Assembly (NCBI RefSeq): GCF_016595415.1
Contig: NZ_JAENIO010000003.1
Location: 124,001-188,000 of the forward strand
Source of the DNA: Roseibacillus ishigakijimensis
Lineage (GTDB): Bacteria > Verrucomicrobiota > Verrucomicrobiia > Verrucomicrobiales > Akkermansiaceae
Direction: 5' to 3'
DNA: 64,000 nt
This document shows, one piece after another, positions 1 through 64,000 of this stretch. The translations under genes and the position numbers were made by a program. How positions within the stretch are numbered: the stretch's first letter is position 1; each line of letters opens with the position of its first letter. Under the pieces are notes generated by a model. It was given only the letters and a program-made list of their open reading frames with translations. It was not told where the DNA came from and did no database searches.

Positions 1-3000
1 CCGGTCGTAACCGGCCCGGGCCGAGAAGCGTCCCGGGGTGCTGGCGAGGTCGAACTCACTCTGAAAACGCACGCCGAGGAGAGCATTTCCCTGGGAATAG
101 TCGTAGCCACCACCGGAGAGGGCCGCGATGCCTCCGCTCTCCGCGTAGTCATCGGTGGAAAGCCGGGTCCAGCCCATCTCCAGATAGGGTTCCAGACTGG
201 TGCGCAGACTGGTCTGGAAGGCGTAGCCCACTTCCCCGAAGAGTTGGTAGGAATTTCCATCGTAATCGGCAGTCAAGGTGTCGTCGAGGCGGCCAAGGGC
301 GACGTCACGCGAGGTCTCCAGCCCGCTGCGGGTGTAACTTGCGCCGAGGAGAAGGTTCACGTCTCCGTCGCGTAAGGCAAAGCTCCGTCCGGCGGTTGCC
401 ATCAGGGTGAAGTGATTGCCCTCCGCCGTCGAATCGAAGCCATTTTCCAGCTCGGTATCGGTGCGGTTGTAGGCCGCGACCAGTGAGCCATACCAATCGA
501 AGCCCAGCATGGCATCCGCTCCGACAAAGAGGCCTGCCAAGGTCTGGTCGAGGTCGAAGTCGCCGCGGTCGGCCTCAATGGAGGTGTGGTCTCCAGCTGC
601 CGAGGCCCAAAGGACGACGCCGTCATCCTGAAGGGTGTTGGCAAAGAGGAAGTTGCCGCTCTGGTAGTGGTAGGCGACCGCGCCTTTGCCATTCTTCCCT
701 TTGTAATCGGGGAGGGGAGCGGGGGGGATGACCTCGCTGGGTCCTTGCTTGGGATGGCGATTGAGGCGGGAGCGCATGTTTTCCAAAGCAAGGTCGCGGG
801 CGACCCGGTTCACGGCCAATGGAGCGGCTCCGGCGGCGGCATGGAGTTCGCCCGAGAGCTTGTCCAGGCTGCGGGGGGCATTGGGTTCGCCTTCGATGAG
901 GATGTTCCGGTAGAGGTCGCCATCGCGTGGAATGGTGTCGGCTCCGCGGGCGGTTTCCCGTTGGTTGGGGGTTAGATTGGGAATTTCTTCTTCAAAGACG
1001 ACATCATTGCGAAAGAGGTCCAGGGAGGCCATGTGCGGCGAATAGATGTCGACCACATCGAGGTTGGTTGCGGTGGTGTCGACCTGGTCGAAAGTGCCGT
1101 TGACTCCTTCTTCGGTGATGACGACGTCCTGGCGGTGATACCATTCTCGGGTATTGTCGGTGCGCACGGTGAGCTTGCCCGCCAGCTGCGCTTGCCCGCC
1201 AACCTGTAGGTGGTCGATGTCATCGTCCACACTGTCGAAGTCGACCACGAGCTCCCCGGTTTCGGCTTGGACGAAGTCTCCGGCGATGGCCAGGCGGCCT
1301 TCAGCGGCCTCTTCCTCCTTCAAGGCACCCGGGGAAAGAGTGCCCCGATTGGTCAAATGGCCTGAGAGGCCTCCATAACCGGCCAAGGTGCCCTCGATGC
1401 CCACCAAGGCATCGCCCCCGATGCGGGAAGTGAGCTGGGAGCTGGTGGCGCCAATGGCCACTGACCCCTGAGCCACTTCGAGGAGGCCGGTGAAGGTGTT
1501 GTTGCCATTGAGGACGAGTGCTCCCGCCCCTTCTTTGCGCAAACCTCCTTCCCCGGTTACCGGGGTGCGGAAGGCAAAACAGTTCTCCGCATCCGCGATG
1601 TTGAGGCCTCCGCCGACCGGGCCTGCCAGGATGAGCTGGCGGCTGGATTCCTGGAAGGCGGTGCCATCGATGCGCAAAGTGCCCCCGGCGAGGGTGATGT
1701 TCCCGCTGGGGTCTCCCAGATTCTCGTCGGCAGAGACGGCCAGGGTTCCTGCTTTGACTTGCCAGGAGGTTTGCTCTCCGGTGGTGCCGGTCAGGACCCA
1801 GGTGCTGCTGCCGGATTTTTCAAACTGGTTGAAGCCAAGGAATTGTTCTCCCAGGCTGGAGGTGTCGAATGAGCCTCCTCCGATGCCGCCGAGGGCAAAG
1901 GTGTCGATTTGGCTGGGGCTGCTCTGGCTGGCAATCACCTGGCCGTCGAAGGTGGCACCAGCCTGCAATTCCAGGCGGTTGCCGCCGTTGGTGAATTCCA
2001 CCGCGTGGGCGCGGGTGCCCTGCGAAGAAAGGCCTCCGGCGATGTGTCCGGAGGTGATGACGGTGGTGTTGCCCACTCCGGTGACGCCGACGCCTCCGGT
2101 ATTGCCGGCGCCGTCCAAGCCATCGGCTCCGGCATTGCCGGGTGAGGCTACGCCATTGGGAGGAGAGCCCGCTTGCCCGTTGGGTGCCTGGGTTGTGGGG
2201 GAAAGGCCATCTTCGCCCCTTGAGATTGCGGCGGGGTCTCCGGCGTTTCCATCCAGACCAGGGAGTCCGTTGTTGGCGGTTTCTCCGCGCACACCTCCAT
2301 TGCCACCCGGCCCATTGTTCCCGCCAGCGCCGCCAGCGCCAGCGCCGCCTCCGCCGCCGGGGGCTCCCCCTTGGCCGGCTGCCCCGCCGGTGCCGCCTAC
2401 TCCAGCGAGACCGCCCGAGCCATTGCTGCCAGCGAGGCCGCCTTGACCGGGAGTGCCATTGGCTCCTGCCGCGCCCGCTGTTCCACCGGCTCCGCCAGCG
2501 CCTGCGGCCCCGGCATCACCTCCCCGGATCGTGCCTGAATTCTTCAAAGTGGCTCCTGTGGCGAGGGTCACTCCCTCTCCGCCGGCGCCGGCATCACCGC
2601 CGTTGCCGCCATTTCCACCATTGCCGCCATCGCCGCCGAGTCCGGCATTGCCCCCATTCCCGCCTGCGGCACCGAGGCCGCCGTCACCGCCGTCACCGCC
2701 CAGGCCTCCATTGCCGCCATTGCCGCCATTGCCACCGATCCCGCCATTGCCGCCGTTGCCGCCGTCGCCTCCCGGGGCATTGGCTCCACCGACCCCGCCG
2801 GTGCCGCCGACGCCGCCGACGCCTCCATGACCGCCATTACCCCCGTCTTGACCGGGTGCTCCGTCGCCGCCATCACCTCCGTTGCCGCCATCGCCGCCAT
2901 CGCCGCCATCGCCGCCATCGCCCCCACTGCCACCAGTTCCGCCGTTGCCACCAGTTCCGCCGTCTCCTCCAGCCCCTCCGATGCCACCTGAGATGGTCGC

Positions 3001-3630
3001 TCCGGCGGCGTTGGTTAAAATGCCATTGCTCTCCACCACGTAGCCGCTGGCTCCCCGGCTGCCGTGGGTGCCATTGGTGCCGTGGGTGCCAGCCTGGCCG
3101 TTCGTTCCGTCCAAGCCGTCCTGCCCCCTGCCGCCGGGTGCTCCCTGACCGCCATTTCCTCCGTCCGCGCCATTTCCTCCGTCCCCACCATCGAGCCCAT
3201 GCTGACCCGGGGCTCCGTCGCCACCCGGTCCGCCAACTCCCCCGGGCACACCGGGAGAGGCCGAGTTATTGCTTCCCGTCGAGCCTACCGCTCCTGGAGC
3301 GCCATCGGCACCATCCACCGGATCGGTGGGGGTGAGGCCGTCCGCTCCATCCAAGCCTTCCCGGCCGGTGGTGCCGATCGTGCCGTCGTCGCCATCAATT
3401 CCGCCTTGACCGGTCTCCCCGCTGGCGCCGTGGGTGCCATCAGTGCCTCGCAATCCGCTTACTCCTGCCCCTCCGGAGATGGCACTGGAGTTCGTCTTTT
3501 GAGTGCCGCTATCGACACGACCTCCCGGCGTCTGGGCACAAAGAGGCATCGAGCCGAAACTTAAACTCACGGCAAGTGCCAGTGAGTAAGGGAGTCGGCC
3601 TCTCCCCAAGGTCAGTTGTTTTCGTTGCAT
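1..3630 (-). CDS. Autotransporter with Gly-rich PGRS-like passenger (partial, 3' end outside window)
   Basis: The frame is open from an ATG at 3630 to the window edge, about 1210 codons without a stop. Residues 1-32 form a signal peptide (charged MQRK start, hydrophobic stretch, AQT cleavage). Residues about 45-550 are almost entirely Gly-Gly-X and Gly-Ala-X repeats rich in Asn and Asp, resembling mycobacterial PGRS or collagen-like low complexity. Around residue 690 there is a typical autotransporter-associated beta-strand repeat (LVLNGNNTFTG). From about residue 905 the sequence looks like an autotransporter beta-barrel (SLDKLSGELH, then LEPYLEMGW and AALSGGGYDYSQGNALLGVR). Type V secretion would place the passenger on the cell surface. 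The last strands of the barrel are cut off by the window. Passenger function is unknown; adhesion or matrix formation is a guess. Confidence 0.85.
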   Translation of the reverse strand, partial: MQRKQLTLGRGRLPYSLALAVSLSFGSMPLCAQTPGGRVDSGTQKTNSSAISGGAGVSGLRGTDGTHGASGETGQGGIDGDDGTIGTTGREGLDGADGLTPTDPVDGADGAPGAVGSTGSNNSASPGVPGGVGGPGGDGAPGQHGLDGGDGGNGADGGNGGQGAPGGRGQDGLDGTNGQAGTHGTNGTHGSRGASGYVVESNGILTNAAGATISGGIGGAGGDGGTGGNGGTGGSGGDGGDGGDGGDGGNGGDGGDGAPGQDGGNGGHGGVGGVGGTGGVGGANAPGGDGGNGGNGGIGGNGGNGGNGGLGGDGGDGGLGAAGGNGGNAGLGGDGGNGGNGGNGGDAGAGGEGVTLATGATLKNSGTIRGGDAGAAGAGGAGGTAGAAGANGTPGQGGLAGSNGSGGLAGVGGTGGAAGQGGAPGGGGGAGAGGAGGNNGPGGNGGVRGETANNGLPGLDGNAGDPAAISRGEDGLSPTTQAPNGQAGSPPNGVASPGNAGADGLDGAGNTGGVGVTGVGNTTVITSGHIAGGLSSQGTRAHAVEFTNGGNRLELQAGATFDGQVIASQSSPSQIDTFALGGIGGGSFDTSSLGEQFLGFNQFEKSGSSTWVLTGTTGEQTSWQVKAGTLAVSADENLGDPSGNITLAGGTLRIDGTAFQESSRQLILAGPVGGGLNIADAENCFAFRTPVTGEGGLRKEGAGALVLNGNNTFTGLLEVAQGSVAIGATSSQLTSRIGGDALVGIEGTLAGYGGLSGHLTNRGTLSPGALKEEEAAEGRLAIAGDFVQAETGELVVDFDSVDDDIDHLQVGGQAQLAGKLTVRTDNTREWYHRQDVVITEEGVNGTFDQVDTTATNLDVVDIYSPHMASLDLFRNDVVFEEEIPNLTPNQRETARGADTIPRDGDLYRNILIEGEPNAPRSLDKLSGELHAAAGAAPLAVNRVARDLALENMRSRLNRHPKQGPSEVIPPAPLPDYKGKNGKGAVAYHYQSGNFLFANTLQDDGVVLWASAAGDHTSIEADRGDFDLDQTLAGLFVGADAMLGFDWYGSLVAAYNRTDTELENGFDSTAEGNHFTLMATAGRSFALRDGDVNLLLGASYTRSGLETSRDVALGRLDDTLTADYDGNSYQLFGEVGYAFQTSLRTSLEPYLEMGWTRLSTDDYAESGGIAALSGGGYDYSQGNALLGVRFQSEFDLASTPGRFSARAGYDR

Positions 3631-4016
3631 TGTTGTTCGTTGCTGTTCAGGCAGAGAAGACTATCTGGTCTTTCTAGTTGTAAAGTCAATAATAATTAAT
3701 AGTCTGTTTGTGTGAACTGTGCTCTCTTTCTAGGTATCTTTCTGTCTATAAGTTCTTTTCCAAAGAGGTCGGAGATACCGAAGGCTTGCGGAAAAACTAT
3801 ACAGGGAGGAGCAAAGAAGGGAGAGCGAGGGAGGGAGGCGGGTAGCTGTTCGGAGCGATGAGTGCGGCTGAGATGAAGCTTTGGGAAATCTCTCCCTCCT
3901 TTCGATAGTTGAGTAGAGAGTTGTTCAACGTGCTTAATGAGAGTTCTTTATATTGTTTCGGAAAAAGGGAAAAATTTTTAGCTTTGCAAGCCAAGGGGAA
4001 TCGATTGAGTGGGGGC
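3631..4016. other. Divergent intergenic region, no gene seen
   Basis: This 386-base gap separates the autotransporter (leftward) from the symporter (rightward). Its left third is AT-rich and carries the candidate autotransporter promoter. The short open frames here have no recognisable protein character. An in-frame TTG at 3909 could extend the symporter upstream, but the added 36 residues do not look like a transporter N-terminus. Confidence 0.6.
3660..3689 (-). promoter_or_regulatory. Possible sigma70-type promoter of the autotransporter gene
   Basis: On the minus strand TTGACT (3689-3684, 5 of 6 to the -35 consensus) is followed after 18 bases by GATAGT (3665-3660, 4 of 6 to the -10 consensus). 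This lies about 30 bases upstream of the ATG at 3630 in an AT-rich patch that contrasts with the GC-rich genes. Prediction from sequence only. Confidence 0.35.
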
Positions 4017-5351
4017 ATGAAGTTGAAAGGGAAAGATCACTGGTGGATTCTGGGAGCGCTTGCCATTGCCGTGGCCTTGGCGATCGTCCTGAGGTCCCTG
4101 CCCGAGAGTCAATTTACTATCTTTGTGGTAGAGGGGAGCCGGTTTCTGGGGGACCTGTTCAAGCTGGCCTTGAAGATGTTGATCGTTCCTTTGGTCACGA
4201 CTTCTGTGATTGCGGGAATTTCCAGCCTGGGGGCGATGGAGGGCTTTGCCCGCTTGGGTGGTAAGACGATCGCGTTCTATGCTTTGTCTAGTTTTCTCGC
4301 TATCGTGATGGGTCTGATTTTTGTTAATCTTCTCCAACCCGGGTTAGTTGAGGGCGAACCCAATGCGGTATTGCGGGAGGTCTTTAGCGAAAGCGAGACC
4401 CGGGCGGGGGAGTCCGAGCGAGGAACGATCGAACAGGCGGTCGGCAATTCCGATCGTAAGGCTGGGGATTTGCGGGATCTCTTTCGCAAGATGTTTCCCG
4501 AGAATATATTTGCTGCCGCCACCGACAATGGCCAGTTGCTGGGATTGATCACCTTTTCCCTGCTCTTTGCCATTGCCATGACGAGGCTTCCGGCAGAAGA
4601 GGGGGCCTTTCTCTCTCGCACTTTCCAGGGACTCAATGAGGTCATGGTCACGGTGACTCGGTGGGTGATGGCTACTGCTCCGGTGGGCATATTTGGCCTC
4701 ATCCTGCCCGTGGTTTATGACACTGGCCTCGATCTCTTCGCCAAGATGGCCCTTTACTTCGGCACTGTCCTGGCCTCCCTGGGCTTTCACTTTTTCATCA
4801 CCCTGCCGGCTCTTCTCTTTTTCCTCGGGCGGGTGAATCCTCTCGCCCATTTCGGGGCCATGAAGACCGCATTGGTGATGGCTTTTTCCACCGCCAGTTC
4901 TTCGGCCACCTTGCCGGTGACGATGCGCAATGTGCAGGAGAATTCGGGGGTCTCCAAGCGCACCAGTAGCTTCACCCTCCCTCTGGGAGCGACGGTAAAC
5001 ATGGATGGCACGGCACTCTACGAATGCGTGGCGGTCATCTTCGTGGCCCAAGTGATGGGGATCTCGCTGGGCTTTAGCGAGCAATTCGTCGTGGTGGTTT
5101 CCGCCCTTCTCACCAGCGTGGGGGTGGCGGGCATTCCCTCAGCCAGTCTGGTGGCCATTTTGCTTATTTTGAAAAGTGCCAACATTCCTGGGGCGGAGGC
5201 CGCGGCCTTTGCCATCCTCGCTGTGGATCGGCCCCTCGATATGTGTCGCACCGCCGTCAACGTCTTTGGCGACTCTTGCGCGGCCGTGGTGGTGGCCCGC
5301 TCAGAGGGGGAATCTTTGCCTGCTCTGACCATCAAGGGCGCGCAAAGCTGA
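4017..5351 (+). CDS. Dicarboxylate/amino acid:cation symporter (DAACS family)
   Basis: The protein (444 aa from ATG 4017) is a hydrophobic multi-span carrier of the GltP/DctA/SLC1 type, importing glutamate/aspartate or C4-dicarboxylates with Na+ or H+. Family hallmarks are the serine-rich hairpin tip STASSSATLPVT, the following NMDGTALYE motif in TM7, and the late DMCRTAVNVFGD segment that binds substrate in homologues. The ATG is preceded by a G-rich stretch and begins MKLKGKDHWW just before the first membrane helix. A TTG at 3909 is a less likely start. A charged loop of about 50 residues (roughly 115-165) is longer than in many relatives. Substrate cannot be read from sequence. cysS follows after 38 bases on the same strand. 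Confidence 0.9.
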   Translation: MKLKGKDHWWILGALAIAVALAIVLRSLPESQFTIFVVEGSRFLGDLFKLALKMLIVPLVTTSVIAGISSLGAMEGFARLGGKTIAFYALSSFLAIVMGLIFVNLLQPGLVEGEPNAVLREVFSESETRAGESERGTIEQAVGNSDRKAGDLRDLFRKMFPENIFAAATDNGQLLGLITFSLLFAIAMTRLPAEEGAFLSRTFQGLNEVMVTVTRWVMATAPVGIFGLILPVVYDTGLDLFAKMALYFGTVLASLGFHFFITLPALLFFLGRVNPLAHFGAMKTALVMAFSTASSSATLPVTMRNVQENSGVSKRTSSFTLPLGATVNMDGTALYECVAVIFVAQVMGISLGFSEQFVVVVSALLTSVGVAGIPSASLVAILLILKSANIPGAEAAAFAILAVDRPLDMCRTAVNVFGDSCAAVVVARSEGESLPALTIKGAQS

Positions 5352-5389
5352 CGGTTGCACCCCTCGCCAAAAGCCGCTAAGGCTCGCCC

Positions 5390-6796
5390 GTGCGTTTGTT
5401 TGATTCCATGACCCGCGAAGTGCGGGAGTTGCAACCGGTCGATGGCGAAACCTTCCGTTTCTATTGCTGCGGGCCAACCGTTTACGGACCTGCCCACATC
5501 GGCAATTTCCGCACTTTCGTGATGAACGATGTCTTGCGGCGGGTGCTGGAAATTGGCGGCCTGAAGACCTTCCATGTGCGTAACATCACCGATGTGGATG
5601 ACAAAACCATTCGCGATTCCCAGGCTGCGGGAGAGAGTTTGACCTCCTTCACTGGGCGCTGGTTGGAACAGTTTCATCATGATTGCGAAAAGCTCAACTG
5701 TCTCCCTCCCCACCTCGAGCCCAGCGCGGTGGCGCACATTCCCCAGCAAATCCGAATGATTGAGGAATTGGTCGCCAAAGGTCATGCCTATGCGCCCGGC
5801 GATGGCTCTGTTTACTTCAAGATTTCCTCCTTCCCAGGCTATGGCAAACTCTCCCGCCTGGAGACCCGCGAGCTCGATCTGGGAAAAACGCAAGAGGACC
5901 GGGCCGGGGAACTGGCCGATGAGTATGAGAAAGAAAGCGTATCCGATTTTGTCCTGTGGAAGGGCCGACGCGAGAGCGACGGCGAAAACTTCTGGGACAG
6001 TCCCTGGGGGCAAGGCCGCCCGGGCTGGCACCTCGAGTGCTCGGCCATGATTCGCGAATATCTGGGTGAGACCTTCGACTTGCACGGCGGGGGAGAGGAC
6101 CTGGCCTTTCCTCACCACGAGAACGAAATCGCGCAAAGCCAGTGTGCTTGCGGGGGGGACTTTGCCCGCCACTGGTTCCATGGGGCCCATCTGCTGGTGA
6201 ATGGCAAGAAGATGTCGAAGAGTGCCGGGACGGTCTACACGCTCGCGGATTTGGAGGATAAGGGCTTCACTGCTGCCGAAGTGCGCTACGAACTTCTGAG
6301 CGCCTACTACCGGAAGCAGGCCAACTTCACTTTCGATTCCCTCCACGCCAAGAAGGAGGCGTTGGGCAAACTGGCCAAGGCCGAGAAAGAGCTGCGGCAG
6401 AGAGTGGGGGCGGAAGAGATTCCCAACTACGAGGATTTGCGTGGCTTGGAAACTTTTGGAGTCTTTCAGGACGCTTGGGCCAAGTTGCAGGATGACCTCA
6501 ACACGGCGGCCGCGATTGGGCAACTTTTCACCGGCTTGAAGAAGGCGGGCACAAAAGAGGACTGGCTGGGCTTGCATGCCCTGTTGGCTGCTCTGGGGCT
6601 GGCCCTGCCCGAGATTGCTGAGGGCTCGGAGGCTGAGATTCCTGCCCCAGTGCGCGCCCTGGCGGAGGAACGCTGGGCTGCTCGCACGGCCAAGGACTGG
6701 GCCAAATCCGATGAACTCCGCGATGCCCTCAAGGAGCTTGGCTGGGTGGCCAAGGATGGCCGGGAGGGCTATGAGCTGGAGCGGATCGAAGGCTGA
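5390..6796 (+). CDS. cysS: Cysteinyl-tRNA synthetase
   Basis: This class I aminoacyl-tRNA synthetase (468 aa) charges tRNA-Cys with cysteine in the cytoplasm. The first Cys of the zinc/cysteine site is in FYCCGPTVYG (residues 25-34). The HIGH-type motif is HIGN (36-39) and the KMSKS loop is complete at 274-278. Further family blocks include WHLECSAM, HGGGEDLAFPHHENE and the C-terminal DALKELG region. The start is a GTG at 5390. Length and motif order are normal for the family. It is convergent with the next gene with only about 40 bases between them. Confidence 0.97.
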   Translation: MRLFDSMTREVRELQPVDGETFRFYCCGPTVYGPAHIGNFRTFVMNDVLRRVLEIGGLKTFHVRNITDVDDKTIRDSQAAGESLTSFTGRWLEQFHHDCEKLNCLPPHLEPSAVAHIPQQIRMIEELVAKGHAYAPGDGSVYFKISSFPGYGKLSRLETRELDLGKTQEDRAGELADEYEKESVSDFVLWKGRRESDGENFWDSPWGQGRPGWHLECSAMIREYLGETFDLHGGGEDLAFPHHENEIAQSQCACGGDFARHWFHGAHLLVNGKKMSKSAGTVYTLADLEDKGFTAAEVRYELLSAYYRKQANFTFDSLHAKKEALGKLAKAEKELRQRVGAEEIPNYEDLRGLETFGVFQDAWAKLQDDLNTAAAIGQLFTGLKKAGTKEDWLGLHALLAALGLALPEIAEGSEAEIPAPVRALAEERWAARTAKDWAKSDELRDALKELGWVAKDGREGYELERIEG

Positions 6797-6835
6797 GGGG
6801 CTTGATTTTCTCTGGAGAGCATTGGGGCGAAGGGC

Positions 6836-8629
6836 TTACCTAGCGGTGAGGAGGATCACCCAATCGCGCTGTGGCTCGGCCGGGGCTTCCCCCAACTCCA
6901 CGGTCTGCCCTCCGTTGACCACTTCGAGGGAGCCCGTTTGCAAGGGGCCTCCACGCCGGGGATTGAACCACTGCACGGTGAACTCACCGGGAGCCTGCTT
7001 CAAATCCACCCGCAGCTCCGAGGCCGCTTTCTTGCTCAGGATCAGATAGTGTTTTCCCGGTTGCGCGAGGCAGTAGCCTTCCCCGCCGCTGAGGAGTTCA
7101 TTGTGGTTTTCCATCTCAAGGAGAGGCAGGTCTTGCTCGCGGAAGAATTGCAAAGCGAGACGGCATTGGTCCCAGAAGAGGTCGCGGGAGCGGTAGTCCT
7201 GGCAGGTCAGGTCGGAGTGCGGAAATTGGTAGCCGAAATACCATTCGCAGCCCCAGCCTCCGGCGAGAAGCTGTCCCCAGAGGCCGTTTTGGCGGGCATC
7301 ATCATGCTCGGGATCGGTCTCGTCCGGAACGAGCGAACGCTGGGCATCCCCGGGTTCGTCACAAGCCACCATCCATTGTTTTCCCTTGGCCCGGCTGGCG
7401 GTGAGGATGTTGAGAGTGGACTTGGGCACATTGCGGAAGTCGGGTTGCCCGGTTTGCAAGGAGGCTCCGTGATAGGGTGAGTCCGGCCCGTAAAGGTCAT
7501 GGGGCCACTGGCCGTTGTGAATCACGATGGGGTGCTCGTAGGGATCCAGCGCTGCCAGATGACGCCCCATCGCCAGCCGTTGCGCGGTCGTTTGCCATTT
7601 GGCTTTGTGATGCTTGCCCCATTCCCCGTTCTCCTCCCCCATGTTCCAGTTTAGGCCCGGGTGATGGGCGAAGCGGGCGATGAGCTCGCGATAGTAGAGC
7701 TTACGCATCGGCCCGGTGTCCCCGTCATCCAGCAGGGTTTCGTTTTCTGTTTCCTGGGTCTTGAAATGGAGAAACAGTCCCTTGCTGGTGGCGTGCTCAA
7801 AGACTATCTCCCACTGGGCCAGGCGGGAGATATCGAATCGAAAGCGTTCGTCGTAGCTGAGATAGGGGAAGACATTGCGGTCGTCGCCTTCCACATTGAA
7901 CGTGAGAAAAGAGACCGCGTTCAGTCCTTTGCCCGCGAGGTAGTTGATGGCTCCGATAAGACCCTTTCCTTTTCCCTCTTTCCAAGTGGGATCGCCTTCC
8001 TGCCAGTCTTGCTCGTGGGGTTGCCAGCTTTTGATGAGGTTGTCCTTGTGTCCATCGCTTTTGAAGTCGCCATCGAAGTCGGCGTAAGCCAGCAAATTCT
8101 CCGGGGCATCGGAACCTTGTTTGAGAAAGATCTCTCCGGTGCCCAAGGTGATAGGGTAACGATGGCCGGCGTAGGCGAGACGGCCGAGGGCCCGGAAGTC
8201 TGGGGCTTGCTTGTCACTGGCAACGACGTGGAGCGTGCCCTGTTGGCCGTCGCAGAATCCGCCTGCCGTGCCCGCCAGGGGATTGTCGGCGATGGCAATT
8301 TCTTCCCCGGCTCGGAAGGAGGCGGTCCACTGCCAATCACCGGTTGACGGCGGCGAGAAGTGCACCCGCCAGCAATTTCCGGCCTCCGCCGAAGTGTGCG
8401 CGGCATCGCCGTCGGCGGCGAAGTAGCCGGGCACAACCAGAGTGGTGTCTCCCTGGGTGAAGGTGACGTCGAGTCGATAGTCGAGAAAGGGATTGGGCTC
8501 TGCGGTCTCCGAGGTTTCCGGTCCGACAAAGTCGAGGGTGACCTTGTGCCATTGTTGGGGCGCAGTGGCTCCCTGGCTGGGCCCGGGTAGAAAAAGCGGT
8601 GAAATGAGTATGGGTAAAAAGCGAAGCAT
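6836..8629 (-). CDS. Secreted DUF5060-containing glycoside-hydrolase-like protein
   Basis: The 597-aa protein starts at ATG 8629 with a signal peptide (MLRFLPILISPLFLPG). A DUF5060-type beta-sandwich follows (roughly 25-140, with VPGYFAADGD and STGDWQWTASF), then a TIM-barrel-like domain with the segments LNWNMGEENGE and MVACDEPGDAQ, which carry plausible acidic catalytic residues. A C-terminal beta-sandwich resembles the putative collagen-binding domain often found with DUF4038/DUF5060 proteins (VQWFNPRRGG). Such proteins are usually linked to plant or algal polysaccharide breakdown. It lies downstream of the sulfatase operon on the same strand, so a role in the same glycan pathway is likely but inferred. 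The exact GH family is not certain. Confidence 0.75.
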   Translation of the reverse strand: MLRFLPILISPLFLPGPSQGATAPQQWHKVTLDFVGPETSETAEPNPFLDYRLDVTFTQGDTTLVVPGYFAADGDAAHTSAEAGNCWRVHFSPPSTGDWQWTASFRAGEEIAIADNPLAGTAGGFCDGQQGTLHVVASDKQAPDFRALGRLAYAGHRYPITLGTGEIFLKQGSDAPENLLAYADFDGDFKSDGHKDNLIKSWQPHEQDWQEGDPTWKEGKGKGLIGAINYLAGKGLNAVSFLTFNVEGDDRNVFPYLSYDERFRFDISRLAQWEIVFEHATSKGLFLHFKTQETENETLLDDGDTGPMRKLYYRELIARFAHHPGLNWNMGEENGEWGKHHKAKWQTTAQRLAMGRHLAALDPYEHPIVIHNGQWPHDLYGPDSPYHGASLQTGQPDFRNVPKSTLNILTASRAKGKQWMVACDEPGDAQRSLVPDETDPEHDDARQNGLWGQLLAGGWGCEWYFGYQFPHSDLTCQDYRSRDLFWDQCRLALQFFREQDLPLLEMENHNELLSGGEGYCLAQPGKHYLILSKKAASELRVDLKQAPGEFTVQWFNPRRGGPLQTGSLEVVNGGQTVELGEAPAEPQRDWVILLTAR

Positions 8630-8771
8630 GGAAGGTCTCGATAAGGTTGCAGGGAAGAGCGGGAAAAGCTCGGCTCCCGATGGAAAGGAAGATGTCTTCT
8701 TCCAGGCAAATCTTGCAGGAAGAAAGCGCTCTTTTGACCCAATCCGGGAGAGGCGCGAGCGAGGGAGGGAG

Positions 8772-8800
8772 AAAAAAAGCGCAACCCGATCGGTTTGCGC
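8772..8800 (-). terminator. Rho-independent terminator after the PEP-CTERM gene
   Basis: On the minus strand GCGCAA-A-CC GATC GG-G-TTGCGC forms a hairpin with a single mismatch. It is followed by a run of seven T residues (A residues 8772-8778 on the plus strand). It lies about 35 bases past the stop of the PEP-CTERM gene, which separates that gene from the DUF5060 gene. Confidence 0.8.
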
Positions 8801-8834
8801 CTGGTGAGGGGAGCCTTCTGAAAAAAGGGGAGGG

Positions 8835-9659
8835 CTACTTCTTGCGGCGGAAGGCCAGGAGCCCACCTGCCAGACCGAGGAGGGCCATGGAGGAAGGTTC
8901 GGGAATGGTGATGTGGGAGATCTGGAAATTGTCCACTTGCGCGAAAGCCGTGTTGTGGGGGAGGTTCTGCTCAGTGGTGTTGGCATTGAAGAGTGCGAAC
9001 TGGGGCCCGAAAGAGGTGATGCCGTCGTCTACCATGGCCTGGGTGATGACCAGATCCTGGGTGATACTGAGGACATCGCCTACGCCCGCGTTGGTGTAGT
9101 CATCCCAAGTGGTGTTGTAGGTCGGATAGGCGGCGAAGCTGGCATCCTTCAGGTTCCAGTTGACTGCCAGAGCCGAGGTTTCCGAGCGAATGGCTTGGAC
9201 ATACATGTCGAAGGTGACCCGGTAGATATCTCCAACCACGGGAGTGATGGTGATTGGGGTCGGTTGATTGTTCTCACCGCCGACGGTGGTGATGGGGCCC
9301 ACCGAGAGAACGCCGAACCCGCCTCCGTTGAAGGTGTGGAGTTGTCCGACCTTTCCCGCTGCCGAGGTGAAGTTGGCATCGGCAATGGTTCCATAGCCGC
9401 GCATGCCATTGCGGGTGGCCAGGTTGGCTCCTGGGCTCGCGTAGATTCCTCCACTGGCGGCATCACCATTGGCGTTGGTGTCTCCTATACTGGAGTTCGC
9501 GTTAAAACTGGTCCAGGGGTTGCCCTCCGCCGTCACGAGAGGCGCTTGGTCGGGCAGGCTCTCGAAATCGGCGGAATAAATGACGCTGGTGGCAGCCTGG
9601 CTGGAGAGGGGAGCGGCGAGAGAGGCGGCAGCTATTGACAGGATTTGTGTGGTTTTCAT
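8835..9659 (-). CDS. PEP-CTERM sorting-domain protein
   Basis: This 274-aa secreted protein has an N-terminal signal peptide (MKTTQILSIAAASLAAPLSSQAA). It ends in a classic PEP-CTERM sorting signal: IPEPSSMALLGLAGG, a short membrane segment, then RRKK. The signal directs handling by an exosortase at the membrane, as known for extracellular-matrix-producing Gram-negative bacteria. The region between (about 25-245) is predicted all-beta, rich in Asn, Thr and Gly, with a jelly-roll or lectin-like look (VYSADFESLPD-like opening), but no catalytic motif. No exosortase gene is in the window. A terminator follows at 8772-8800, so it is probably its own transcript or the last gene of the sulfatase run. 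Confidence 0.85.
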   Translation of the reverse strand: MKTTQILSIAAASLAAPLSSQAATSVIYSADFESLPDQAPLVTAEGNPWTSFNANSSIGDTNANGDAASGGIYASPGANLATRNGMRGYGTIADANFTSAAGKVGQLHTFNGGGFGVLSVGPITTVGGENNQPTPITITPVVGDIYRVTFDMYVQAIRSETSALAVNWNLKDASFAAYPTYNTTWDDYTNAGVGDVLSITQDLVITQAMVDDGITSFGPQFALFNANTTEQNLPHNTAFAQVDNFQISHITIPEPSSMALLGLAGGLLAFRRKK

Positions 9660-9800
9660 AGGAGGTGGTTTTCGTGTTTTTACAAGCGTGCGTGGCGTTG
9701 CCGCCGACGTCGCTTACTCTGGCTATGTGCTTCAGAGGCTTGCCCGTGCAGAAAAACAGGGGGTGGCAGTGAATCGCTCGGGACGCGCTTTATCCTCTTT

Positions 9801-11423
9801 TTACTTGGCATTAGTGCCTGGTGGGAGGGGGACCACGGCCGGGTGCTCGCTTGCTCCGTAGGCGGCGGTGACGGCCTCCTGGCATTGCGCCCGCAGGAGG
9901 GCGAGGGTGGGCGCGTGCTCTGGCTGGGTCGCCAGGTTGCGGACTTCGTGAGGGTCGGCCTCGAGATCGTAGAGTTCTTCGTAGACCGGTTCCTCACCCG
10001 CGATGGAGGCCGTGCGCCATTGTTGGTAGCGTTCGCGCTGCTGGGGGGAGACCTGATAGAGGCGCACTCCTTGCACGCCCTCCAGCTCTTGCCACTGTGA
10101 GCGAGGATTGGCGAAGTAGCGGATATACTTCCATCTTTGGCTTCGAACCGATTCGATTCGGGGATTGCCAAAGTAGGTGGACCACAGGTTCTCGGCAAAA
10201 GCATACTGCCGCCAAGGGATTTCCTCGTTGCGAAGGAGGGGGAGGAAGCTTGTTCCTTGCATCGCAGCGGGTATCTCTTTTCCCCCAAGGTCGAGCAGGG
10301 TGGGAGCGAGGTCGATGGATTGCACCAGTTCCTGGCGCCGTTGGCCTCTTTGTTCGCGGGGCAAATGGGGATCGAAGACGATGAGGGGAACCGCCAAGCA
10401 TTGTTCGTAGTTTAGCGCCTTCCCTCCTAGACCTTGCTCGCCATTGAAGAGGCCATGGTCGGAGGTGAAGATGATGATTGTGTTGTCGGATTCCCCCAAC
10501 TCGTCCAGTTGTTGGCGTAGTTGTCCCACCATCCGGTCGACTCCGGTGATGGTTTGGAAGTGGCGCACGCGGCGTTCTCGCACGGTGGCGGGGGTGTCGA
10601 CCCAACTGTAGCTTTCCTGTCGAAAGGCGGTGTGGAGGAGGTCGGCGGGCAGTTTGGGTTGGGAGATGGCCGATTTTGCCAGGTAGTGGGGTGGCAGCGG
10701 CATCTTCTCCATCCCCTCGCGGTAGGCGGTGCGATAGAGGTCATCGTCGGTGGGCAAGAGCTGCATCGTGCTCGTGCTGGAGCCATGGGGGACATTGAGG
10801 CAGATGCTGAGGCAAAAAGGTTGGTCCTGGGGGCGGGTGGAGAGAAATCGCTCCGCCCCACTCAGATAAGAGCTTTCCTTGCCCGCCAAGAACTCATGGA
10901 CTCCTTCCTGAATGACTTCCACCTGGGTATCGTGCTTCGCATGGCGAAAGAGGCGGTGTCCTTTCTTGGGATAGAAGCGGAGGTGGCCATGCGCGGCATA
11001 CCAAAAGTCGAAGGAAGCCTCCATAAGCCCGGTGTCGTAACCGCGCGCTCCGATGGGGACGTGATTTTTTCCGACATAACCAGTGAAGTAGCCGTTCTCC
11101 CGCAGGAGGACGGGATAACTTTTGGCCCAAGCCGCTTGGGAGAGGGCGGTGCCAGAGTTGAAGTTGATCCCGTGTTTGCGCTCGTATTGCCCGAGGAAAT
11201 AGCAGACCCGGCTCGGGGTGCAGATCGCGGAGGTTACCGAGGCCTTCTCAAAAAGCACGCCCTCGGCTGCCATTTGGTCGAGATGGGGTGTTTGGACGAT
11301 GGGATTTCCATAACAACCCAGATCCGCCCGATTGTGGTCGTCGGTGAGGATGAAGATGAGGTTGGGGCGTTCCTCCGCGATGAGAGGGAGGAGGAAGAGG
11401 AAGGGGAGAATTTTGCTAATCAT
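9801..11423 (-). CDS. Sulfatase, third gene of the sulfatase operon
   Basis: A type I (formylglycine-dependent) sulfatase of 540 aa. An N-terminal signal peptide is followed by the metal-binding NLIFILTDDHNRADLG block (about 21-36). The activation motif C68-T-P-S-R has the Cys expected to become formylglycine, and a later TSDHGLFNGEQ block supplies further metal ligands. It probably hydrolyses sulfate esters of polysaccharides in the periplasm or outside. The ATG at 11423 overlaps the stop of the preceding sulfatase gene as ATGA, so translation is likely coupled. Substrate is unknown. No maturase is present nearby. Confidence 0.92.
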   Translation of the reverse strand: MISKILPFLFLLPLIAEERPNLIFILTDDHNRADLGCYGNPIVQTPHLDQMAAEGVLFEKASVTSAICTPSRVCYFLGQYERKHGINFNSGTALSQAAWAKSYPVLLRENGYFTGYVGKNHVPIGARGYDTGLMEASFDFWYAAHGHLRFYPKKGHRLFRHAKHDTQVEVIQEGVHEFLAGKESSYLSGAERFLSTRPQDQPFCLSICLNVPHGSSTSTMQLLPTDDDLYRTAYREGMEKMPLPPHYLAKSAISQPKLPADLLHTAFRQESYSWVDTPATVRERRVRHFQTITGVDRMVGQLRQQLDELGESDNTIIIFTSDHGLFNGEQGLGGKALNYEQCLAVPLIVFDPHLPREQRGQRRQELVQSIDLAPTLLDLGGKEIPAAMQGTSFLPLLRNEEIPWRQYAFAENLWSTYFGNPRIESVRSQRWKYIRYFANPRSQWQELEGVQGVRLYQVSPQQRERYQQWRTASIAGEEPVYEELYDLEADPHEVRNLATQPEHAPTLALLRAQCQEAVTAAYGASEHPAVVPLPPGTNAK

Positions 11424-12919
11424 GGCACGGGTGGGGGCGGGACTTGCTGCACGGTGGGAATTGTATTCTTCCGGTAGCGGCGATAGCTTTCCAGGAGTTC
11501 CTCGACCCGCTCTTGCTGGTCTTCCCGATGGATGAGGTTGGTCGCGTGAGTTTCCCTTTTGTTTTGCGCGAGGTTATAGAGCCCTACTGCTTGCAATTGG
11601 GCGGGGTCGTAGTCTCGGGAACCCTGCATGACGAGTTTCCAGGGGCCCTGGCGGATGGCATAGCTGAAGCCGCCTGCAATGGAGCCGTGCAGGAGGACGG
11701 TGTGGCTTCCGCGCGCCTCTTTTCCCTGCCAAAGAGGGAGGAGGTTGAGGGAATCTTTGATTTGGCTTCGGTCCAGCGCTTGCCCCGCCAGGGCGGCCAT
11801 GGTGGCCACCATGTCGTGGGTCACGATGGGCTCGTGGGACTCGCTTCCGGGTGGAATCACCCCGGGCCAGACCGCGAGGAAGGGGACGCGATGGCCGCCT
11901 TCGAGGATGGAGCCCTTGCTCCCGCTCCACCCGTTGCTGGCGTCATGTCCGGCCTGGCGCATTTCCTGGTCGATGACCAGTCCGCCATTGTCGGAGGTGA
12001 AGACAAAGAGGGTGTTTTCGTAGACCCCGGTTTCCTGCAAAGCGCGAATGAGCAAGCCCACCTGGAGATCGAGTTCCCGAATCATGTCGCCATGTTTGCC
12101 TGCAGTAGTGCCAGCCAAGGCGACGCCGGCCAGTTGCTCGGGCGCGGTGTGGGGGATGTGCACAGCTTGGCTGCAATAGTAGAGAAAGAAGGGTTCCCGG
12201 GCCCGGGAGGAAAGATAGGCAGTGGCCTTTTCAATCAAGAGGGGGCCGGCTTGAAAGGGATTCCAGTGAGAGTCTCCCCAGCCCTCGTCATGCTCGTGTT
12301 TGTTGCCCACATGGCGGGCATAGCCGAGCTGCTCGGCAGAGAGGCGCACGAAGCGGGAGTCCTCGGCTGCTTTGAGCCACTTCCTGTTCTCGTAAAAGGC
12401 GAAAGGCTCATCCTGAATTCCCTGCGGAAGCTCCAGGGCGTAGTCGAAGCCAAAGGCAGTCGCTCCCTGGGCGAGAGCCGTGTAGTCCTCCTTCTTCGTT
12501 GCGCTGCCGAGTCCCCATTTGCCAAAGAAGGCGGTCTCATAGCCGCCAGCCTTGGCCAAGCGAGCGATGGTGGTGAAGTGCGGGTCGATGCCGCTGTCGC
12601 TGCCGGGGTTCCAGACTCCCCACGGCCCTTTTTTGTTCCGAAAGGAATAGTTACCGGTCAGCATGGAAAAGCGGGTGGGGGCGCAAAGTGAGGCGGGGGA
12701 ATGAGCATCACTAAAGCGCATGCCCTCCTCAATCAAACGGTCCAAATGAGGGGTCTCGACGGTTGGGGGCCGATCGGGATGAAGCTGCCGCTGATAGAAG
12801 CTGAGGTCACCGAGACCGATGTCGTCGGCCATGACGAGCACCACGTTGGGACGCTTCTCCGCCCCTGACGCGAGAGTTGTTTGTCCGCAGAGGAGGAGGC
12901 AAAGGAGAGTGTTTTTCAT
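11420..12919 (-). CDS. Sulfatase (arylsulfatase type), second gene of the sulfatase operon
   Basis: This 499-aa formylglycine sulfatase starts at ATG 12919 with a signal peptide (MKNTLLCLLLCGQTTLASGA). The RPNVVLVMADDIGLGDLS metal block is followed by C79-A-P-T-R, a Thr variant of the usual CxPSR activation motif that is also common in active arylsulfatases. The block FTSDNGGL and a terminal helical part are typical. Both ends overlap neighbouring sulfatase genes by four bases (ATGA at 12916-12919 and 11420-11423). That argues for a fixed protein ratio of the three enzymes. Substrate cannot be assigned; an algal sulfated glycan is the likely class. Confidence 0.92.
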   Translation of the reverse strand: MKNTLLCLLLCGQTTLASGAEKRPNVVLVMADDIGLGDLSFYQRQLHPDRPPTVETPHLDRLIEEGMRFSDAHSPASLCAPTRFSMLTGNYSFRNKKGPWGVWNPGSDSGIDPHFTTIARLAKAGGYETAFFGKWGLGSATKKEDYTALAQGATAFGFDYALELPQGIQDEPFAFYENRKWLKAAEDSRFVRLSAEQLGYARHVGNKHEHDEGWGDSHWNPFQAGPLLIEKATAYLSSRAREPFFLYYCSQAVHIPHTAPEQLAGVALAGTTAGKHGDMIRELDLQVGLLIRALQETGVYENTLFVFTSDNGGLVIDQEMRQAGHDASNGWSGSKGSILEGGHRVPFLAVWPGVIPPGSESHEPIVTHDMVATMAALAGQALDRSQIKDSLNLLPLWQGKEARGSHTVLLHGSIAGGFSYAIRQGPWKLVMQGSRDYDPAQLQAVGLYNLAQNKRETHATNLIHREDQQERVEELLESYRRYRKNTIPTVQQVPPPPVP

Positions 12920-15162
12920 TGCGCGTTCTTCTTGTGAGGTTTGAGTTTGCGGACTTTGACATTGCGAAACCAGACCTCGTTGCCATGATCTTGCAAAAGG
13001 AGGTTTCCTGCCTTGAGCCCGAAGTCCGGCAGCTTGGCAAATTTGCTGGCTCCATAGGCCTCGTTCCATTCTGGAGAGCCGATTTTGATAGCGACCACTT
13101 GTTTTCCGTTGAGCCAATGAGCCAGCGACTTGTTTTTCGCTACGATGCGGCTGGTATTCCACTCTCCGGCGGGGCGGTAGCAGTTGTCGTGGAGGCGAGC
13201 CTGGATTTCGTAGAGGCCGCCGGTGCGCTGGCGGGGATTCTTGCCTGCCGGGTGCTTCTCGTCATCGAGAATCTGGTATTCCGGCCCCAGGCTCTTTTGG
13301 CAGCGGTATTTGACGCCGCTATTTCCACCCTCGGAGACTTTCCATTCGAAGCTGAGTTCGAAGTTCTTGAAGCTGCGTTTGCTGAGTAAGTTGCCGCCCT
13401 GGGGTTTCAAATGGACCACTCCGTCCGCTATCGTCCAGCCCCCGGCCACGGGCTTGCCTTGAATCGTCCATTCCGAGAAATCTCCCTGGGCAAAGAGATC
13501 GATCGGTGCGCCCGCTGCCTGGAGCCCATCGGGAGACTTTTCCGGGCTCAATTTGACCGGGGCTTTGATGCGTTTGCCAGACGCGGTGAAGAGCCGTTCG
13601 GCTTTCGTGCCAGGGGCGTCATGGGCACTTTCGTAAAGATCGAAGGAGGGAAGGATAGCTTCGAGCCGAGCTCGTTCCGTACGGTGGGCCGGAGAAATCT
13701 GTTTCCAGTCAGTGATTTCGGGAAAGCTGATGAGGTCGCCAGGAACAGCGCTGACGTCCCACCACTTGTCGCGGGCGTCCTTCATCACCTTGTGACCGCG
13801 GATGAGCTGTTTGCCAAAGTAGTAGGCATAGATCCAGTCACGGTGTTGCTCTTCCTCGCCGTAGAGAAAGGGAACCAGGCTTTTGCCATTGTGTTCGTAG
13901 TCAATAGGAATCTCGTAGCCGGTGAGTTCGGCAAGAGTGGGGAGGAAGTCGGAGAGATTGACGAGGATCTCTTGCTTTCCTTTTTTGCTCAATCCTTTGC
14001 CATGGATGATGAGAGGGACATGGGTTCCTTTTTGCCGGTCGGGGCTATTCTTGCCATAGCCACCGGAGCCATTGTCGGAGGTGAAGATAAAGAGCGTGTT
14101 GTCGGCAATGCCCAGCTCTTCAAACTTCTGCAGATATTGCCAGACTTGGTAGTCGAGGTAGTTCAGGTGGCGGTGCATGCCGGGCTCGGTGACGGTGCCA
14201 TGGGTGTCGTAGTTCCCCTTGTTGCCGGTGATTTTGACCTCGCGGCGTTCATAGCCTTGGCCGTTCCAAGTGACGACCGGAGTGCCAGGCCAGCTGCTCT
14301 TGGACTCCGGATGCAACCAATCATAGGCGTCGTGGCCGAGATGGCTGCAATGGTAGATGAAGAAGGGTTTTTCCTCTTGGACCTGACGTTCCAAGTAGTC
14401 GAAGGCGAAGTCGAGTTCGACATCGGGGCCGTAGGTCTGGGGACCGAATTGGGCGCGGGATTCCTCGCTATCCGGCCACCAGTGATAGCCCTTCTTTCCT
14501 CCAGGATTGAGCAACTTGACGTGGGGGTAGAAATACCAGCCGTGCTGCCAATAGGTATCCACGGGTTTTCCGGTATCGGCGCAGAGGAGGATTTTTTCGC
14601 CAGCGACCATGGTGGGGACGTGCTTGAAGTCGGTGTAGGGGTTGTCGCGGTCGCTGAGCGAGCCGGGGGTGAAGCAACCTTCGTCAAAGCCAAAGCGATC
14701 GAGGTCGCCGGCCATCTGGGTTTTGCCGGCCCAGAAGGTTCCGTAGCCGGCTTTTTGCGCCAAATGGCCCAGTTGGAGGGGGGAGCTTTCGTAGAGGGGC
14801 CAGACTTCCTGTTTGCCGTTCGCGCGGGTGACCATTCCCTTGTCCTTGTTGTTCCACCATTTGTGCAGGTGGGCGTAGCGACCGGTCATCATCATTGCCC
14901 GGCTGGGGGAGCAGACCGTGGCGGCCCAAGTGGTCTCCACCCAGCAGCCCTCTCGGGCCAGTCGGTCGAGCACGGGCATGTGGGCCTGCTGCGCGGGGTC
15001 GGAGGTGTCTTCGCGGAAGGGGTCGGTCCAGGTGGTGGAGCCGTAGAGCGGCAATTCGCGCGCACTGATGTCGTCGGTGAGGAGGAGCACGATGTTCGGC
15101 TTCTCGGGCCTGGCGGTGACGAACTGGAGAGTGGCGGCGAGGACCGCGAAAGTGATCTTCAT
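12916..15162 (-). CDS. Sulfatase fused to a C-terminal DUF1080 (3-keto-disaccharide hydrolase-like) domain
   Basis: The 748-aa protein begins at ATG 15162 with a signal peptide. Residues about 20-520 are a formylglycine sulfatase with PNIVLLLTDDISARELP and the activation motif C84-S-P-S-R. FTSDNGSGGYG supplies further metal ligands. From about residue 565 it continues into a DUF1080 jelly-roll (GDFSEWTIQG, GGNLLSKRSFKNFELSFEW, GNSGVKYRC, GLYEIQ, VWFRNVKVRKL). DUF1080 proteins include 3-keto-glycoside hydrolases. The fusion suggests one secreted enzyme that both desulfates and processes or binds a sugar. It heads the three-sulfatase operon, and the next gene starts inside its stop codon (ATGA). 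A protease gene diverges upstream. Confidence 0.9.
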   Translation of the reverse strand: MKITFAVLAATLQFVTARPEKPNIVLLLTDDISARELPLYGSTTWTDPFREDTSDPAQQAHMPVLDRLAREGCWVETTWAATVCSPSRAMMMTGRYAHLHKWWNNKDKGMVTRANGKQEVWPLYESSPLQLGHLAQKAGYGTFWAGKTQMAGDLDRFGFDEGCFTPGSLSDRDNPYTDFKHVPTMVAGEKILLCADTGKPVDTYWQHGWYFYPHVKLLNPGGKKGYHWWPDSEESRAQFGPQTYGPDVELDFAFDYLERQVQEEKPFFIYHCSHLGHDAYDWLHPESKSSWPGTPVVTWNGQGYERREVKITGNKGNYDTHGTVTEPGMHRHLNYLDYQVWQYLQKFEELGIADNTLFIFTSDNGSGGYGKNSPDRQKGTHVPLIIHGKGLSKKGKQEILVNLSDFLPTLAELTGYEIPIDYEHNGKSLVPFLYGEEEQHRDWIYAYYFGKQLIRGHKVMKDARDKWWDVSAVPGDLISFPEITDWKQISPAHRTERARLEAILPSFDLYESAHDAPGTKAERLFTASGKRIKAPVKLSPEKSPDGLQAAGAPIDLFAQGDFSEWTIQGKPVAGGWTIADGVVHLKPQGGNLLSKRSFKNFELSFEWKVSEGGNSGVKYRCQKSLGPEYQILDDEKHPAGKNPRQRTGGLYEIQARLHDNCYRPAGEWNTSRIVAKNKSLAHWLNGKQVVAIKIGSPEWNEAYGASKFAKLPDFGLKAGNLLLQDHGNEVWFRNVKVRKLKPHKKNAQ

Positions 15163-15324
15163 TATCGAGGGGAAATGTCTCTGAAGGGTGATTTGTGCAC
15201 TGGGCAAATACAAATCTTGCGGCTTGTGCTCCGGGGAGAGCGGGCGTGCGTCGATTTCCGGGCAAAATCGCGCCTTGCGGGCAGTGAAAAGGACAACTGA
15301 ATCCCACTCTGCCTATCCGGAACG

Positions 15325-16956
15325 ATGAAATCTGCTGCCAAACTCTCACTCTCCCTTTTTTCTGCGGTCTTGTCTCCTGCTCTGCTCGCCCATCCCCATC
15401 ATGAGGGTGAAGCCGAGACCGCGGCCTCGGTGGGACCGGTGGCCATCGGGCTTTTGCCGGGCTTGGGGACTTCCGCGCTGACGGGGAAGTCCCGTGCCAC
15501 ACTGCCTCCAGAGCGGGTGATGGAGGTGCTGGAATTCGAAATTGGAGTCGAGATTGGCTCGCGGGCTTTTCACGACACTTATGGAGGCGATTTGAAGCGA
15601 GCGCGGGCAGCTGCGGAATCACTCATTCCAAATCTGGACCGTCGTTTCCTGCCGGCGGCTGGCATCAAGCATCGGCTTGGCAAGGTTCTCATTCGCACCG
15701 AGGCCGAATCTGACCCTCTGCGTGATGCGGTGCGCAAGGGGGATGTCGGCGGGTTGCGGGCCTTTCGTGATTATTGGAACAAGAATGCGGGCGAAGTGGG
15801 CAAGGAACACGATTTGGCGGTTTATCATGTGCATTATGCGCCTTCGGGGATTGCCTATGTCAACACGGTGGGCTCGGGGAATCGCTACGCCCTTTCTTGT
15901 GGCCGAGGAGAGACCAGTTGGGCCGATGGCACGATTGCGCACGAGTTTGGTCATTCCTGGAATCTTCATCACAACAACAAGTCTGGCTTCTTTTACGAAG
16001 CCCGTCCTCGTGATGGCCGGGGGGCCCGGAGCGCAGAGGGGGCCAACTATCACGTCAGCATCATGCACGGGGGTGGCAATCACAACATCGGGCGGCTCTC
16101 AACCGAAGAGGCCTATCGCGTCTACGAGACCCGGCAGCGGAAGCGGCAGTTTGGCGATCCAGTCGCCGAGCCCGGCGAGATCGCTCCCTTTGGCGCTTAC
16201 GACCGGGCGCGGGCTGAGGATGGGCAAGCGGTGACCATCGATGTCATTGCCAATGATTACGATGCCAATAATGATGTCCTCGATGCGCAACTGCTGGATG
16301 AGGTTAGTTATCACGGGGGGCGTATCCAGCTCTCGTCTGCTACCGGTCCCGGCGGACGCAATGAGGTAATTTACACTCCTCCCCGCAACTTTGTAGGGGA
16401 AGATTTCTTCCATTATCTCGTGGTCGATGCCACTGGGAAACGCGATTGGGGGGCGGTCTATGTGACGGTGAGCGGGCCGGTTTCGGTCGATTTGGAAGAG
16501 ACGGCCTACCACTATGATTTCGGGACCGATTCCTCGCCGGTGCCAAGCGATTGGACGGGGATCACTCCTGGCACGAAGGGTGATATTTCTTGGCAAACCC
16601 ACCCTACCAAGGAGCTGCGGGCGGTGGATGAAGGCGCGCGCGGCGGGGTCAATGAGATCAATCGCGACCATGTCACCAGTGAAGGCACGACGACCCTGAA
16701 GCATAAGATTGCCAACGGAACATGGGCCATCACTCTGAATATGGGGGCTGGCAAAGGTGATTTTGATCGCATGGTGGTGCGGGCGGAAGGTCGGGATCTG
16801 GGGAGTCCGCTTGATTCCAAGGCTGGGGAGTTTCCCTATCTGCAAGGTGAAGTGACGGTTCGCGATGGAGAACTCACCCTGACCTTTGCGGACTTGGGGG
16901 GAAAGAGTTCCCGCTGGGCCGTGACGCGGCTTTCCCTGCAAAAGGTTGCTCGCTAA
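15325..16956 (+). CDS. Secreted metzincin-like metalloprotease with cadherin-like domain
   Basis: This 543-aa protein has a signal peptide (MKSAAKLSLSLFSAVLSPALLA). A reprolysin-like metallopeptidase domain spans about 60-290. Its zinc motif is H206-E-F-G-H210-x5-H216, followed by a Met-turn-like SIMHG, which together point to the metzincins. The Gly usual in HExxHxxGxxH is replaced by Asn213. About 300-390 is a cadherin/Ig-like tandem-repeat domain (VIANDYDANNDVL, YTPPRNFVGEDFFHY). The C-terminal 140 residues look like a beta-sandwich binding module. It is divergent from the sulfatase operon across a 162-base gap. Target proteins are unknown. Confidence 0.8.
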   Translation: MKSAAKLSLSLFSAVLSPALLAHPHHEGEAETAASVGPVAIGLLPGLGTSALTGKSRATLPPERVMEVLEFEIGVEIGSRAFHDTYGGDLKRARAAAESLIPNLDRRFLPAAGIKHRLGKVLIRTEAESDPLRDAVRKGDVGGLRAFRDYWNKNAGEVGKEHDLAVYHVHYAPSGIAYVNTVGSGNRYALSCGRGETSWADGTIAHEFGHSWNLHHNNKSGFFYEARPRDGRGARSAEGANYHVSIMHGGGNHNIGRLSTEEAYRVYETRQRKRQFGDPVAEPGEIAPFGAYDRARAEDGQAVTIDVIANDYDANNDVLDAQLLDEVSYHGGRIQLSSATGPGGRNEVIYTPPRNFVGEDFFHYLVVDATGKRDWGAVYVTVSGPVSVDLEETAYHYDFGTDSSPVPSDWTGITPGTKGDISWQTHPTKELRAVDEGARGGVNEINRDHVTSEGTTTLKHKIANGTWAITLNMGAGKGDFDRMVVRAEGRDLGSPLDSKAGEFPYLQGEVTVRDGELTLTFADLGGKSSRWAVTRLSLQKVAR

Positions 16957-16969
16957 GTGAGGGCCGGGG

Positions 16970-17000
16970 AAAAAAAGGGCTGGTCGCGGTGACCAGCCCT
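16970..17000 (-). terminator. Strong rho-independent terminator after the GH2 gene
   Basis: On the minus strand a perfect 10-bp stem AGGGCTGGTC / GACCAGCCCT with a 5-base loop is followed directly by a T-run (plus-strand A residues 16970-16976). It lies 26 bases beyond the GH2 stop and ends the leftward gene run starting at 28577. There is no T-run in the plus direction, so it is one-way. Confidence 0.9.
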
Positions 17001-17025
17001 GGCAAGTGGAGAATCGCGCGTGGTG

Positions 17026-19500
17026 TCAGGGGGCTGCGATGGTCTCGATGGTCGCGGAAGCGGCGGTGAGCCCTCGGGCTTTGGCGGTGAGGGTGATTTT
17101 GCCACTCTTGCCTCGCTGGCTTTGCACCACGACGAGAGCCATGCCATTGAAGGCGCTGCGGGTGTTGCCTTGGAAGGATTCCAGAGAAGTGGAATCTCCG
17201 TTGTCCACGGCCACGATTTTTCCAGGGCCTTCCACTGTAAAGGTCAATGAATCGTTGGCAAGGGGGCAGAAGTGGCCTTCTCCATCCAGGACCCGCACGG
17301 TGAGGAAAGAGAGGTCAATGCCATCGGCGGCGATGGTCTGCCGATCAGCGGTGACCTCTAGTTGGGCGGGAGCGGCCGCAGTTTGAATGCTTTTTTCCGC
17401 AACCTGCTGGTCGTCCTGATAGGCCACCGCTTTCAGTTCGCCGGGCTGGTAGGGCACCTCCCAGGAGAGGCGGTAGGGGGAGGCGTAGGAGCCTTCCTGC
17501 CAGTTTTTGAAGTCGACGATCAACTCGGTGGGGTCCTCGCCTTTCACCTTGCGCCCGAGGGACTGGCCATTGAGAAAGAGCTCCACTTCTCGGGCATTGG
17601 TATAGGCATAGACTGGAATGGTTTCCCCTTCCCGGCCCTCCCAGTTCCAATGTGGGAGGAGGTGGACCATGGGATTGTCCTCCACCGTGGTCCATTGGCT
17701 TTGATAGAGGAAGAAGCGGTCTTTGGGAAAGCCGCAGAGGTCGACGGCGCCGAAGCTGGAGGAGCGGGCGGGCCAATCATCATTCCAGTAACCATTGGTG
17801 GAATTGTCGCGGCCACCATAGGGGGTGGGCTCGCCAAGATAGTCGAATCCGGTCCAGATGTATTCCCCGAGAACGCGGGGAGTCTCCGCCAGAAAACGGA
17901 ACTCGATGTCTGGGGGATAAGCCCACACGGGGCCGATCAAGTCATAGGAAGTGACATGGAGGGAGGGGTGGGTGTCATATTTCTCGATAGGCAAATGATA
18001 CACGCCCCGGGTGGAGGTGCAGGAAGAGGTTTCCGAACCGAGGATGTGCCAATCGGGATGAGCCTCGGCGACTTCGGCATAGGCGAGGGGTTTGTAGTTG
18101 AAGCCCGGGATGTCCACTTCGGCGGCGAGACCATTGGTGACACTAGCGGGGTAGTAGTTGAAGCCGGCCGAAGTGGCGCGGGAGGGGTCTTCGTCTTTGC
18201 AGATTTGGTGGAGATGGCGGGCCAGCTTCCAGCCGTCTTTCTGGCTTTGTTCGAGGATTTCGTTGCCAATGGACCACATGATGATCGAGGGGTGGTTGCG
18301 GTAGGCCCGGATCATGTCGCGCAAATCGCGTTCGTGCCATTCGGCAAAGAACTTGTTGTAGCCGTTGGGGACCTTGGCCATTTCCCAACAATCAAAGGCC
18401 TCGCATTGCACGAGGATGCCCATGCGGTCGCAGGCTTGCAGAACCTCGGGGGAGGGTGGGTTGTGGGCGGTGCGGATGGAGTTGATCCCCATTTCCTGCA
18501 TGATTTCCAACTGCCGTTCGATGGCCCGGGGATGGACGGCCGCCCCTAGGGCTCCCAGGTCGTGGTGCATGCAGACCCCTTTGATGGGCACGGGTTGGCC
18601 GTTGAGGTAGAGGCCTTCGCCGACCACGTAGTTGACGTCGCGGATGCCGAAGGCGGTCTCGGTGCGATCGAGTTCGGTCTCTCCTTCGAGGACTCGGGTG
18701 ACGGCGGTGTAGAGGGCGGGGGAAGCGAGGTCCCAGAGCTGGGGCTGCGCGACGTCGAAGGCGAGGGTGGCTTCTCCGCTTTCGTGGGGAGCCAGGGCCA
18801 AGCGGCGGCTCTCTTTGGCGACTTCCCGTCCCTCGGGATTGGTGAGGCTGACCTCCAGGGTGATTTCCCGGCGTTTGTCACTGCTGTTTTTGATTTCGTT
18901 GGCCACGCGCACTTCGCCGCGTTCGGCCGTAGCGGTGGGGGTGGTCACGAAGGTTCCCCATTGGGCCACATGAACGGGGTCTTTCACCTCAAGCCAAGTG
19001 TTGCGGTAGAGCCCGGCACCGGGATACCAGCGGGAGGAGAGGTCTTCCGGCTGGAGGCGCACGGCGAGGGTGTTTTCTCCCTCCAGGTTGAGGTAGGGGG
19101 TGAGGTCGTATTGAAAGCCGATGTAGCCGAAGGGACGGTTGCCAAGGAAGTGTCCATTGAGCCAGACGTGGGCATCATACATGGCACCATCGAATTCGAG
19201 GGTGACCACCTGGCCCTCCGCGTGGTCCGGCACGGTGAAGGATTTGCGATACCAGCCGGTGCCGTGAAAGGGCAGCCCGCCCGCCCGGGCGTTGTACTGG
19301 ATGTCGAATGGGCCTTCGATGGCCCAGTCATGGGGTAGGGCGAGTTCCCGCCAGGTGGAGTGATCGTAGCTGCTTTCCTCGGCTCCGGGGGCCTGGCCGC
19401 GGTGGAAATACCAATCGGTATTGAAGGATTCGCGGGTGCGCCCCTGGGCCGAGAAGGAGAAAAGATAACTAATTGTTAGAGTGAGTGCAAGCCGGGTCAT
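17026..19500 (-). CDS. Glycoside hydrolase family 2 (beta-galactosidase-like) protein
   Basis: The 824-aa enzyme starts at ATG 19500 with a signal peptide (MTRLALTLTISYLFSFSAQG). The domain order is the GH2 sugar-binding jelly-roll (about 25-170, including GTGWYRKSF and AHVWLNGHFLG), an Ig-like sandwich (about 180-285), and a TIM barrel (about 290-590). The predicted acid/base is E414 in MWSIGNE and the predicted nucleophile is E490 in ILGSETSS. A DUF4982-like and a bacterial Ig-like domain follow. This matches GH2 exo-glycosidases of the beta-galactosidase type acting on oligosaccharides. It follows the DUF1501 gene by 64 bases and ends at a strong terminator, so it is the last gene of a probable operon. 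Exact sugar specificity is open. Confidence 0.92.
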   Translation of the reverse strand: MTRLALTLTISYLFSFSAQGRTRESFNTDWYFHRGQAPGAEESSYDHSTWRELALPHDWAIEGPFDIQYNARAGGLPFHGTGWYRKSFTVPDHAEGQVVTLEFDGAMYDAHVWLNGHFLGNRPFGYIGFQYDLTPYLNLEGENTLAVRLQPEDLSSRWYPGAGLYRNTWLEVKDPVHVAQWGTFVTTPTATAERGEVRVANEIKNSSDKRREITLEVSLTNPEGREVAKESRRLALAPHESGEATLAFDVAQPQLWDLASPALYTAVTRVLEGETELDRTETAFGIRDVNYVVGEGLYLNGQPVPIKGVCMHHDLGALGAAVHPRAIERQLEIMQEMGINSIRTAHNPPSPEVLQACDRMGILVQCEAFDCWEMAKVPNGYNKFFAEWHERDLRDMIRAYRNHPSIIMWSIGNEILEQSQKDGWKLARHLHQICKDEDPSRATSAGFNYYPASVTNGLAAEVDIPGFNYKPLAYAEVAEAHPDWHILGSETSSCTSTRGVYHLPIEKYDTHPSLHVTSYDLIGPVWAYPPDIEFRFLAETPRVLGEYIWTGFDYLGEPTPYGGRDNSTNGYWNDDWPARSSSFGAVDLCGFPKDRFFLYQSQWTTVEDNPMVHLLPHWNWEGREGETIPVYAYTNAREVELFLNGQSLGRKVKGEDPTELIVDFKNWQEGSYASPYRLSWEVPYQPGELKAVAYQDDQQVAEKSIQTAAAPAQLEVTADRQTIAADGIDLSFLTVRVLDGEGHFCPLANDSLTFTVEGPGKIVAVDNGDSTSLESFQGNTRSAFNGMALVVVQSQRGKSGKITLTAKARGLTAASATIETIAAP

Positions 19501-19564
19501 GGATTCACAAGGTAATGTCTCTCCCAAGAGGCGGAGTGAAAGAATCTTGTGGCTTTTTCGGGGT

Positions 19565-21025
19565 TTAAGCGAGTAGCGGCTTCACCACATGACCGTGGAC
19601 ATCGGTGAGGCGGAAGCGGCGGCCTTGATACTTGTGGGTCAGGGCCGTGTGGTCGACGCCGAGGAGATGCAGGATGGTGGCTTGCAAGTCGTGCACGTGG
19701 ACGGCGTCGGGATGGTAGTGGTGCTTGGTCGGGGAGATGGGCACTCCACTGGCATCGAGGATGTTGTAGCCGTAGGGATCGGTCTGGCCGAAGCTCATGC
19801 CGGGCTTGATGCCGCCACCGGCCAGCCACATCGTGAAGCAGCGCGGGTGGTGGTCCCGCCCATAGTCGGTTTTGGTCAGGGTGCCTTGGGAGTAGGAGGT
19901 GCGACCGAACTCGCCGCCCCAGATGACGAGGGTGTCATCGAGGAGGCCCCGCTGCTTAAGGTCTTTGACGAGGGCGGCGGAAGCTTGGTCGGTTTCCTGG
20001 CATTGGTTGCGAATGCCTTTGGGGAGGCCGCCGTGGTGGTCCCAGCCCTGGTGGTAGAGCTGGATGAAGCGGACTCCGCGCTCGGCGAGGCGGCGGGCCT
20101 GCAGGCAATTGGCCGCGTAGGTGCCCGGGATGCGGCTGTCGTCGCCGTAGAGGGCAAAGGTGCTCTCGGGCTCATCACTCACATCAGTGGCTTCCGGCAC
20201 ACTGGCCTGCATGCGGTAGGCCATCTCGTATTGGGCGATGCGCGATTCGATTTCCGGGTCGAGCTCGTGGGCGAATTGTTCGCGGTTGAGTTCGTTGAGG
20301 GCATCGAGGGTGGCGCGGCGGGAGGTGCGGCAAATCCCCTCGGGATTGGAGAGGTAGAGCACCGCGTCTTTCCCCGCGCGGAATTGCACTCCGGAGTGGC
20401 GCGAGTCGAGGAAACCGCTGCCCCAGAGGCGGGCGTAGAGGGGCTGGCCGCCTTGATTGGCGCTCACCAGCACGATGAAGGAGGGCAGGTTGTTATTGAG
20501 ACTACCCAGGCCGTAGGAAAGCCAGGAGCCCAGGGAGGGCCTTCCGGCGATTTGCGAACCGGTCTGGAAGAAGGTGATCGCGGGATCGTGATTGATGGCC
20601 TCGGTATACATCGACTTCACCACGCAGATATCGTCCACGATTTCGCGGTGATAGGGGAGGAGGTCGGAGAGCCAGGTGCCGGATTGGCCGTATTGGGCAA
20701 AGTCAAAGTGCGAGCCCGCCATGGGCAGGGAGCTTTGATGGGCGGACATGCCGGTGAGCCGTTGCCCCGAGCGCACCTCGGGGGGAAGCTGTTCCCCGTT
20801 GCGCTCGCGCAGGAGAGGCTTGGGGTCAAAGAGGTCCTGCTGGGCGGGACCACCTGATTGAAAGAGGTAGATCACCCGCTTGGCCTTGGGGGCGAAGTCG
20901 GCGAGTTTGGTGTCCCCGAGGAGCGAGGAGAGGGCCAGGCCTCCAATCCCGGCCGCCGAGCTTTTGAAGAAGTGGCGGCGGTTGAGTTGGAAGAGGCGAT
21001 CGAGGGAGGGTCCGTGGGAGTTCAT
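19565..21025 (-). CDS. DUF1501 family secreted protein (Tat signal)
   Basis: This 486-aa protein has a twin-arginine export signal (R16-R17-HFFKSSAAG, then a hydrophobic stretch). The DUF1501 fold is related to alkaline-phosphatase-like enzymes. Visible blocks are VIYLFQSGGPAQQDLFDPKP, GERGVRFIQLYHQGWDHHGG and VIWGGEFGRT, with the expected metal-binding His/Asp pattern. In planctomycetes and verrucomicrobia DUF1501 genes nearly always pair with PSD1/DUF1553 cytochrome genes, as here. The ATG at 21025 overlaps the PSD1 stop as ATGA, so the two are translationally coupled. A TTG at 21034 is a less likely start. The biochemical role of the pair is not established; sulfated or oxidised sugar metabolism is a common guess. 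Confidence 0.9.
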   Translation of the reverse strand: MNSHGPSLDRLFQLNRRHFFKSSAAGIGGLALSSLLGDTKLADFAPKAKRVIYLFQSGGPAQQDLFDPKPLLRERNGEQLPPEVRSGQRLTGMSAHQSSLPMAGSHFDFAQYGQSGTWLSDLLPYHREIVDDICVVKSMYTEAINHDPAITFFQTGSQIAGRPSLGSWLSYGLGSLNNNLPSFIVLVSANQGGQPLYARLWGSGFLDSRHSGVQFRAGKDAVLYLSNPEGICRTSRRATLDALNELNREQFAHELDPEIESRIAQYEMAYRMQASVPEATDVSDEPESTFALYGDDSRIPGTYAANCLQARRLAERGVRFIQLYHQGWDHHGGLPKGIRNQCQETDQASAALVKDLKQRGLLDDTLVIWGGEFGRTSYSQGTLTKTDYGRDHHPRCFTMWLAGGGIKPGMSFGQTDPYGYNILDASGVPISPTKHHYHPDAVHVHDLQATILHLLGVDHTALTHKYQGRRFRLTDVHGHVVKPLLA

Positions 21026-24000
21026 CGTTTCCAAATGGTGGCGTCGAGGTTGAGGATGGCGAGGCAGACGGAGGTCGCTGCTGCCAGTTGCGCGGGATGG
21101 TCGCTTTCACTGGCCGGCGAGTCCCCATGGGCGAGCAGGTGCCTGGTGGCTTCCGGGTCTTGGGCGAGGCGGGCGTGCTCGGATTGATAGAGCGTTGCCA
21201 GAATCTCGCTCTCCCGCTCGCTGGCAGGGCGTCCCGTCAGGCGGAGAAAGGCCTCCGCGATCTGTTCCCGGGCAGTGGAGCCGCTCAGGCGGCTGGCGAG
21301 GTGGCGGGCGGCTTCCACAAATTGCACGTCATTGAGCAGGACGAGAGCTTGCAGGGGAGTATTCGTGCGGGGGCGGGCGACGGTGCAGACCTCGCGGGTG
21401 GAGGTGTCGAAGGCCATCATGTTCGGCAGGGGCGCGGTGCGCTTCCACACCGAGTAGACCGAGCGGCGGTAGAGGGCCTTGCCCACGGATTGTTGGTAGG
21501 GCGGGGACATGCCATTGGATTCGGTCCAGAGGTCTTCGCCGGGTTGATAGGGCGAGACGGGAGGTCCGCCGATGGTGTCATTAAGCAAGCCGCTGGCGGC
21601 GAGGGCCAGATCGCGAATCTGCTCCGCATCGAGTCGGTGGGCGGGGGCCCGGGCAAGAAGAAGATTCTCGGGATCCCGCTCGGCTAATTCCGGTCGTCGT
21701 CGCGATTCCTGGCCATAAGTGGCCGAGAGCACGAAGGAGCGGCAAAGAGCTTTGATGTCCCAGTCCTTGGCAATGAAATCCCGGCTAAGCCAGTCGAAGA
21801 GTTCGGGGTGGGTGGGGAGGGCCCCCTGGAGGCCGAAATTCTCGGGAGTGGAAACCAGGCCGACTCCGAAAAAGTTGGCCCAGAGCCGATTGACAAAGAC
21901 GCGGGCGGTGAGGGGATGGTCTGGCTCCAGCAACCAATTGGCCAAATCGAGACGATCAGCGACCTCGCCGCGTTTTTCCAAGGGGGGAAGAAAGGCAGGG
22001 GTGACACGCTCCACCCGGGTGCTTTCGTCGGTCGGGGCATTGTATTCTCCGCGGGCCAAGAGGTGGGCCTCGAGAGGCTCGGGGAGTTCTTCCATCACGG
22101 GAATTTCCTGCACACCCTCTTCGGCCTCGACGAGAGCGGTGACCGCTTGGGTCAGTCGCTGGCGGGCTTCGCGTGTGTCCCTGGAAGCCACCAGGCAGAA
22201 ATGATCCCAGAGCTGCTCCCGGGTCAGCTCGCTGGTCGGTGCGGCCAGGCGGGCGATTTCCGCCGCTGAAAGAGCACGGTGGTGGAGGCTAAAGTCCCGC
22301 ACCAGCAGGCCCTCCACTCCCCGGTCGCGCCATCGCGAACCGAGGGCGAGGCGGCCGCCATGCTGGGTGGCCACTCCTGCGGATTTGACCTTTTTGTCGC
22401 GTAGAATTTCGGTGGCGAGTTCTTTGCCATTGAGGAAGAGGCGGAGGCCTTCCGCCCGATCGCTGGCATCGTAGGTGACTACCAGGTGATGGACCTGATT
22501 GGCGGGAATCGGCTCCAGAGTGCGCAGGCCCATGGCATTGCCGGGCCACACCCGGTAGAGGCGGTGCTCCAGGTAACCGTTGTCCAGAATGAGGTCCCAG
22601 CCATTGAAACCGGCGTCTGTTCCGCGGGTGTGATGGGCCAGCGTGGCGCGGATCTCTTTGCGCACGCTCTCTCGGAAGGTCACTGCCAGGGAGAAGGGGG
22701 TCCAGCGATCAAAGGAGGGAATGTCCTCGAAGCTGAGATAGCGGTCGCCATCGAAGCGGATGGCCTGCACCCCGGGTTGATCCGGGGAAAAAGGAGCGAA
22801 AGCGAGGGGCGGGGCGTGCGCGTGATCGTTTTCGGCGAATCTCGCCACCTTTTTGTCCAGCTTGCCTTGCGAAAAGTCGAGAGTCGGCCCGGGCCGGGGG
22901 GGCTGCACTGCCGGGTCCTGCTCCAGCCATGCGAAGAAAGCTTGGCGGGCTTGTTTTTCGCTTGCCTGCAGGTTTTCGCGGGCCGCGTCGAGTTCGCTGC
23001 GGGCCGCTTGCAGGGCCTTCTCCTCGGCCTCGTCGGGTAGGAGAAGAGTGGGGGACGGGACTCGGGCCGTGCGGTCGTAGAGCCCGTTCTCGTCAATGGA
23101 ATTGAAGAAGGCAAAGAGGGAGTAGTAGTCCCGCATCGAGATGGGATCGTATTTGTGATCATGGCAGCGGCAGCATTCCATGGTCAGACCGAGAAAGGCG
23201 GTGCCCATGGTGTGGACGCGGTCGGCGATATTCTCGATGCGCCATTCTTCGAAAATGGCTCCGCCCTCGTTATTGAGGCGATGGAGGCGGTTGAAGGCCG
23301 TGGCCAGCTTTTGCTCCCGGCTGGGGTCCTCCAGTAAATCGCCCGCCAATTGCCAGCGGACGAACTCGTCGTAGGGCAAATTTTTGTTGAAGGCTTCGAT
23401 GACCCAATCGCGGTAGGGCCATTGGGTGTTGAGTTTGTCGGACTGATAGCCGTAGGAGTCCGCATAGCGGGCGGCGTCGAGCCAGGCGACCGCCATGTGT
23501 TCGCCGTAAGCCGGAGAGGCCAGCAGGCGTTCGGTGGCGCGGGCCTTGGCGGCGGCGAAGTCGGTGGCCGCTTCTTGCTCGAAGGCGTGGATCTCCTCTG
23601 CCGTGGGCGGCAAACCGGTGAGGTCGAAGGTGGCCCGGCGCAGCCACCGCAGGGGATCGGCGGCAGGGGAAGGGGCGATCTTTTCATCTTCCAGCCTAGC
23701 AAGGATGAAGTGGTCAATCTCGTTGGCAGGCCAGTCCTTTTGCTTCACTGCCGGTACCGGCACTTCCCGGGGCAAGGCGGTGAAGGCCCAATGTTTTTCG
23801 TATTTCGCTCCTTCCTCAATCCATTGCCGGATGAGGGCTTTCTCTTTCTCGTCGAGGGTCAGGTTCGACTCCGGAGGAGGCATCACTTCATTGGGATCGG
23901 TGGCCAGAATGCGCTGCCAGGCCACCGAGTTCTCCAAGTCGCCGGGCACAATGGCGTGGCCCTCGCCTTCCTTGAGGGCGGCATAGGCGGCCTCGGGGGT

Positions 24001-24162
24001 GTCCAGACGCAGATCAGCCTTGTTGTTGGCCTCGTCGGGGCCGTGGCAGGCGTAGCACTTGTCGGAGAGAATGGGGCGCACCTGGGTCTGGTAGGAGACC
24101 TCTTGCGCAAAAACCCCCGTGCTCGCGAGAGCACAGGGGATGAGAAAAAGAAGATATCGCAT
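21022..24162 (-). CDS. PSD1/planctomycete cytochrome C domain protein (DUF1549-LamG-DUF1553)
   Basis: The 1046-aa secreted protein starts at ATG 24162 (signal peptide ending VFA). The first domain is a planctomycete-type cytochrome c with heme motif C36-YA-C39-H40 and a later MPPP. DUF1549 (PSCyt2) follows, with WPANEIDHFILARLE, RRATFDLTGLPPT and CCRCHDHKYDPIS. A LamG-like concanavalin sandwich lies near 470-680 (FDGDRYLSFEDIPSF, LFLNGKELA). DUF1553 (PSD1) forms the C-terminus (FVNRLWANFFGVGLV, RRSVYSVWKRT, LQALVLLNDVQFVEAAR). It is the standard partner of the DUF1501 gene, whose start overlaps its stop. An electron-transfer role in the periplasm is likely; the substrate is unknown. Confidence 0.92.
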   Translation of the reverse strand: MRYLLFLIPCALASTGVFAQEVSYQTQVRPILSDKCYACHGPDEANNKADLRLDTPEAAYAALKEGEGHAIVPGDLENSVAWQRILATDPNEVMPPPESNLTLDEKEKALIRQWIEEGAKYEKHWAFTALPREVPVPAVKQKDWPANEIDHFILARLEDEKIAPSPAADPLRWLRRATFDLTGLPPTAEEIHAFEQEAATDFAAAKARATERLLASPAYGEHMAVAWLDAARYADSYGYQSDKLNTQWPYRDWVIEAFNKNLPYDEFVRWQLAGDLLEDPSREQKLATAFNRLHRLNNEGGAIFEEWRIENIADRVHTMGTAFLGLTMECCRCHDHKYDPISMRDYYSLFAFFNSIDENGLYDRTARVPSPTLLLPDEAEEKALQAARSELDAARENLQASEKQARQAFFAWLEQDPAVQPPRPGPTLDFSQGKLDKKVARFAENDHAHAPPLAFAPFSPDQPGVQAIRFDGDRYLSFEDIPSFDRWTPFSLAVTFRESVRKEIRATLAHHTRGTDAGFNGWDLILDNGYLEHRLYRVWPGNAMGLRTLEPIPANQVHHLVVTYDASDRAEGLRLFLNGKELATEILRDKKVKSAGVATQHGGRLALGSRWRDRGVEGLLVRDFSLHHRALSAAEIARLAAPTSELTREQLWDHFCLVASRDTREARQRLTQAVTALVEAEEGVQEIPVMEELPEPLEAHLLARGEYNAPTDESTRVERVTPAFLPPLEKRGEVADRLDLANWLLEPDHPLTARVFVNRLWANFFGVGLVSTPENFGLQGALPTHPELFDWLSRDFIAKDWDIKALCRSFVLSATYGQESRRRPELAERDPENLLLARAPAHRLDAEQIRDLALAASGLLNDTIGGPPVSPYQPGEDLWTESNGMSPPYQQSVGKALYRRSVYSVWKRTAPLPNMMAFDTSTREVCTVARPRTNTPLQALVLLNDVQFVEAARHLASRLSGSTAREQIAEAFLRLTGRPASERESEILATLYQSEHARLAQDPEATRHLLAHGDSPASESDHPAQLAAATSVCLAILNLDATIWKR

Positions 24163-24251
24163 AGGATAGGGAGTGAGGGATGCTCTCGGGGGGAGATGTT
24201 CTTTGCCTCCGATGGATTGCAAAGTTTCTTCTCCCGGCGAGAGCCTCCTCC

Positions 24252-27200
24252 TTACTCCTTCTCCAGCGGATGGTCTTTCAACAACTCTTCCGGAGTCCAG
24301 AACTGGGTGCGCTCCTTGTTGGCCTCGCGCACTTCCTTCACCTCGGCAGGGGTGATCGCTTCGGCGACGTTACCCCAGCTGTTGCGGACAAAGGTCAGGG
24401 CCGCAGCCACTTCCTCGTCATTATACATGGCACCCACTGCTGTCATGGGGGGAACTCCCTTGGCGGGGTCGTATACTTTGCCGTTGACGGTGATTTTGCC
24501 GTAGAGGCCATGGAGCACGAGCTTGGTGAGACGTTCCTTGTCACCGGTAACCCAGACGGAATCGACGAGGGGCGGATAGATGTTTTCCAATCCCTGACCA
24601 TTCTCCTGGTGGCAGGTGACGCAGGACCCTTCCTTGTGGAAGATGCTTTCGCCCAGTTCATAGACTTTGCGGAAGGCTTGGCGCTGCTTCTGGTTCATTC
24701 CGGCGAGGGCCTTGGGGGAGAGGTCGCTCTTCTTCTCTTCCACGGTGGAGAGTTTGCGAGCGAGCAATTGCCCTTGGTCAATACTGAGCTCGTAGTCGCC
24801 CCCCTCCAGCAGGCTCTTCACCTCTTCTCCAAGGGTCAGCATGGCGCTGTTCAGAGAGTTGCGGATCCATTTCTCGGTGGGCTCGGAAGCCACCGCGAGG
24901 AGGATCTTCGCTCCCGCTTCCCCTCCCAGCCAGGTGGCGGCGGAGAGGGCCTCCAGGCGCACGCGGGCGTGCTCGTCGCCTGCGGCGGTGAGCAAATACT
25001 GCTCAGGGGCCTCGAGGAGGTGGAGGCAATGGCGCACGACTCGCACGGCGGCACTGCGCACGCGGTGATCGCTGGCGGCGAGGCTCTTTTGCAAGAGGTC
25101 GACATCCGGCTGTTGTTGTCCCCAAGTGGCCCAGAGGGCTTCGAGCACAAGGCGTTCGTCGCCGGCGTTATCGGCAGCGAATTTTTTCGCGGCGGCGATC
25201 ACGTCTCCGGCCTCGTGCTGGCGCAGCTCGAGGTGGGAGCGCTTGCGGGCATTGAGCTCGGGCAACTTCATGTTTTCAAAAAGCTGCTCAATAGAAGCTC
25301 CGGCCACCTGGGGCGGCTCGACAAGGTCGCGCTCGGGGTAGGTGATACGGTAAATGCGGCCGTAGTCGCTGTTGCGAAGCGGATCGCGCGCGCTGTGCTG
25401 CATGTGACCGATGAGGGCATTGTGCCAGTCGATGAAGTAGAGCGAGCCATCGGGAGCGACTTCGAGGTCGCAGGGACGGAAGTTGCCGTCGCTGGAGACG
25501 ATGAGGTCCTGGCGGTGTTTGCCCTTGATTTCGGCATTGTCCTCTATGACGTCATATTGCTTGATGCCGAGGAAGCCAATGGTGTTGGCGTAGAGGTAAT
25601 CTCCCTGCACCTCCTCCGGGAAGTGGCGGGAATGCAAGAACTCTGAGCCCGAGGTGGGGCGGGCGTGGTGTTCGTAGTTGAACTTGCCAATATTGGGGAT
25701 TTCGGCTGCGTGGGGCATTTTTACCGAATAGCCCAGCATCCAGAATTGCGCGCCCCCGGAGGCATCGTTCAGGAAGCTCTGGCCGTATTCGTCGTGGGCC
25801 ACGCCCCAGGGATTGCTCACATCGCGCTGCAGCACCCGCTCGACTTTCCAAGAATGGGGGTCGAAGCGCCAGGCGCCACCGTCAGTCATGCGCTCGGGAC
25901 CATAGGGGGTCTCCACCTGCGAGTGGAGGAAGCGCCCTTCGCACATGAAGAGGCCGCCGCCGTGGTCGGTATCGAAGGCCGAAATGGCATGGTGGGTATC
26001 GTGGGGATCAAAGCCGTCCAGAATGTAAACCTTGCGGTCCGCGCGATCGTCGCCGTCGTCGTCATAATGCACGGTCAGGTAAGGTTCCTCGGAGATGTAG
26101 ACGCCGCCATCATCGGCAAACTCGAAGCCGATGGGAATGTGCAGGCCATCTGCGAAGACGGTCTCCTTGTCCGCGCGCCCGTCGCCATCCGTGTCCTCAT
26201 AGATGAGCAACATGTCGTTGGGCATGGGGCCACCGGGCTGGTAGTGAGGGTAGCTCTTGACGGTAGAGACCCAGAGACGGCCCCGGTTGTCGAAGCGCAT
26301 TTGCGCGGGGTTGCCCAAGTTCGGGAACTCGGCTTCGGTGGCAAAGACGCTCACGTCGTAGCCTTCCGGCAGGGTGAATTTCTCTAACGCCGCTTCTTCC
26401 GCGAGGTAGTTGGGCGACCCGTTTTTCTCGCTGGGCTTGTAGTTGGTTTCCACTTCGGAAAGGGGACGGGTGACGGAGTCGTCGACCTCCAGGGTGGAAG
26501 CCTTGCCTTGGGCGATGGCCCAGACATTCTCGTCACGCAGCACTGTCATTTGGCGGATTTTCTCAATTTCCTCCGGGTAGTTGAAGTTCCCGTAGGGGGC
26601 CCAGCGCTGCCCGTAGGCATGGACGCCATTGAGCATGCGGTAGTCGTTGCGCCAGAACCAGGACTTGTCGTAGATGGCTTGGCGAAGGGTCTCATTACCT
26701 TCGCTGCTTTTGGCCTCCTGGCCGAAGAGGTCTTTGAAAAGCACCGGAGCGAGCTTCTGATAGCCTTCCCCGGAGAGGTGGATTCCGTTGAGGGTCAGGC
26801 TTCCATCTGCTTTTTCAAACCACTTTTTCGTGGGGGTGAAGAGGTCGACGAAGCCCACCCTTTTCTCCTCCGCCACGGCCTTGACGGCCTCGGCGTAGAG
26901 GGCCAGCACCTCATTGCGCGCTGCCGCATCGGGCAGGGCATAGTTCGGGTTCTGCTCCATCGCGATGGGAGTGGCGAGAACCAACTTCGGCGCGGTCTCC
27001 AGATTGTAGGCCCGAGACACAGTGTGGTCCACGAAGGCCGCCAACTCGTTGCGGAAGTTTTCCACCCCCTCGGGGCCGTCAAAGGACTCGTTGAAACCAA
27101 AAAAGGCCACGATGGTGTCGGCACCGAGAATGGTCAGCCAGTCGTCGGGCTTGGGATAGTGACCCTTGCCGAAGTGCTTCTTGATTTCGGGGCGGAACTT

Positions 27201-28577
27201 CTGTGCCCCGGGGAAAGCCCAGGGGTCGGGTTGACCGGCTTCCGGGCGAAAGGCCGGTGTGTAGGCGGGCTTGCCCATGTTGCGGAAAGTGATGTTCTTG
27301 TCCGCGAAGTTCTCGTGCAAGAGAGTCTCGAAGTAGCCGAAGTGCTCCATGCGCTCGGGGAGGGCATTGCCGAGGAAAACAATCGTTTCGCCTTTCTCGG
27401 GAGTCAGCGGCAGGGAAGTCGTGCCACGCGCGTCGCCGAGTTCCTTGGGTTGCTTGTATTCGGGCCGCTTGCGCTCCTTTTGCTGTTCTTCCACCGGGGT
27501 GACGGTGGAGACCACTGCGGGCTGCCCCTTCTCGGTGGTGGCTGATTCCACTTTGACCAAGGTGGTGAGCTCGGGTCCAGTCACTGGCGAATGGCCATAG
27601 CCGTAGTCGGCGGGCTTCAGGTCCAGCTTTTTATAATAATTGGAATTACCGTGATTCTTGTAGGCACTGGGCTGGAAGGGATCGATGTAGCTGACGTCCG
27701 CCATCTCGGGCACGTCGAGACCGGCAAAGTGGAAAATCACGTTCACGAACAGCCGGCGCAGGTCCTCGTCATCGAAGTCGCAGGAAGAGCCAAAGGTGCT
27801 GCAAAAGGCTTGGCCTTTGCCGCCATTGGGCGTGGTGTATTCGCGCAACCAGGCTGCCGGTTGAGGCTCCTTGCCCGTCACATCCTGGGAGTCGGGTTGC
27901 AAGCTCTCGGTCACGATGCCGTCCAGCAGGATGGTGGCATTGTCGTCATTGACCGCATTGATGCCGTAGACATCGGACTCGGCGAAAATGGGACCCACTC
28001 CATTCATCACCACGTGCTCGGCGGCCGCCTCGCTGTGGACCTCGGAGCGAGCACCCTGCACTTTGTGCTTACCATAGTGGTTCACCCAACCCTCGCCCAT
28101 GAAGTTCGGGCCGAAGTTGTTCCACTCGATGTTGCCGGTCGTGCTCTTGGTGCGGAAGGCATGGGTGGAGGTGCGGAAGCCAATGATGGGCTTGCCTTCG
28201 TTCAGATAGTCCGCCAGGGGCTGCAGCTGGACCTCGGGGAGGTCGCGGAAGCGTGTGCCAATCACCACCACCTCGGCATCGGAGACGGCCTCCATGCCAG
28301 GAATGTTCTTCTGATACTGGTTGTCGATGAAGTTGCCTTCCGGATTGACCGCAAAAAGAACGGTAGTCTGGAAGCCGTATCGCTTGCTCAGAATCTTGGC
28401 CAGCATGGGGCAGGATTCCTCGCTGCGGTATTCTTCATCGCCGGAGATCAGGACGACGTGCTTGTTTTGACCCGGTAGATCCGGATTGCCCTCGAAGTGG
28501 AGCGTCAAGTCGTCCGCCCAAAGCGCCGGACAAAGGCCGGAGACAATGAGGATGGTGGTCTGTCGCAGTAATTTCAT
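24252..28577 (-). CDS. Mosaic protein: ThuA-like, SGNH-like, PVC-type heme-binding propeller, HEAT repeats, cytochrome c
   Basis: A 1441-aa secreted protein with a signal peptide (MKLLRQTTILIVSGLCPALWA). The domains in order are: ThuA-like/class I amidotransferase-like fold (about 36-295); a charged linker; an SGNH-hydrolase-like fold (about 395-635); the propeller of PVC-type membrane-bound dehydrogenase proteins (about 715-1130, with DTDGDGRADKETVFADGL and DGSLYFIDWHN); HEAT-like helices (about 1135-1310); and a cytochrome c with C1319-VT-C-H1323 and a probable distal Met1378. In the SGNH part the nucleophile block reads LGNALPERM rather than GDS, so it may not hydrolyse. It probably oxidises a sugar or alcohol in the periplasm and passes electrons to its heme. 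It heads the run leading to PSD1, DUF1501 and GH2. Confidence 0.88.
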   Translation of the reverse strand: MKLLRQTTILIVSGLCPALWADDLTLHFEGNPDLPGQNKHVVLISGDEEYRSEESCPMLAKILSKRYGFQTTVLFAVNPEGNFIDNQYQKNIPGMEAVSDAEVVVIGTRFRDLPEVQLQPLADYLNEGKPIIGFRTSTHAFRTKSTTGNIEWNNFGPNFMGEGWVNHYGKHKVQGARSEVHSEAAAEHVVMNGVGPIFAESDVYGINAVNDDNATILLDGIVTESLQPDSQDVTGKEPQPAAWLREYTTPNGGKGQAFCSTFGSSCDFDDEDLRRLFVNVIFHFAGLDVPEMADVSYIDPFQPSAYKNHGNSNYYKKLDLKPADYGYGHSPVTGPELTTLVKVESATTEKGQPAVVSTVTPVEEQQKERKRPEYKQPKELGDARGTTSLPLTPEKGETIVFLGNALPERMEHFGYFETLLHENFADKNITFRNMGKPAYTPAFRPEAGQPDPWAFPGAQKFRPEIKKHFGKGHYPKPDDWLTILGADTIVAFFGFNESFDGPEGVENFRNELAAFVDHTVSRAYNLETAPKLVLATPIAMEQNPNYALPDAAARNEVLALYAEAVKAVAEEKRVGFVDLFTPTKKWFEKADGSLTLNGIHLSGEGYQKLAPVLFKDLFGQEAKSSEGNETLRQAIYDKSWFWRNDYRMLNGVHAYGQRWAPYGNFNYPEEIEKIRQMTVLRDENVWAIAQGKASTLEVDDSVTRPLSEVETNYKPSEKNGSPNYLAEEAALEKFTLPEGYDVSVFATEAEFPNLGNPAQMRFDNRGRLWVSTVKSYPHYQPGGPMPNDMLLIYEDTDGDGRADKETVFADGLHIPIGFEFADDGGVYISEEPYLTVHYDDDGDDRADRKVYILDGFDPHDTHHAISAFDTDHGGGLFMCEGRFLHSQVETPYGPERMTDGGAWRFDPHSWKVERVLQRDVSNPWGVAHDEYGQSFLNDASGGAQFWMLGYSVKMPHAAEIPNIGKFNYEHHARPTSGSEFLHSRHFPEEVQGDYLYANTIGFLGIKQYDVIEDNAEIKGKHRQDLIVSSDGNFRPCDLEVAPDGSLYFIDWHNALIGHMQHSARDPLRNSDYGRIYRITYPERDLVEPPQVAGASIEQLFENMKLPELNARKRSHLELRQHEAGDVIAAAKKFAADNAGDERLVLEALWATWGQQQPDVDLLQKSLAASDHRVRSAAVRVVRHCLHLLEAPEQYLLTAAGDEHARVRLEALSAATWLGGEAGAKILLAVASEPTEKWIRNSLNSAMLTLGEEVKSLLEGGDYELSIDQGQLLARKLSTVEEKKSDLSPKALAGMNQKQRQAFRKVYELGESIFHKEGSCVTCHQENGQGLENIYPPLVDSVWVTGDKERLTKLVLHGLYGKITVNGKVYDPAKGVPPMTAVGAMYNDEEVAAALTFVRNSWGNVAEAITPAEVKEVREANKERTQFWTPEELLKDHPLEKE

Positions 28578-28731
28578 GTCTGAATGAGAGAAGCGGAATA
28601 CCCGCTCCTAGAGAATGATATTTCATGTTCACCCTGTTCTGGGAAGGCCCTGCCGAGTTTTGCCAACTGAACGGCCCGTCCGGCACAATTGCCTCCTGTG
28701 CTGCCCGGTGGGCGCTCGCAGAACGCTCCCC

Positions 28732-30117
28732 TCAGGGAAGGCGGGGAGCCACATCCGCCAAATCCAGCCGATAGAGCACCTGATTGTAATCGTATCGGGG
28801 GGTGGGGATGGGGTTGTCGGCAAAGGTCTGGGTATAAGTGCCTTCAAAAAGAAGGAAAGAGGCTTCGGGGGCCGTCAATTCCGGATGGATCTTGGGATTG
28901 TAGAAGGTGTAATTGGCGTGGCTGAGAACCGGCACCGCCCCTTCCCAAGGCCCAAAGGGCGTCCCGGCTTCGGCATACCAAACTTCTCCCAGAGGGGAGG
29001 ATTCACCTCCGAATTCGGTGAACAGGGTGACCCATTTTTCACGGTAAGGAGACCAAATGAGGGACCCCCGGTGCGGGCGAATTTCTCTCCCTCCCGTCCG
29101 GGCAGGCACGGTTTGCTGAGCCTCGAGGGCGACCCATTGGGCGGGGTCCAGCCAGGACTCGAAGGTGGCCGGGCACTTCAGCCGCGGAAAGGGATCGCCG
29201 AAAAGCATCCACTCCTTTCCTTCCTCGTCGGTCCAGGACACGGGATGGCCTTCGGGCAAGAGGGAAGGGCGGGAGCCACCGTCCTTGGCCTGGTTCCAGA
29301 GAACTTTTTGCTGAACGAAGCGCGCCTTCTCTTCGTTCCAGACGCACAAGCCGACCTCGTAACTGCTCAGGGGGGGCTCGATTTTCGAGTAGCAAGCCAC
29401 GAGCTGTTCCTGCCCCTTCCGATCAACCAGGGTGGTGGCCCCCGCTATCCAGGTGGGTCCTTCTCCGGGCATGCGGGCCACCTCCCGCACTCGCCCCTGC
29501 CCATCGCGATAGTGGGAAAAAGTCAGCCGTAGCGGGGGCTCGTAGCGGTCGAGAGCGCGCAGGGGCGTGGTCGCTGCCGTGATGTGAAAAAGTCCGAGGG
29601 GATGGTTGGCCAGGGTGGTGTCTCCCCACGACCACCACAGCCGATCGCCCAAGCGCGCGGTCTGCACGGTGTCGCAGCCCAGCACCCCACTTTCCGGCCA
29701 AGTGAGCTCGTGGCCCAGTTGTTGGCTTTCGGCGAAAAGCCCGGCCCCCGTCAACCGACCCAGTCGCTTGGCCAAGTTCTGCCGCTGCACCGGAATCTGA
29801 ATCTCTCCTCCGGGGGTGGGCGTAATTTTGACCCCCCGGTAGCCAAAGGCGTCGGCGGCAACCTGATAACCGTGCCCCTCCACGCTCATCCAGACCTCCT
29901 GCCCCATCAGCTCGGGAAGATCAAAAGCGACTCGTCCCGCGTTGTCCGTAACAAATTCAACTTCATGTGTCGTGCGAAGCGTCACCAGCGGGACGGGCCA
30001 ATCGTTACTTTCGTCGACTACTTCGATGAGACAGGGCTCCCGCAATCGAGGTTCTTCCGCAAGAGCCCATCCGATGAAGAAGAAGAAGCTGAGGAATAAC
30101 AAGCGAGTCATTCCCAT
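28732..30117 (-). CDS. Secreted beta-propeller-like protein of unknown function
   Basis: This 461-aa protein starts MGMTRLLFLSFFFFIGWALA, a clear signal peptide; ATG 30111 is an alternative start. Residues about 25-110 look like a carboxypeptidase-regulatory or TonB-plug-associated beta-sandwich (VTLRTTHEVEFVTDNAGRVA). The remainder has the spaced Trp/Asp blades of a five-bladed propeller such as GH43/GH32-like proteins (LWWSWGDTTLANHPLG, WMLFGDPFPRL, GSLIWSPYREKWVTLFTEF, GEVWYAEA, TFYNPKIHPE). No catalytic triad could be assigned with confidence. It follows the DUF1080 gene on the same strand after about 76 bases. Carbohydrate binding or hydrolysis is plausible, not shown. Confidence 0.6.
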   Translation of the reverse strand: MGMTRLLFLSFFFFIGWALAEEPRLREPCLIEVVDESNDWPVPLVTLRTTHEVEFVTDNAGRVAFDLPELMGQEVWMSVEGHGYQVAADAFGYRGVKITPTPGGEIQIPVQRQNLAKRLGRLTGAGLFAESQQLGHELTWPESGVLGCDTVQTARLGDRLWWSWGDTTLANHPLGLFHITAATTPLRALDRYEPPLRLTFSHYRDGQGRVREVARMPGEGPTWIAGATTLVDRKGQEQLVACYSKIEPPLSSYEVGLCVWNEEKARFVQQKVLWNQAKDGGSRPSLLPEGHPVSWTDEEGKEWMLFGDPFPRLKCPATFESWLDPAQWVALEAQQTVPARTGGREIRPHRGSLIWSPYREKWVTLFTEFGGESSPLGEVWYAEAGTPFGPWEGAVPVLSHANYTFYNPKIHPELTAPEASFLLFEGTYTQTFADNPIPTPRYDYNQVLYRLDLADVAPRLP

Positions 30118-30193
30118 TCTACGCCGCTTGAAGGGGGACCTTCCAAGGCATCTTCACGCCGTTAACACAAGTGTAGATACGCGACTCTTTCGT

Positions 30194-31300
30194 TTATTGA
30201 GCACTTAATCTTTGGATTTTGACATTCCGATACCAAGCTTCTGATGGGGCTCCGCTGTGGATTTGGAGGGCAATTTTTCCCGTGCGGGGAATGGTCTCGT
30301 CTTTCTCAGTGTAATCTAGAGTAAGGACTTTGTTCACCCAGACCCGCACACGGGGTCCTTGGCATCGGATGATATAGTCGTTCCAGCCATCGGCTTGGAG
30401 TGTAGCCCGCATTTTATCTTCATTCAGCGGCTGGCCGAGGAAGTGACGGCGCCGATGCTCGTCATAGACTCGGCCCCAATAGGAACCCGCGACATCGGCC
30501 TGGTAGCCAATCATTTCTGTGCTGTTCTCATCTCGTTGGCTGCGGAATTGCACGCCCCCATTTCCTCGTCCTTCAACCAAGCGTGCTTGCAGACGCAGTT
30601 CGAAGTCGCCGTAATCGGCAGTGGTGGCGAGAAATTCATTTTGGGGAATTCTTTGTGTGAGGGAGCCTGCGATTGCGACACCTTCTTCTATCCGGAACCA
30701 ATCCAGATTGCCTTCCCAGCCACTGAAATTTTCACCGTTGAAGAGACTTTTGCCCGAAAATTCGGCGGGGGGCGCTCCTTCGTGGGAAGTGGTATCCAGC
30801 GTAACGGCTTCGTCGGTTGGGGTCAATGAGAGCCAAGCGAAATTGGGCAACGCGGCGTTGGCCATTTGGGGGAGTTCCCCAGCTTGGAGAGTAACTGTCA
30901 AATCACCTTCCGAGGTGAGGTTCAGCACTCCAAGTGGAGTGGGACGAAAGAGAGCCCAGTCCCCGGTGGGCTTTGCGGGCACGGTCACGGTTTGCTCTCC
31001 GATGCTTAGGGCCATTTGTCCTCCCACCATGGATGGATCAAGAGAGTATTGAATGTCCGCCCGATAATGTCCCGGGTGGGCCTCTTTCCAAGTCCAAGTC
31101 ATGGTGTCTTCAGCTTGGTTCCAGTAGTGAATGGTCGCGGCTTCCTTTGCTCCTTGAATTTCTAGATTGCCAGTGATTTTCGCCGTCCAGGCGGGGAAGA
31201 CCATCGCTTCTTCGGCCCGCAGTAAGGAGCTATTGGCCAGGACTAGAAAGAGCGTGGGGGAGAGAACAGGGTTGAAAAGGAGTCTTTTGTGGTGATTCAT
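30194..31300 (-). CDS. DUF1080 (3-keto-disaccharide hydrolase-like) secreted protein
   Basis: The 368-aa protein is taken from ATG 31300 (MNHHKRLLF, then a signal peptide). A GTG at 31384 would add 28 residues without signal character. Residues about 30-150 form a beta-sandwich seen in fucosidase- or galactose-binding-like accessory domains (IQYSLDPSMVGGQMALSIG). The C-terminal half is DUF1080: KSLFNGENFSGWEGN, GDFELRLQARL, GNGGVQFRSQRD, WNDYIIRCQGPRVRVWVN and PSEAWYRNVKIQRL. DUF1080 enzymes cleave 3-keto-glycosides made by periplasmic oxidoreductases, which fits the nearby heme/propeller genes. A second DUF1080 copy is fused to a sulfatase at 12916-15162. Confidence 0.85.
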   Translation of the reverse strand: MNHHKRLLFNPVLSPTLFLVLANSSLLRAEEAMVFPAWTAKITGNLEIQGAKEAATIHYWNQAEDTMTWTWKEAHPGHYRADIQYSLDPSMVGGQMALSIGEQTVTVPAKPTGDWALFRPTPLGVLNLTSEGDLTVTLQAGELPQMANAALPNFAWLSLTPTDEAVTLDTTSHEGAPPAEFSGKSLFNGENFSGWEGNLDWFRIEEGVAIAGSLTQRIPQNEFLATTADYGDFELRLQARLVEGRGNGGVQFRSQRDENSTEMIGYQADVAGSYWGRVYDEHRRRHFLGQPLNEDKMRATLQADGWNDYIIRCQGPRVRVWVNKVLTLDYTEKDETIPRTGKIALQIHSGAPSEAWYRNVKIQRLSAQ

Positions 31301-31410
31301 GGTCTGACGATAGCAAAGTATACGCTTTGTGGGGTGGAGATTCTGGTAAAAGGAGGTTTGAAGTGCGGTCATTTCTTGGACCACGTCTCAACCAAATGAC
31401 TACTGAAATC

Positions 31411-31560
31411 ATGAAAGTCCGTTAGTGCTCTACTAAAGAACTCAAAGCCCAGACCGAAGTTGCCGAAGCTGCCGAAGACCTCTGTATCAGCAAGGATTTG
31501 ACCTACCGCTTGCAGGCGCAATTCCCGCGTGTTGGACCAGCGACTGTTTTTTTGGAAAAA
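31411..31560 (+). pseudogene. Decayed IS3-type transposase OrfA remnant
   Basis: Reading from the ATG at 31411 gives MKVR, then a TAG stop, then about 45 residues with the order of an IS3/IS911 OrfA helix-turn-helix: STKELKAQ, VAEAAEDLCISKDLTYRLQ and AQFPRVGPATVF. In intact OrfA proteins this reads roughly K-R-x-[YF]-S-x-E-x-K, then VA-DLGIS-LYRW--F. The in-frame stop, a shortened first helix and the loss of the Trp show decay. No OrfB, terminal repeats or target duplication were found. It lies in a 362-base gap that otherwise holds nothing recognisable. Confidence 0.45.
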
Positions 31561-31662
31561 TATAAGAGAATAAGGGTTGCGTCGTGTCGCTCGGTTTGTG
31601 GATTGTCTTCCCTTCACGAATTGCGCAGGCTTTCTAGAGGGCCAACTTCGGGTTTTCGCTGG

Positions 31663-32226
31663 TCAAATGAGGCTGTCTTTTTGGGGGATGGTTTTGATCA
31701 CGCGGGCGGGGACTCCAGCGAGGACGACGTCGTCGCCGAAGCTCTTGGTGACCACGGCTCCGGAGGCGACTACGACCCGGTTGCCGAGGGTGACTCCGGG
31801 GTTGATGACGGCGTGGGCTCCGATCCAGACATCGTCCCCGATGGTGATGGGTTTTCCGAATTCCCATCCAGCCGAGCGGGGGGCGGCTGCCACGGGGTGG
31901 CCCGCGGTGCAGATGCTGACGCGAGGGGCGATGAAGCAGTTGCGACCGATGCGGACTTCGCAGACATCGAGGATGACGAGGTCGAAATTGGCGTAGAAAT
32001 TTTCTCCCAGGTGGATGTTGCTTCCGTAGTCGCAGCGGAAGAAGGGTTCGATGGTGAAGTTGGCGGGGGAGGTGCCGAGGAGTTCGCGCAGGGAGGAGTC
32101 GTCCTGATTGGCGTTGAATTGCTTGCAGAGGCGTTTGGCGCGGGTGCGCTCGGTGATCAGGAGTTCGTCATTGGCCTGATAGAGTTCTCCTGCGAGCATC
32201 TTTTCTTTTTCAGGGGAGGAGTTCAT
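31663..32226 (-). CDS. Maltose/galactoside O-acetyltransferase family protein
   Basis: The 187-aa protein is a left-handed beta-helix (hexapeptide repeat) acetyltransferase of the LacA/Maa/NodL group, moving acetyl from acetyl-CoA to a sugar hydroxyl in the cytoplasm. It opens with the helical substrate lid (KEKMLAGELYQANDELL) of this family. The hexapeptide coils carry the catalytic His110 in CTAGHPV, and the LAGVPARVIK terminus is typical. The ATG at 32226 overlaps the SulP stop as ATGA. Acceptor sugar is unknown. Confidence 0.93.
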   Translation of the reverse strand: MNSSPEKEKMLAGELYQANDELLITERTRAKRLCKQFNANQDDSSLRELLGTSPANFTIEPFFRCDYGSNIHLGENFYANFDLVILDVCEVRIGRNCFIAPRVSICTAGHPVAAAPRSAGWEFGKPITIGDDVWIGAHAVINPGVTLGNRVVVASGAVVTKSFGDDVVLAGVPARVIKTIPQKDSLI

Positions 32227-34049
32227 TTGTCTTTGTTGGCGTCGTGGAAGATGGAGATGTCGGCTTTCTGATCGCCCAGCAATTGTTGGGCCCGGCGGAG
32301 GGCGTTGCGGGTGGAGATATTGGGATTGGAGGGGCCGAACATGAAGATATTGGAGGTGCCTTCTTCTTTGCTGGTGCCTTCTTGGAGAAGTTCCAGGACA
32401 CCGGAGTTCTTGAGCACGCGATAGACGGGGCGGGGGGTGCCGGAGAGGAGGACGTGGCGGTCGTGGTCGCGCATGAACTTGATGAGGTCGGCGAGGGCCA
32501 GGACGGAGGTGGCATCGAGGTGGCGGGCGTTTTTCAGCCGGAGGATGATGACCTTGAGGTTGGCATCGGCGGCAATCCGCTGGATTTGGGAGCGGAAGAG
32601 TTCGGCGGCTCCGAAGAAGAGGTCGCCTTCGACGTGCACGATGGAGATTTCGGGATTGGGGCGGGGGCGTTTTTCCCCCAGTTCACGGAGGTCGCCATCG
32701 TCGTGGATGGCGTATTCGACGAGTTGGGGCACGGCGGCTTTGCGAAGGAAGAGGGCGATGGAAAGGGCTACGCCGATGAAGATGGCGACGTGGAGGGGGG
32801 TGAGGAGAGTGGCGAGGAAGGTGGTGACCAGGACGAGGGCGTCGGAGCGGGTGGAGCGCAGGCAGACGCGGATGTTTTTGATAGAGATGAGGGAAATGGC
32901 GATGGCGATAACGAGGCCGGCGAGCACCGACTTGGGGATGAGGGAGACGATGGGGACGGTGGCGAGGAGAAAGGTGGCTCCGAGGCAGAAGAGGCCGGAG
33001 AAGATGGAGGCGAAAGGGGTGCGCGCGCCGGAATTGTAGTTGAGGGTGGAGCGCACCAGAGAGCCGGAGGCGGGCATGGCGGCGAGGCAGGAGGCGGCGA
33101 GGTTGGCCATCCCTACTGAGAACATGTCTTGGTTCACGTCCGGTCGATCGCCGGATTGGGAGGCGAGGGACTTGGACATGGCCGTGTTTTCCAGCGAGGC
33201 GAGAAAGGCGAGGGCGAAGGCGATGGGGAGGAGTTGGGCGGTTTGTTCGAGTAGATCATTGAAGCCCGCGATTTGGGGAAGAGAAGGGGAGAGGTCGGCG
33301 AGGGTGAAGTCGGCGAAGAACTCGATGGCATCGCGGGGAAAGAGAGCGGCAAGGAGGGAGGCGAGCAGGAGGGTGAGGGCGAAGTTGGGCAGCTTTTTGA
33401 AGGATTTTTGCAGCAGGAGGAAGGTGGTGAGGGCGACACCGCCGAGCACGGCTGGTTGCCAGTCGGCTTGGGGGAGGTTTTCCCAGATTTTGGCCACCAG
33501 GGAGGGGAAGGTGCGGCCGTCGGTTTTCTGGAAATACTGGGAGATCCCCAGGAGGGGCTTGAGCTGATTGACGATGATGAGGGTGGCGGCGCCGGTGATG
33601 TAGCCTACGAGGACCGAGCGGGAGATGAATTGGAGAAGATCGGCCAGCTTCAAGTAGGCGCCGGCGATGGAGATGAGACCGACGAGAATGACGAGGAAGG
33701 GCACGCCCGCCAGGCCCAGGGTGCCTGCCGCGATGCTGGAAAAGAGCATGAAGGAGGTGGCATTGGTGGGCCCGAGGATGGTGAATCGCGAGGAGGCGAA
33801 AAGGGGGGCGACGAGGGCGGCCACTGCGGAACAGAGGATGCCATTAACGATGGGGAGACCGGCGATGGTGGCGTAGGCCATGCCCTGGGGGATGGCGAGG
33901 AGGGAGACGTTGAGGGAGGCTTTGGCGTCCTGGGAGAGGTTTGGGAGGGTGAACAGGGGGCGGAAGCGGCGGATGGCAAACAGGTCGGGAAGACCATCGA
34001 AGCGGGTTCGGCGAGCCTTGCGCTGGAGATGTTTCCAAAAAAATCGCAT
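32223..34049 (-). CDS. SulP family anion transporter with STAS domain
   Basis: A 608-aa inner-membrane carrier of the SulP/SLC26 family, moving sulfate, bicarbonate or another anion. The ATG at 34049 (MRFFWKHLQRK) precedes the first membrane region. Family blocks include AIPQGMAYATIAGLP, GPTNATSFML, ANLAASCLAAMPASGSLVRSTLNYNSGARTP and SVLAGLVIAIA. A cytoplasmic STAS domain follows (about 465-560, with ISIVHVEGDLFFGAAELF and LRLKNARHLDATSV) with a short tail. With sulfatases in the same region sulfate uptake is an attractive idea, but bicarbonate is equally possible. The longer upstream frame is rejected because it is Pro/Arg-rich noise. Confidence 0.93.
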   Translation of the reverse strand: MRFFWKHLQRKARRTRFDGLPDLFAIRRFRPLFTLPNLSQDAKASLNVSLLAIPQGMAYATIAGLPIVNGILCSAVAALVAPLFASSRFTILGPTNATSFMLFSSIAAGTLGLAGVPFLVILVGLISIAGAYLKLADLLQFISRSVLVGYITGAATLIIVNQLKPLLGISQYFQKTDGRTFPSLVAKIWENLPQADWQPAVLGGVALTTFLLLQKSFKKLPNFALTLLLASLLAALFPRDAIEFFADFTLADLSPSLPQIAGFNDLLEQTAQLLPIAFALAFLASLENTAMSKSLASQSGDRPDVNQDMFSVGMANLAASCLAAMPASGSLVRSTLNYNSGARTPFASIFSGLFCLGATFLLATVPIVSLIPKSVLAGLVIAIAISLISIKNIRVCLRSTRSDALVLVTTFLATLLTPLHVAIFIGVALSIALFLRKAAVPQLVEYAIHDDGDLRELGEKRPRPNPEISIVHVEGDLFFGAAELFRSQIQRIAADANLKVIILRLKNARHLDATSVLALADLIKFMRDHDRHVLLSGTPRPVYRVLKNSGVLELLQEGTSKEEGTSNIFMFGPSNPNISTRNALRRAQQLLGDQKADISIFHDANKDK

Positions 34050-34120
34050 CGCGGCCCAAGCTAGCAAAGGCGAACCGCTCAGTGAAAGAAGGGATTGCGG
34101 CAAGATGGCAATTCCTTCCG

Positions 34121-34531
34121 CTAGAGGGTCGGGCGGGGGAAGATGGCGGGCTGCAGGCGGCGGAAGACCACTGTGCCGGCCAGGGCACCCAAGATGTCGA
34201 AGGTCAGGTCGCCCGCGTCGTTGCCGGAGCGATGGGGATCCCAGGATTGGTGCCACTCATCGAGGGCACCAGTGAGAAAGAGGGTGAGGACGACGGCGAG
34301 ATGGAGGCTGCTCCCAGTGAGGGGTCGGCTTTTTTTGAGAAAGAGGGCGGCGGAGAGGAGCCCGCCGCCTCCGAAGAAGTAACCGAAATGGAGGATCTTA
34401 TCGATGGGGAAGTCGCTCTCAAGCCGGGGCCCGGGCAAGGGATTGCTGGAGAGCTGCCAAAGGACAAGGAACCAGATGGCGAAGGCGGCGCTCCAGAACG
34501 AGGACCGTTGCGCAATGGCGGGCACTTTCAC
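34121..34531 (-). CDS. VanZ-like small membrane protein
   Basis: The 136-aa integral membrane protein has about four hydrophobic segments. It carries the VanZ-family pattern of an acidic D-KILHFGYFFGGGGLL stretch in the middle, ALDEWHQSWDPHRSGNDAGDLTFD, and a final helix (ILGALAGTVVFRRL). The E-x-x-Q-x(n)-R-x-x-x-x-D-x-x-D signature is conserved. Physiological role of stand-alone VanZ-like proteins is unclear (envelope or teicoplanin-type effects in Gram-positives). The start is a GTG at 34531, 12 bases past the antitoxin gene stop. Confidence 0.8.
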   Translation of the reverse strand: MKVPAIAQRSSFWSAAFAIWFLVLWQLSSNPLPGPRLESDFPIDKILHFGYFFGGGGLLSAALFLKKSRPLTGSSLHLAVVLTLFLTGALDEWHQSWDPHRSGNDAGDLTFDILGALAGTVVFRRLQPAIFPRPTL

Positions 34532-34543
34532 GGCGATGGGGGC

Positions 34544-34819
34544 TCAGTCCATTTTCCGCATCTCGTCTTCCAAGCGCTCGGCCAGCCATTGCTTGATCAT
34601 GGACTGGTAGTTGAGGAAGCGGGAGCGTGCGATGCGCTTGATGCGGGAGAGCATGCGAGGGTCGAAGCGCAGGGTGATGGTGGTGGACTCGCGCGAGTCT
34701 GGCGAGTGCAAGGAGCCCTGCATCAACCGCGGAGCCAGCTCGTGCTTACTCCAGAAGTCGGCTTCTTCTTCTTCGTCCTCGAAATCGGGAATGTCCTCCC
34801 AACTGGTGATCGTTTTCAT
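34544..34819 (-). CDS. CopG-family ribbon-helix-helix antitoxin
   Basis: This 91-aa acidic protein has the CopG-antitoxin layout: an acidic N-terminal half with the EADFWSKHEL signature that wraps the toxin, then a ribbon-helix-helix (TTITLRFDPRMLSRIKRIA, YQSMIKQWLAERL). It should neutralise the BrnT-like toxin encoded directly upstream and repress their shared promoter. The ATG begins at the base right after the toxin stop codon, so translation is coupled. Confidence 0.88.
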   Translation of the reverse strand: MKTITSWEDIPDFEDEEEEADFWSKHELAPRLMQGSLHSPDSRESTTITLRFDPRMLSRIKRIARSRFLNYQSMIKQWLAERLEDEMRKMD

Positions 34820-35098
34820 TTACTTGAATTCGGCGAATTTGCGCTCGTAAAAGGTTTCCTCGTCTTCGCTGGCGTCGCGGGCGGCCACCACCCGGACTTT
34901 TTTGCCATCGGTGGAAAAGGCGAGGAAGAGGTGGCGGTTGGCGATGGACTTGCCGATGGCGTAGAAGCGCGACTCTCCGTCGGCGCGATCATTTTCCGGC
35001 AGAAGTCGGACCGCAAAGGGATCTTCCAAGGCCTCCTCGATTTCGCGGGGCTTGATCGTTTTGGTGTCAAAGGAGACGTCTAGAATATCGAGTTCCAT
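34820..35098 (-). CDS. BrnT-family ribonuclease toxin
   Basis: The 92-aa protein matches BrnT-type type II toxins: SFDTKTIKPREIEEALEDPFAV, then ESRFYAIGKSIANRHLFLAFS, then VRVVAARDASEDEETFYERKF. These keep the order of the family's RelE-like fold and its (R/A)xAs-E-Y C-terminal signature. BrnT toxins are mRNA endonucleases that halt growth. The ATG at 35098 is chosen over a longer frame because family members start close to this point. It is the first gene of the pair and abuts the antitoxin gene. Several His residues of the classical BrnT core (KHGVSF) are missing, so activity could be altered. Confidence 0.82.
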   Translation of the reverse strand: MELDILDVSFDTKTIKPREIEEALEDPFAVRLLPENDRADGESRFYAIGKSIANRHLFLAFSTDGKKVRVVAARDASEDEETFYERKFAEFK

Positions 35099-35246
35099 GG
35101 CTGCGGGGGGAAGGTGTCGCCGGATGCCTCCGCCATCAAGGCAAAAGGTGGACAGCTCGTCTTCCTTGGCCATTCCGCTGGCTACTTTTCTGTTCCGCCC
35201 CCCCTTTTCCTTTTTCAAGTTTGGCCGGAGGTGCCATGGTGCCGCC

Positions 35247-36104
35247 ATGGCAAAAATTGCGCTGATTCAAGGCGAAAACAAGGGTTCGCGGGAGGAGAAT
35301 GTGGCTTGGACGGTGGAGCAAATCCGGCGTGCGGCGGCAGAGGGAGCGGAAATTGTCTGCACGCAGGAATTATTTACCACCAGCTATTTTTGCACGGTGG
35401 AGGATCCGGATTTGTTTGATTTGGCGGAGTCGATACCGGGGGAGACGACTGAGGCGTTGTGCGAGGTGGCCGCTCTCTGTGGGGTGGTGGTGGTGGGAGC
35501 GCTCTTCGAACGGCGGGCGGCCGGGGTCTACCACAATACCGCCGTGGTGATTGATGCCGATGGTTCGCTTCTGGGGACTTATCGCAAGAATCACATTCCA
35601 CAGGATCCTGGTTTTGAAGAGAAATTTTATTTCACTCCCGGGGATCAGGGTTACCCGGTTTGGAAAACGAAATTTGGCACTATCGGGGTCTTGATCTGTT
35701 GGGACCAGTGGTTCCCGGAAGGGGCGCGACTGATGGCGCTGGCAGGGGCGGAGATCCTCTTTTATCCCACCGCCATTGGTTGGTTGCCGGAGGAAAAGGA
35801 GGAGCTTGGCGCGGGTCAACACCATGCCTGGCAGACCGTGCAGTGTGGTCATGCGGTGGCCAATGGTTGCTACGTGGCGGCGATCAATCGGGTGGGCCGC
35901 GAGGACGGCACCGAGTTTTGGGGGCAGAGTTTTGTCAGCGACTTCATGGGGCGGGTGGTGGCCCGGGGCTCGGTGGATCAGTGCGAGATCGTGACGGTGG
36001 ATTGTGATCGGCAGGCCTTGGAGGATCATCGCCGCTGGTGGCCATTCTTCCGGGATCGGCGCATCGAGACTTACCGCGATCTGGGCCAGCGGTGGCTGGG
36101 TTAG
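35247..36104 (+). CDS. aguB: N-carbamoylputrescine amidase (nitrilase superfamily)
   Basis: The 285-aa enzyme converts N-carbamoylputrescine to putrescine, CO2 and ammonia in the agmatine route to polyamines. The nitrilase triad is visible: E41 (CTQELF), K114 (YRKNHIP) and C151 (LICWDQWFPE). The blocks GTYRKNHIPQDPGFEEKFYFTPG, PTAIGW and AAINRVGRE are typical of AguB rather than general omega-amidases. The ATG at 35247 sits at the usual family start (MAKIALIQ). It is divergent from brnT and convergent with argF. Confidence 0.93.
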   Translation: MAKIALIQGENKGSREENVAWTVEQIRRAAAEGAEIVCTQELFTTSYFCTVEDPDLFDLAESIPGETTEALCEVAALCGVVVVGALFERRAAGVYHNTAVVIDADGSLLGTYRKNHIPQDPGFEEKFYFTPGDQGYPVWKTKFGTIGVLICWDQWFPEGARLMALAGAEILFYPTAIGWLPEEKEELGAGQHHAWQTVQCGHAVANGCYVAAINRVGREDGTEFWGQSFVSDFMGRVVARGSVDQCEIVTVDCDRQALEDHRRWWPFFRDRRIETYRDLGQRWLG

Positions 36105-36235
36105 GAAAAAGAGGCGGCGGGCCTGCCGGGCCACAACCGCTTGTCATTTTGAGGGGAAAGACCTGCCTCCCGATCGCTCTGGGGATTTGCCCCGATTCGA
36201 TTCGCCAGGGGGAGTGACGGGTCTGGGCTTATCCG

Positions 36236-37132
36236 CTATCTGGCGAGGGTGGCGAGGACCGCCTTTTGGGCATGGAGTCGGTTCTCTGCTTGCTGGAAGA
36301 TGACTTCGGCCTGTTTTTCCAGAACATCTTCGGTGATTTCTTTTCCCCGGTAGGCGGGCAGGCAGTGGAGGACGAGGTGTCCTTCACTCGCTCCCGAGAG
36401 GAGGTTTTCATTGACCTGATAGGGCCCGAAGAGGGCCTCCTTCTCAGTTTGACCCTCCTGGCCCATGGAGAGCCAGACATCGGTATTGATGACGGAAGCG
36501 CCTTGCACGGCGGCGGCGGCATCGGTGCCCACGCTCACATTGGGAGCGTCCAGCTTGGCGAGGAAATCCGCAGGCGGGAGGTATTCCTGCGGGCCGGCCA
36601 CCGCCAGTTCGAAGCCGAGGTGTTTGGCGGCCCACATCCAGGAGATGGTCATGTTGGAGAAGCCGTCACCGATGAAGGCGACCTTTTGCCCCTCCCAAGT
36701 GCCCAGGCGCTCGCGAATGGTCAGTAGATCGGCCAGAATCTGGCAGGGATGCTCGTCATCGGTCAGGGCATTGATGGTGGGGATTTTGCTGAAGGCGGCA
36801 AATTCCACGACATCTTCCTGGGCAAAGGTTCGAATGATGGCTCCATGCACCATGCGGCCGAGAACCCGGGCGGTGTCTTTGATGGGTTCGCCACGACCGA
36901 GCTGAATCTCGGTCTTGGACAAGAACATGGGAGCGCCTCCCAGCTCGCGCACTCCGACCTCGAAGGAAGCCCGGGTGCGGGTGGAAGCTTTGGTGAAGAT
37001 CAGTGCCCACGTTTGCCCGGCAAGAGGTTGGCTGGGGTGGCGACCGCGGGTGGCTTTCATCTCGACCGCGAGATCGATGAGTTCGCTGAGCTGAGCCGCT
37101 GAAAGTTCTTCGATGGACAAAAGATTGTTCAT
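36236..37132 (-). CDS. argF: Ornithine carbamoyltransferase
   Basis: This 298-aa cytoplasmic enzyme makes citrulline from ornithine and carbamoyl phosphate in arginine biosynthesis. The carbamoyl-phosphate loop S50-T-R-T-R is intact. The later motifs DDEHPCQILADLLT and HCLPAYRGKEI mark an OTCase rather than an aspartate or acetylornithine carbamoyltransferase. The ATG at 37132 (MNNLLSIEELS) is the natural start. No other arg genes are adjacent. Confidence 0.95.
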   Translation of the reverse strand: MNNLLSIEELSAAQLSELIDLAVEMKATRGRHPSQPLAGQTWALIFTKASTRTRASFEVGVRELGGAPMFLSKTEIQLGRGEPIKDTARVLGRMVHGAIIRTFAQEDVVEFAAFSKIPTINALTDDEHPCQILADLLTIRERLGTWEGQKVAFIGDGFSNMTISWMWAAKHLGFELAVAGPQEYLPPADFLAKLDAPNVSVGTDAAAAVQGASVINTDVWLSMGQEGQTEKEALFGPYQVNENLLSGASEGHLVLHCLPAYRGKEITEDVLEKQAEVIFQQAENRLHAQKAVLATLAR

Positions 37133-37268
37133 AAATTGGGGAAGGGAAAGGAAGGAGGGACCATGGCGGATGGCGGGGACAGAAGCAAGAACTAGTGACC
37201 TTTGTCCCCCAGGAAGGGAGGGGGAGCTCCGGGAGGTCGCCAAGATTCCGCAGTGGGGCGGGAGGGAC

Positions 37269-39530
37269 TCAGTGGAGAAAGCCGGCCAGCTTTTCGAGCA
37301 GGCGTCCGCTGTTGAAGTAGATTTCCTCGTTGACCGTGCGGGGATTGTAGCGGGCGTCGGGGTCGTAGGAGGGCCGGTCGGCGAACTCGGCTTGCACGGC
37401 CCGGCGATAGGAGGAGGGGTCGGGGGCGGTCCTGCGGTAGGAATCGCGGTAGAGCCCGATTTCGGTAAAGGGAATCGCTGGCATGGAGAGGCCTGCTCCA
37501 GCCCGGGGGCGAAAGTCCAGATTGGCCGGGTTCATGAAGAGGGAGAGCGGCACTTCTTCATTGCCCTCGCTTTTGATGAAGGGGACTTCAGCGATGTCCT
37601 TTACTCCTTTTTCGCCACTGCCCGTGCGGTATTCGATATTGCGCCAGTTCCCGGCAAAACGATTGTCCACGAACTCACATTCAATGGGATAGAATCTCAT
37701 CCGTTCTTGGTTCATGATTTTGGCAAAGAGCGGGTAACGGCTGATCCAAGGCTCCTTGTTCCAGCCCTCGTCCCCCACCACACGTTCGGTGCGCCAAATG
37801 GCATCGCCCTTGTCACCGCGCTTCAGCTCCCCCTTCTCGTAGCGGGCGATGTCGCGGTAGCCGCGTTCGGCGTAGGCCTCGGTATTGTAGATGCCGATGT
37901 AGCCTTGCAGGAAGAGATTGCCCCGGACCCGGTGACCGGCCCCGCCATTGATGAGGACCGCGCGGTGGGCGGCTTTGTAGAAGATGTTTTCTGCGATGGT
38001 CTCGCCCTGGTCTCCGTCATCGGGATAAACGCCCCCGCGGGGATGGGCCTCGGGGAGACACATGAGGTGGTGGAGGAAGTTGTGTTGGATAACGTTGCCC
38101 CAGCTCCAACGCGAAGCCCCGCTGTAGATGGCCCCGCCGTCGCCCTCTTCGAAGCCGATATTGAAGAGTTCGTTGCGTTCGATGAGGTGGTCGCAATCGC
38201 CGAAGACGACCACTTGGCCGGGGAAGTGATGGATGAGATTGTTGCGGAAGACCTGGCCCACGCCCCGGATGCTGACCCGGCCATAGAAATCGGCGGCTTC
38301 AATCTGGGTGAAGTGGCAGTTTTTGGCAAAGTGGCCGGAGGGGGTGAGGGTCTTGACGGTGCCTCCGGAGAGGGTGAGGTGGTGGGGGAGGTCGTAGAGA
38401 TCACAGGAAAGAAGTCCGCACGATTGGCCGCCCTCGATAATGACTCCCGGGCGGGTGGAATTGCGAATGGTGCAGCCCGCGAGGACGACGTCGTGGCTCC
38501 CGGAAATGCTGACGAGGGCCTTTCCCTGACCCACGCCTTCGAAGACGAGCCCCTCCAGTGAGAGGCGGCACGCTCCCCGGGTTTCCACGATGGCCGGCCC
38601 CTGCCAAATGCTGAGGCGGGACCCGGCGGAGAGGGGGCGGGGGGGAAGGAAGTAAAGCCGGGCGGTAGGCTCGTCGTAGTAGAATTCTCCAGGCTGGTCC
38701 AGCTCGCACAAGAGATTGGTGACGCGCAAACGGCGGGGAACCGCCTTGCCTCCCAGGACTCCGTAGCGGCTGGAATCGGCCAGCTGGATGACGCCTTCTT
38801 GGATATTGGCGATGGGGTGGGTCTCGCGATACCAATCGTGGCTCAAGTAACCGGTGACGAGGGCCACCCGGCGATCCTGTAGCTCCTTTTCCCAAGCCGA
38901 GAGATCCTTGTCAAGAAGGGTGAACTTGCCGCCAATGGGTTGATCGAGAGTCCAGCGGGGCGGGGCCCCCTGGGTGCGGCCCTGAGCATAGACGGCGCCC
39001 TTGGCGAGCACTCGATCGATGTGGCCGAAGCCCACATTAGGGTAGGTGGCAACGGTCATCATCTTGCCATCCAGGCTGCAGCGCATCCCTCTTTTGGCCA
39101 GAGCCTGGTGCAGGCCTTTATCGGTCACGGGTAGGGAGTAAACCTGGCCCCGGGCAGTCGGGTGGAGTTTGGCGAGTTCTTCTTCTTTCTCCACAGGCTG
39201 GGCCTCGGAAAGCGGCAAGGTGAGTCCGGCATCGAAGACGGGGACTTCCCCGGCCACGGCGCGGAAGCGGATGGGGTTCTCGGCCGTGCCGGCCAGCCCG
39301 GGGCCGAAAACGGCGGTCTCGCTGACGGGATAGTGACCACCCTGAATCCAGATCGTGATGGCTTCCTCCCCGACGGGCGCCTCTTGGAGGGCCCGGGCGG
39401 CTCCGGCGAGGGTGGCCAGGGGTTGCTCGCGGGTGCCGGGATGGCGGTCGTCCCCTTGGGGCGAGAGGAAAAGTTCGTGAGCGGGGCAGGTGAGGAGAGA
39501 AAGCAGGAGGCAACTGGTGAGGAACTTCAT
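37269..39530 (-). CDS. Secreted right-handed parallel beta-helix protein
   Basis: The 753-aa protein starts at ATG 39530 with a signal peptide (MKFLTSCLLLSLLTCPAHE). An opening LSPQGDDRHPGTREQPLATLAGA block is typical of DUF1565-like/polysaccharide-lyase beta-helix proteins. A solenoid with repeating V-I-G-N coils follows (for example LIHHFPGQVVVFGDCDHLIERNELFNIG and AENIFYKAAHRAVLINGGAGHRVRGNLF). Homologous folds include chondroitinase B-like lyases and alginate epimerases, so uronate-containing glycans are likely targets. No catalytic residues could be fixed. It diverges from the oxidase gene at 39690. Confidence 0.8.
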   Translation of the reverse strand: MKFLTSCLLLSLLTCPAHELFLSPQGDDRHPGTREQPLATLAGAARALQEAPVGEEAITIWIQGGHYPVSETAVFGPGLAGTAENPIRFRAVAGEVPVFDAGLTLPLSEAQPVEKEEELAKLHPTARGQVYSLPVTDKGLHQALAKRGMRCSLDGKMMTVATYPNVGFGHIDRVLAKGAVYAQGRTQGAPPRWTLDQPIGGKFTLLDKDLSAWEKELQDRRVALVTGYLSHDWYRETHPIANIQEGVIQLADSSRYGVLGGKAVPRRLRVTNLLCELDQPGEFYYDEPTARLYFLPPRPLSAGSRLSIWQGPAIVETRGACRLSLEGLVFEGVGQGKALVSISGSHDVVLAGCTIRNSTRPGVIIEGGQSCGLLSCDLYDLPHHLTLSGGTVKTLTPSGHFAKNCHFTQIEAADFYGRVSIRGVGQVFRNNLIHHFPGQVVVFGDCDHLIERNELFNIGFEEGDGGAIYSGASRWSWGNVIQHNFLHHLMCLPEAHPRGGVYPDDGDQGETIAENIFYKAAHRAVLINGGAGHRVRGNLFLQGYIGIYNTEAYAERGYRDIARYEKGELKRGDKGDAIWRTERVVGDEGWNKEPWISRYPLFAKIMNQERMRFYPIECEFVDNRFAGNWRNIEYRTGSGEKGVKDIAEVPFIKSEGNEEVPLSLFMNPANLDFRPRAGAGLSMPAIPFTEIGLYRDSYRRTAPDPSSYRRAVQAEFADRPSYDPDARYNPRTVNEEIYFNSGRLLEKLAGFLH

Positions 39531-39689
39531 AGCTGGGCGCGTGGCGTGATGGCCTGCCTTTTCACGTCCGTAGAGAGGGCAAATTGCCTGCCCAATGCCC
39601 AAAAAATGACGTTTTCGCGAGGGGATGGACGGCAATTTTTTACGGCTTTTTCCGTATCTTTTCATTGTCGCTGGGGCGATGCTAGGAAG

Positions 39690-40874
39690 ATGAAACGACG
39701 AGAGGCTTTGACATTGGCCGCAGGAGGGCTCGGCTTGGCAGCGGGGTGCCGCAAGAAAGAAGAAAACCCTCCTCCCATGCCGGGGGAAAGCCGGTCGGTG
39801 GAAGGGCCTGCGAGTGAAGCTCCCGAAGGCTGGGACTTGGAGCCGGTGCGGGTGGAGCGAGCGCGGCAGATCCGGACGGTGGTGGGCTTGCGGCCCTTCC
39901 GCCCGGCTGGCTTTGTGGTGCGGCGGGAAGAGCGCGGAGAGAAGGTGCTGATCCATAATTACGGTCATGGCGGAGGGGGAATGTCTCTCTCCTGGGGTTC
40001 GGCTCATCTTGCCTGTCGAGAGGCCGGGGACCTGGCCGGGCGCTCTTGTGCCGTGGTTGGCGGAGGGGTGATGGGCTTGAGCACGGCCCGACTGCTGCAG
40101 CAGCGGGGCGCGCAGGTGACGCTCTATACCCGGGCTCTGCCACCGGAGACCACCTCCAATATCGCGGGCGCGCAATGGTGGCCGGTCTCTGTTTTTGACG
40201 GGAGCCGCCGCAGTGAGTCTTTTGGCCGCCAATTTGTCGAGGCGGCGCACTTTGCCCACCGCTATTTCCAGAATCTCGTGGGTCCTCAGTGGGGGGTGCG
40301 CTGGTTGCCGAACTACTACCTGAGCAATCGCGCCCCGGCCAATGGCTGGATCGATGGACCTGGCGGGGTCTTGCACGACCTGCAAGTGGGGTTCCGCGAT
40401 TTCGCTCCCGGGGAGCATCTGTTCCCCTCCGCTTATGTGCGGCGTTTTCATTCCATGCTCATCGAGCCCGCCACCTATCTCGCCCGCTTGCTGGCAGAAG
40501 TGCAGGGAACAGGGGCCAGGGTGGTGGTGCGCGATTTCACCAGCGCGGATGAAGTCCTCGCCTTGCCGGAGGCCCTTATTTTCAACTGCACGGGACTCGG
40601 GGCCGGGCCGCTCTTTGGAGACGGGGAATTGATGCCCATCCGGGGGCAGCTCTGCGTGCTACTGCCGCAGCAGGAGGTGAACTACAATTTGATTAGTGGG
40701 CTCCATTACATGTTTCCCCGCGCGGATGGGGTCATTTTGGGCGGAACTTACGACCGGGGTCGTCAGGATTTGCCGCCCGATAGCGGGGATAGCGATCGCA
40801 TCTTGGCCGGGCACGAGGCGATCTTCCGGCAATTTGGTGAGAACCTGGCCGCTTACCGTCGACAGCTGGGGTGA
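39690..40874 (+). CDS. FAD-dependent D-amino-acid-oxidase-like lipoprotein, circularly permuted
   Basis: The 394-aa protein begins at ATG 39690 behind a good AGGAAG ribosome site. Residues 1-20 carry an RR pair and a lipobox (LAAGC20), so a Tat-exported lipoprotein is likely. The FAD-binding Rossmann motif is G124-G-G126-VM-G129, followed by the DAAO-like TTSNIAGAQWWP. Later blocks are NCTGLGAGPLFGD, IRGQLCVLLP and GVILGGTYDRG. The normally C-terminal DAAO block (GLRPFRPAGF, then HNYGHGGGGMSLSWG) lies at residues 66-103, ahead of the Rossmann motif. The frame is unbroken. Flavin oxidation of a D-amino acid or other amine is predicted; substrate unknown. ADH and SDR genes follow on the same strand. 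Confidence 0.85.
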   Translation: MKRREALTLAAGGLGLAAGCRKKEENPPPMPGESRSVEGPASEAPEGWDLEPVRVERARQIRTVVGLRPFRPAGFVVRREERGEKVLIHNYGHGGGGMSLSWGSAHLACREAGDLAGRSCAVVGGGVMGLSTARLLQQRGAQVTLYTRALPPETTSNIAGAQWWPVSVFDGSRRSESFGRQFVEAAHFAHRYFQNLVGPQWGVRWLPNYYLSNRAPANGWIDGPGGVLHDLQVGFRDFAPGEHLFPSAYVRRFHSMLIEPATYLARLLAEVQGTGARVVVRDFTSADEVLALPEALIFNCTGLGAGPLFGDGELMPIRGQLCVLLPQQEVNYNLISGLHYMFPRADGVILGGTYDRGRQDLPPDSGDSDRILAGHEAIFRQFGENLAAYRRQLG

Positions 40875-40922
40875 GGGGACAATTTCTTGGCCTTCCGACT
40901 CACGATCGCGTAGCAATGAGGC

Positions 40923-41930
40923 ATGAAAGCCCTCGAACTTTCCGCTCCCTCCCGCTTCACTGTGGTCGAAAGGCCTGACCTGCAGCCTGGTCCCGGGGAG
41001 GTCGTGCTTGCCGTGCAGGCCTGTGGCATTTGTGGAAGCGACTTGCATGGAATGGATGGCCGCACGGGTCGGCGCATTCCCCCCGTGGTCATGGGGCATG
41101 AGGCGAGTGGGGTGATTGCGGCTCTCGGCCCGGGGGTGGACGACTGGCAGGTGGGCGATCGGGTGACCTTCGATTCCACGGTCTGGTGTGGGGAATGTGG
41201 CTACTGCCGGGCGGGACGGGTCAATCTTTGCGACCAGAGGCAGGTGGTGGGGGTCTCTTGTGCGGAATTCCATCGCGATGGGGCTTTTGCCGAACAAGTG
41301 GTCCTTCCCGCGCGGATTCTCCATTCCTTGCCTGCCGGGCTCTCCTTCGCGGAGGCCGCTTTTGCCGAGCCGGTGGGGGTGGCTCTCCACGCGCTGCGGC
41401 GGGCGGGCTCGGTGCGGGAGAAGGAAGTTCTTGTCATCGGGGCCGGTCTCATCGGATTGCTCCTCATCCAGGCTCTCGCCAGCGAGGGGGCGGTGGTCAC
41501 GGCGGTGGATCAAGACCAGTCGCGGCTTGAGCTGGCCATGGAGCTGGGAGCGCAGAAGGTCTCCTTGCCGGATGAGTTCGCGGGTAGCGATTTTGATCTC
41601 GCCTTTGAAGTCGTCGGCATCGCGCCCACCGTGGCTTTGGCGGTGAAATCTTTGGTCAAAGGCGGCCGCTTGGTCTTGGTGGGCAATTTGTCGCCGGAGG
41701 TTCCGCTGCCCTTGCAAGCCGTCGTCACCCGGGAGCTTGACGTTCTCGGTTCCTGCGCGATCGCGGGCGAGTATCCAGCGGCCCTGGAAGCGATTGCTAG
41801 TGGTGCGATCCGGGTGCAGCCGCTGATTTCGGCCTCCTTCTCGCTGGGCGAAGGGGCTCGGGCCTTTGCCGCGGCGGGGGAGAAGGGCGCCCTCAAGGTC
41901 ATGGTCACTCCGGCAGCAGAGATTTTATGA
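40923..41930 (+). CDS. Zinc-dependent alcohol/polyol dehydrogenase
   Basis: A 335-aa medium-chain dehydrogenase using NAD(P). Catalytic zinc ligands are C37 (CGICGSD) and H59-E60 (GHEASG). The structural zinc loop has C89, C92, C95 and C103. The Rossmann segment is VIGAGLIGLLL. The sequence is closest in style to sorbitol, threonine or L-idonate dehydrogenases, which oxidise a secondary alcohol to a ketone. Its stop overlaps the SDR start (ATGA at 41927-41930). An IdnD-IdnO-like pair interconverting sugar acids is a reasonable inference. Confidence 0.9.
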   Translation: MKALELSAPSRFTVVERPDLQPGPGEVVLAVQACGICGSDLHGMDGRTGRRIPPVVMGHEASGVIAALGPGVDDWQVGDRVTFDSTVWCGECGYCRAGRVNLCDQRQVVGVSCAEFHRDGAFAEQVVLPARILHSLPAGLSFAEAAFAEPVGVALHALRRAGSVREKEVLVIGAGLIGLLLIQALASEGAVVTAVDQDQSRLELAMELGAQKVSLPDEFAGSDFDLAFEVVGIAPTVALAVKSLVKGGRLVLVGNLSPEVPLPLQAVVTRELDVLGSCAIAGEYPAALEAIASGAIRVQPLISASFSLGEGARAFAAAGEKGALKVMVTPAAEIL

Positions 41931-42712
41931 AGGCATTTGATTTATCAGGAAAGAAGGCGCTCGTCACAGGGGCGAGCCGGGGGTTGGGGAAGGGTTTCGC
42001 TCTCGCCCTGGCGCGGGCTGGAGCCGATGTGGTGGTGACCAGTCGCTCTCTGGACTCTCTGGCTGATACCGTGGCGGCGGTGCAGGACCTCGGTCGGCAG
42101 GCCTGGCCCGTGGCCCTGGATGTGCGCGAGCAGGAGAGCATCACCCAAGCGGTGGCGGAGGCGTGGGAGGTGAGTGGAGGGCTCGATATTCTGGTCAATA
42201 ATGCTGGCTGCAATGTGCGCAAGCCCGCTCTGGAGGTGACTTGGGAGGATTGGAATCTCGTCCACGATACCAATCTGCGCGGGGTTTTCTTCGTGGCCCA
42301 GGCCTGTGCCGCGCGCATGATGGCCCAAGGTCTCGCGGGGCGAATCATCAATATTGGCTCGGTGACTTGTGTCAATGGCTATGCCGGGCTGGCTCCCTAC
42401 GGAGCGAGCCGGGGCGGGACCAAGCAATTGACGATGAGTCTTGCCGATGACTGGGGACCCCACGGCATCACCGTCAACTGCCTTGCTCCGGGCTGGTTCA
42501 AGACCGCGCAGAATCAGGTGATGTATGAGAATGAGGGCTGGGTGGAGTATCTCACCGATCGCATTCCGCTCAGGCGGCCTGGAGAACCGGGGGACCTTGA
42601 TGGCACCCTGATTTTCCTCGCCAGCGAGGCCAGCGCCTACCTGACGGGGCAGACCCTGTTGGTCGATGGCGGCATCTCGGTGGGCTCGGTGCGGGCCGTG
42701 CCCAAGAAGTGA
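41927..42712 (+). CDS. SDR family oxidoreductase (gluconate 5-dehydrogenase-like)
   Basis: The 261-aa classical short-chain dehydrogenase has the cofactor motif T14-G-A-S-R-G-L-G21, NNAG (91-94) and N116. Catalytic S145 and Y158 are present, but the expected YxxxK lysine is R162 (YGASR), a substitution of a normally essential residue. The motif layout (DVREQES, SVTCVNGYAGLAPYGASRGGTKQLT, NCLAPGWFKT) is like gluconate 5-dehydrogenase and similar polyol enzymes. Translation is coupled to the zinc dehydrogenase gene. Whether it is active should be treated as open. Confidence 0.88.
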   Translation: MKAFDLSGKKALVTGASRGLGKGFALALARAGADVVVTSRSLDSLADTVAAVQDLGRQAWPVALDVREQESITQAVAEAWEVSGGLDILVNNAGCNVRKPALEVTWEDWNLVHDTNLRGVFFVAQACAARMMAQGLAGRIINIGSVTCVNGYAGLAPYGASRGGTKQLTMSLADDWGPHGITVNCLAPGWFKTAQNQVMYENEGWVEYLTDRIPLRRPGEPGDLDGTLIFLASEASAYLTGQTLLVDGGISVGSVRAVPKK

Positions 42713-42791
42713 GCGGACCCGCCCCGCTGCCCGGTGAGGACCCTGCCGCCTTTCCCTTGCTCGGGCTGAGGGAACGTGCCAGTCTCGCGCG

Positions 42792-43670
42792 GTGGCAGAA
42801 CCGCAGAATACCATAGCTCTCGTTTATGATTACGACCAGACCCTGAGCCCGAGCTACATGCAGGACGACGTTCTTTTTCCGCGCTTTGGCATCGATCCCG
42901 AGCAGTTTTGGAAGAAGTGCAACACCCTCGTCACGGAGCAGAGCTGGGACGGGGAGCTGGCCTACATGAAGTGTCTCCTCGACTACCTTGGAATGGACAA
43001 TGTCAGCAATGCGGACCTCTCGGAGCTGGGACGCAATCTGAGCTATTACCCGGGGGTGGATGATCTTTTCGGGGAGATGAATCAAATCTTGCGACCGGAG
43101 CACGAAGCCGCCGGGATCACCATCGAGCACTACATCATTTCTTCGGGATTGAAGGCACTCCTCGATGGCTGCAGCCTCAAGGGCAAGGTGAAGGCCATCT
43201 TCGGTTGCGAATTCGGTGAGAATTCCGACGGCTGCATCGCCTTTCCCAAGCGCACCATCTCGCACACCACCAAGACGCAGTTTCTCTTTCGCATCAACAA
43301 GGGGATGTTGGGCTATGACCAGGATGTCAACGACCACATGCCGCCTGAACAGCGGCCGATTCCCTTTGAAAACATGACCTATATCGGAGACGGGCCGACC
43401 GATGTGCCTTGCTTCACCGTGATGAAAAAGAATGGGGGGCACGCGGTGGCGGTCTACAATCCTCATGATGAAACGCGGCGGAGCTTTCGCAAGTGCTACC
43501 AGCTCTCGGCGCGGGCCGAGCGGGTGAAGCACATTGCCCCGGCCGATTACCGACCCGGCAGCCACCTGCGCTTGCTGCTGGAAGAGATCGTGCTTGGCAT
43601 CGCGGACCGCATCCTCAAGCGCCGGGTCGATGAGCGGACCAATGCAACGGTCTCGGCACCCGGCTTTTAG
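42792..43670 (+). CDS. HAD-superfamily phosphatase-like protein
   Basis: The 292-aa cytoplasmic protein starts at GTG 42792. HAD motif I is D13-Y-D15-Q-T (nucleophile D13 and acid/base D15), motif II is the Ser in YIISSG, and motif IV is YIGDGPTDVPCF. The cap region is helical. This is a phosphoserine-phosphatase-like C1-cap arrangement, but substrate is unknown. It is 79 bases downstream of the SDR gene and may share its transcript. Length and motif spacing match a conserved bacterial family of uncharacterised HAD proteins. Confidence 0.85.
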   Translation: MAEPQNTIALVYDYDQTLSPSYMQDDVLFPRFGIDPEQFWKKCNTLVTEQSWDGELAYMKCLLDYLGMDNVSNADLSELGRNLSYYPGVDDLFGEMNQILRPEHEAAGITIEHYIISSGLKALLDGCSLKGKVKAIFGCEFGENSDGCIAFPKRTISHTTKTQFLFRINKGMLGYDQDVNDHMPPEQRPIPFENMTYIGDGPTDVPCFTVMKKNGGHAVAVYNPHDETRRSFRKCYQLSARAERVKHIAPADYRPGSHLRLLLEEIVLGIADRILKRRVDERTNATVSAPGF

Positions 43671-43676
43671 GAAGAG

Positions 43677-44300
43677 CTAGAGGGGGCGGGGCTGGGGCGG
43701 CTTCGGCCCCGAAGGCGGAGGGGGGATGTGCTCCAGAGACTCGACCTTCTCGCGCCAGCGCGCATTCTCGGCCGCGACATTGAGAAGGTGGATCTCGTGG
43801 TCTTGGCGCTGTTTGATTTTGAGAAAGAACAGGGTAAGAGCCATGAACGCCCAGCCCTGCAGTTGAAAGAACAAGTTTCCGAGCAGGGCGAGCACGGTTT
43901 GCCAAACAGGAGAAGAAACGAGCCCCAGGGCCAGAGAGTGATCGGCCAGAGTGCCCGCGAGGGCGATTTGCTGCAGAGTGGCGAATTGGAGAAATTTTTT
44001 CCACGAGGTTTCCTCCACCCGCAGGTAGTAGATCAGGGCGAGGAAGATGGTCGTGGCGGTGAGAATGCCAAAAAGGCTGCCGAAGCTCCAGAAGGGGAGA
44101 ATCAAAAGCTCTGGAGTCCAGGCAAAGGATGGGAAGACCGTCAAGCCCGAGCCGATGAGGGTGCCGAGGATTTCGCAAAAACCCGCAGCGAGAAAGGCGA
44201 CGAAGCTCCCCAGATAAAGACAGGCAATGACGGCAAGGACGCGGCGAACGGCGTCCCAGATCGCACAGCCAAAGATTTCTTCAGGATCGAGCGGGATCAT
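43677..44300 (-). CDS. Uncharacterised membrane protein
   Basis: I do not recognise the family. The 207-aa protein has about four hydrophobic helices: VLAVIACLYLGSFVAFLAAGF, a stretch around residues 62-92, and two between about 113 and 160. A short charged helix (AAENARWREKVESLEH) and a Pro-rich tail follow. Its start at 44300 has ATG in a good context. It lies between the HAD gene (convergent) and the S10 peptidase gene (same strand, 47 bases upstream). No function is proposed. Confidence 0.65.
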   Translation of the reverse strand: MIPLDPEEIFGCAIWDAVRRVLAVIACLYLGSFVAFLAAGFCEILGTLIGSGLTVFPSFAWTPELLILPFWSFGSLFGILTATTIFLALIYYLRVEETSWKKFLQFATLQQIALAGTLADHSLALGLVSSPVWQTVLALLGNLFFQLQGWAFMALTLFFLKIKQRQDHEIHLLNVAAENARWREKVESLEHIPPPPSGPKPPQPRPL

Positions 44301-44347
44301 CGCTCCTGCTAGCAGATTCTCTTTGGCCGTGCAAGGCAGAACGGCCC

Positions 44348-45844
44348 TTACTCGGACTGGCCGGTGATGAATTCGACCAGATCGGTGCGCATCTTGATGA
44401 TGTCGGGCTCGTTGAGATAGAACATGTGCCCGGCTTCATAATAGGTGTAGCTGATGCGCTCGCGGCTCTCCTTCGGCAGGTCCACCAGTTGATCGAGGGT
44501 GTATTCGATGCCGCTCGGGGGGGTGGCGAAGTCGGTGTAACCGCCCATCACGAGCAGGCGGAGGTTGGGATTCTCGGTCATGGCGTCCTGCAAGCGGTCG
44601 GCGACGTTCACAATGCTGTTCTCGGCATCCCAACGCCAGGGATGCACCTTTCCCGTCAGAATGCGATAGGGGTGGTGGATGTCCTGGCCGCCAAGGTCCT
44701 CGCTAAGGTAGGCGAGCATGGCGGTGGAAAACGCTCCGTAGGCCACCGCATAAGAGGGATCGTAGGAGGGGTAATCACTGTCTTTGGACTGGGCGGGCCA
44801 GGCCACGCGGGCATCGAAGCGACCGAGCACCTTCCCTTCCGCCCGCAGCAGCTCGCGGCGGTAGCGGGTGGGCGACAGGCGTAGATTGGTCTCGACCCAG
44901 AGGGCGGCAGGAACCCCGGTGAGGGCGGAGAGACGCTCGGCCATGGCCTCCACTTCCCCCTCGCTGAGGCGGGAGCCGACAAAAAGGGCCCGGGTGTAGT
45001 CGCCCGCCGCCAAGGCATAGGCTTGCTTGAGCAGCTCATCGCGATCGCCGGAGATTTTGCCATGATGATGGGCCACTGCCGTCATGGCGGGGAGATAGAC
45101 TTGGTTCATCAGGTAGTTGCCTTGGCTCGCCCGCAGCGTGCGGAAGTCGAGGAGAGAGGAGAGCATGACCACGCCATTTAGGCTCATGCCGTATTCCGAC
45201 TGCAGATGCTCGGCGAGTCCTGCGGCCCGAATCCCTCCATAAGATTCTCCGAGAAGGTATTTGGGCGAACTCCAGCGCTTGTTCTCCGTCGTCCACCGCC
45301 GAATGAAGTCGGCCACCGACTCGATGTCGCCATTCAGTCCGTGGAACTGGCCCTTGGTCTTGTCCTCCTTGGGTCGCGAGTATCCCGTGGAAACCGGGTC
45401 AATGAAGACGAGGTCGGTGACATCAAGGATGGAGTGGGGATTGTCGATGAGGGTCACTGGCGGGGGCAGGGTTTCAGTGCCGTCCTTGCTGGTGGGGACG
45501 AGCTTGGGACCAAGGGCTCCGAGGTGCAGCCAAACCGCAGAGGAACCCGGGCCACCATTGAAGGCAAACATCACCGGCCGATCCTTGTCGCCCTCTTCCT
45601 TTTTCACATAGGAGACATGGAAAACCGAGGCCCGTTCCTTGCCATCGTCCTCCTTGAGAACCAAGGTGTCGGCAGTGACGGTGTAGGAGAGGGTCGCGCC
45701 TGCAATCTCGACCTCAGCCTCGACGGGGGCGAGACTGATCTCGGCGGATTCAGGCTTTTTCTCCTCCTTCTTATCCTTCTCCTGAGCGGATAATGGGAGG
45801 ATGAGGCAGGAGGCGGTGAAGAGAGCAAAGGTGGTTATTTTCAT
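44348..45844 (-). CDS. Serine carboxypeptidase, peptidase family S10
   Basis: The 498-aa exported enzyme has a signal peptide (MKITTFALFTASCLILPLSA) and an acidic-basic linker. The alpha/beta-hydrolase core of S10 peptidases follows. The oxyanion/substrate block is NGGPGSS (96-102), the nucleophile is S201 in GESYGG, the Asp is in GGYTDFATPP and the His in EAGHMFY. S10 enzymes release C-terminal residues from peptides at acidic pH. Bacterial forms of this length are common in verrucomicrobia and acidobacteria. It probably acts in the periplasm. About 100 bases separate it from the helical-repeat gene. Confidence 0.92.
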   Translation of the reverse strand: MKITTFALFTASCLILPLSAQEKDKKEEKKPESAEISLAPVEAEVEIAGATLSYTVTADTLVLKEDDGKERASVFHVSYVKKEEGDKDRPVMFAFNGGPGSSAVWLHLGALGPKLVPTSKDGTETLPPPVTLIDNPHSILDVTDLVFIDPVSTGYSRPKEDKTKGQFHGLNGDIESVADFIRRWTTENKRWSSPKYLLGESYGGIRAAGLAEHLQSEYGMSLNGVVMLSSLLDFRTLRASQGNYLMNQVYLPAMTAVAHHHGKISGDRDELLKQAYALAAGDYTRALFVGSRLSEGEVEAMAERLSALTGVPAALWVETNLRLSPTRYRRELLRAEGKVLGRFDARVAWPAQSKDSDYPSYDPSYAVAYGAFSTAMLAYLSEDLGGQDIHHPYRILTGKVHPWRWDAENSIVNVADRLQDAMTENPNLRLLVMGGYTDFATPPSGIEYTLDQLVDLPKESRERISYTYYEAGHMFYLNEPDIIKMRTDLVEFITGQSE

Positions 45845-45943
45845 GCGAAGTCAACAAAAGTGAAGGTCCGGCGCAGTCTGGTGAACGCGCGGACCAACGT
45901 CGACTGAATAATGACCCTTTTGTCCTCTTCTTTCGACTGTCTT

Positions 45944-47251
45944 TTACTGGCCGTTGTTAGGCTGCTGATCTTGCTCCAGGAAACGGCGGCGAATGGAATT
46001 GGGCAGGGAATCGATATTTTGCTGCATCCAGGCCTTGGCGGCCTGCGAGTCCTGGTTGTTCCAGTCACCCAGCACGCGGTGGTAATTGCGATTGCGGTGA
46101 CCTTCGTCCCGGTAGGCTGAGACCCAAGTGGCGGCCAGCTCAGGGTCACGCCGGGTTGAGCCCCGCACCAGTTCATCGACTGCAGAGTCAAAGTTGGTGT
46201 CGGGATGGGTGGTCATCAGATCGGAGAGCCAGAGGGCGGAGTTGACGGGGTCTTCCCGCACCATGTTGTCAATCACGCCCTCAGCGCCTTCGCTGATCGC
46301 TTCCGGTGGCAGGTTGGTGACCCACTGGGTGGCGGCTTCGGGAGATTGGCGGTACCAATCCTCCACGATGTCTTCGCCCACCCGATTGAGGGCATCGATG
46401 TCGCCTGTGCCAGCCAGCCAAGTGGCCGCCTCCTCCGCGTCTTTGCGGGCAATGGCCTCGGCGGTCATGGCGTAAGCCCCGGCGCGTAGCACGTCATCGG
46501 TGATGGTGGCGGACCAGTTTTTGGCGTCCTCCGGGTTGCGGGCCAGCATGTTGGAGAGAATGCTTTCGAGAGCGTCTCCCCGCTGGCGGGAGCGGGGCAT
46601 GGTCTCCATGAGGGCGGTGGCACGGCCCAGATCGTGGGGGGCGAGGCCTTCGATCACGCCCACCAACCAAGGGTTGGCTTCGTCGGGATTGTCATGATTG
46701 GCCTCGGCCCACGCAATGGCACCCTCGGGATTGGTGGCGGCCCAAGTGGCCAGGATGGTGTTGCGCGCAAAGGTGCCGTCGGTATTTTCTGATGCATAGG
46801 TCAGGGCGTTTTGCGGATCGACCTTGGCCCAAGCGGTGAGAAGCATGCGGTATTCGCCCCAGCGCTCGCGGGTGATGCCCAAATCGCGGAAAGAGGCCAC
46901 TACGGACTCGAATTGGCTGGGGTCGAGGCTGTCGATGAGGGCGAGGAGCGCATTGGTCCGCTCCAGTGGATCTTCGGAAAGAGCAATATCGGCCATCATT
47001 TCCTCCGGACTCGAACCCTTGCGCACCATGGGCGCGGCCTCGAGCCGGGCTTGGGCCGAGGAACGGCTGGTGGTGCTATCGGGGGTGGTGCCCGGGGCAG
47101 AGCCGCCGCTGACGTTGGCCCGCACCGATTTGGTGGCCTGCACGGACGCGCCCTCCGCAGAGTCGGTCGGCGTGAGTGATTTTCCGGCAAAATAGGCGGC
47201 ACCCACGGAAAGGCCCCAAATCGAGAGATAGGCGATGGATCTTGGGTTCAT
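45944..47251 (-). CDS. Exported helical-repeat protein (W-x(n)-P-x-x-A-x-x-W repeats)
   Basis: The 435-aa protein starts at ATG 47251 (MNPRSIAYLSIWGLSVGAAYFAG, signal or anchor). After a low-complexity linker it has about nine TPR/HEAT-like alpha-alpha repeats spaced about 35 residues. Each has a pattern such as WAATNPEGAIAWA, RKDAEEAATWLA, RQSPEAATQWV and RRDPELAATWV. No catalytic motif is seen. Such repeat proteins are frequent in verrucomicrobial genomes and probably serve as protein-binding scaffolds in the envelope. It is divergent from the YlbF-like gene. Function is unknown. Confidence 0.8.
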   Translation of the reverse strand: MNPRSIAYLSIWGLSVGAAYFAGKSLTPTDSAEGASVQATKSVRANVSGGSAPGTTPDSTTSRSSAQARLEAAPMVRKGSSPEEMMADIALSEDPLERTNALLALIDSLDPSQFESVVASFRDLGITRERWGEYRMLLTAWAKVDPQNALTYASENTDGTFARNTILATWAATNPEGAIAWAEANHDNPDEANPWLVGVIEGLAPHDLGRATALMETMPRSRQRGDALESILSNMLARNPEDAKNWSATITDDVLRAGAYAMTAEAIARKDAEEAATWLAGTGDIDALNRVGEDIVEDWYRQSPEAATQWVTNLPPEAISEGAEGVIDNMVREDPVNSALWLSDLMTTHPDTNFDSAVDELVRGSTRRDPELAATWVSAYRDEGHRNRNYHRVLGDWNNQDSQAAKAWMQQNIDSLPNSIRRRFLEQDQQPNNGQ

Positions 47252-47387
47252 GGGGGCATTATACGCTCTCTCTCCCTCTCTTCTTGGCAAAATTCGTCGC
47301 AATTCGCGGGAAAATCCCTTTCTTAAGGCCAAATTCCGCAAATCGCGAGTTGCGGGCGAGGACGGCCGCCGCTAGCGTCCGCTCCAC

Positions 47388-47822
47388 ATGAGTATCTTGG
47401 AGGACAATTCCCCGGTAATGGAAAAGACGCGCGAACTCTGCGCCTTGATCGCAGAAAATGATGAGTTCGCCAGCCTGCAAAAGGACGTGGAGACCTTTTT
47501 TGCAGATGACACCGCTCGCGACAGTTTCCGGCGCGTGCAGGAGTGGGGCGATGAACTCCATCAGAAGCAGCAAGCTGGCCTCGAGCTCAGCGACAGTGAG
47601 ATCAAGGACTTCGAGTCCGCTCGGGGCGCTCTCTTCGAGAATCCCGTAGCGACCAATTTCCTCAATGCCCAGCAAACCCTGCAAGCTCTGCAGGGCAGCG
47701 TGAGCAAGTATGTGGGGATGACCCTCGAGTTGGGCCGGGTCCCTTCTGCCGAGGACTTCGCCGCACAGGATGGCGGGGGCTGCTGCGGAGGCGGAGGCGG
47801 TGGTGGCTGTGGCTGCGGTTGA
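47388..47822 (+). CDS. YlbF-family protein with Cys/Gly-rich tail
   Basis: The 144-aa protein is a helical YlbF/YmcA-like protein. The body (1-125) has the family pattern of three helices with the motifs ALIAENDEFASLQKDVETFF and NPVATNFLNAQQTLQALQ. It ends in a tail GGGCCGGGGGGGCGCG, with four Cys in 13 residues, a likely metal- or Fe-S-binding site. In Bacillus the YlbF-YmcA-YaaT complex controls mRNA maturation and carries Fe-S clusters; the tail composition here is compatible with a similar use but not shown. An intrinsic terminator follows at 47848-47883. Confidence 0.75.
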   Translation: MSILEDNSPVMEKTRELCALIAENDEFASLQKDVETFFADDTARDSFRRVQEWGDELHQKQQAGLELSDSEIKDFESARGALFENPVATNFLNAQQTLQALQGSVSKYVGMTLELGRVPSAEDFAAQDGGGCCGGGGGGGCGCG

Positions 47823-47847
47823 TCGCCCACTGGCCAAAATTAATTGC

Positions 47848-47883
47848 AAAAACCGCTCTCACTCCGGTGAAAGCGGTTTTTTT
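47848..47883 (+). terminator. Rho-independent terminator after the YlbF-like gene
   Basis: A hairpin of AAAACCGCT-C-TCAC / GTGA-A-AGCGGTTTT with loop TCCG has one mismatch and ends in a T-run (47877-47883). It is 26 bases after the stop. The opposite flank is A-rich, so it may also work in the reverse direction, although no gene enters from that side. Confidence 0.9.
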
Positions 47884-47932
47884 GGGCCTTGGGGCTTTCG
47901 TTCTCTGAAACAAAGTGGTTAGAATCAGCAGA

Positions 47933-51705
<3,773 letters not shown>

Positions 51706-51711
51706 TCAGGC

Positions 51712-51744
51712 AAAAAAAGAGGCCGTCAGCTGGTGCGGACGGCC
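51712..51744 (-). terminator. Intrinsic terminator in the thiC leader
   Basis: On the minus strand a perfect GGCCGTC / GACGGCC stem with a 10-base loop is followed by TCTTTTTTT (plus-strand 51712-51720). It lies between the TPP aptamer and the thiC ATG. This is the expected expression platform: ligand binding should favour this hairpin and stop transcription. Confidence 0.88.
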
Positions 51745-51786
51745 CACGGGGCAGGGAATCCAGAAGATTTGGAACGAATCTGGAGA

Positions 51787-51865
51787 CTCCCTACGCCGGT
51801 TCTGCCCGGATCAGGTTCGAAGGGTCACGGGCGCACTGGCCCATTCTCAGCCTCGTAGGCTCCCC
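51787..51865 (-). promoter_or_regulatory. TPP riboswitch (THI element) upstream of thiC
   Basis: The minus strand reads GGGGAGCC, then GGCTGAGA, GACCCTTCGAACCTGATCCG, and finally CCGGCGTAGGGAG. These are the invariant TPP-aptamer segments in the right order, and the GGGAG/CTCCC ends can pair to close P1. It lies about 110 bases upstream of thiC, with an intrinsic terminator between. Thiamine pyrophosphate should therefore switch off thiC by transcription attenuation. Confidence 0.97.
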
Positions 51866-51929
51866 TGTCTTTGGGGTCGAATGTAGGCGCGGATCGGGAA
51901 GGGGAAAAGGATAAATTCGCGGAGGAACG

Positions 51930-52928
51930 TCAGTTGGCGAGGAGGCTGGGCCCGTTTTTTTCGATTTCTTCCAGAAATGAATTCAGGTTTCCCTGGTGGC
52001 GGGCAAGGAGCGCTTGCAGAGGCGGGACGAGAGCCTCGTAGGTGGTGAAGGCATTGAGCCGGGCGTTGTTGAGAGGAGTGGAGAGAAAGTGGTTCGGCTT
52101 TTGCTGCCAACCGGCATAAAGATTCTGAATCGTTTCCTTGAGAGCTGCCATTTCGGCTTCCTTGCGCCGACGCATTTCGGCCTGCGGGTGCTCGCTGGCG
52201 TAGAGAATCTTCAGGCGGGCAATGGACTCCTCGATCGCGCGGCGAATCTGGGAACGGCGCATGAGACGCAGTTCATAGGCGTGGAGAGCTTCCTGCTCGC
52301 CCCGACGGCGCAACCAGCGGCGCACTCCTTCGCGGGCCACCACTTCGGCCAGCGCTTCATTGAAGGCGGTTTCCTCCTTTTCGTAGTAGCGGTGGTGGGT
52401 GAGCTCGTGAAAAATGAGTTCCGCGAAGTCGACCTGGGGGTAGTCGATGAAGGTGTTGAGAATGGGGTCATGGAAGAATCCCAAGGTGGAGTAGGCATTG
52501 ACTCCTCCCAGATAGGTCTCGAAACCCCGGGCTTGCAGGTTGGCCACGGCCTTTTGGGCGTCCTCTTTGGAAAAAAAGCCGCGATAATTCTGGGAACCAA
52601 CCACCGGATACCACCAGGTGTGGGGCTCGAGAGAGAACTTGGGGGCGGCATGGACGATGAAGACCACGTGGTCTCGCTTGAGGTCCGCGTAGTGGCGGTA
52701 GGACCCTGAGGAGGGCAGCCCCAGCTCTTGTTCTGCAAAATCAACGATCTCTTGGCTGAGGCGAAGCTTTTCGGCGAGTTCCCCGCTCGTCTCCGGATCG
52801 GCCAGGACCCGGGCGATGCTTTTCTTGGCAAAAGTGATTTCAGCCTGACCGCGGATGGCCTGGGTGTAGTAGGAAAAGGAGGAGCAACCCGTCAGGAGAA
52901 GAAGAGCGGGGAGGAGTAGAGCCTTCAC
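51930..52928 (-). CDS. Lipoprotein metallopeptidase (predicted aminopeptidase family)
   Basis: This 332-aa protein has a lipoprotein signal (LLLLTGC15SSF). A gluzincin-like zinc motif H174-E-L-T-H178 is followed by E191 (HELTHHRYYEKEETAFNEALAE), giving the third ligand. The upstream TYLGGVNAYSTLGFFHDPI block is characteristic of the predicted aminopeptidase family (COG4324-type) found across Gram-negatives. It is probably anchored at the outer or inner membrane and faces the periplasm. Its ATG overlaps the stop of the upstream small gene (52925-52928). Confidence 0.87.
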   Translation of the reverse strand: MKALLLPALLLLTGCSSFSYYTQAIRGQAEITFAKKSIARVLADPETSGELAEKLRLSQEIVDFAEQELGLPSSGSYRHYADLKRDHVVFIVHAAPKFSLEPHTWWYPVVGSQNYRGFFSKEDAQKAVANLQARGFETYLGGVNAYSTLGFFHDPILNTFIDYPQVDFAELIFHELTHHRYYEKEETAFNEALAEVVAREGVRRWLRRRGEQEALHAYELRLMRRSQIRRAIEESIARLKILYASEHPQAEMRRRKEAEMAALKETIQNLYAGWQQKPNHFLSTPLNNARLNAFTTYEALVPPLQALLARHQGNLNSFLEEIEKNGPSLLAN

Positions 52929-53347
52929 GATTCGCGGAGGACCTCCAGCCGCTTGTTGGTTTCGTCGAGCAGAAACACCGACCGCCGATAGTCGATGAGT
53001 TCATTGACATTTTTGAGGGCGTCCTTGGACTGGTCCTGGACCTGCATCACCAGGCGGCCGACTTCACTACCGGGGATGGCGGCGACCAGACTGGGATCCT
53101 CGACCCGTAGAATGAGCTCGGAGGGGCGGAACCAGCGCTTGTGGAGGCGCACCTCGGCCACCGCCGGGTAGGGGATGGCAATGGTGGTCATCTCGCCGGC
53201 ACCGCCGGTGAAGACGTTGCCCTTGAGCCTCCAGTGAAGATCGAGATTCTCCGCGTGGAAGCGCAGTTGTCCCTCCACCTCCTCGCGGCCCAGGGCATCG
53301 GTCGCGGGAATGGTGAAGTGCAAGTTGATGGGCTGGTTGGCAAACAC
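52925..53347 (-). CDS. Conserved-looking hypothetical protein coupled to the metallopeptidase
   Basis: I do not recognise this 140-aa protein. It has no signal peptide or membrane segment and looks mainly beta with a helical end (DALKNVNELIDYRRSVFLLDETNKRL). Its GTG start at 53347 follows an in-frame stop closely, so the N-terminus is fixed. It overlaps the downstream lipoprotein gene by four bases (ATGA), which argues that it is a real expressed gene. Confidence 0.6.
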   Translation of the reverse strand: MFANQPINLHFTIPATDALGREEVEGQLRFHAENLDLHWRLKGNVFTGGAGEMTTIAIPYPAVAEVRLHKRWFRPSELILRVEDPSLVAAIPGSEVGRLVMQVQDQSKDALKNVNELIDYRRSVFLLDETNKRLEVLRES

Positions 53348-53441
53348 AGCGGAAAGCTAGCAAGAATTCTTCCCGGGCTGAAAAGAAAAATCAACGCCGT
53401 TCGGGTGGCCCGCGACCGCCCTTTGCCCGCTGGAGAAGAGC

Positions 53442-53840
53442 TTACTCGAGTTCGTCGGCGACGAACTCTTGCACCAGGTCCAGCAGCTCCTCCATCCCCG
53501 CCGGAAGCTCTTCTTCAATGGTGGCCAGGTAATCCGATTCCGTCTCGCTGTAATCCCCGCGTTCCTGGCTCTGATTGCCACACCAGCGGCTGGCATTGAG
53601 CGGATCCACGATGGCGGTGGCCCCGATGATATCGAAGGATTTGATGATCCGCTGGTGGTCGATCTCGCTCTGCCAGAACTCATGCAAGCAGTCCTCGCTC
53701 TCGAGAATGGGGACTGTCTCGTAGACATCTACGAGCGCGCGCTCTTCGCGGGTGAGGGCTCGCTCCGCAGATTCACTATCGAGACGATCAATGAGAATTT
53801 CAATTTCGTCCGGCCACTGAATAGATTCCAAAAACAGCAT
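53442..53840 (-). CDS. Hypothetical acidic protein, DUF4375-like in pattern
   Basis: The 132-aa protein starts at ATG 53840 (MLFLESIQWPDEIEILID). It is acidic and helical, with YETVPILESEDCLHEFWQSE, FDIIGATAIVDPLNAS, and a C-terminal ELPAGMEELLDLVQEFVADELE. The layout (small helical protein with a central hydrophobic IIGA segment) recalls DMP19/DUF4375-type proteins, but that is a weak impression. No signal peptide. No clear operon partner. Confidence 0.55.
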   Translation of the reverse strand: MLFLESIQWPDEIEILIDRLDSESAERALTREERALVDVYETVPILESEDCLHEFWQSEIDHQRIIKSFDIIGATAIVDPLNASRWCGNQSQERGDYSETESDYLATIEEELPAGMEELLDLVQEFVADELE

Positions 53841-53904
53841 CGCGGGGGACCTAAAGGAGCCGGGCGCTCTTGCCAAGGGAAACTCATTTTTTCGTTTCCA
53901 GACT

Positions 53905-56900
53905 TCATTCGACCCTGATTTTGAAGAAGCCTTTGCCGAGGGCGGGGTCGATGGAGACCGCTTCGGTGACGAGCGTTCCAGAACCCGCGATTCCGGTTTT
54001 CAAGGAAATCCAGTCTCCGTCTCTTAGATCGGATTTATAGAGAATGGTATAGGTGCGTCCGGCTTCCGAATCCCAGCTGAGGGAAACGAGACCATTGGCA
54101 CCGAGAGAGAGAGAGTCGACCACCGGAAGCAGGGGGGCAAAAATTTCCCGCACCCGCACGTGGTCAAGGAAGATTGTGTTGTCGCCTCCATTGAGATTGG
54201 TGCCGACGAAGGCGAGGGTTGTCTGCGTTTGCTCGGCTTGGAAGGTGACCGCATAGTCGGTGTAAGAGCCGAGGGCCTGGGGAGGCTCGAAGCTTCCGGC
54301 CACCGCGCCGCCAATGGTGACCTCGAAGGTTTGGCCGGGCTGGCCTCCCGCTTTGTTCTGCCGTTGGGAAGCTGCAAAAAGAAGCTGGTAGCTCGTGCCG
54401 GGAGTGAGGCCTGAGAGGACTTGCGAGAGGCTTGTTGTGCCTTGGATGTAGGCGACCTGGGTTCCCTCCGGGGCTTCGCTGTTTCCGGCGGTGAAGGCGC
54501 TGCCATTGGTGGCCACGCCCGCGCCCGCGAAGGTCCAGCCTGCGTTGCTCGGGCTGGCCAGGAAGTTGTCGGTGGCCGGGGTCTCGAAGTGAAAATTGGC
54601 CAGCTCTTGCTGCAGAGCGCTGTAGACGAGAATCTCCAGCCTCGCCTGGTGCGAGCCTCCATTGCCATCGCTCACCGCGACGGTGAAGGTGTTGCTCCCG
54701 GCATCACGAGCGGAGGGCGTGCCGGAAAGAACGCCGTTCGCGGTCAGCTGCAGCCAGGCAGGACCGGAAAGTTTGGAGAAGGAAAGGGCGTCACCATCGG
54801 GGTCTGAGGCGAGGGAGCTCAAGAAGGCTTGATAGGGCTCGCCTTCGTGGGCGGCAGTCGTGGTGAGCAAGTCGGCAGAAAACTGAGCCGGGCTGTTGGC
54901 GATGAACAAGCGCACATCGTCGATGAACACCATGTTGTCTCCTCCTGCCAGATTGGTGCCCGCGAAGGTCACGGTATGGGAGGTCTCGGCCGCGATGAAG
55001 CCGGCCGCGAAGCGTTGGTAGGCAGTCTCTCCCTGATTGGGGGCGAAGTTCCCCACCACGACACCGTCAACAATGAGGTCGAAGGTCTCTCCCGCCTGGC
55101 TGGGGCTCTGTCGCTGGGCGGCGGCAAAGTCCACATGATAGGTGGTGCCGGGAATGAGGTCGGCAAAGGTCTGGGAAAGGCTGGCCGTTCCCTCCAGGTA
55201 GGCCACTTGCGAGCCCTCCGGAGCTGCCTCGTTGCCGCTTGTCAGTGCGCTGTCGTTGGCCGCCAGTCCGGAAGGGCCCGCAAAGGTCCAACCGGCCTCG
55301 TCGGGAGTGGGGAGGCTGCCCGCGATTTCCGGATTCTCAAAGCCGGCATTGGTGATAAAGGGTTCCAGCTCGATGACCTCAAGCATGTTGGCGGGAGGCA
55401 AGGGACCCGGGGGTTGCCGGTCGTTGTTCGCGCCCATTGTTTCCCAGTGCATGAGGTAAGGACCGAGTTGGTCGATATTAGCTGAGATGGGACGGGCGTA
55501 GCTGCCCGCGAGAGTGACCTCATTCAGTTCTTCCGGATAAGAGAATTGGAAGGCACGGGTGGCGATGGGTTCCAGCGTCTCTTCATCGATGATGAACTCG
55601 CCATCGCCATACTGGGAATGGCTGTAGGAGAGGCCCAGCTCGCCGTTGCCGAGCTTGCGCAACCCCCGCATGGTGATTTCAAAAAGAAGGGAGCCTCCGC
55701 CGCCGAAGTTGTATCGATAGAGCCAGTTGCTCACGCGCTTTTCTTCCCAAGTCCCGTTTTCGCGCAGGCGATAGAGGTAAAACTGCGAGTTGCCCAGGTC
55801 GTCATATTTCATGTTGGCCAGGACGATGCGGTTTTGCGAGTCGAGCACGTGGGCCTGCACCCCATTGAGAATGCCTGTGCCGGAGGTGGTTGCCGAGTCA
55901 TCGACCTTGAGCCCGTTTTCACCAAAAACCATGGGGCGGGCGACTGGCGTTCCGCTTGCCGTCTCCCAGTTGATGAGGTCCCGGCTGCGGGCATAGGAAA
56001 AATCGTGGTTGGTGGCGGCATCAGGAGTTCCCCGCCACACCCAGTAGAGGTGGTAGTAGCCATCGGCCTCGTAGTAGGGCCCTTTCATATAGGCATTGCG
56101 CTGTCCCTGGCCGTCAATGAGGGCTTCGTCCAGGAAGCGGCTCCAGGTCTGCGTTGTGGGATTCCAGATGTTGTAGACTTCGTAGCCATTACCACTCCAG
56201 CCGTAGCGATAGTGGAAAAGGAGTTCCCCTGAATTGGTCATGAGGAAGTTCGGGTAGGTGACGTTGTCCTCCAGGCTGCCGACCATCGTGTTGAGCTCGA
56301 GGAACTCGGAGGCGTCGTAAGGGCGCGTGGAGCGGAAGTAGACCAAGGGGACATTGTGCATGTTTCCGCTGATGTGAATGTAGCCCTCGTTGTCCACGAT
56401 CAGGGTCACATAGTTGTGGCTGTCCCAGCCAATGCGGGAATTGAGGGTGACGGTGCTGAAAGAGTTTTCTCCCAGTGTGCGGTAAGCCACCGTCATGTTC
56501 TTGTTGTCATCATAGTAGACCAAGACGTGTTGGTCCCCGGCGATGGCTTGGGAGTAGCCTACCGGAAAAGAGGATTCTACCAAATCCACCGGAATGCGCC
56601 GGGCGACGCGATACTTCTTTTCGCTGACCGTCTCGAGGGCGACGGAGTAGAACAAGTCGTCCCGGCGGGCGATCTCGGCATCGATGCGGGCTTCATCCCA
56701 GGATTGGTTGTCGTAGGCTGTTTGCAGTTGGTCGCGGTAGGGGATGAGGTCGGTCCGTCCGTAGGTGTCGATCGGGACCTCGAATTCCCCGATGTAAGCG
56801 GCGAGCCGGTTGTAGGGCGGGTAGGCCTGCGGAAGCTCGTCCATGGCAAGATTCAGATTGGCCATGGCGTCGAGGATGCTTGCAAGGGATTGGCCCGTGG

Positions 56901-57669
56901 CGGGGTCTTGGGCTGCTGCGATGGCTGCGGCCAAGTCCGCCCCGGCGGGGAGATGGAATCCGCCCGCGTCGTATAGGCTGCGGGCTTCATTCGTCAAAGT
57001 GCTGAGTAGTCCCTGGTAGGTCGCCAAGTCGTCGTTGTCGGTGAAGAGTTCCACTTGGTGGAAAAATAAACCGGCCTTGTCGCCTGAACCGGAATTGGCA
57101 CTGCCTAAGCCGAGTTGGATGCGCCCATTGGTGGTTTCGGTTAAGGTAAAGGGGACCGCAAATTCGGTCCATTGTTGGGAGGGAAAGCTGCTGAGGGTGG
57201 AAAAAATTTCGCTACCCTCCTCAGTGACGAATCCCGAGAGGTTGATGGTCTCTTCCCCGCTGTTGGCATTGAAGGCCTGGAAGCGAATGAGGTAATCGCC
57301 GGCAGGCAGAGTGACGGATTGTGAGTATTTCGCAAAGCCGCCCCAAGCGTTGACGATGCCCAGCGCGGCCCCCTCGTTGTTTCCTTCCGGATCCGTTGCC
57401 GGAACCACTTTGCCATGAAGGGTGTTCTGGTGACCGTAGGAATAAGTGGCCGCTACCCCCCAACCTCCTTTCTCCAGATCCCAACCGGCGACCTCATCGA
57501 AGGTCCCTCCATTGCCGGCATAGTCATTTCCGTTCGTGGCCTTGTTGTGAACGTCGGCCGTGAAGTCGGCATTGAGGAGGAAGGCCCGGCTCAGGTCCAG
57601 ATGGGGCTCTCCTTGCAGCCCAACGGTTGCCAGAAAGAGAAGGGATAGCTGAATGAAGGGAAGGCGCAT
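53905..57669 (-). CDS. Large secreted BNR_4 beta-propeller protein with duplicated C-terminal modules
   Basis: The 1254-aa protein starts at ATG 57669 with a signal peptide (MRLPFIQLSLLFLATVGLQG). An N-terminal beta-sandwich (about 25-215) is followed by helical linkers. A BNR_4-type seven-bladed propeller spans about 345-740 (NVPLVYFRSTRPYD, NSGELLFHYRYGWSGNGYEVY, GTPDAATNHDFSYARSRDL). Two copies of a beta-sandwich module follow, both with GWTFAG, SGNEAAPEGSQVAYLEGT or its variant, and GTNLxGGDN. An Ig-like/cadherin segment lies between them, and a short all-beta tail ends the protein. BNR_4 folds occur in ulvan-lyase families (PL24/25), so algal polysaccharide cleavage is plausible; catalytic residues were not assigned. 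Confidence 0.8.
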   Translation of the reverse strand: MRLPFIQLSLLFLATVGLQGEPHLDLSRAFLLNADFTADVHNKATNGNDYAGNGGTFDEVAGWDLEKGGWGVAATYSYGHQNTLHGKVVPATDPEGNNEGAALGIVNAWGGFAKYSQSVTLPAGDYLIRFQAFNANSGEETINLSGFVTEEGSEIFSTLSSFPSQQWTEFAVPFTLTETTNGRIQLGLGSANSGSGDKAGLFFHQVELFTDNDDLATYQGLLSTLTNEARSLYDAGGFHLPAGADLAAAIAAAQDPATGQSLASILDAMANLNLAMDELPQAYPPYNRLAAYIGEFEVPIDTYGRTDLIPYRDQLQTAYDNQSWDEARIDAEIARRDDLFYSVALETVSEKKYRVARRIPVDLVESSFPVGYSQAIAGDQHVLVYYDDNKNMTVAYRTLGENSFSTVTLNSRIGWDSHNYVTLIVDNEGYIHISGNMHNVPLVYFRSTRPYDASEFLELNTMVGSLEDNVTYPNFLMTNSGELLFHYRYGWSGNGYEVYNIWNPTTQTWSRFLDEALIDGQGQRNAYMKGPYYEADGYYHLYWVWRGTPDAATNHDFSYARSRDLINWETASGTPVARPMVFGENGLKVDDSATTSGTGILNGVQAHVLDSQNRIVLANMKYDDLGNSQFYLYRLRENGTWEEKRVSNWLYRYNFGGGGSLLFEITMRGLRKLGNGELGLSYSHSQYGDGEFIIDEETLEPIATRAFQFSYPEELNEVTLAGSYARPISANIDQLGPYLMHWETMGANNDRQPPGPLPPANMLEVIELEPFITNAGFENPEIAGSLPTPDEAGWTFAGPSGLAANDSALTSGNEAAPEGSQVAYLEGTASLSQTFADLIPGTTYHVDFAAAQRQSPSQAGETFDLIVDGVVVGNFAPNQGETAYQRFAAGFIAAETSHTVTFAGTNLAGGDNMVFIDDVRLFIANSPAQFSADLLTTTAAHEGEPYQAFLSSLASDPDGDALSFSKLSGPAWLQLTANGVLSGTPSARDAGSNTFTVAVSDGNGGSHQARLEILVYSALQQELANFHFETPATDNFLASPSNAGWTFAGAGVATNGSAFTAGNSEAPEGTQVAYIQGTTSLSQVLSGLTPGTSYQLLFAASQRQNKAGGQPGQTFEVTIGGAVAGSFEPPQALGSYTDYAVTFQAEQTQTTLAFVGTNLNGGDNTIFLDHVRVREIFAPLLPVVDSLSLGANGLVSLSWDSEAGRTYTILYKSDLRDGDWISLKTGIAGSGTLVTEAVSIDPALGKGFFKIRVE

Positions 57670-57976
57670 GGTATTAAGAATAGATCCGAAATCCTGTGGT
57701 GAAGAGTCCCTTGGGAGCAGGGCCTTGCAAGGAGGTGAAGCGACAGGAGATCGGCCCACCTTAGCAGGGAGCCGGAACCCGTCTATCCTCGTTTCGTGGG
57801 AGGAGGGACCGCATGACCGGAGCAATGGCTCCCGCGAAGAGGAGGAAAAGCCGGGGTGGGGAAAGGGAGCGCGTGCCTTTGCGCGCCCCATTGTTCCGGC
57901 AAGACCCGCAAGAACGAGGCCGTTTCTCTTGCTCTTCCGTCACCGGGCTGTGAGGTGAGGTGGGTGGAGGCACCTA
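57670..57976. other. Intergenic stretch, nothing recognised
   Basis: About 300 GC-rich bases lie upstream of the BNR_4 gene and should contain its promoter. No long open frame with protein character, no clear -35/-10 pair and no tRNA-like fold were found. Confidence 0.5.
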
Positions 57977-58207
57977 TTACGGTGTTCCTTCCGGCCGTTT
58001 GGGAATTGGTTTCCGAACGGCCTTGGGAGGATGGCTTCTTCGGGGAGGGGTGTTTGCCCTCGATTCTGACTCAGCACCACGAATTTCATCGAGGTCTTTT
58101 GTGTAGCGGGGCTGCGTGTCGTGCATGACCGCGTAGGCTCCGACAATCTGGTATTCAACGTCCTCGGCTTCGAACGTGGGTAACAGATCTTTGAAGTCGG
58201 AGTTTAT
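57977..58207 (-). pseudogene. Truncated nucleotidyltransferase (MNT/AbiEii-like) remnant with lost start codon
   Basis: From 58207 the minus strand reads I-N-S-DFKDLLPTFEAEDVEY, then QIVGAYAVMHDTQPRYTKDLDEI (down to 58082). Intact members of this nucleotidyltransferase family typically begin MNSDFKDLL and contain VEYL-VVGGYAV and PRYTKDLDIW. Here the expected ATG is ATA, the Gly-Gly before the active-site loop is Gly-Ala, and similarity stops after DLD. The rest of the frame (to the TAA at 57977) is unrelated, low-quality sequence. About 80% of the protein is missing. Confidence 0.6.
57993..58022. repeat. 30-base imperfect inverted repeat
   Basis: GGCCGTT and AACGGCC arms are extended inward by further pairs (GG/CC, AA/TT) around an AT-rich centre. 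It lies inside the region where the nucleotidyltransferase similarity has been lost. No T-run follows on either side, so it is not a good terminator. It could be a junction scar or chance. Confidence 0.3.
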
Positions 58208-58389
58208 CGGGCTTCATCCCCTTTAAGCCGACCCAGTAGTCTTCGACAAGCTCCCATGCAGCCTGAAGCCTTGCCGCGCACCCTGTTTCCTGCCATTGGC
58301 GGATCCGGTAGGCGCGGCCTTCTTCAAAAGATGTCAATTTGGCGACAGGCCAATGGGAGCGATTGCGAATCGCTTTTAGGGTTGGTTCT

Positions 58390-58400
<11 letters not shown>
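58155..58400 (-). CDS. Small ORF upstream of the nucleotidyltransferase remnant
   Basis: An 81-residue open frame with protein-like composition (AIRNRSHWPVAKLTSFEEGRA, LQAAWELVEDYWVGLKGM, RLQRSVTHVRSRGR). The only start in frame is a TTG at 58400 lying inside the 3' end of acnB, so its own N-terminus may be missing. It overlaps the nucleotidyltransferase remnant by about 50 bases in another frame, an arrangement usual for two-gene nucleotidyltransferase/partner pairs. It is either a short intact partner or a 5'-truncated one. Confidence 0.4.
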
Positions 58401-61164
<2,764 letters not shown>

Positions 61165-61355
61165 ATTTTTCGTGGGCGAAGAGTGACTGATGGGGGGGGA
61201 TTTGAAAACGCTCAAATCGGGGAATTCTGGCAGCGGCAGAGCAACTGCCGCGCCACTTGCAAGCGGTGAGGGGAGAAATGATGACGCCTGATTGCTCTCG
61301 GCTGTGGAAAGGGAGACCTTTCGTGACGCCGCCGCCGGGTGGCTCTTCTCGAACG

Positions 61356-63662
61356 CTAGAACACCCAGCGGACTTCGCTGCTCAATCCGAAGCCCGGGAG
61401 AGGGGTGGTGTCCTTGCGAAAGGAGGTGTGATCGCGCGCTTCCTGATCGAGGAGATTGCGAAGCTGGAGAGAGATTTCCCAATCGCGAATTTCGGGATCG
61501 GGCGTCCAGTTGAGGGAGGCATTGACCATCAGGTAGTCCCCGCTTTCTAACTCGGCGACGGGAAACTCGGCGGCCTCTCTTTGGGCAAAGACGTAGCGCA
61601 TGTCGAGAGCGGCCCGCCAGTGCTGGAGCTCCCAAGTCAGCTCCGCGCCGAGGCGTGCGGGCGGGATGCGGGGAAGGGGGCTGTCGTCGCGGTCGCGATC
61701 GAGTCCACGCACGAGGTCCCCGGTCAACCGGGCCTGGATAAGACCCCATCCTCCGGGATCGTCACAGAGAAGGTGGTCGATGCTGACTTCCAAGCCATAA
61801 AACTCGGCTGCGGTTTCGACATATTGGGCGGTGGGCGCGAAGCTGACCCCGCGCTGATCCTGCAGGAAAACGTAGTTGGCAAAGTCGTAGTAGAAAAGGT
61901 TCAGCCCGGCGGAAGTATTGGCCCACCCTCCTTCGAAGGAGAGCTCGACCCCGGTGGATTCTTCCCGTTTGAGAACATCGCCATCGAGGTCGCCGCCGAT
62001 GAGAAAGCGTCCGAGAGCCGCATTATGGAAGAAGGCATAACGCTCGTGGGCGGTGGGCTGGCGTTCCAGGCGCGAGATAGTCAAACTGGTCGTCAGGTGG
62101 TCCAGCGGGCCCGGGTGAGAATGGTCGTAGCTGAGGGTGAGCGACTGCGAGAAGGAGCCGCCCTCGGAGCGGAGCGTTGAACCCAATTGGTCGGTGAGGG
62201 AGGTTTCCAGCTGGTCCCAACGAAGGCCTCCTTGCAGGGTAAAGGCTCCCAGTTGCCATTGTTCGAGAGCAAAGAAGCCGAGCCCTGTAGAGGCAAGGGT
62301 GGAGTCCTCACAAAAGGCGGTTGGGGGCGGGACGAGGAGGCGGGTGAGGGCGAGTTCTTCGTTGCTGAAGTGAGCTCCCCAAATTCCGGAAATGAGGTCG
62401 GCTTCTTCTCCGTGATGAAGCTCCAGCCGACTCTCCCAGGTGGTTTTTTGAAAGGTCGTTCCGGTAAAGTCTCTTCCCTGGTCCTTGCCTTGGCCGGAGA
62501 AATTTTCGTCATGACCATAGTTGCCATACCCCAGACGCCAACGGGCTTCGCGCAACCAGGAGCCGCCATCACCCCGATAACTCACCTCGAGATCGGAGCG
62601 GTCGAGATGGGCCGCGATGTCGTAGTCGCCGAAGAAATCCGTTTCGTCTCCCGGATAGAAATAAGGCAGGCCGTAGTTGGTCTCGAAGCGGTGGTGGGAA
62701 ACTCCGAGGGAGAGAAAATCTTCCGAGCCGAGGCGGCCGCCAAGGGTCCAACTGGTGCTGTTGTGAAAGGAATTGGGGAGGGTGTCGGAGGAATTGGAAA
62801 CGGGCACAGCGCCCACTCCGGGGACGAATTGATGGGGTTGCACGAGGCTCTCGTAGGCCTGGCTACGCGCCCGCCCGGGGATGGAAATGTCGCCAGCGGA
62901 GCGATGGCTGGCCGAAAAGCCCAAAGCGGCCTGCTCGTTGCGGAATTCTCCCGCAGTGGCAAAGTGGTGACCATCGCCCTGGCTCTCATAGCCAGTCATG
63001 GCGGTGGCGGTGAAGGGCTCTCCTTCCTCGACGGCAGGAATCGTGCGGGTGCGGGTATTGATGGCGCCGCCAATTGCGGAGTTGCCAAAGAGAAGAGAGC
63101 TTGGACCCCGATGAATCTCCACCTCCTCCATCATCAGGGGGTCGATCAGCACGCCGTGGTCGGGGCTGTCTTCACTGAGGTCCATCGTGCCCAATCCGTC
63201 TCGCAGCGTGCGCACCCGCACTCCATCGAAGCCGCGAATAATGGGGCGGGAGACCCCCGGTGAATAGGAGCTGGCAGTGATGCCGGGCTCGGCGGCGAGG
63301 GTCTCGCCCAAGGTGGCGCGCTGCTTGCGGCGAAGAGGAGCGCCTCGTAGCACGGTGGCGCTGGGGGAGGCAAAGCGCAGCAACGGGTTCTCGGCCAGGG
63401 GGGAGCCCAGCAGCGTGGCTTCGCCTCTTTCTCCTTCGGCCTCCACCGTGGTCGTTGGCAGGAGGGTCGGCGAGAGATAACTCAGAGGGGCTTCCGCGAC
63501 TGCCTGCACGGTGCTTTCCGGCAGCTCCTCAATGTCTTCCGCAAGGGTTTCTTCACTCCAAAACTCCGTGGACGGGAGAGACTCCTCCGCCCAAGAAACG
63601 AGAACCGAGCTGACAGTGAAAAGGACAACGGCGGCGGGACTTTTTTTTCGCTTGCTAAGCAC
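61356..63662 (-). CDS. ZnuD-like TonB-dependent receptor
   Basis: This outer-membrane receptor (about 768 aa from GTG 63662; a TTG at 63698 would add 12 residues) starts with a signal peptide (LSKRKKSPAAVVLFTVSS). A plug domain spans about 70-215. The plug sequence RPIIRGFDGVRVRTLRDG, SPDHGVLIDPLMMEEVEIHRGPSSLLFGNSAIGGAINT closely follows the ZnuD zinc-receptor plug. The rest is a 22-strand-type barrel ending in a terminal aromatic (VRWVF). His/Asp-rich extracellular loops are compatible with metal capture. Zinc or another metal is the predicted substrate, taken up with TonB energy. A divergent surface-protein gene lies next to it. Confidence 0.9.
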   Translation of the reverse strand: MLSKRKKSPAAVVLFTVSSVLVSWAEESLPSTEFWSEETLAEDIEELPESTVQAVAEAPLSYLSPTLLPTTTVEAEGERGEATLLGSPLAENPLLRFASPSATVLRGAPLRRKQRATLGETLAAEPGITASSYSPGVSRPIIRGFDGVRVRTLRDGLGTMDLSEDSPDHGVLIDPLMMEEVEIHRGPSSLLFGNSAIGGAINTRTRTIPAVEEGEPFTATAMTGYESQGDGHHFATAGEFRNEQAALGFSASHRSAGDISIPGRARSQAYESLVQPHQFVPGVGAVPVSNSSDTLPNSFHNSTSWTLGGRLGSEDFLSLGVSHHRFETNYGLPYFYPGDETDFFGDYDIAAHLDRSDLEVSYRGDGGSWLREARWRLGYGNYGHDENFSGQGKDQGRDFTGTTFQKTTWESRLELHHGEEADLISGIWGAHFSNEELALTRLLVPPPTAFCEDSTLASTGLGFFALEQWQLGAFTLQGGLRWDQLETSLTDQLGSTLRSEGGSFSQSLTLSYDHSHPGPLDHLTTSLTISRLERQPTAHERYAFFHNAALGRFLIGGDLDGDVLKREESTGVELSFEGGWANTSAGLNLFYYDFANYVFLQDQRGVSFAPTAQYVETAAEFYGLEVSIDHLLCDDPGGWGLIQARLTGDLVRGLDRDRDDSPLPRIPPARLGAELTWELQHWRAALDMRYVFAQREAAEFPVAELESGDYLMVNASLNWTPDPEIRDWEISLQLRNLLDQEARDHTSFRKDTTPLPGFGLSSEVRWVF

Positions 63663-63740
63663 GGGCGCTTTATGGCCTCTCTCTCGCCGTAAATGCAACT
63701 AAGATGCGTTAAAGGGTCGCTTTTTCTGGTCCGGAGTGGA
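63663..63740. promoter_or_regulatory. Divergent control region with imperfect dyad
   Basis: The 78-base gap between the receptor and the surface-protein gene holds a 23-base near-palindrome at 63690-63712: TAAATGCAAC, a 3-base centre, GATGCGTTAA (7 of 10 positions complementary). Its size and position would suit a Fur/Zur-type operator shared by both genes. This is a guess from symmetry only. Confidence 0.3.
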
Positions 63741-64000
63741 ATGTTGTTCGTTGGTTGGATGGTGTCTTCGCCCCTTCCGGCGGTGGATCTCATCTACGGT
63801 CATTATGAGGTCCACACCGACTACGATCCGGACGAGGGATGGAGCCTGGTGAATTCCTACAATCTCAACGACGATTTCAATGATCGGTCTCAGATTCGTC
63901 GTCTCGCTGCGGCCGAGACCCGTCTCATCGCGCCTCCTCGTTCGGAGGGGGTGCTCACCGACAGCTTGTCTTTCTTGGGAGAGGTCGGCCAAAAGGCGTG
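63741..64000 (+). CDS. Choice-of-anchor-M-like surface protein (partial, 3' end outside window)
   Basis: The first 86 complete codons of a plus-strand gene. The ATG at 63741 follows a GGAG ribosome site (63733-63736). A short N-terminal hydrophobic stretch (MLFVGWMVSSPLPA) precedes VDLIYGHYEVHTDYDPDEGW, then ETRLIAPPRSEG and SLSFLGEVGQKA at the window edge. This order (VD-G-H-D, then P and F-FLG--G) resembles the choice-of-anchor M/TIGR03769 family of surface-anchored proteins, which in actinobacteria sit next to metal ABC transporters. The neighbouring ZnuD-like receptor fits a metal-uptake locus. Confidence 0.65.
   Translation, partial: MLFVGWMVSSPLPAVDLIYGHYEVHTDYDPDEGWSLVNSYNLNDDFNDRSQIRRLAAAETRLIAPPRSEGVLTDSLSFLGEVGQKA

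Follow-up and report, generated by a model that had tools for sequence, protein, structure and literature searches.

D-amino-acid oxidase (DAAO), a textbook flavoenzyme whose structure and applications have been written about extensively, has in its canonical order the FAD Rossmann motif at the N-terminus and the block that carries the substrate-binding and GHGG residues at the C-terminus. Human D-aspartate oxidase (DASPO; 6rkf) and mammalian DAAO (1dao, 2du8) share with the protein described here the FAD Rossmann motif, the TTS..A..W.P region, the GLRPxRP substrate arginine, the HNYGHGG flavin loop, and the fold of its residues 118-381, whereas this protein has the C-terminal block at its N-terminus, together with a Tat/lipobox-like signal. 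Among the canonical-order prokaryotic relatives that were found, the nearest are bacterial DAAO-like proteins (L055-L061, from the search group of L003, and L083-L085, from Tsukamurella, Streptomyces, and Nocardia), which share these motifs but differ in their canonical order, in having no recognised export signal, and in their place on the opposite side of the tree. The ThiO glycine oxidase, MnmC, and other PF01266 enzymes belong to the same superfamily, but the permuted protein falls far under the NCBIfam cut-offs (46 bits vs 250.8), and the fold match is more distant (Z 16-18). A survey of bacterial DAAOs (PMC9844085) does not mention permutation.

The gene analysed here lies in a stretch of 64,000 nucleotides of Roseibacillus ishigakijimensis (hereafter, the window), where ORF reading finds an uninterrupted frame of 394 amino acids from the ATG at 39690 to the TGA at 40872-40874 (Table 1). 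An earlier interpretation of the letters alone, the sequence-only reading, had claimed a continuous frame from signal to stop, and both this frame and the motif positions that it gave are borne out, with GLRPFRP at residues 66-72, HNYGHGG at 89-95, and GGGVMG at 124-129. The first two motifs are contained in the relocated block, in which R68 corresponds to DAAO R283 and G95 to DAAO G313, and the canonical order is reversed.

Table 1. Parts of the permuted gene and of its product, in positions of the window.
Feature	Position	Strand	Basis
Permuted DAAO-type FAD oxidoreductase gene, 394 aa	39690..40874	+	ORF, Pfam, phmmer, rotation
Putative twin-arginine signal with lipobox-like cysteine, residues 1-20 (RR 3-4, C20)	39690..39749	+	Homologue conservation
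Low-complexity tether, residues 21-47	39750..39830	+	Homologue alignment; model confidence low to residue 41
Relocated block, residues 56-111, homologous to the C-terminal part of DAAO/DASPO	39855..40022	+	phmmer, PF01266, profile-profile
Short linker, residues 112-118, from the former C-terminal helix to the former first strand	40023..40043	+	Homologues; model
Main part, residues 119-381, from the GGGVMG Rossmann motif (124-129) to the equivalent of DAAO 269	40044..40832	+	phmmer, superposition
New C-terminal tail, residues 382-394, variable among homologues	40833..40871	+	

The DAO profile of Pfam (PF01266) matches the protein with 114.2 bits, against a curated cut-off of 27.9, and its best stretch places residues 121-384 on profile positions 3-302. 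In a six-frame search of the genome, positions 301-351 of the profile were found upstream and positions 3-302 downstream, in the same frame. When the N-terminal block is moved in silico behind the C-terminus, a single stretch is obtained over positions 3-351 (115.4 bits), and the rotated sequence gives single full-length alignments to the fungal and yeast enzymes 1c0i, 7ct4, and 9vpf. Similarly, the best match of phmmer among the solved structures is human DASPO, in two stretches of swapped order, in which residues 119-373 lie on positions 14-265 of the chain (i-E 1e-18) and residues 55-111 on positions 274-333 (i-E 2.8e-6), and pig DAAO presents the same picture.

The collection of homologues that the sequence-only reading had called for yielded 80 distinct proteins, 68 with the permuted and 12 with the canonical order. 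When the profile of the former was compared with that of the latter, the main part aligned with columns 3-258, at an E of 1e-48, and the N-terminal block with columns 259-314, at an E of 1e-21, so that the pieces adjoin at 258/259 with no overlap, while the best of 20 column-shuffled comparisons of the block reached an E of 0.06. Given the swapped stretches of phmmer and PF01266 and the profile-profile match set against its shuffled controls, the swapped order is far beyond chance. The collinear segments cover the fold once, with a single C-block in each protein, as expected of a natural permutation, and the break in the canonical chain falls near DAAO residues 265-274, where the new termini lie. 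The piece that moved is longer than the approximately 50 residues first proposed, comprising some 60-70 (DAAO about 266/270 to 330).

An AlphaFold model predicted from five sequences (pLDDT 77, pTM 0.78) permitted the superposition on human DAAO that had also been proposed, in which model residues 118-381 match DAAO 1-269 (249 residues, 2.2 A, Z 21.5), and the same residues superpose on DASPO as well. The N-terminal block is modelled as three strands followed by a helix (60-70, 75-82, 85-92, and 96-112), an arrangement compatible with the DAAO C-block. It was by the order of these elements that the position of the block, the refuting test set by the sequence-only reading, was compared, the sequential aligners having covered residues ~113-383. 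In the model, this helix would run on into the Rossmann strand (119-123), and the helix-to-strand linker is 5-13 residues long in 66 of the 68 permuted homologues, as delimited by the boundaries of the HMM matches. With the swapped pieces, the homologues from four phyla, and the fold of residues 118-381, the central claim of a circular permutation of a DAAO-type enzyme is strongly supported, and it is very highly probable that the protein belongs to the D-amino-acid/D-aspartate oxidase group as a natural circular permutant.

Of the DAAO and DASPO residue numbers used here, R283 and G313 were checked against printed alignments. The substrate-arginine motif of the family, (G/T)xRPxRP, is present, and R68, the counterpart of the arginine that binds the substrate carboxylate, is found in all 68 permuted proteins, as are P69, G92-H93-G94-G95, W102, and G103, while the equivalent of R68 occurs in 12 of the 12 canonical ones. 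A PROSITE-like DAO signature (PS00677, [LIVM]2-H-[NHA]-Y-G-x-[GSA]2-x-G-x5-G-x-A) lies at residues 87-105 of this protein, and the signature occurs in its strict form in 33 and in a relaxed form in 67 of the 68 permuted proteins.

By contrast with DASPO, the permuted protein would have no equivalent of R216, the side-chain-binding residue, which falls at N333 when counted back from Y340, in a loop of uncertain alignment. Y340 itself corresponds to DAAO Y228, the active-site tyrosine, and is a tyrosine in only 33 of the 68 permuted members. Y332 (66/68) and F245 (68/68) are conserved among the permuted proteins, and neither is the common residue among the canonical ones. Given the conservation of Y332, the retention of the Y228 equivalent in about half of the members, and the lack of R216, the lid of the pocket probably differs from those of DAAO and DASPO, as far as the alignments indicate. 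The retained carboxylate-binding arginine speaks for a substrate of the alpha-amino-acid type, and the differences in the lid region argue for a specificity distinct from those of both enzymes.

Twin arginines, a hydrophobic stretch, and a cysteine are all present in the N-terminus, MKRREALTLAAGGLGLAAGC, which would fit the Tat lipoprotein pattern, with a weak match at the -3 residue of the lipobox (A). Ten homologues all share R3, R4, and G19, and nine of them have C20, while 52 of the 68 permuted proteins have RR followed by [GASN]C, such that the Tat/lipobox N-terminus of the sequence-only reading is both present here and common in the family, and the export of a folded FAD protein by Tat would be a sensible interpretation. 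On the other hand, the further claim that the permutation implies a periplasmic or surface oxidase is not supported. The deepest split among the permuted proteins separates L017, L077, L078, L080, L138, and L140, which, with the exception of L140, have no recognisable twin-arginine signal, and export and permutation are therefore best seen as separate traits.

The explanation that we consider likely overall is that of a permuted FAD enzyme of the DAAO/DASPO group, which would be exported and would oxidatively deaminate D-amino (or similar) acids. As the sequence shows, the ancestral C-terminal block (the strand of the substrate arginine, the strands after it, and the HNYGHGG flavin loop with its helix) now precedes the Rossmann strand through a linker of ~7 residues. 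The fold would close as in DAAO, rebuilding the R68/G95/FAD site in cis, and the protein would acquire its FAD and fold in the cytoplasm before being exported by Tat and anchored by a lipid. A hydride would then be taken from a D-amino acid, or a closely related alpha-amino acid, held by R68, with the imino acid product being hydrolysed to a keto acid and ammonia, and the flavin may be reoxidised by O2 or by a periplasmic electron carrier. That the protein is an FAD enzyme with an amino-acid-type substrate is rather probable, and that this substrate is specifically a D-amino acid is only marginally favoured. No activity or solved structure was found for any permuted member.

The same permuted fold may, in a tentative alternative, serve a different chemistry, as a periplasmic FAD dehydrogenase that passes electrons to cytochrome c, and not to O2, with an N-substituted, cyclic, or other alpha-amino acid as its substrate, such as the proline-like products of S9/S15 peptidases. 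Such an enzyme would fit with the invariant carboxylate arginine in the company of putative lid residues that differ from those of DAAO and DASPO, with the S9 or S15 peptidases that adjoin the permuted gene in four loci (L081, L112, L113, and L122), and with the c-type cytochrome gene (L081 7011-7496) that starts just after the permuted gene in the Kozakia baliensis plasmid pKB14400_3, which suggests an electron-transfer partner. However, this is the only one of the 50 neighbourhoods scanned in which an adjacent ORF has a cytochrome profile (in L101, heme-type CXXCH motifs occur in an ORF about 1.2 kb away), and among solved proteins the nearest relatives are genuine D-amino-acid oxidases. A broader version, just as tentative, is that of an unrecognised and ancient permuted lipoprotein family of single origin, with a lid of its own, made up of exported amino-acid dehydrogenases that feed periplasmic carriers; if true, the natural permutation of a textbook flavoenzyme would have founded a new enzyme family.

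The preferred reading of a deaminating enzyme of the DAAO/DASPO group can also be set beside the other genes of these loci, which vary widely between lineages. A conserved operon was considered and discarded, given that most of the apparent neighbour clusters are shadow ORFs of the permuted gene and the real neighbours are diverse. The S9 or S15 peptidases named above would also fit this reading, through a use of peptides or amino acids, as would the amino-acid permease that adjoins the gene in L120 and the cytochrome c of Kozakia. In L121 the neighbour is a flavin amine oxidase, and a thiamine-diphosphate enzyme adjoins the gene in the rhizobial members (L077, L078, and L082) and in Nonomuraea (L080), which may possibly reflect a conserved pathway. 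In the window, a zinc alcohol dehydrogenase and an SDR lie downstream and a divergent beta-helix protein upstream, and these neighbours do not point to D-amino acids. As a whole, the neighbourhoods lean weakly towards the use of peptides or amino acids.

Rather than rebuilding the site in cis, the N-terminal block may complete the active site of another subunit by domain swapping, in an obligate oligomer. Oligomers are common in the DAAO group, and the 5-residue linkers of some members could favour swapping, but this arrangement is improbable, as the single-chain model is fairly confident over both the block and the main part (pTM 0.78) and the length of the linker suits a direct connection from helix to strand.

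Permuted homologues were found in Verrucomicrobiota, Acidobacteriota, Pseudomonadota, and Actinomycetota, a spread that is a lower bound, with the genome searches covering the groups around the window, L002, and L003. These searches recovered the same order in the family and order of the window and, from a sample of 247 genomes around L003 (a MAG of Acidobacteriota), in 20, and, for the Hyphomonadaceae locus, in 13 of 289 genomes of its class and 18 of 349 of its phylum. The plasmid collection added members from Rhizobium, Bradyrhizobium, Mesorhizobium, Niveispirillum, Kozakia, and the actinomycete Nonomuraea, and the phage records had no match. The distribution is patchy, given that the permuted gene is absent from the three other genomes of the genus of the window that were searched.

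In a maximum-likelihood tree of the un-permuted sequences, all the permuted proteins lie on one side of a single branch (support 98/94, 98% of the bootstrap trees), and this grouping indicates that they have one origin. The permuted order is taken as derived because the other DAO proteins of the source genome match PF01266 in the usual order, while the sequence of the early events is uncertain, with a midpoint root and few canonical sequences. Circular permutations can arise by tandem duplication, fusion, and the trimming of the ends, and this one probably followed such a route, with both ends trimmed, although none of the 80 proteins is an intermediate with the block at both ends. The alternative of convergence, either through several unrelated permutation events or through a chimera of the DAAO C-block with another FAD protein, could draw on the very large size of PF01266 and on the identity of the main part to DAAO of only about 26%, but it is very unlikely, given the single group just described and the fact that DASPO and DAAO are the top-scoring proteins for both pieces. 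An artefact of assembly or gene calling, with two fragments joined in the wrong order, has a practically negligible probability, with nothing found in its favour, and the assembly rearrangement that the sequence-only reading had seen as fatal to its claim is ruled out by the identical order of the 68 distinct proteins, which come from genomes and plasmids independent of one another, some of the genomes (G021 and G282, for example) being single contigs.

No NCBIfam model covers the permuted proteins that were tried, PF01266 reports them as if they were truncated (the best stretch has about 300 of 353 positions), and the plasmid annotations of the permuted genes give only an FAD-dependent oxidoreductase. 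The open-access literature, with subscription journals mostly outside this scope, yielded no relevant link of circular permutation to D-amino-acid oxidase, D-aspartate oxidase, or D-amino-acid dehydrogenase, and the permuted DAAO family has no earlier description in the open-access papers and family models searched. A natural permutant that keeps the catalytic arginine and the flavin loop in 68 of 68 members would show where the fold can open and would supply further exported enzymes as new candidates for D-amino-acid catalysis, together with a clean case for the study of how permutations arise and spread. It also exposes a gap in annotation, in both the apparent truncation and the lack of NCBIfam coverage.

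Some genomes have several permuted paralogues. G359 has four (loci L039, L062, L064, and L101), and G318, which also holds the Acidobacteria MAG locus L004, has three (L021-L023), one with an in-frame TGA. In the Mesorhizobium onobrychidis plasmid pOM4, the permuted gene (L082 5926-6989) is annotated as two overlapping CDS and looks frame-broken. Two loci (L011 and L012, matching residues 83-148 of the query) were tried as a second permuted family and rejected as Rossmann matches similar to glutamyl-tRNA reductase, by sequence reading.

Finally, the surroundings of the gene include several other features. The permuted genes with their thiamine-diphosphate neighbours span 4500-8726 in L077, 4363-8690 in L078, 5926-8788 in L082, and 7027-8679 in L080, with no signal recognised in these permuted proteins, and two of the rhizobia also have an FAD-binding oxidoreductase neighbour, which is of the berberine-bridge type in L077. 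The Kozakia cytochrome gene is part of a run in which serine hydrolases and the S9 peptidase are accompanied by a second FAD oxidoreductase. In the window, a probable exported S10 serine carboxypeptidase (PF00450) is encoded near the permuted gene, at 44348-45844, and a nitrilase/carbamoylputrescine-amidase-like gene (+) faces an ornithine/putrescine carbamoyltransferase-like gene (-) at 35250-37243, as read from their sequences.
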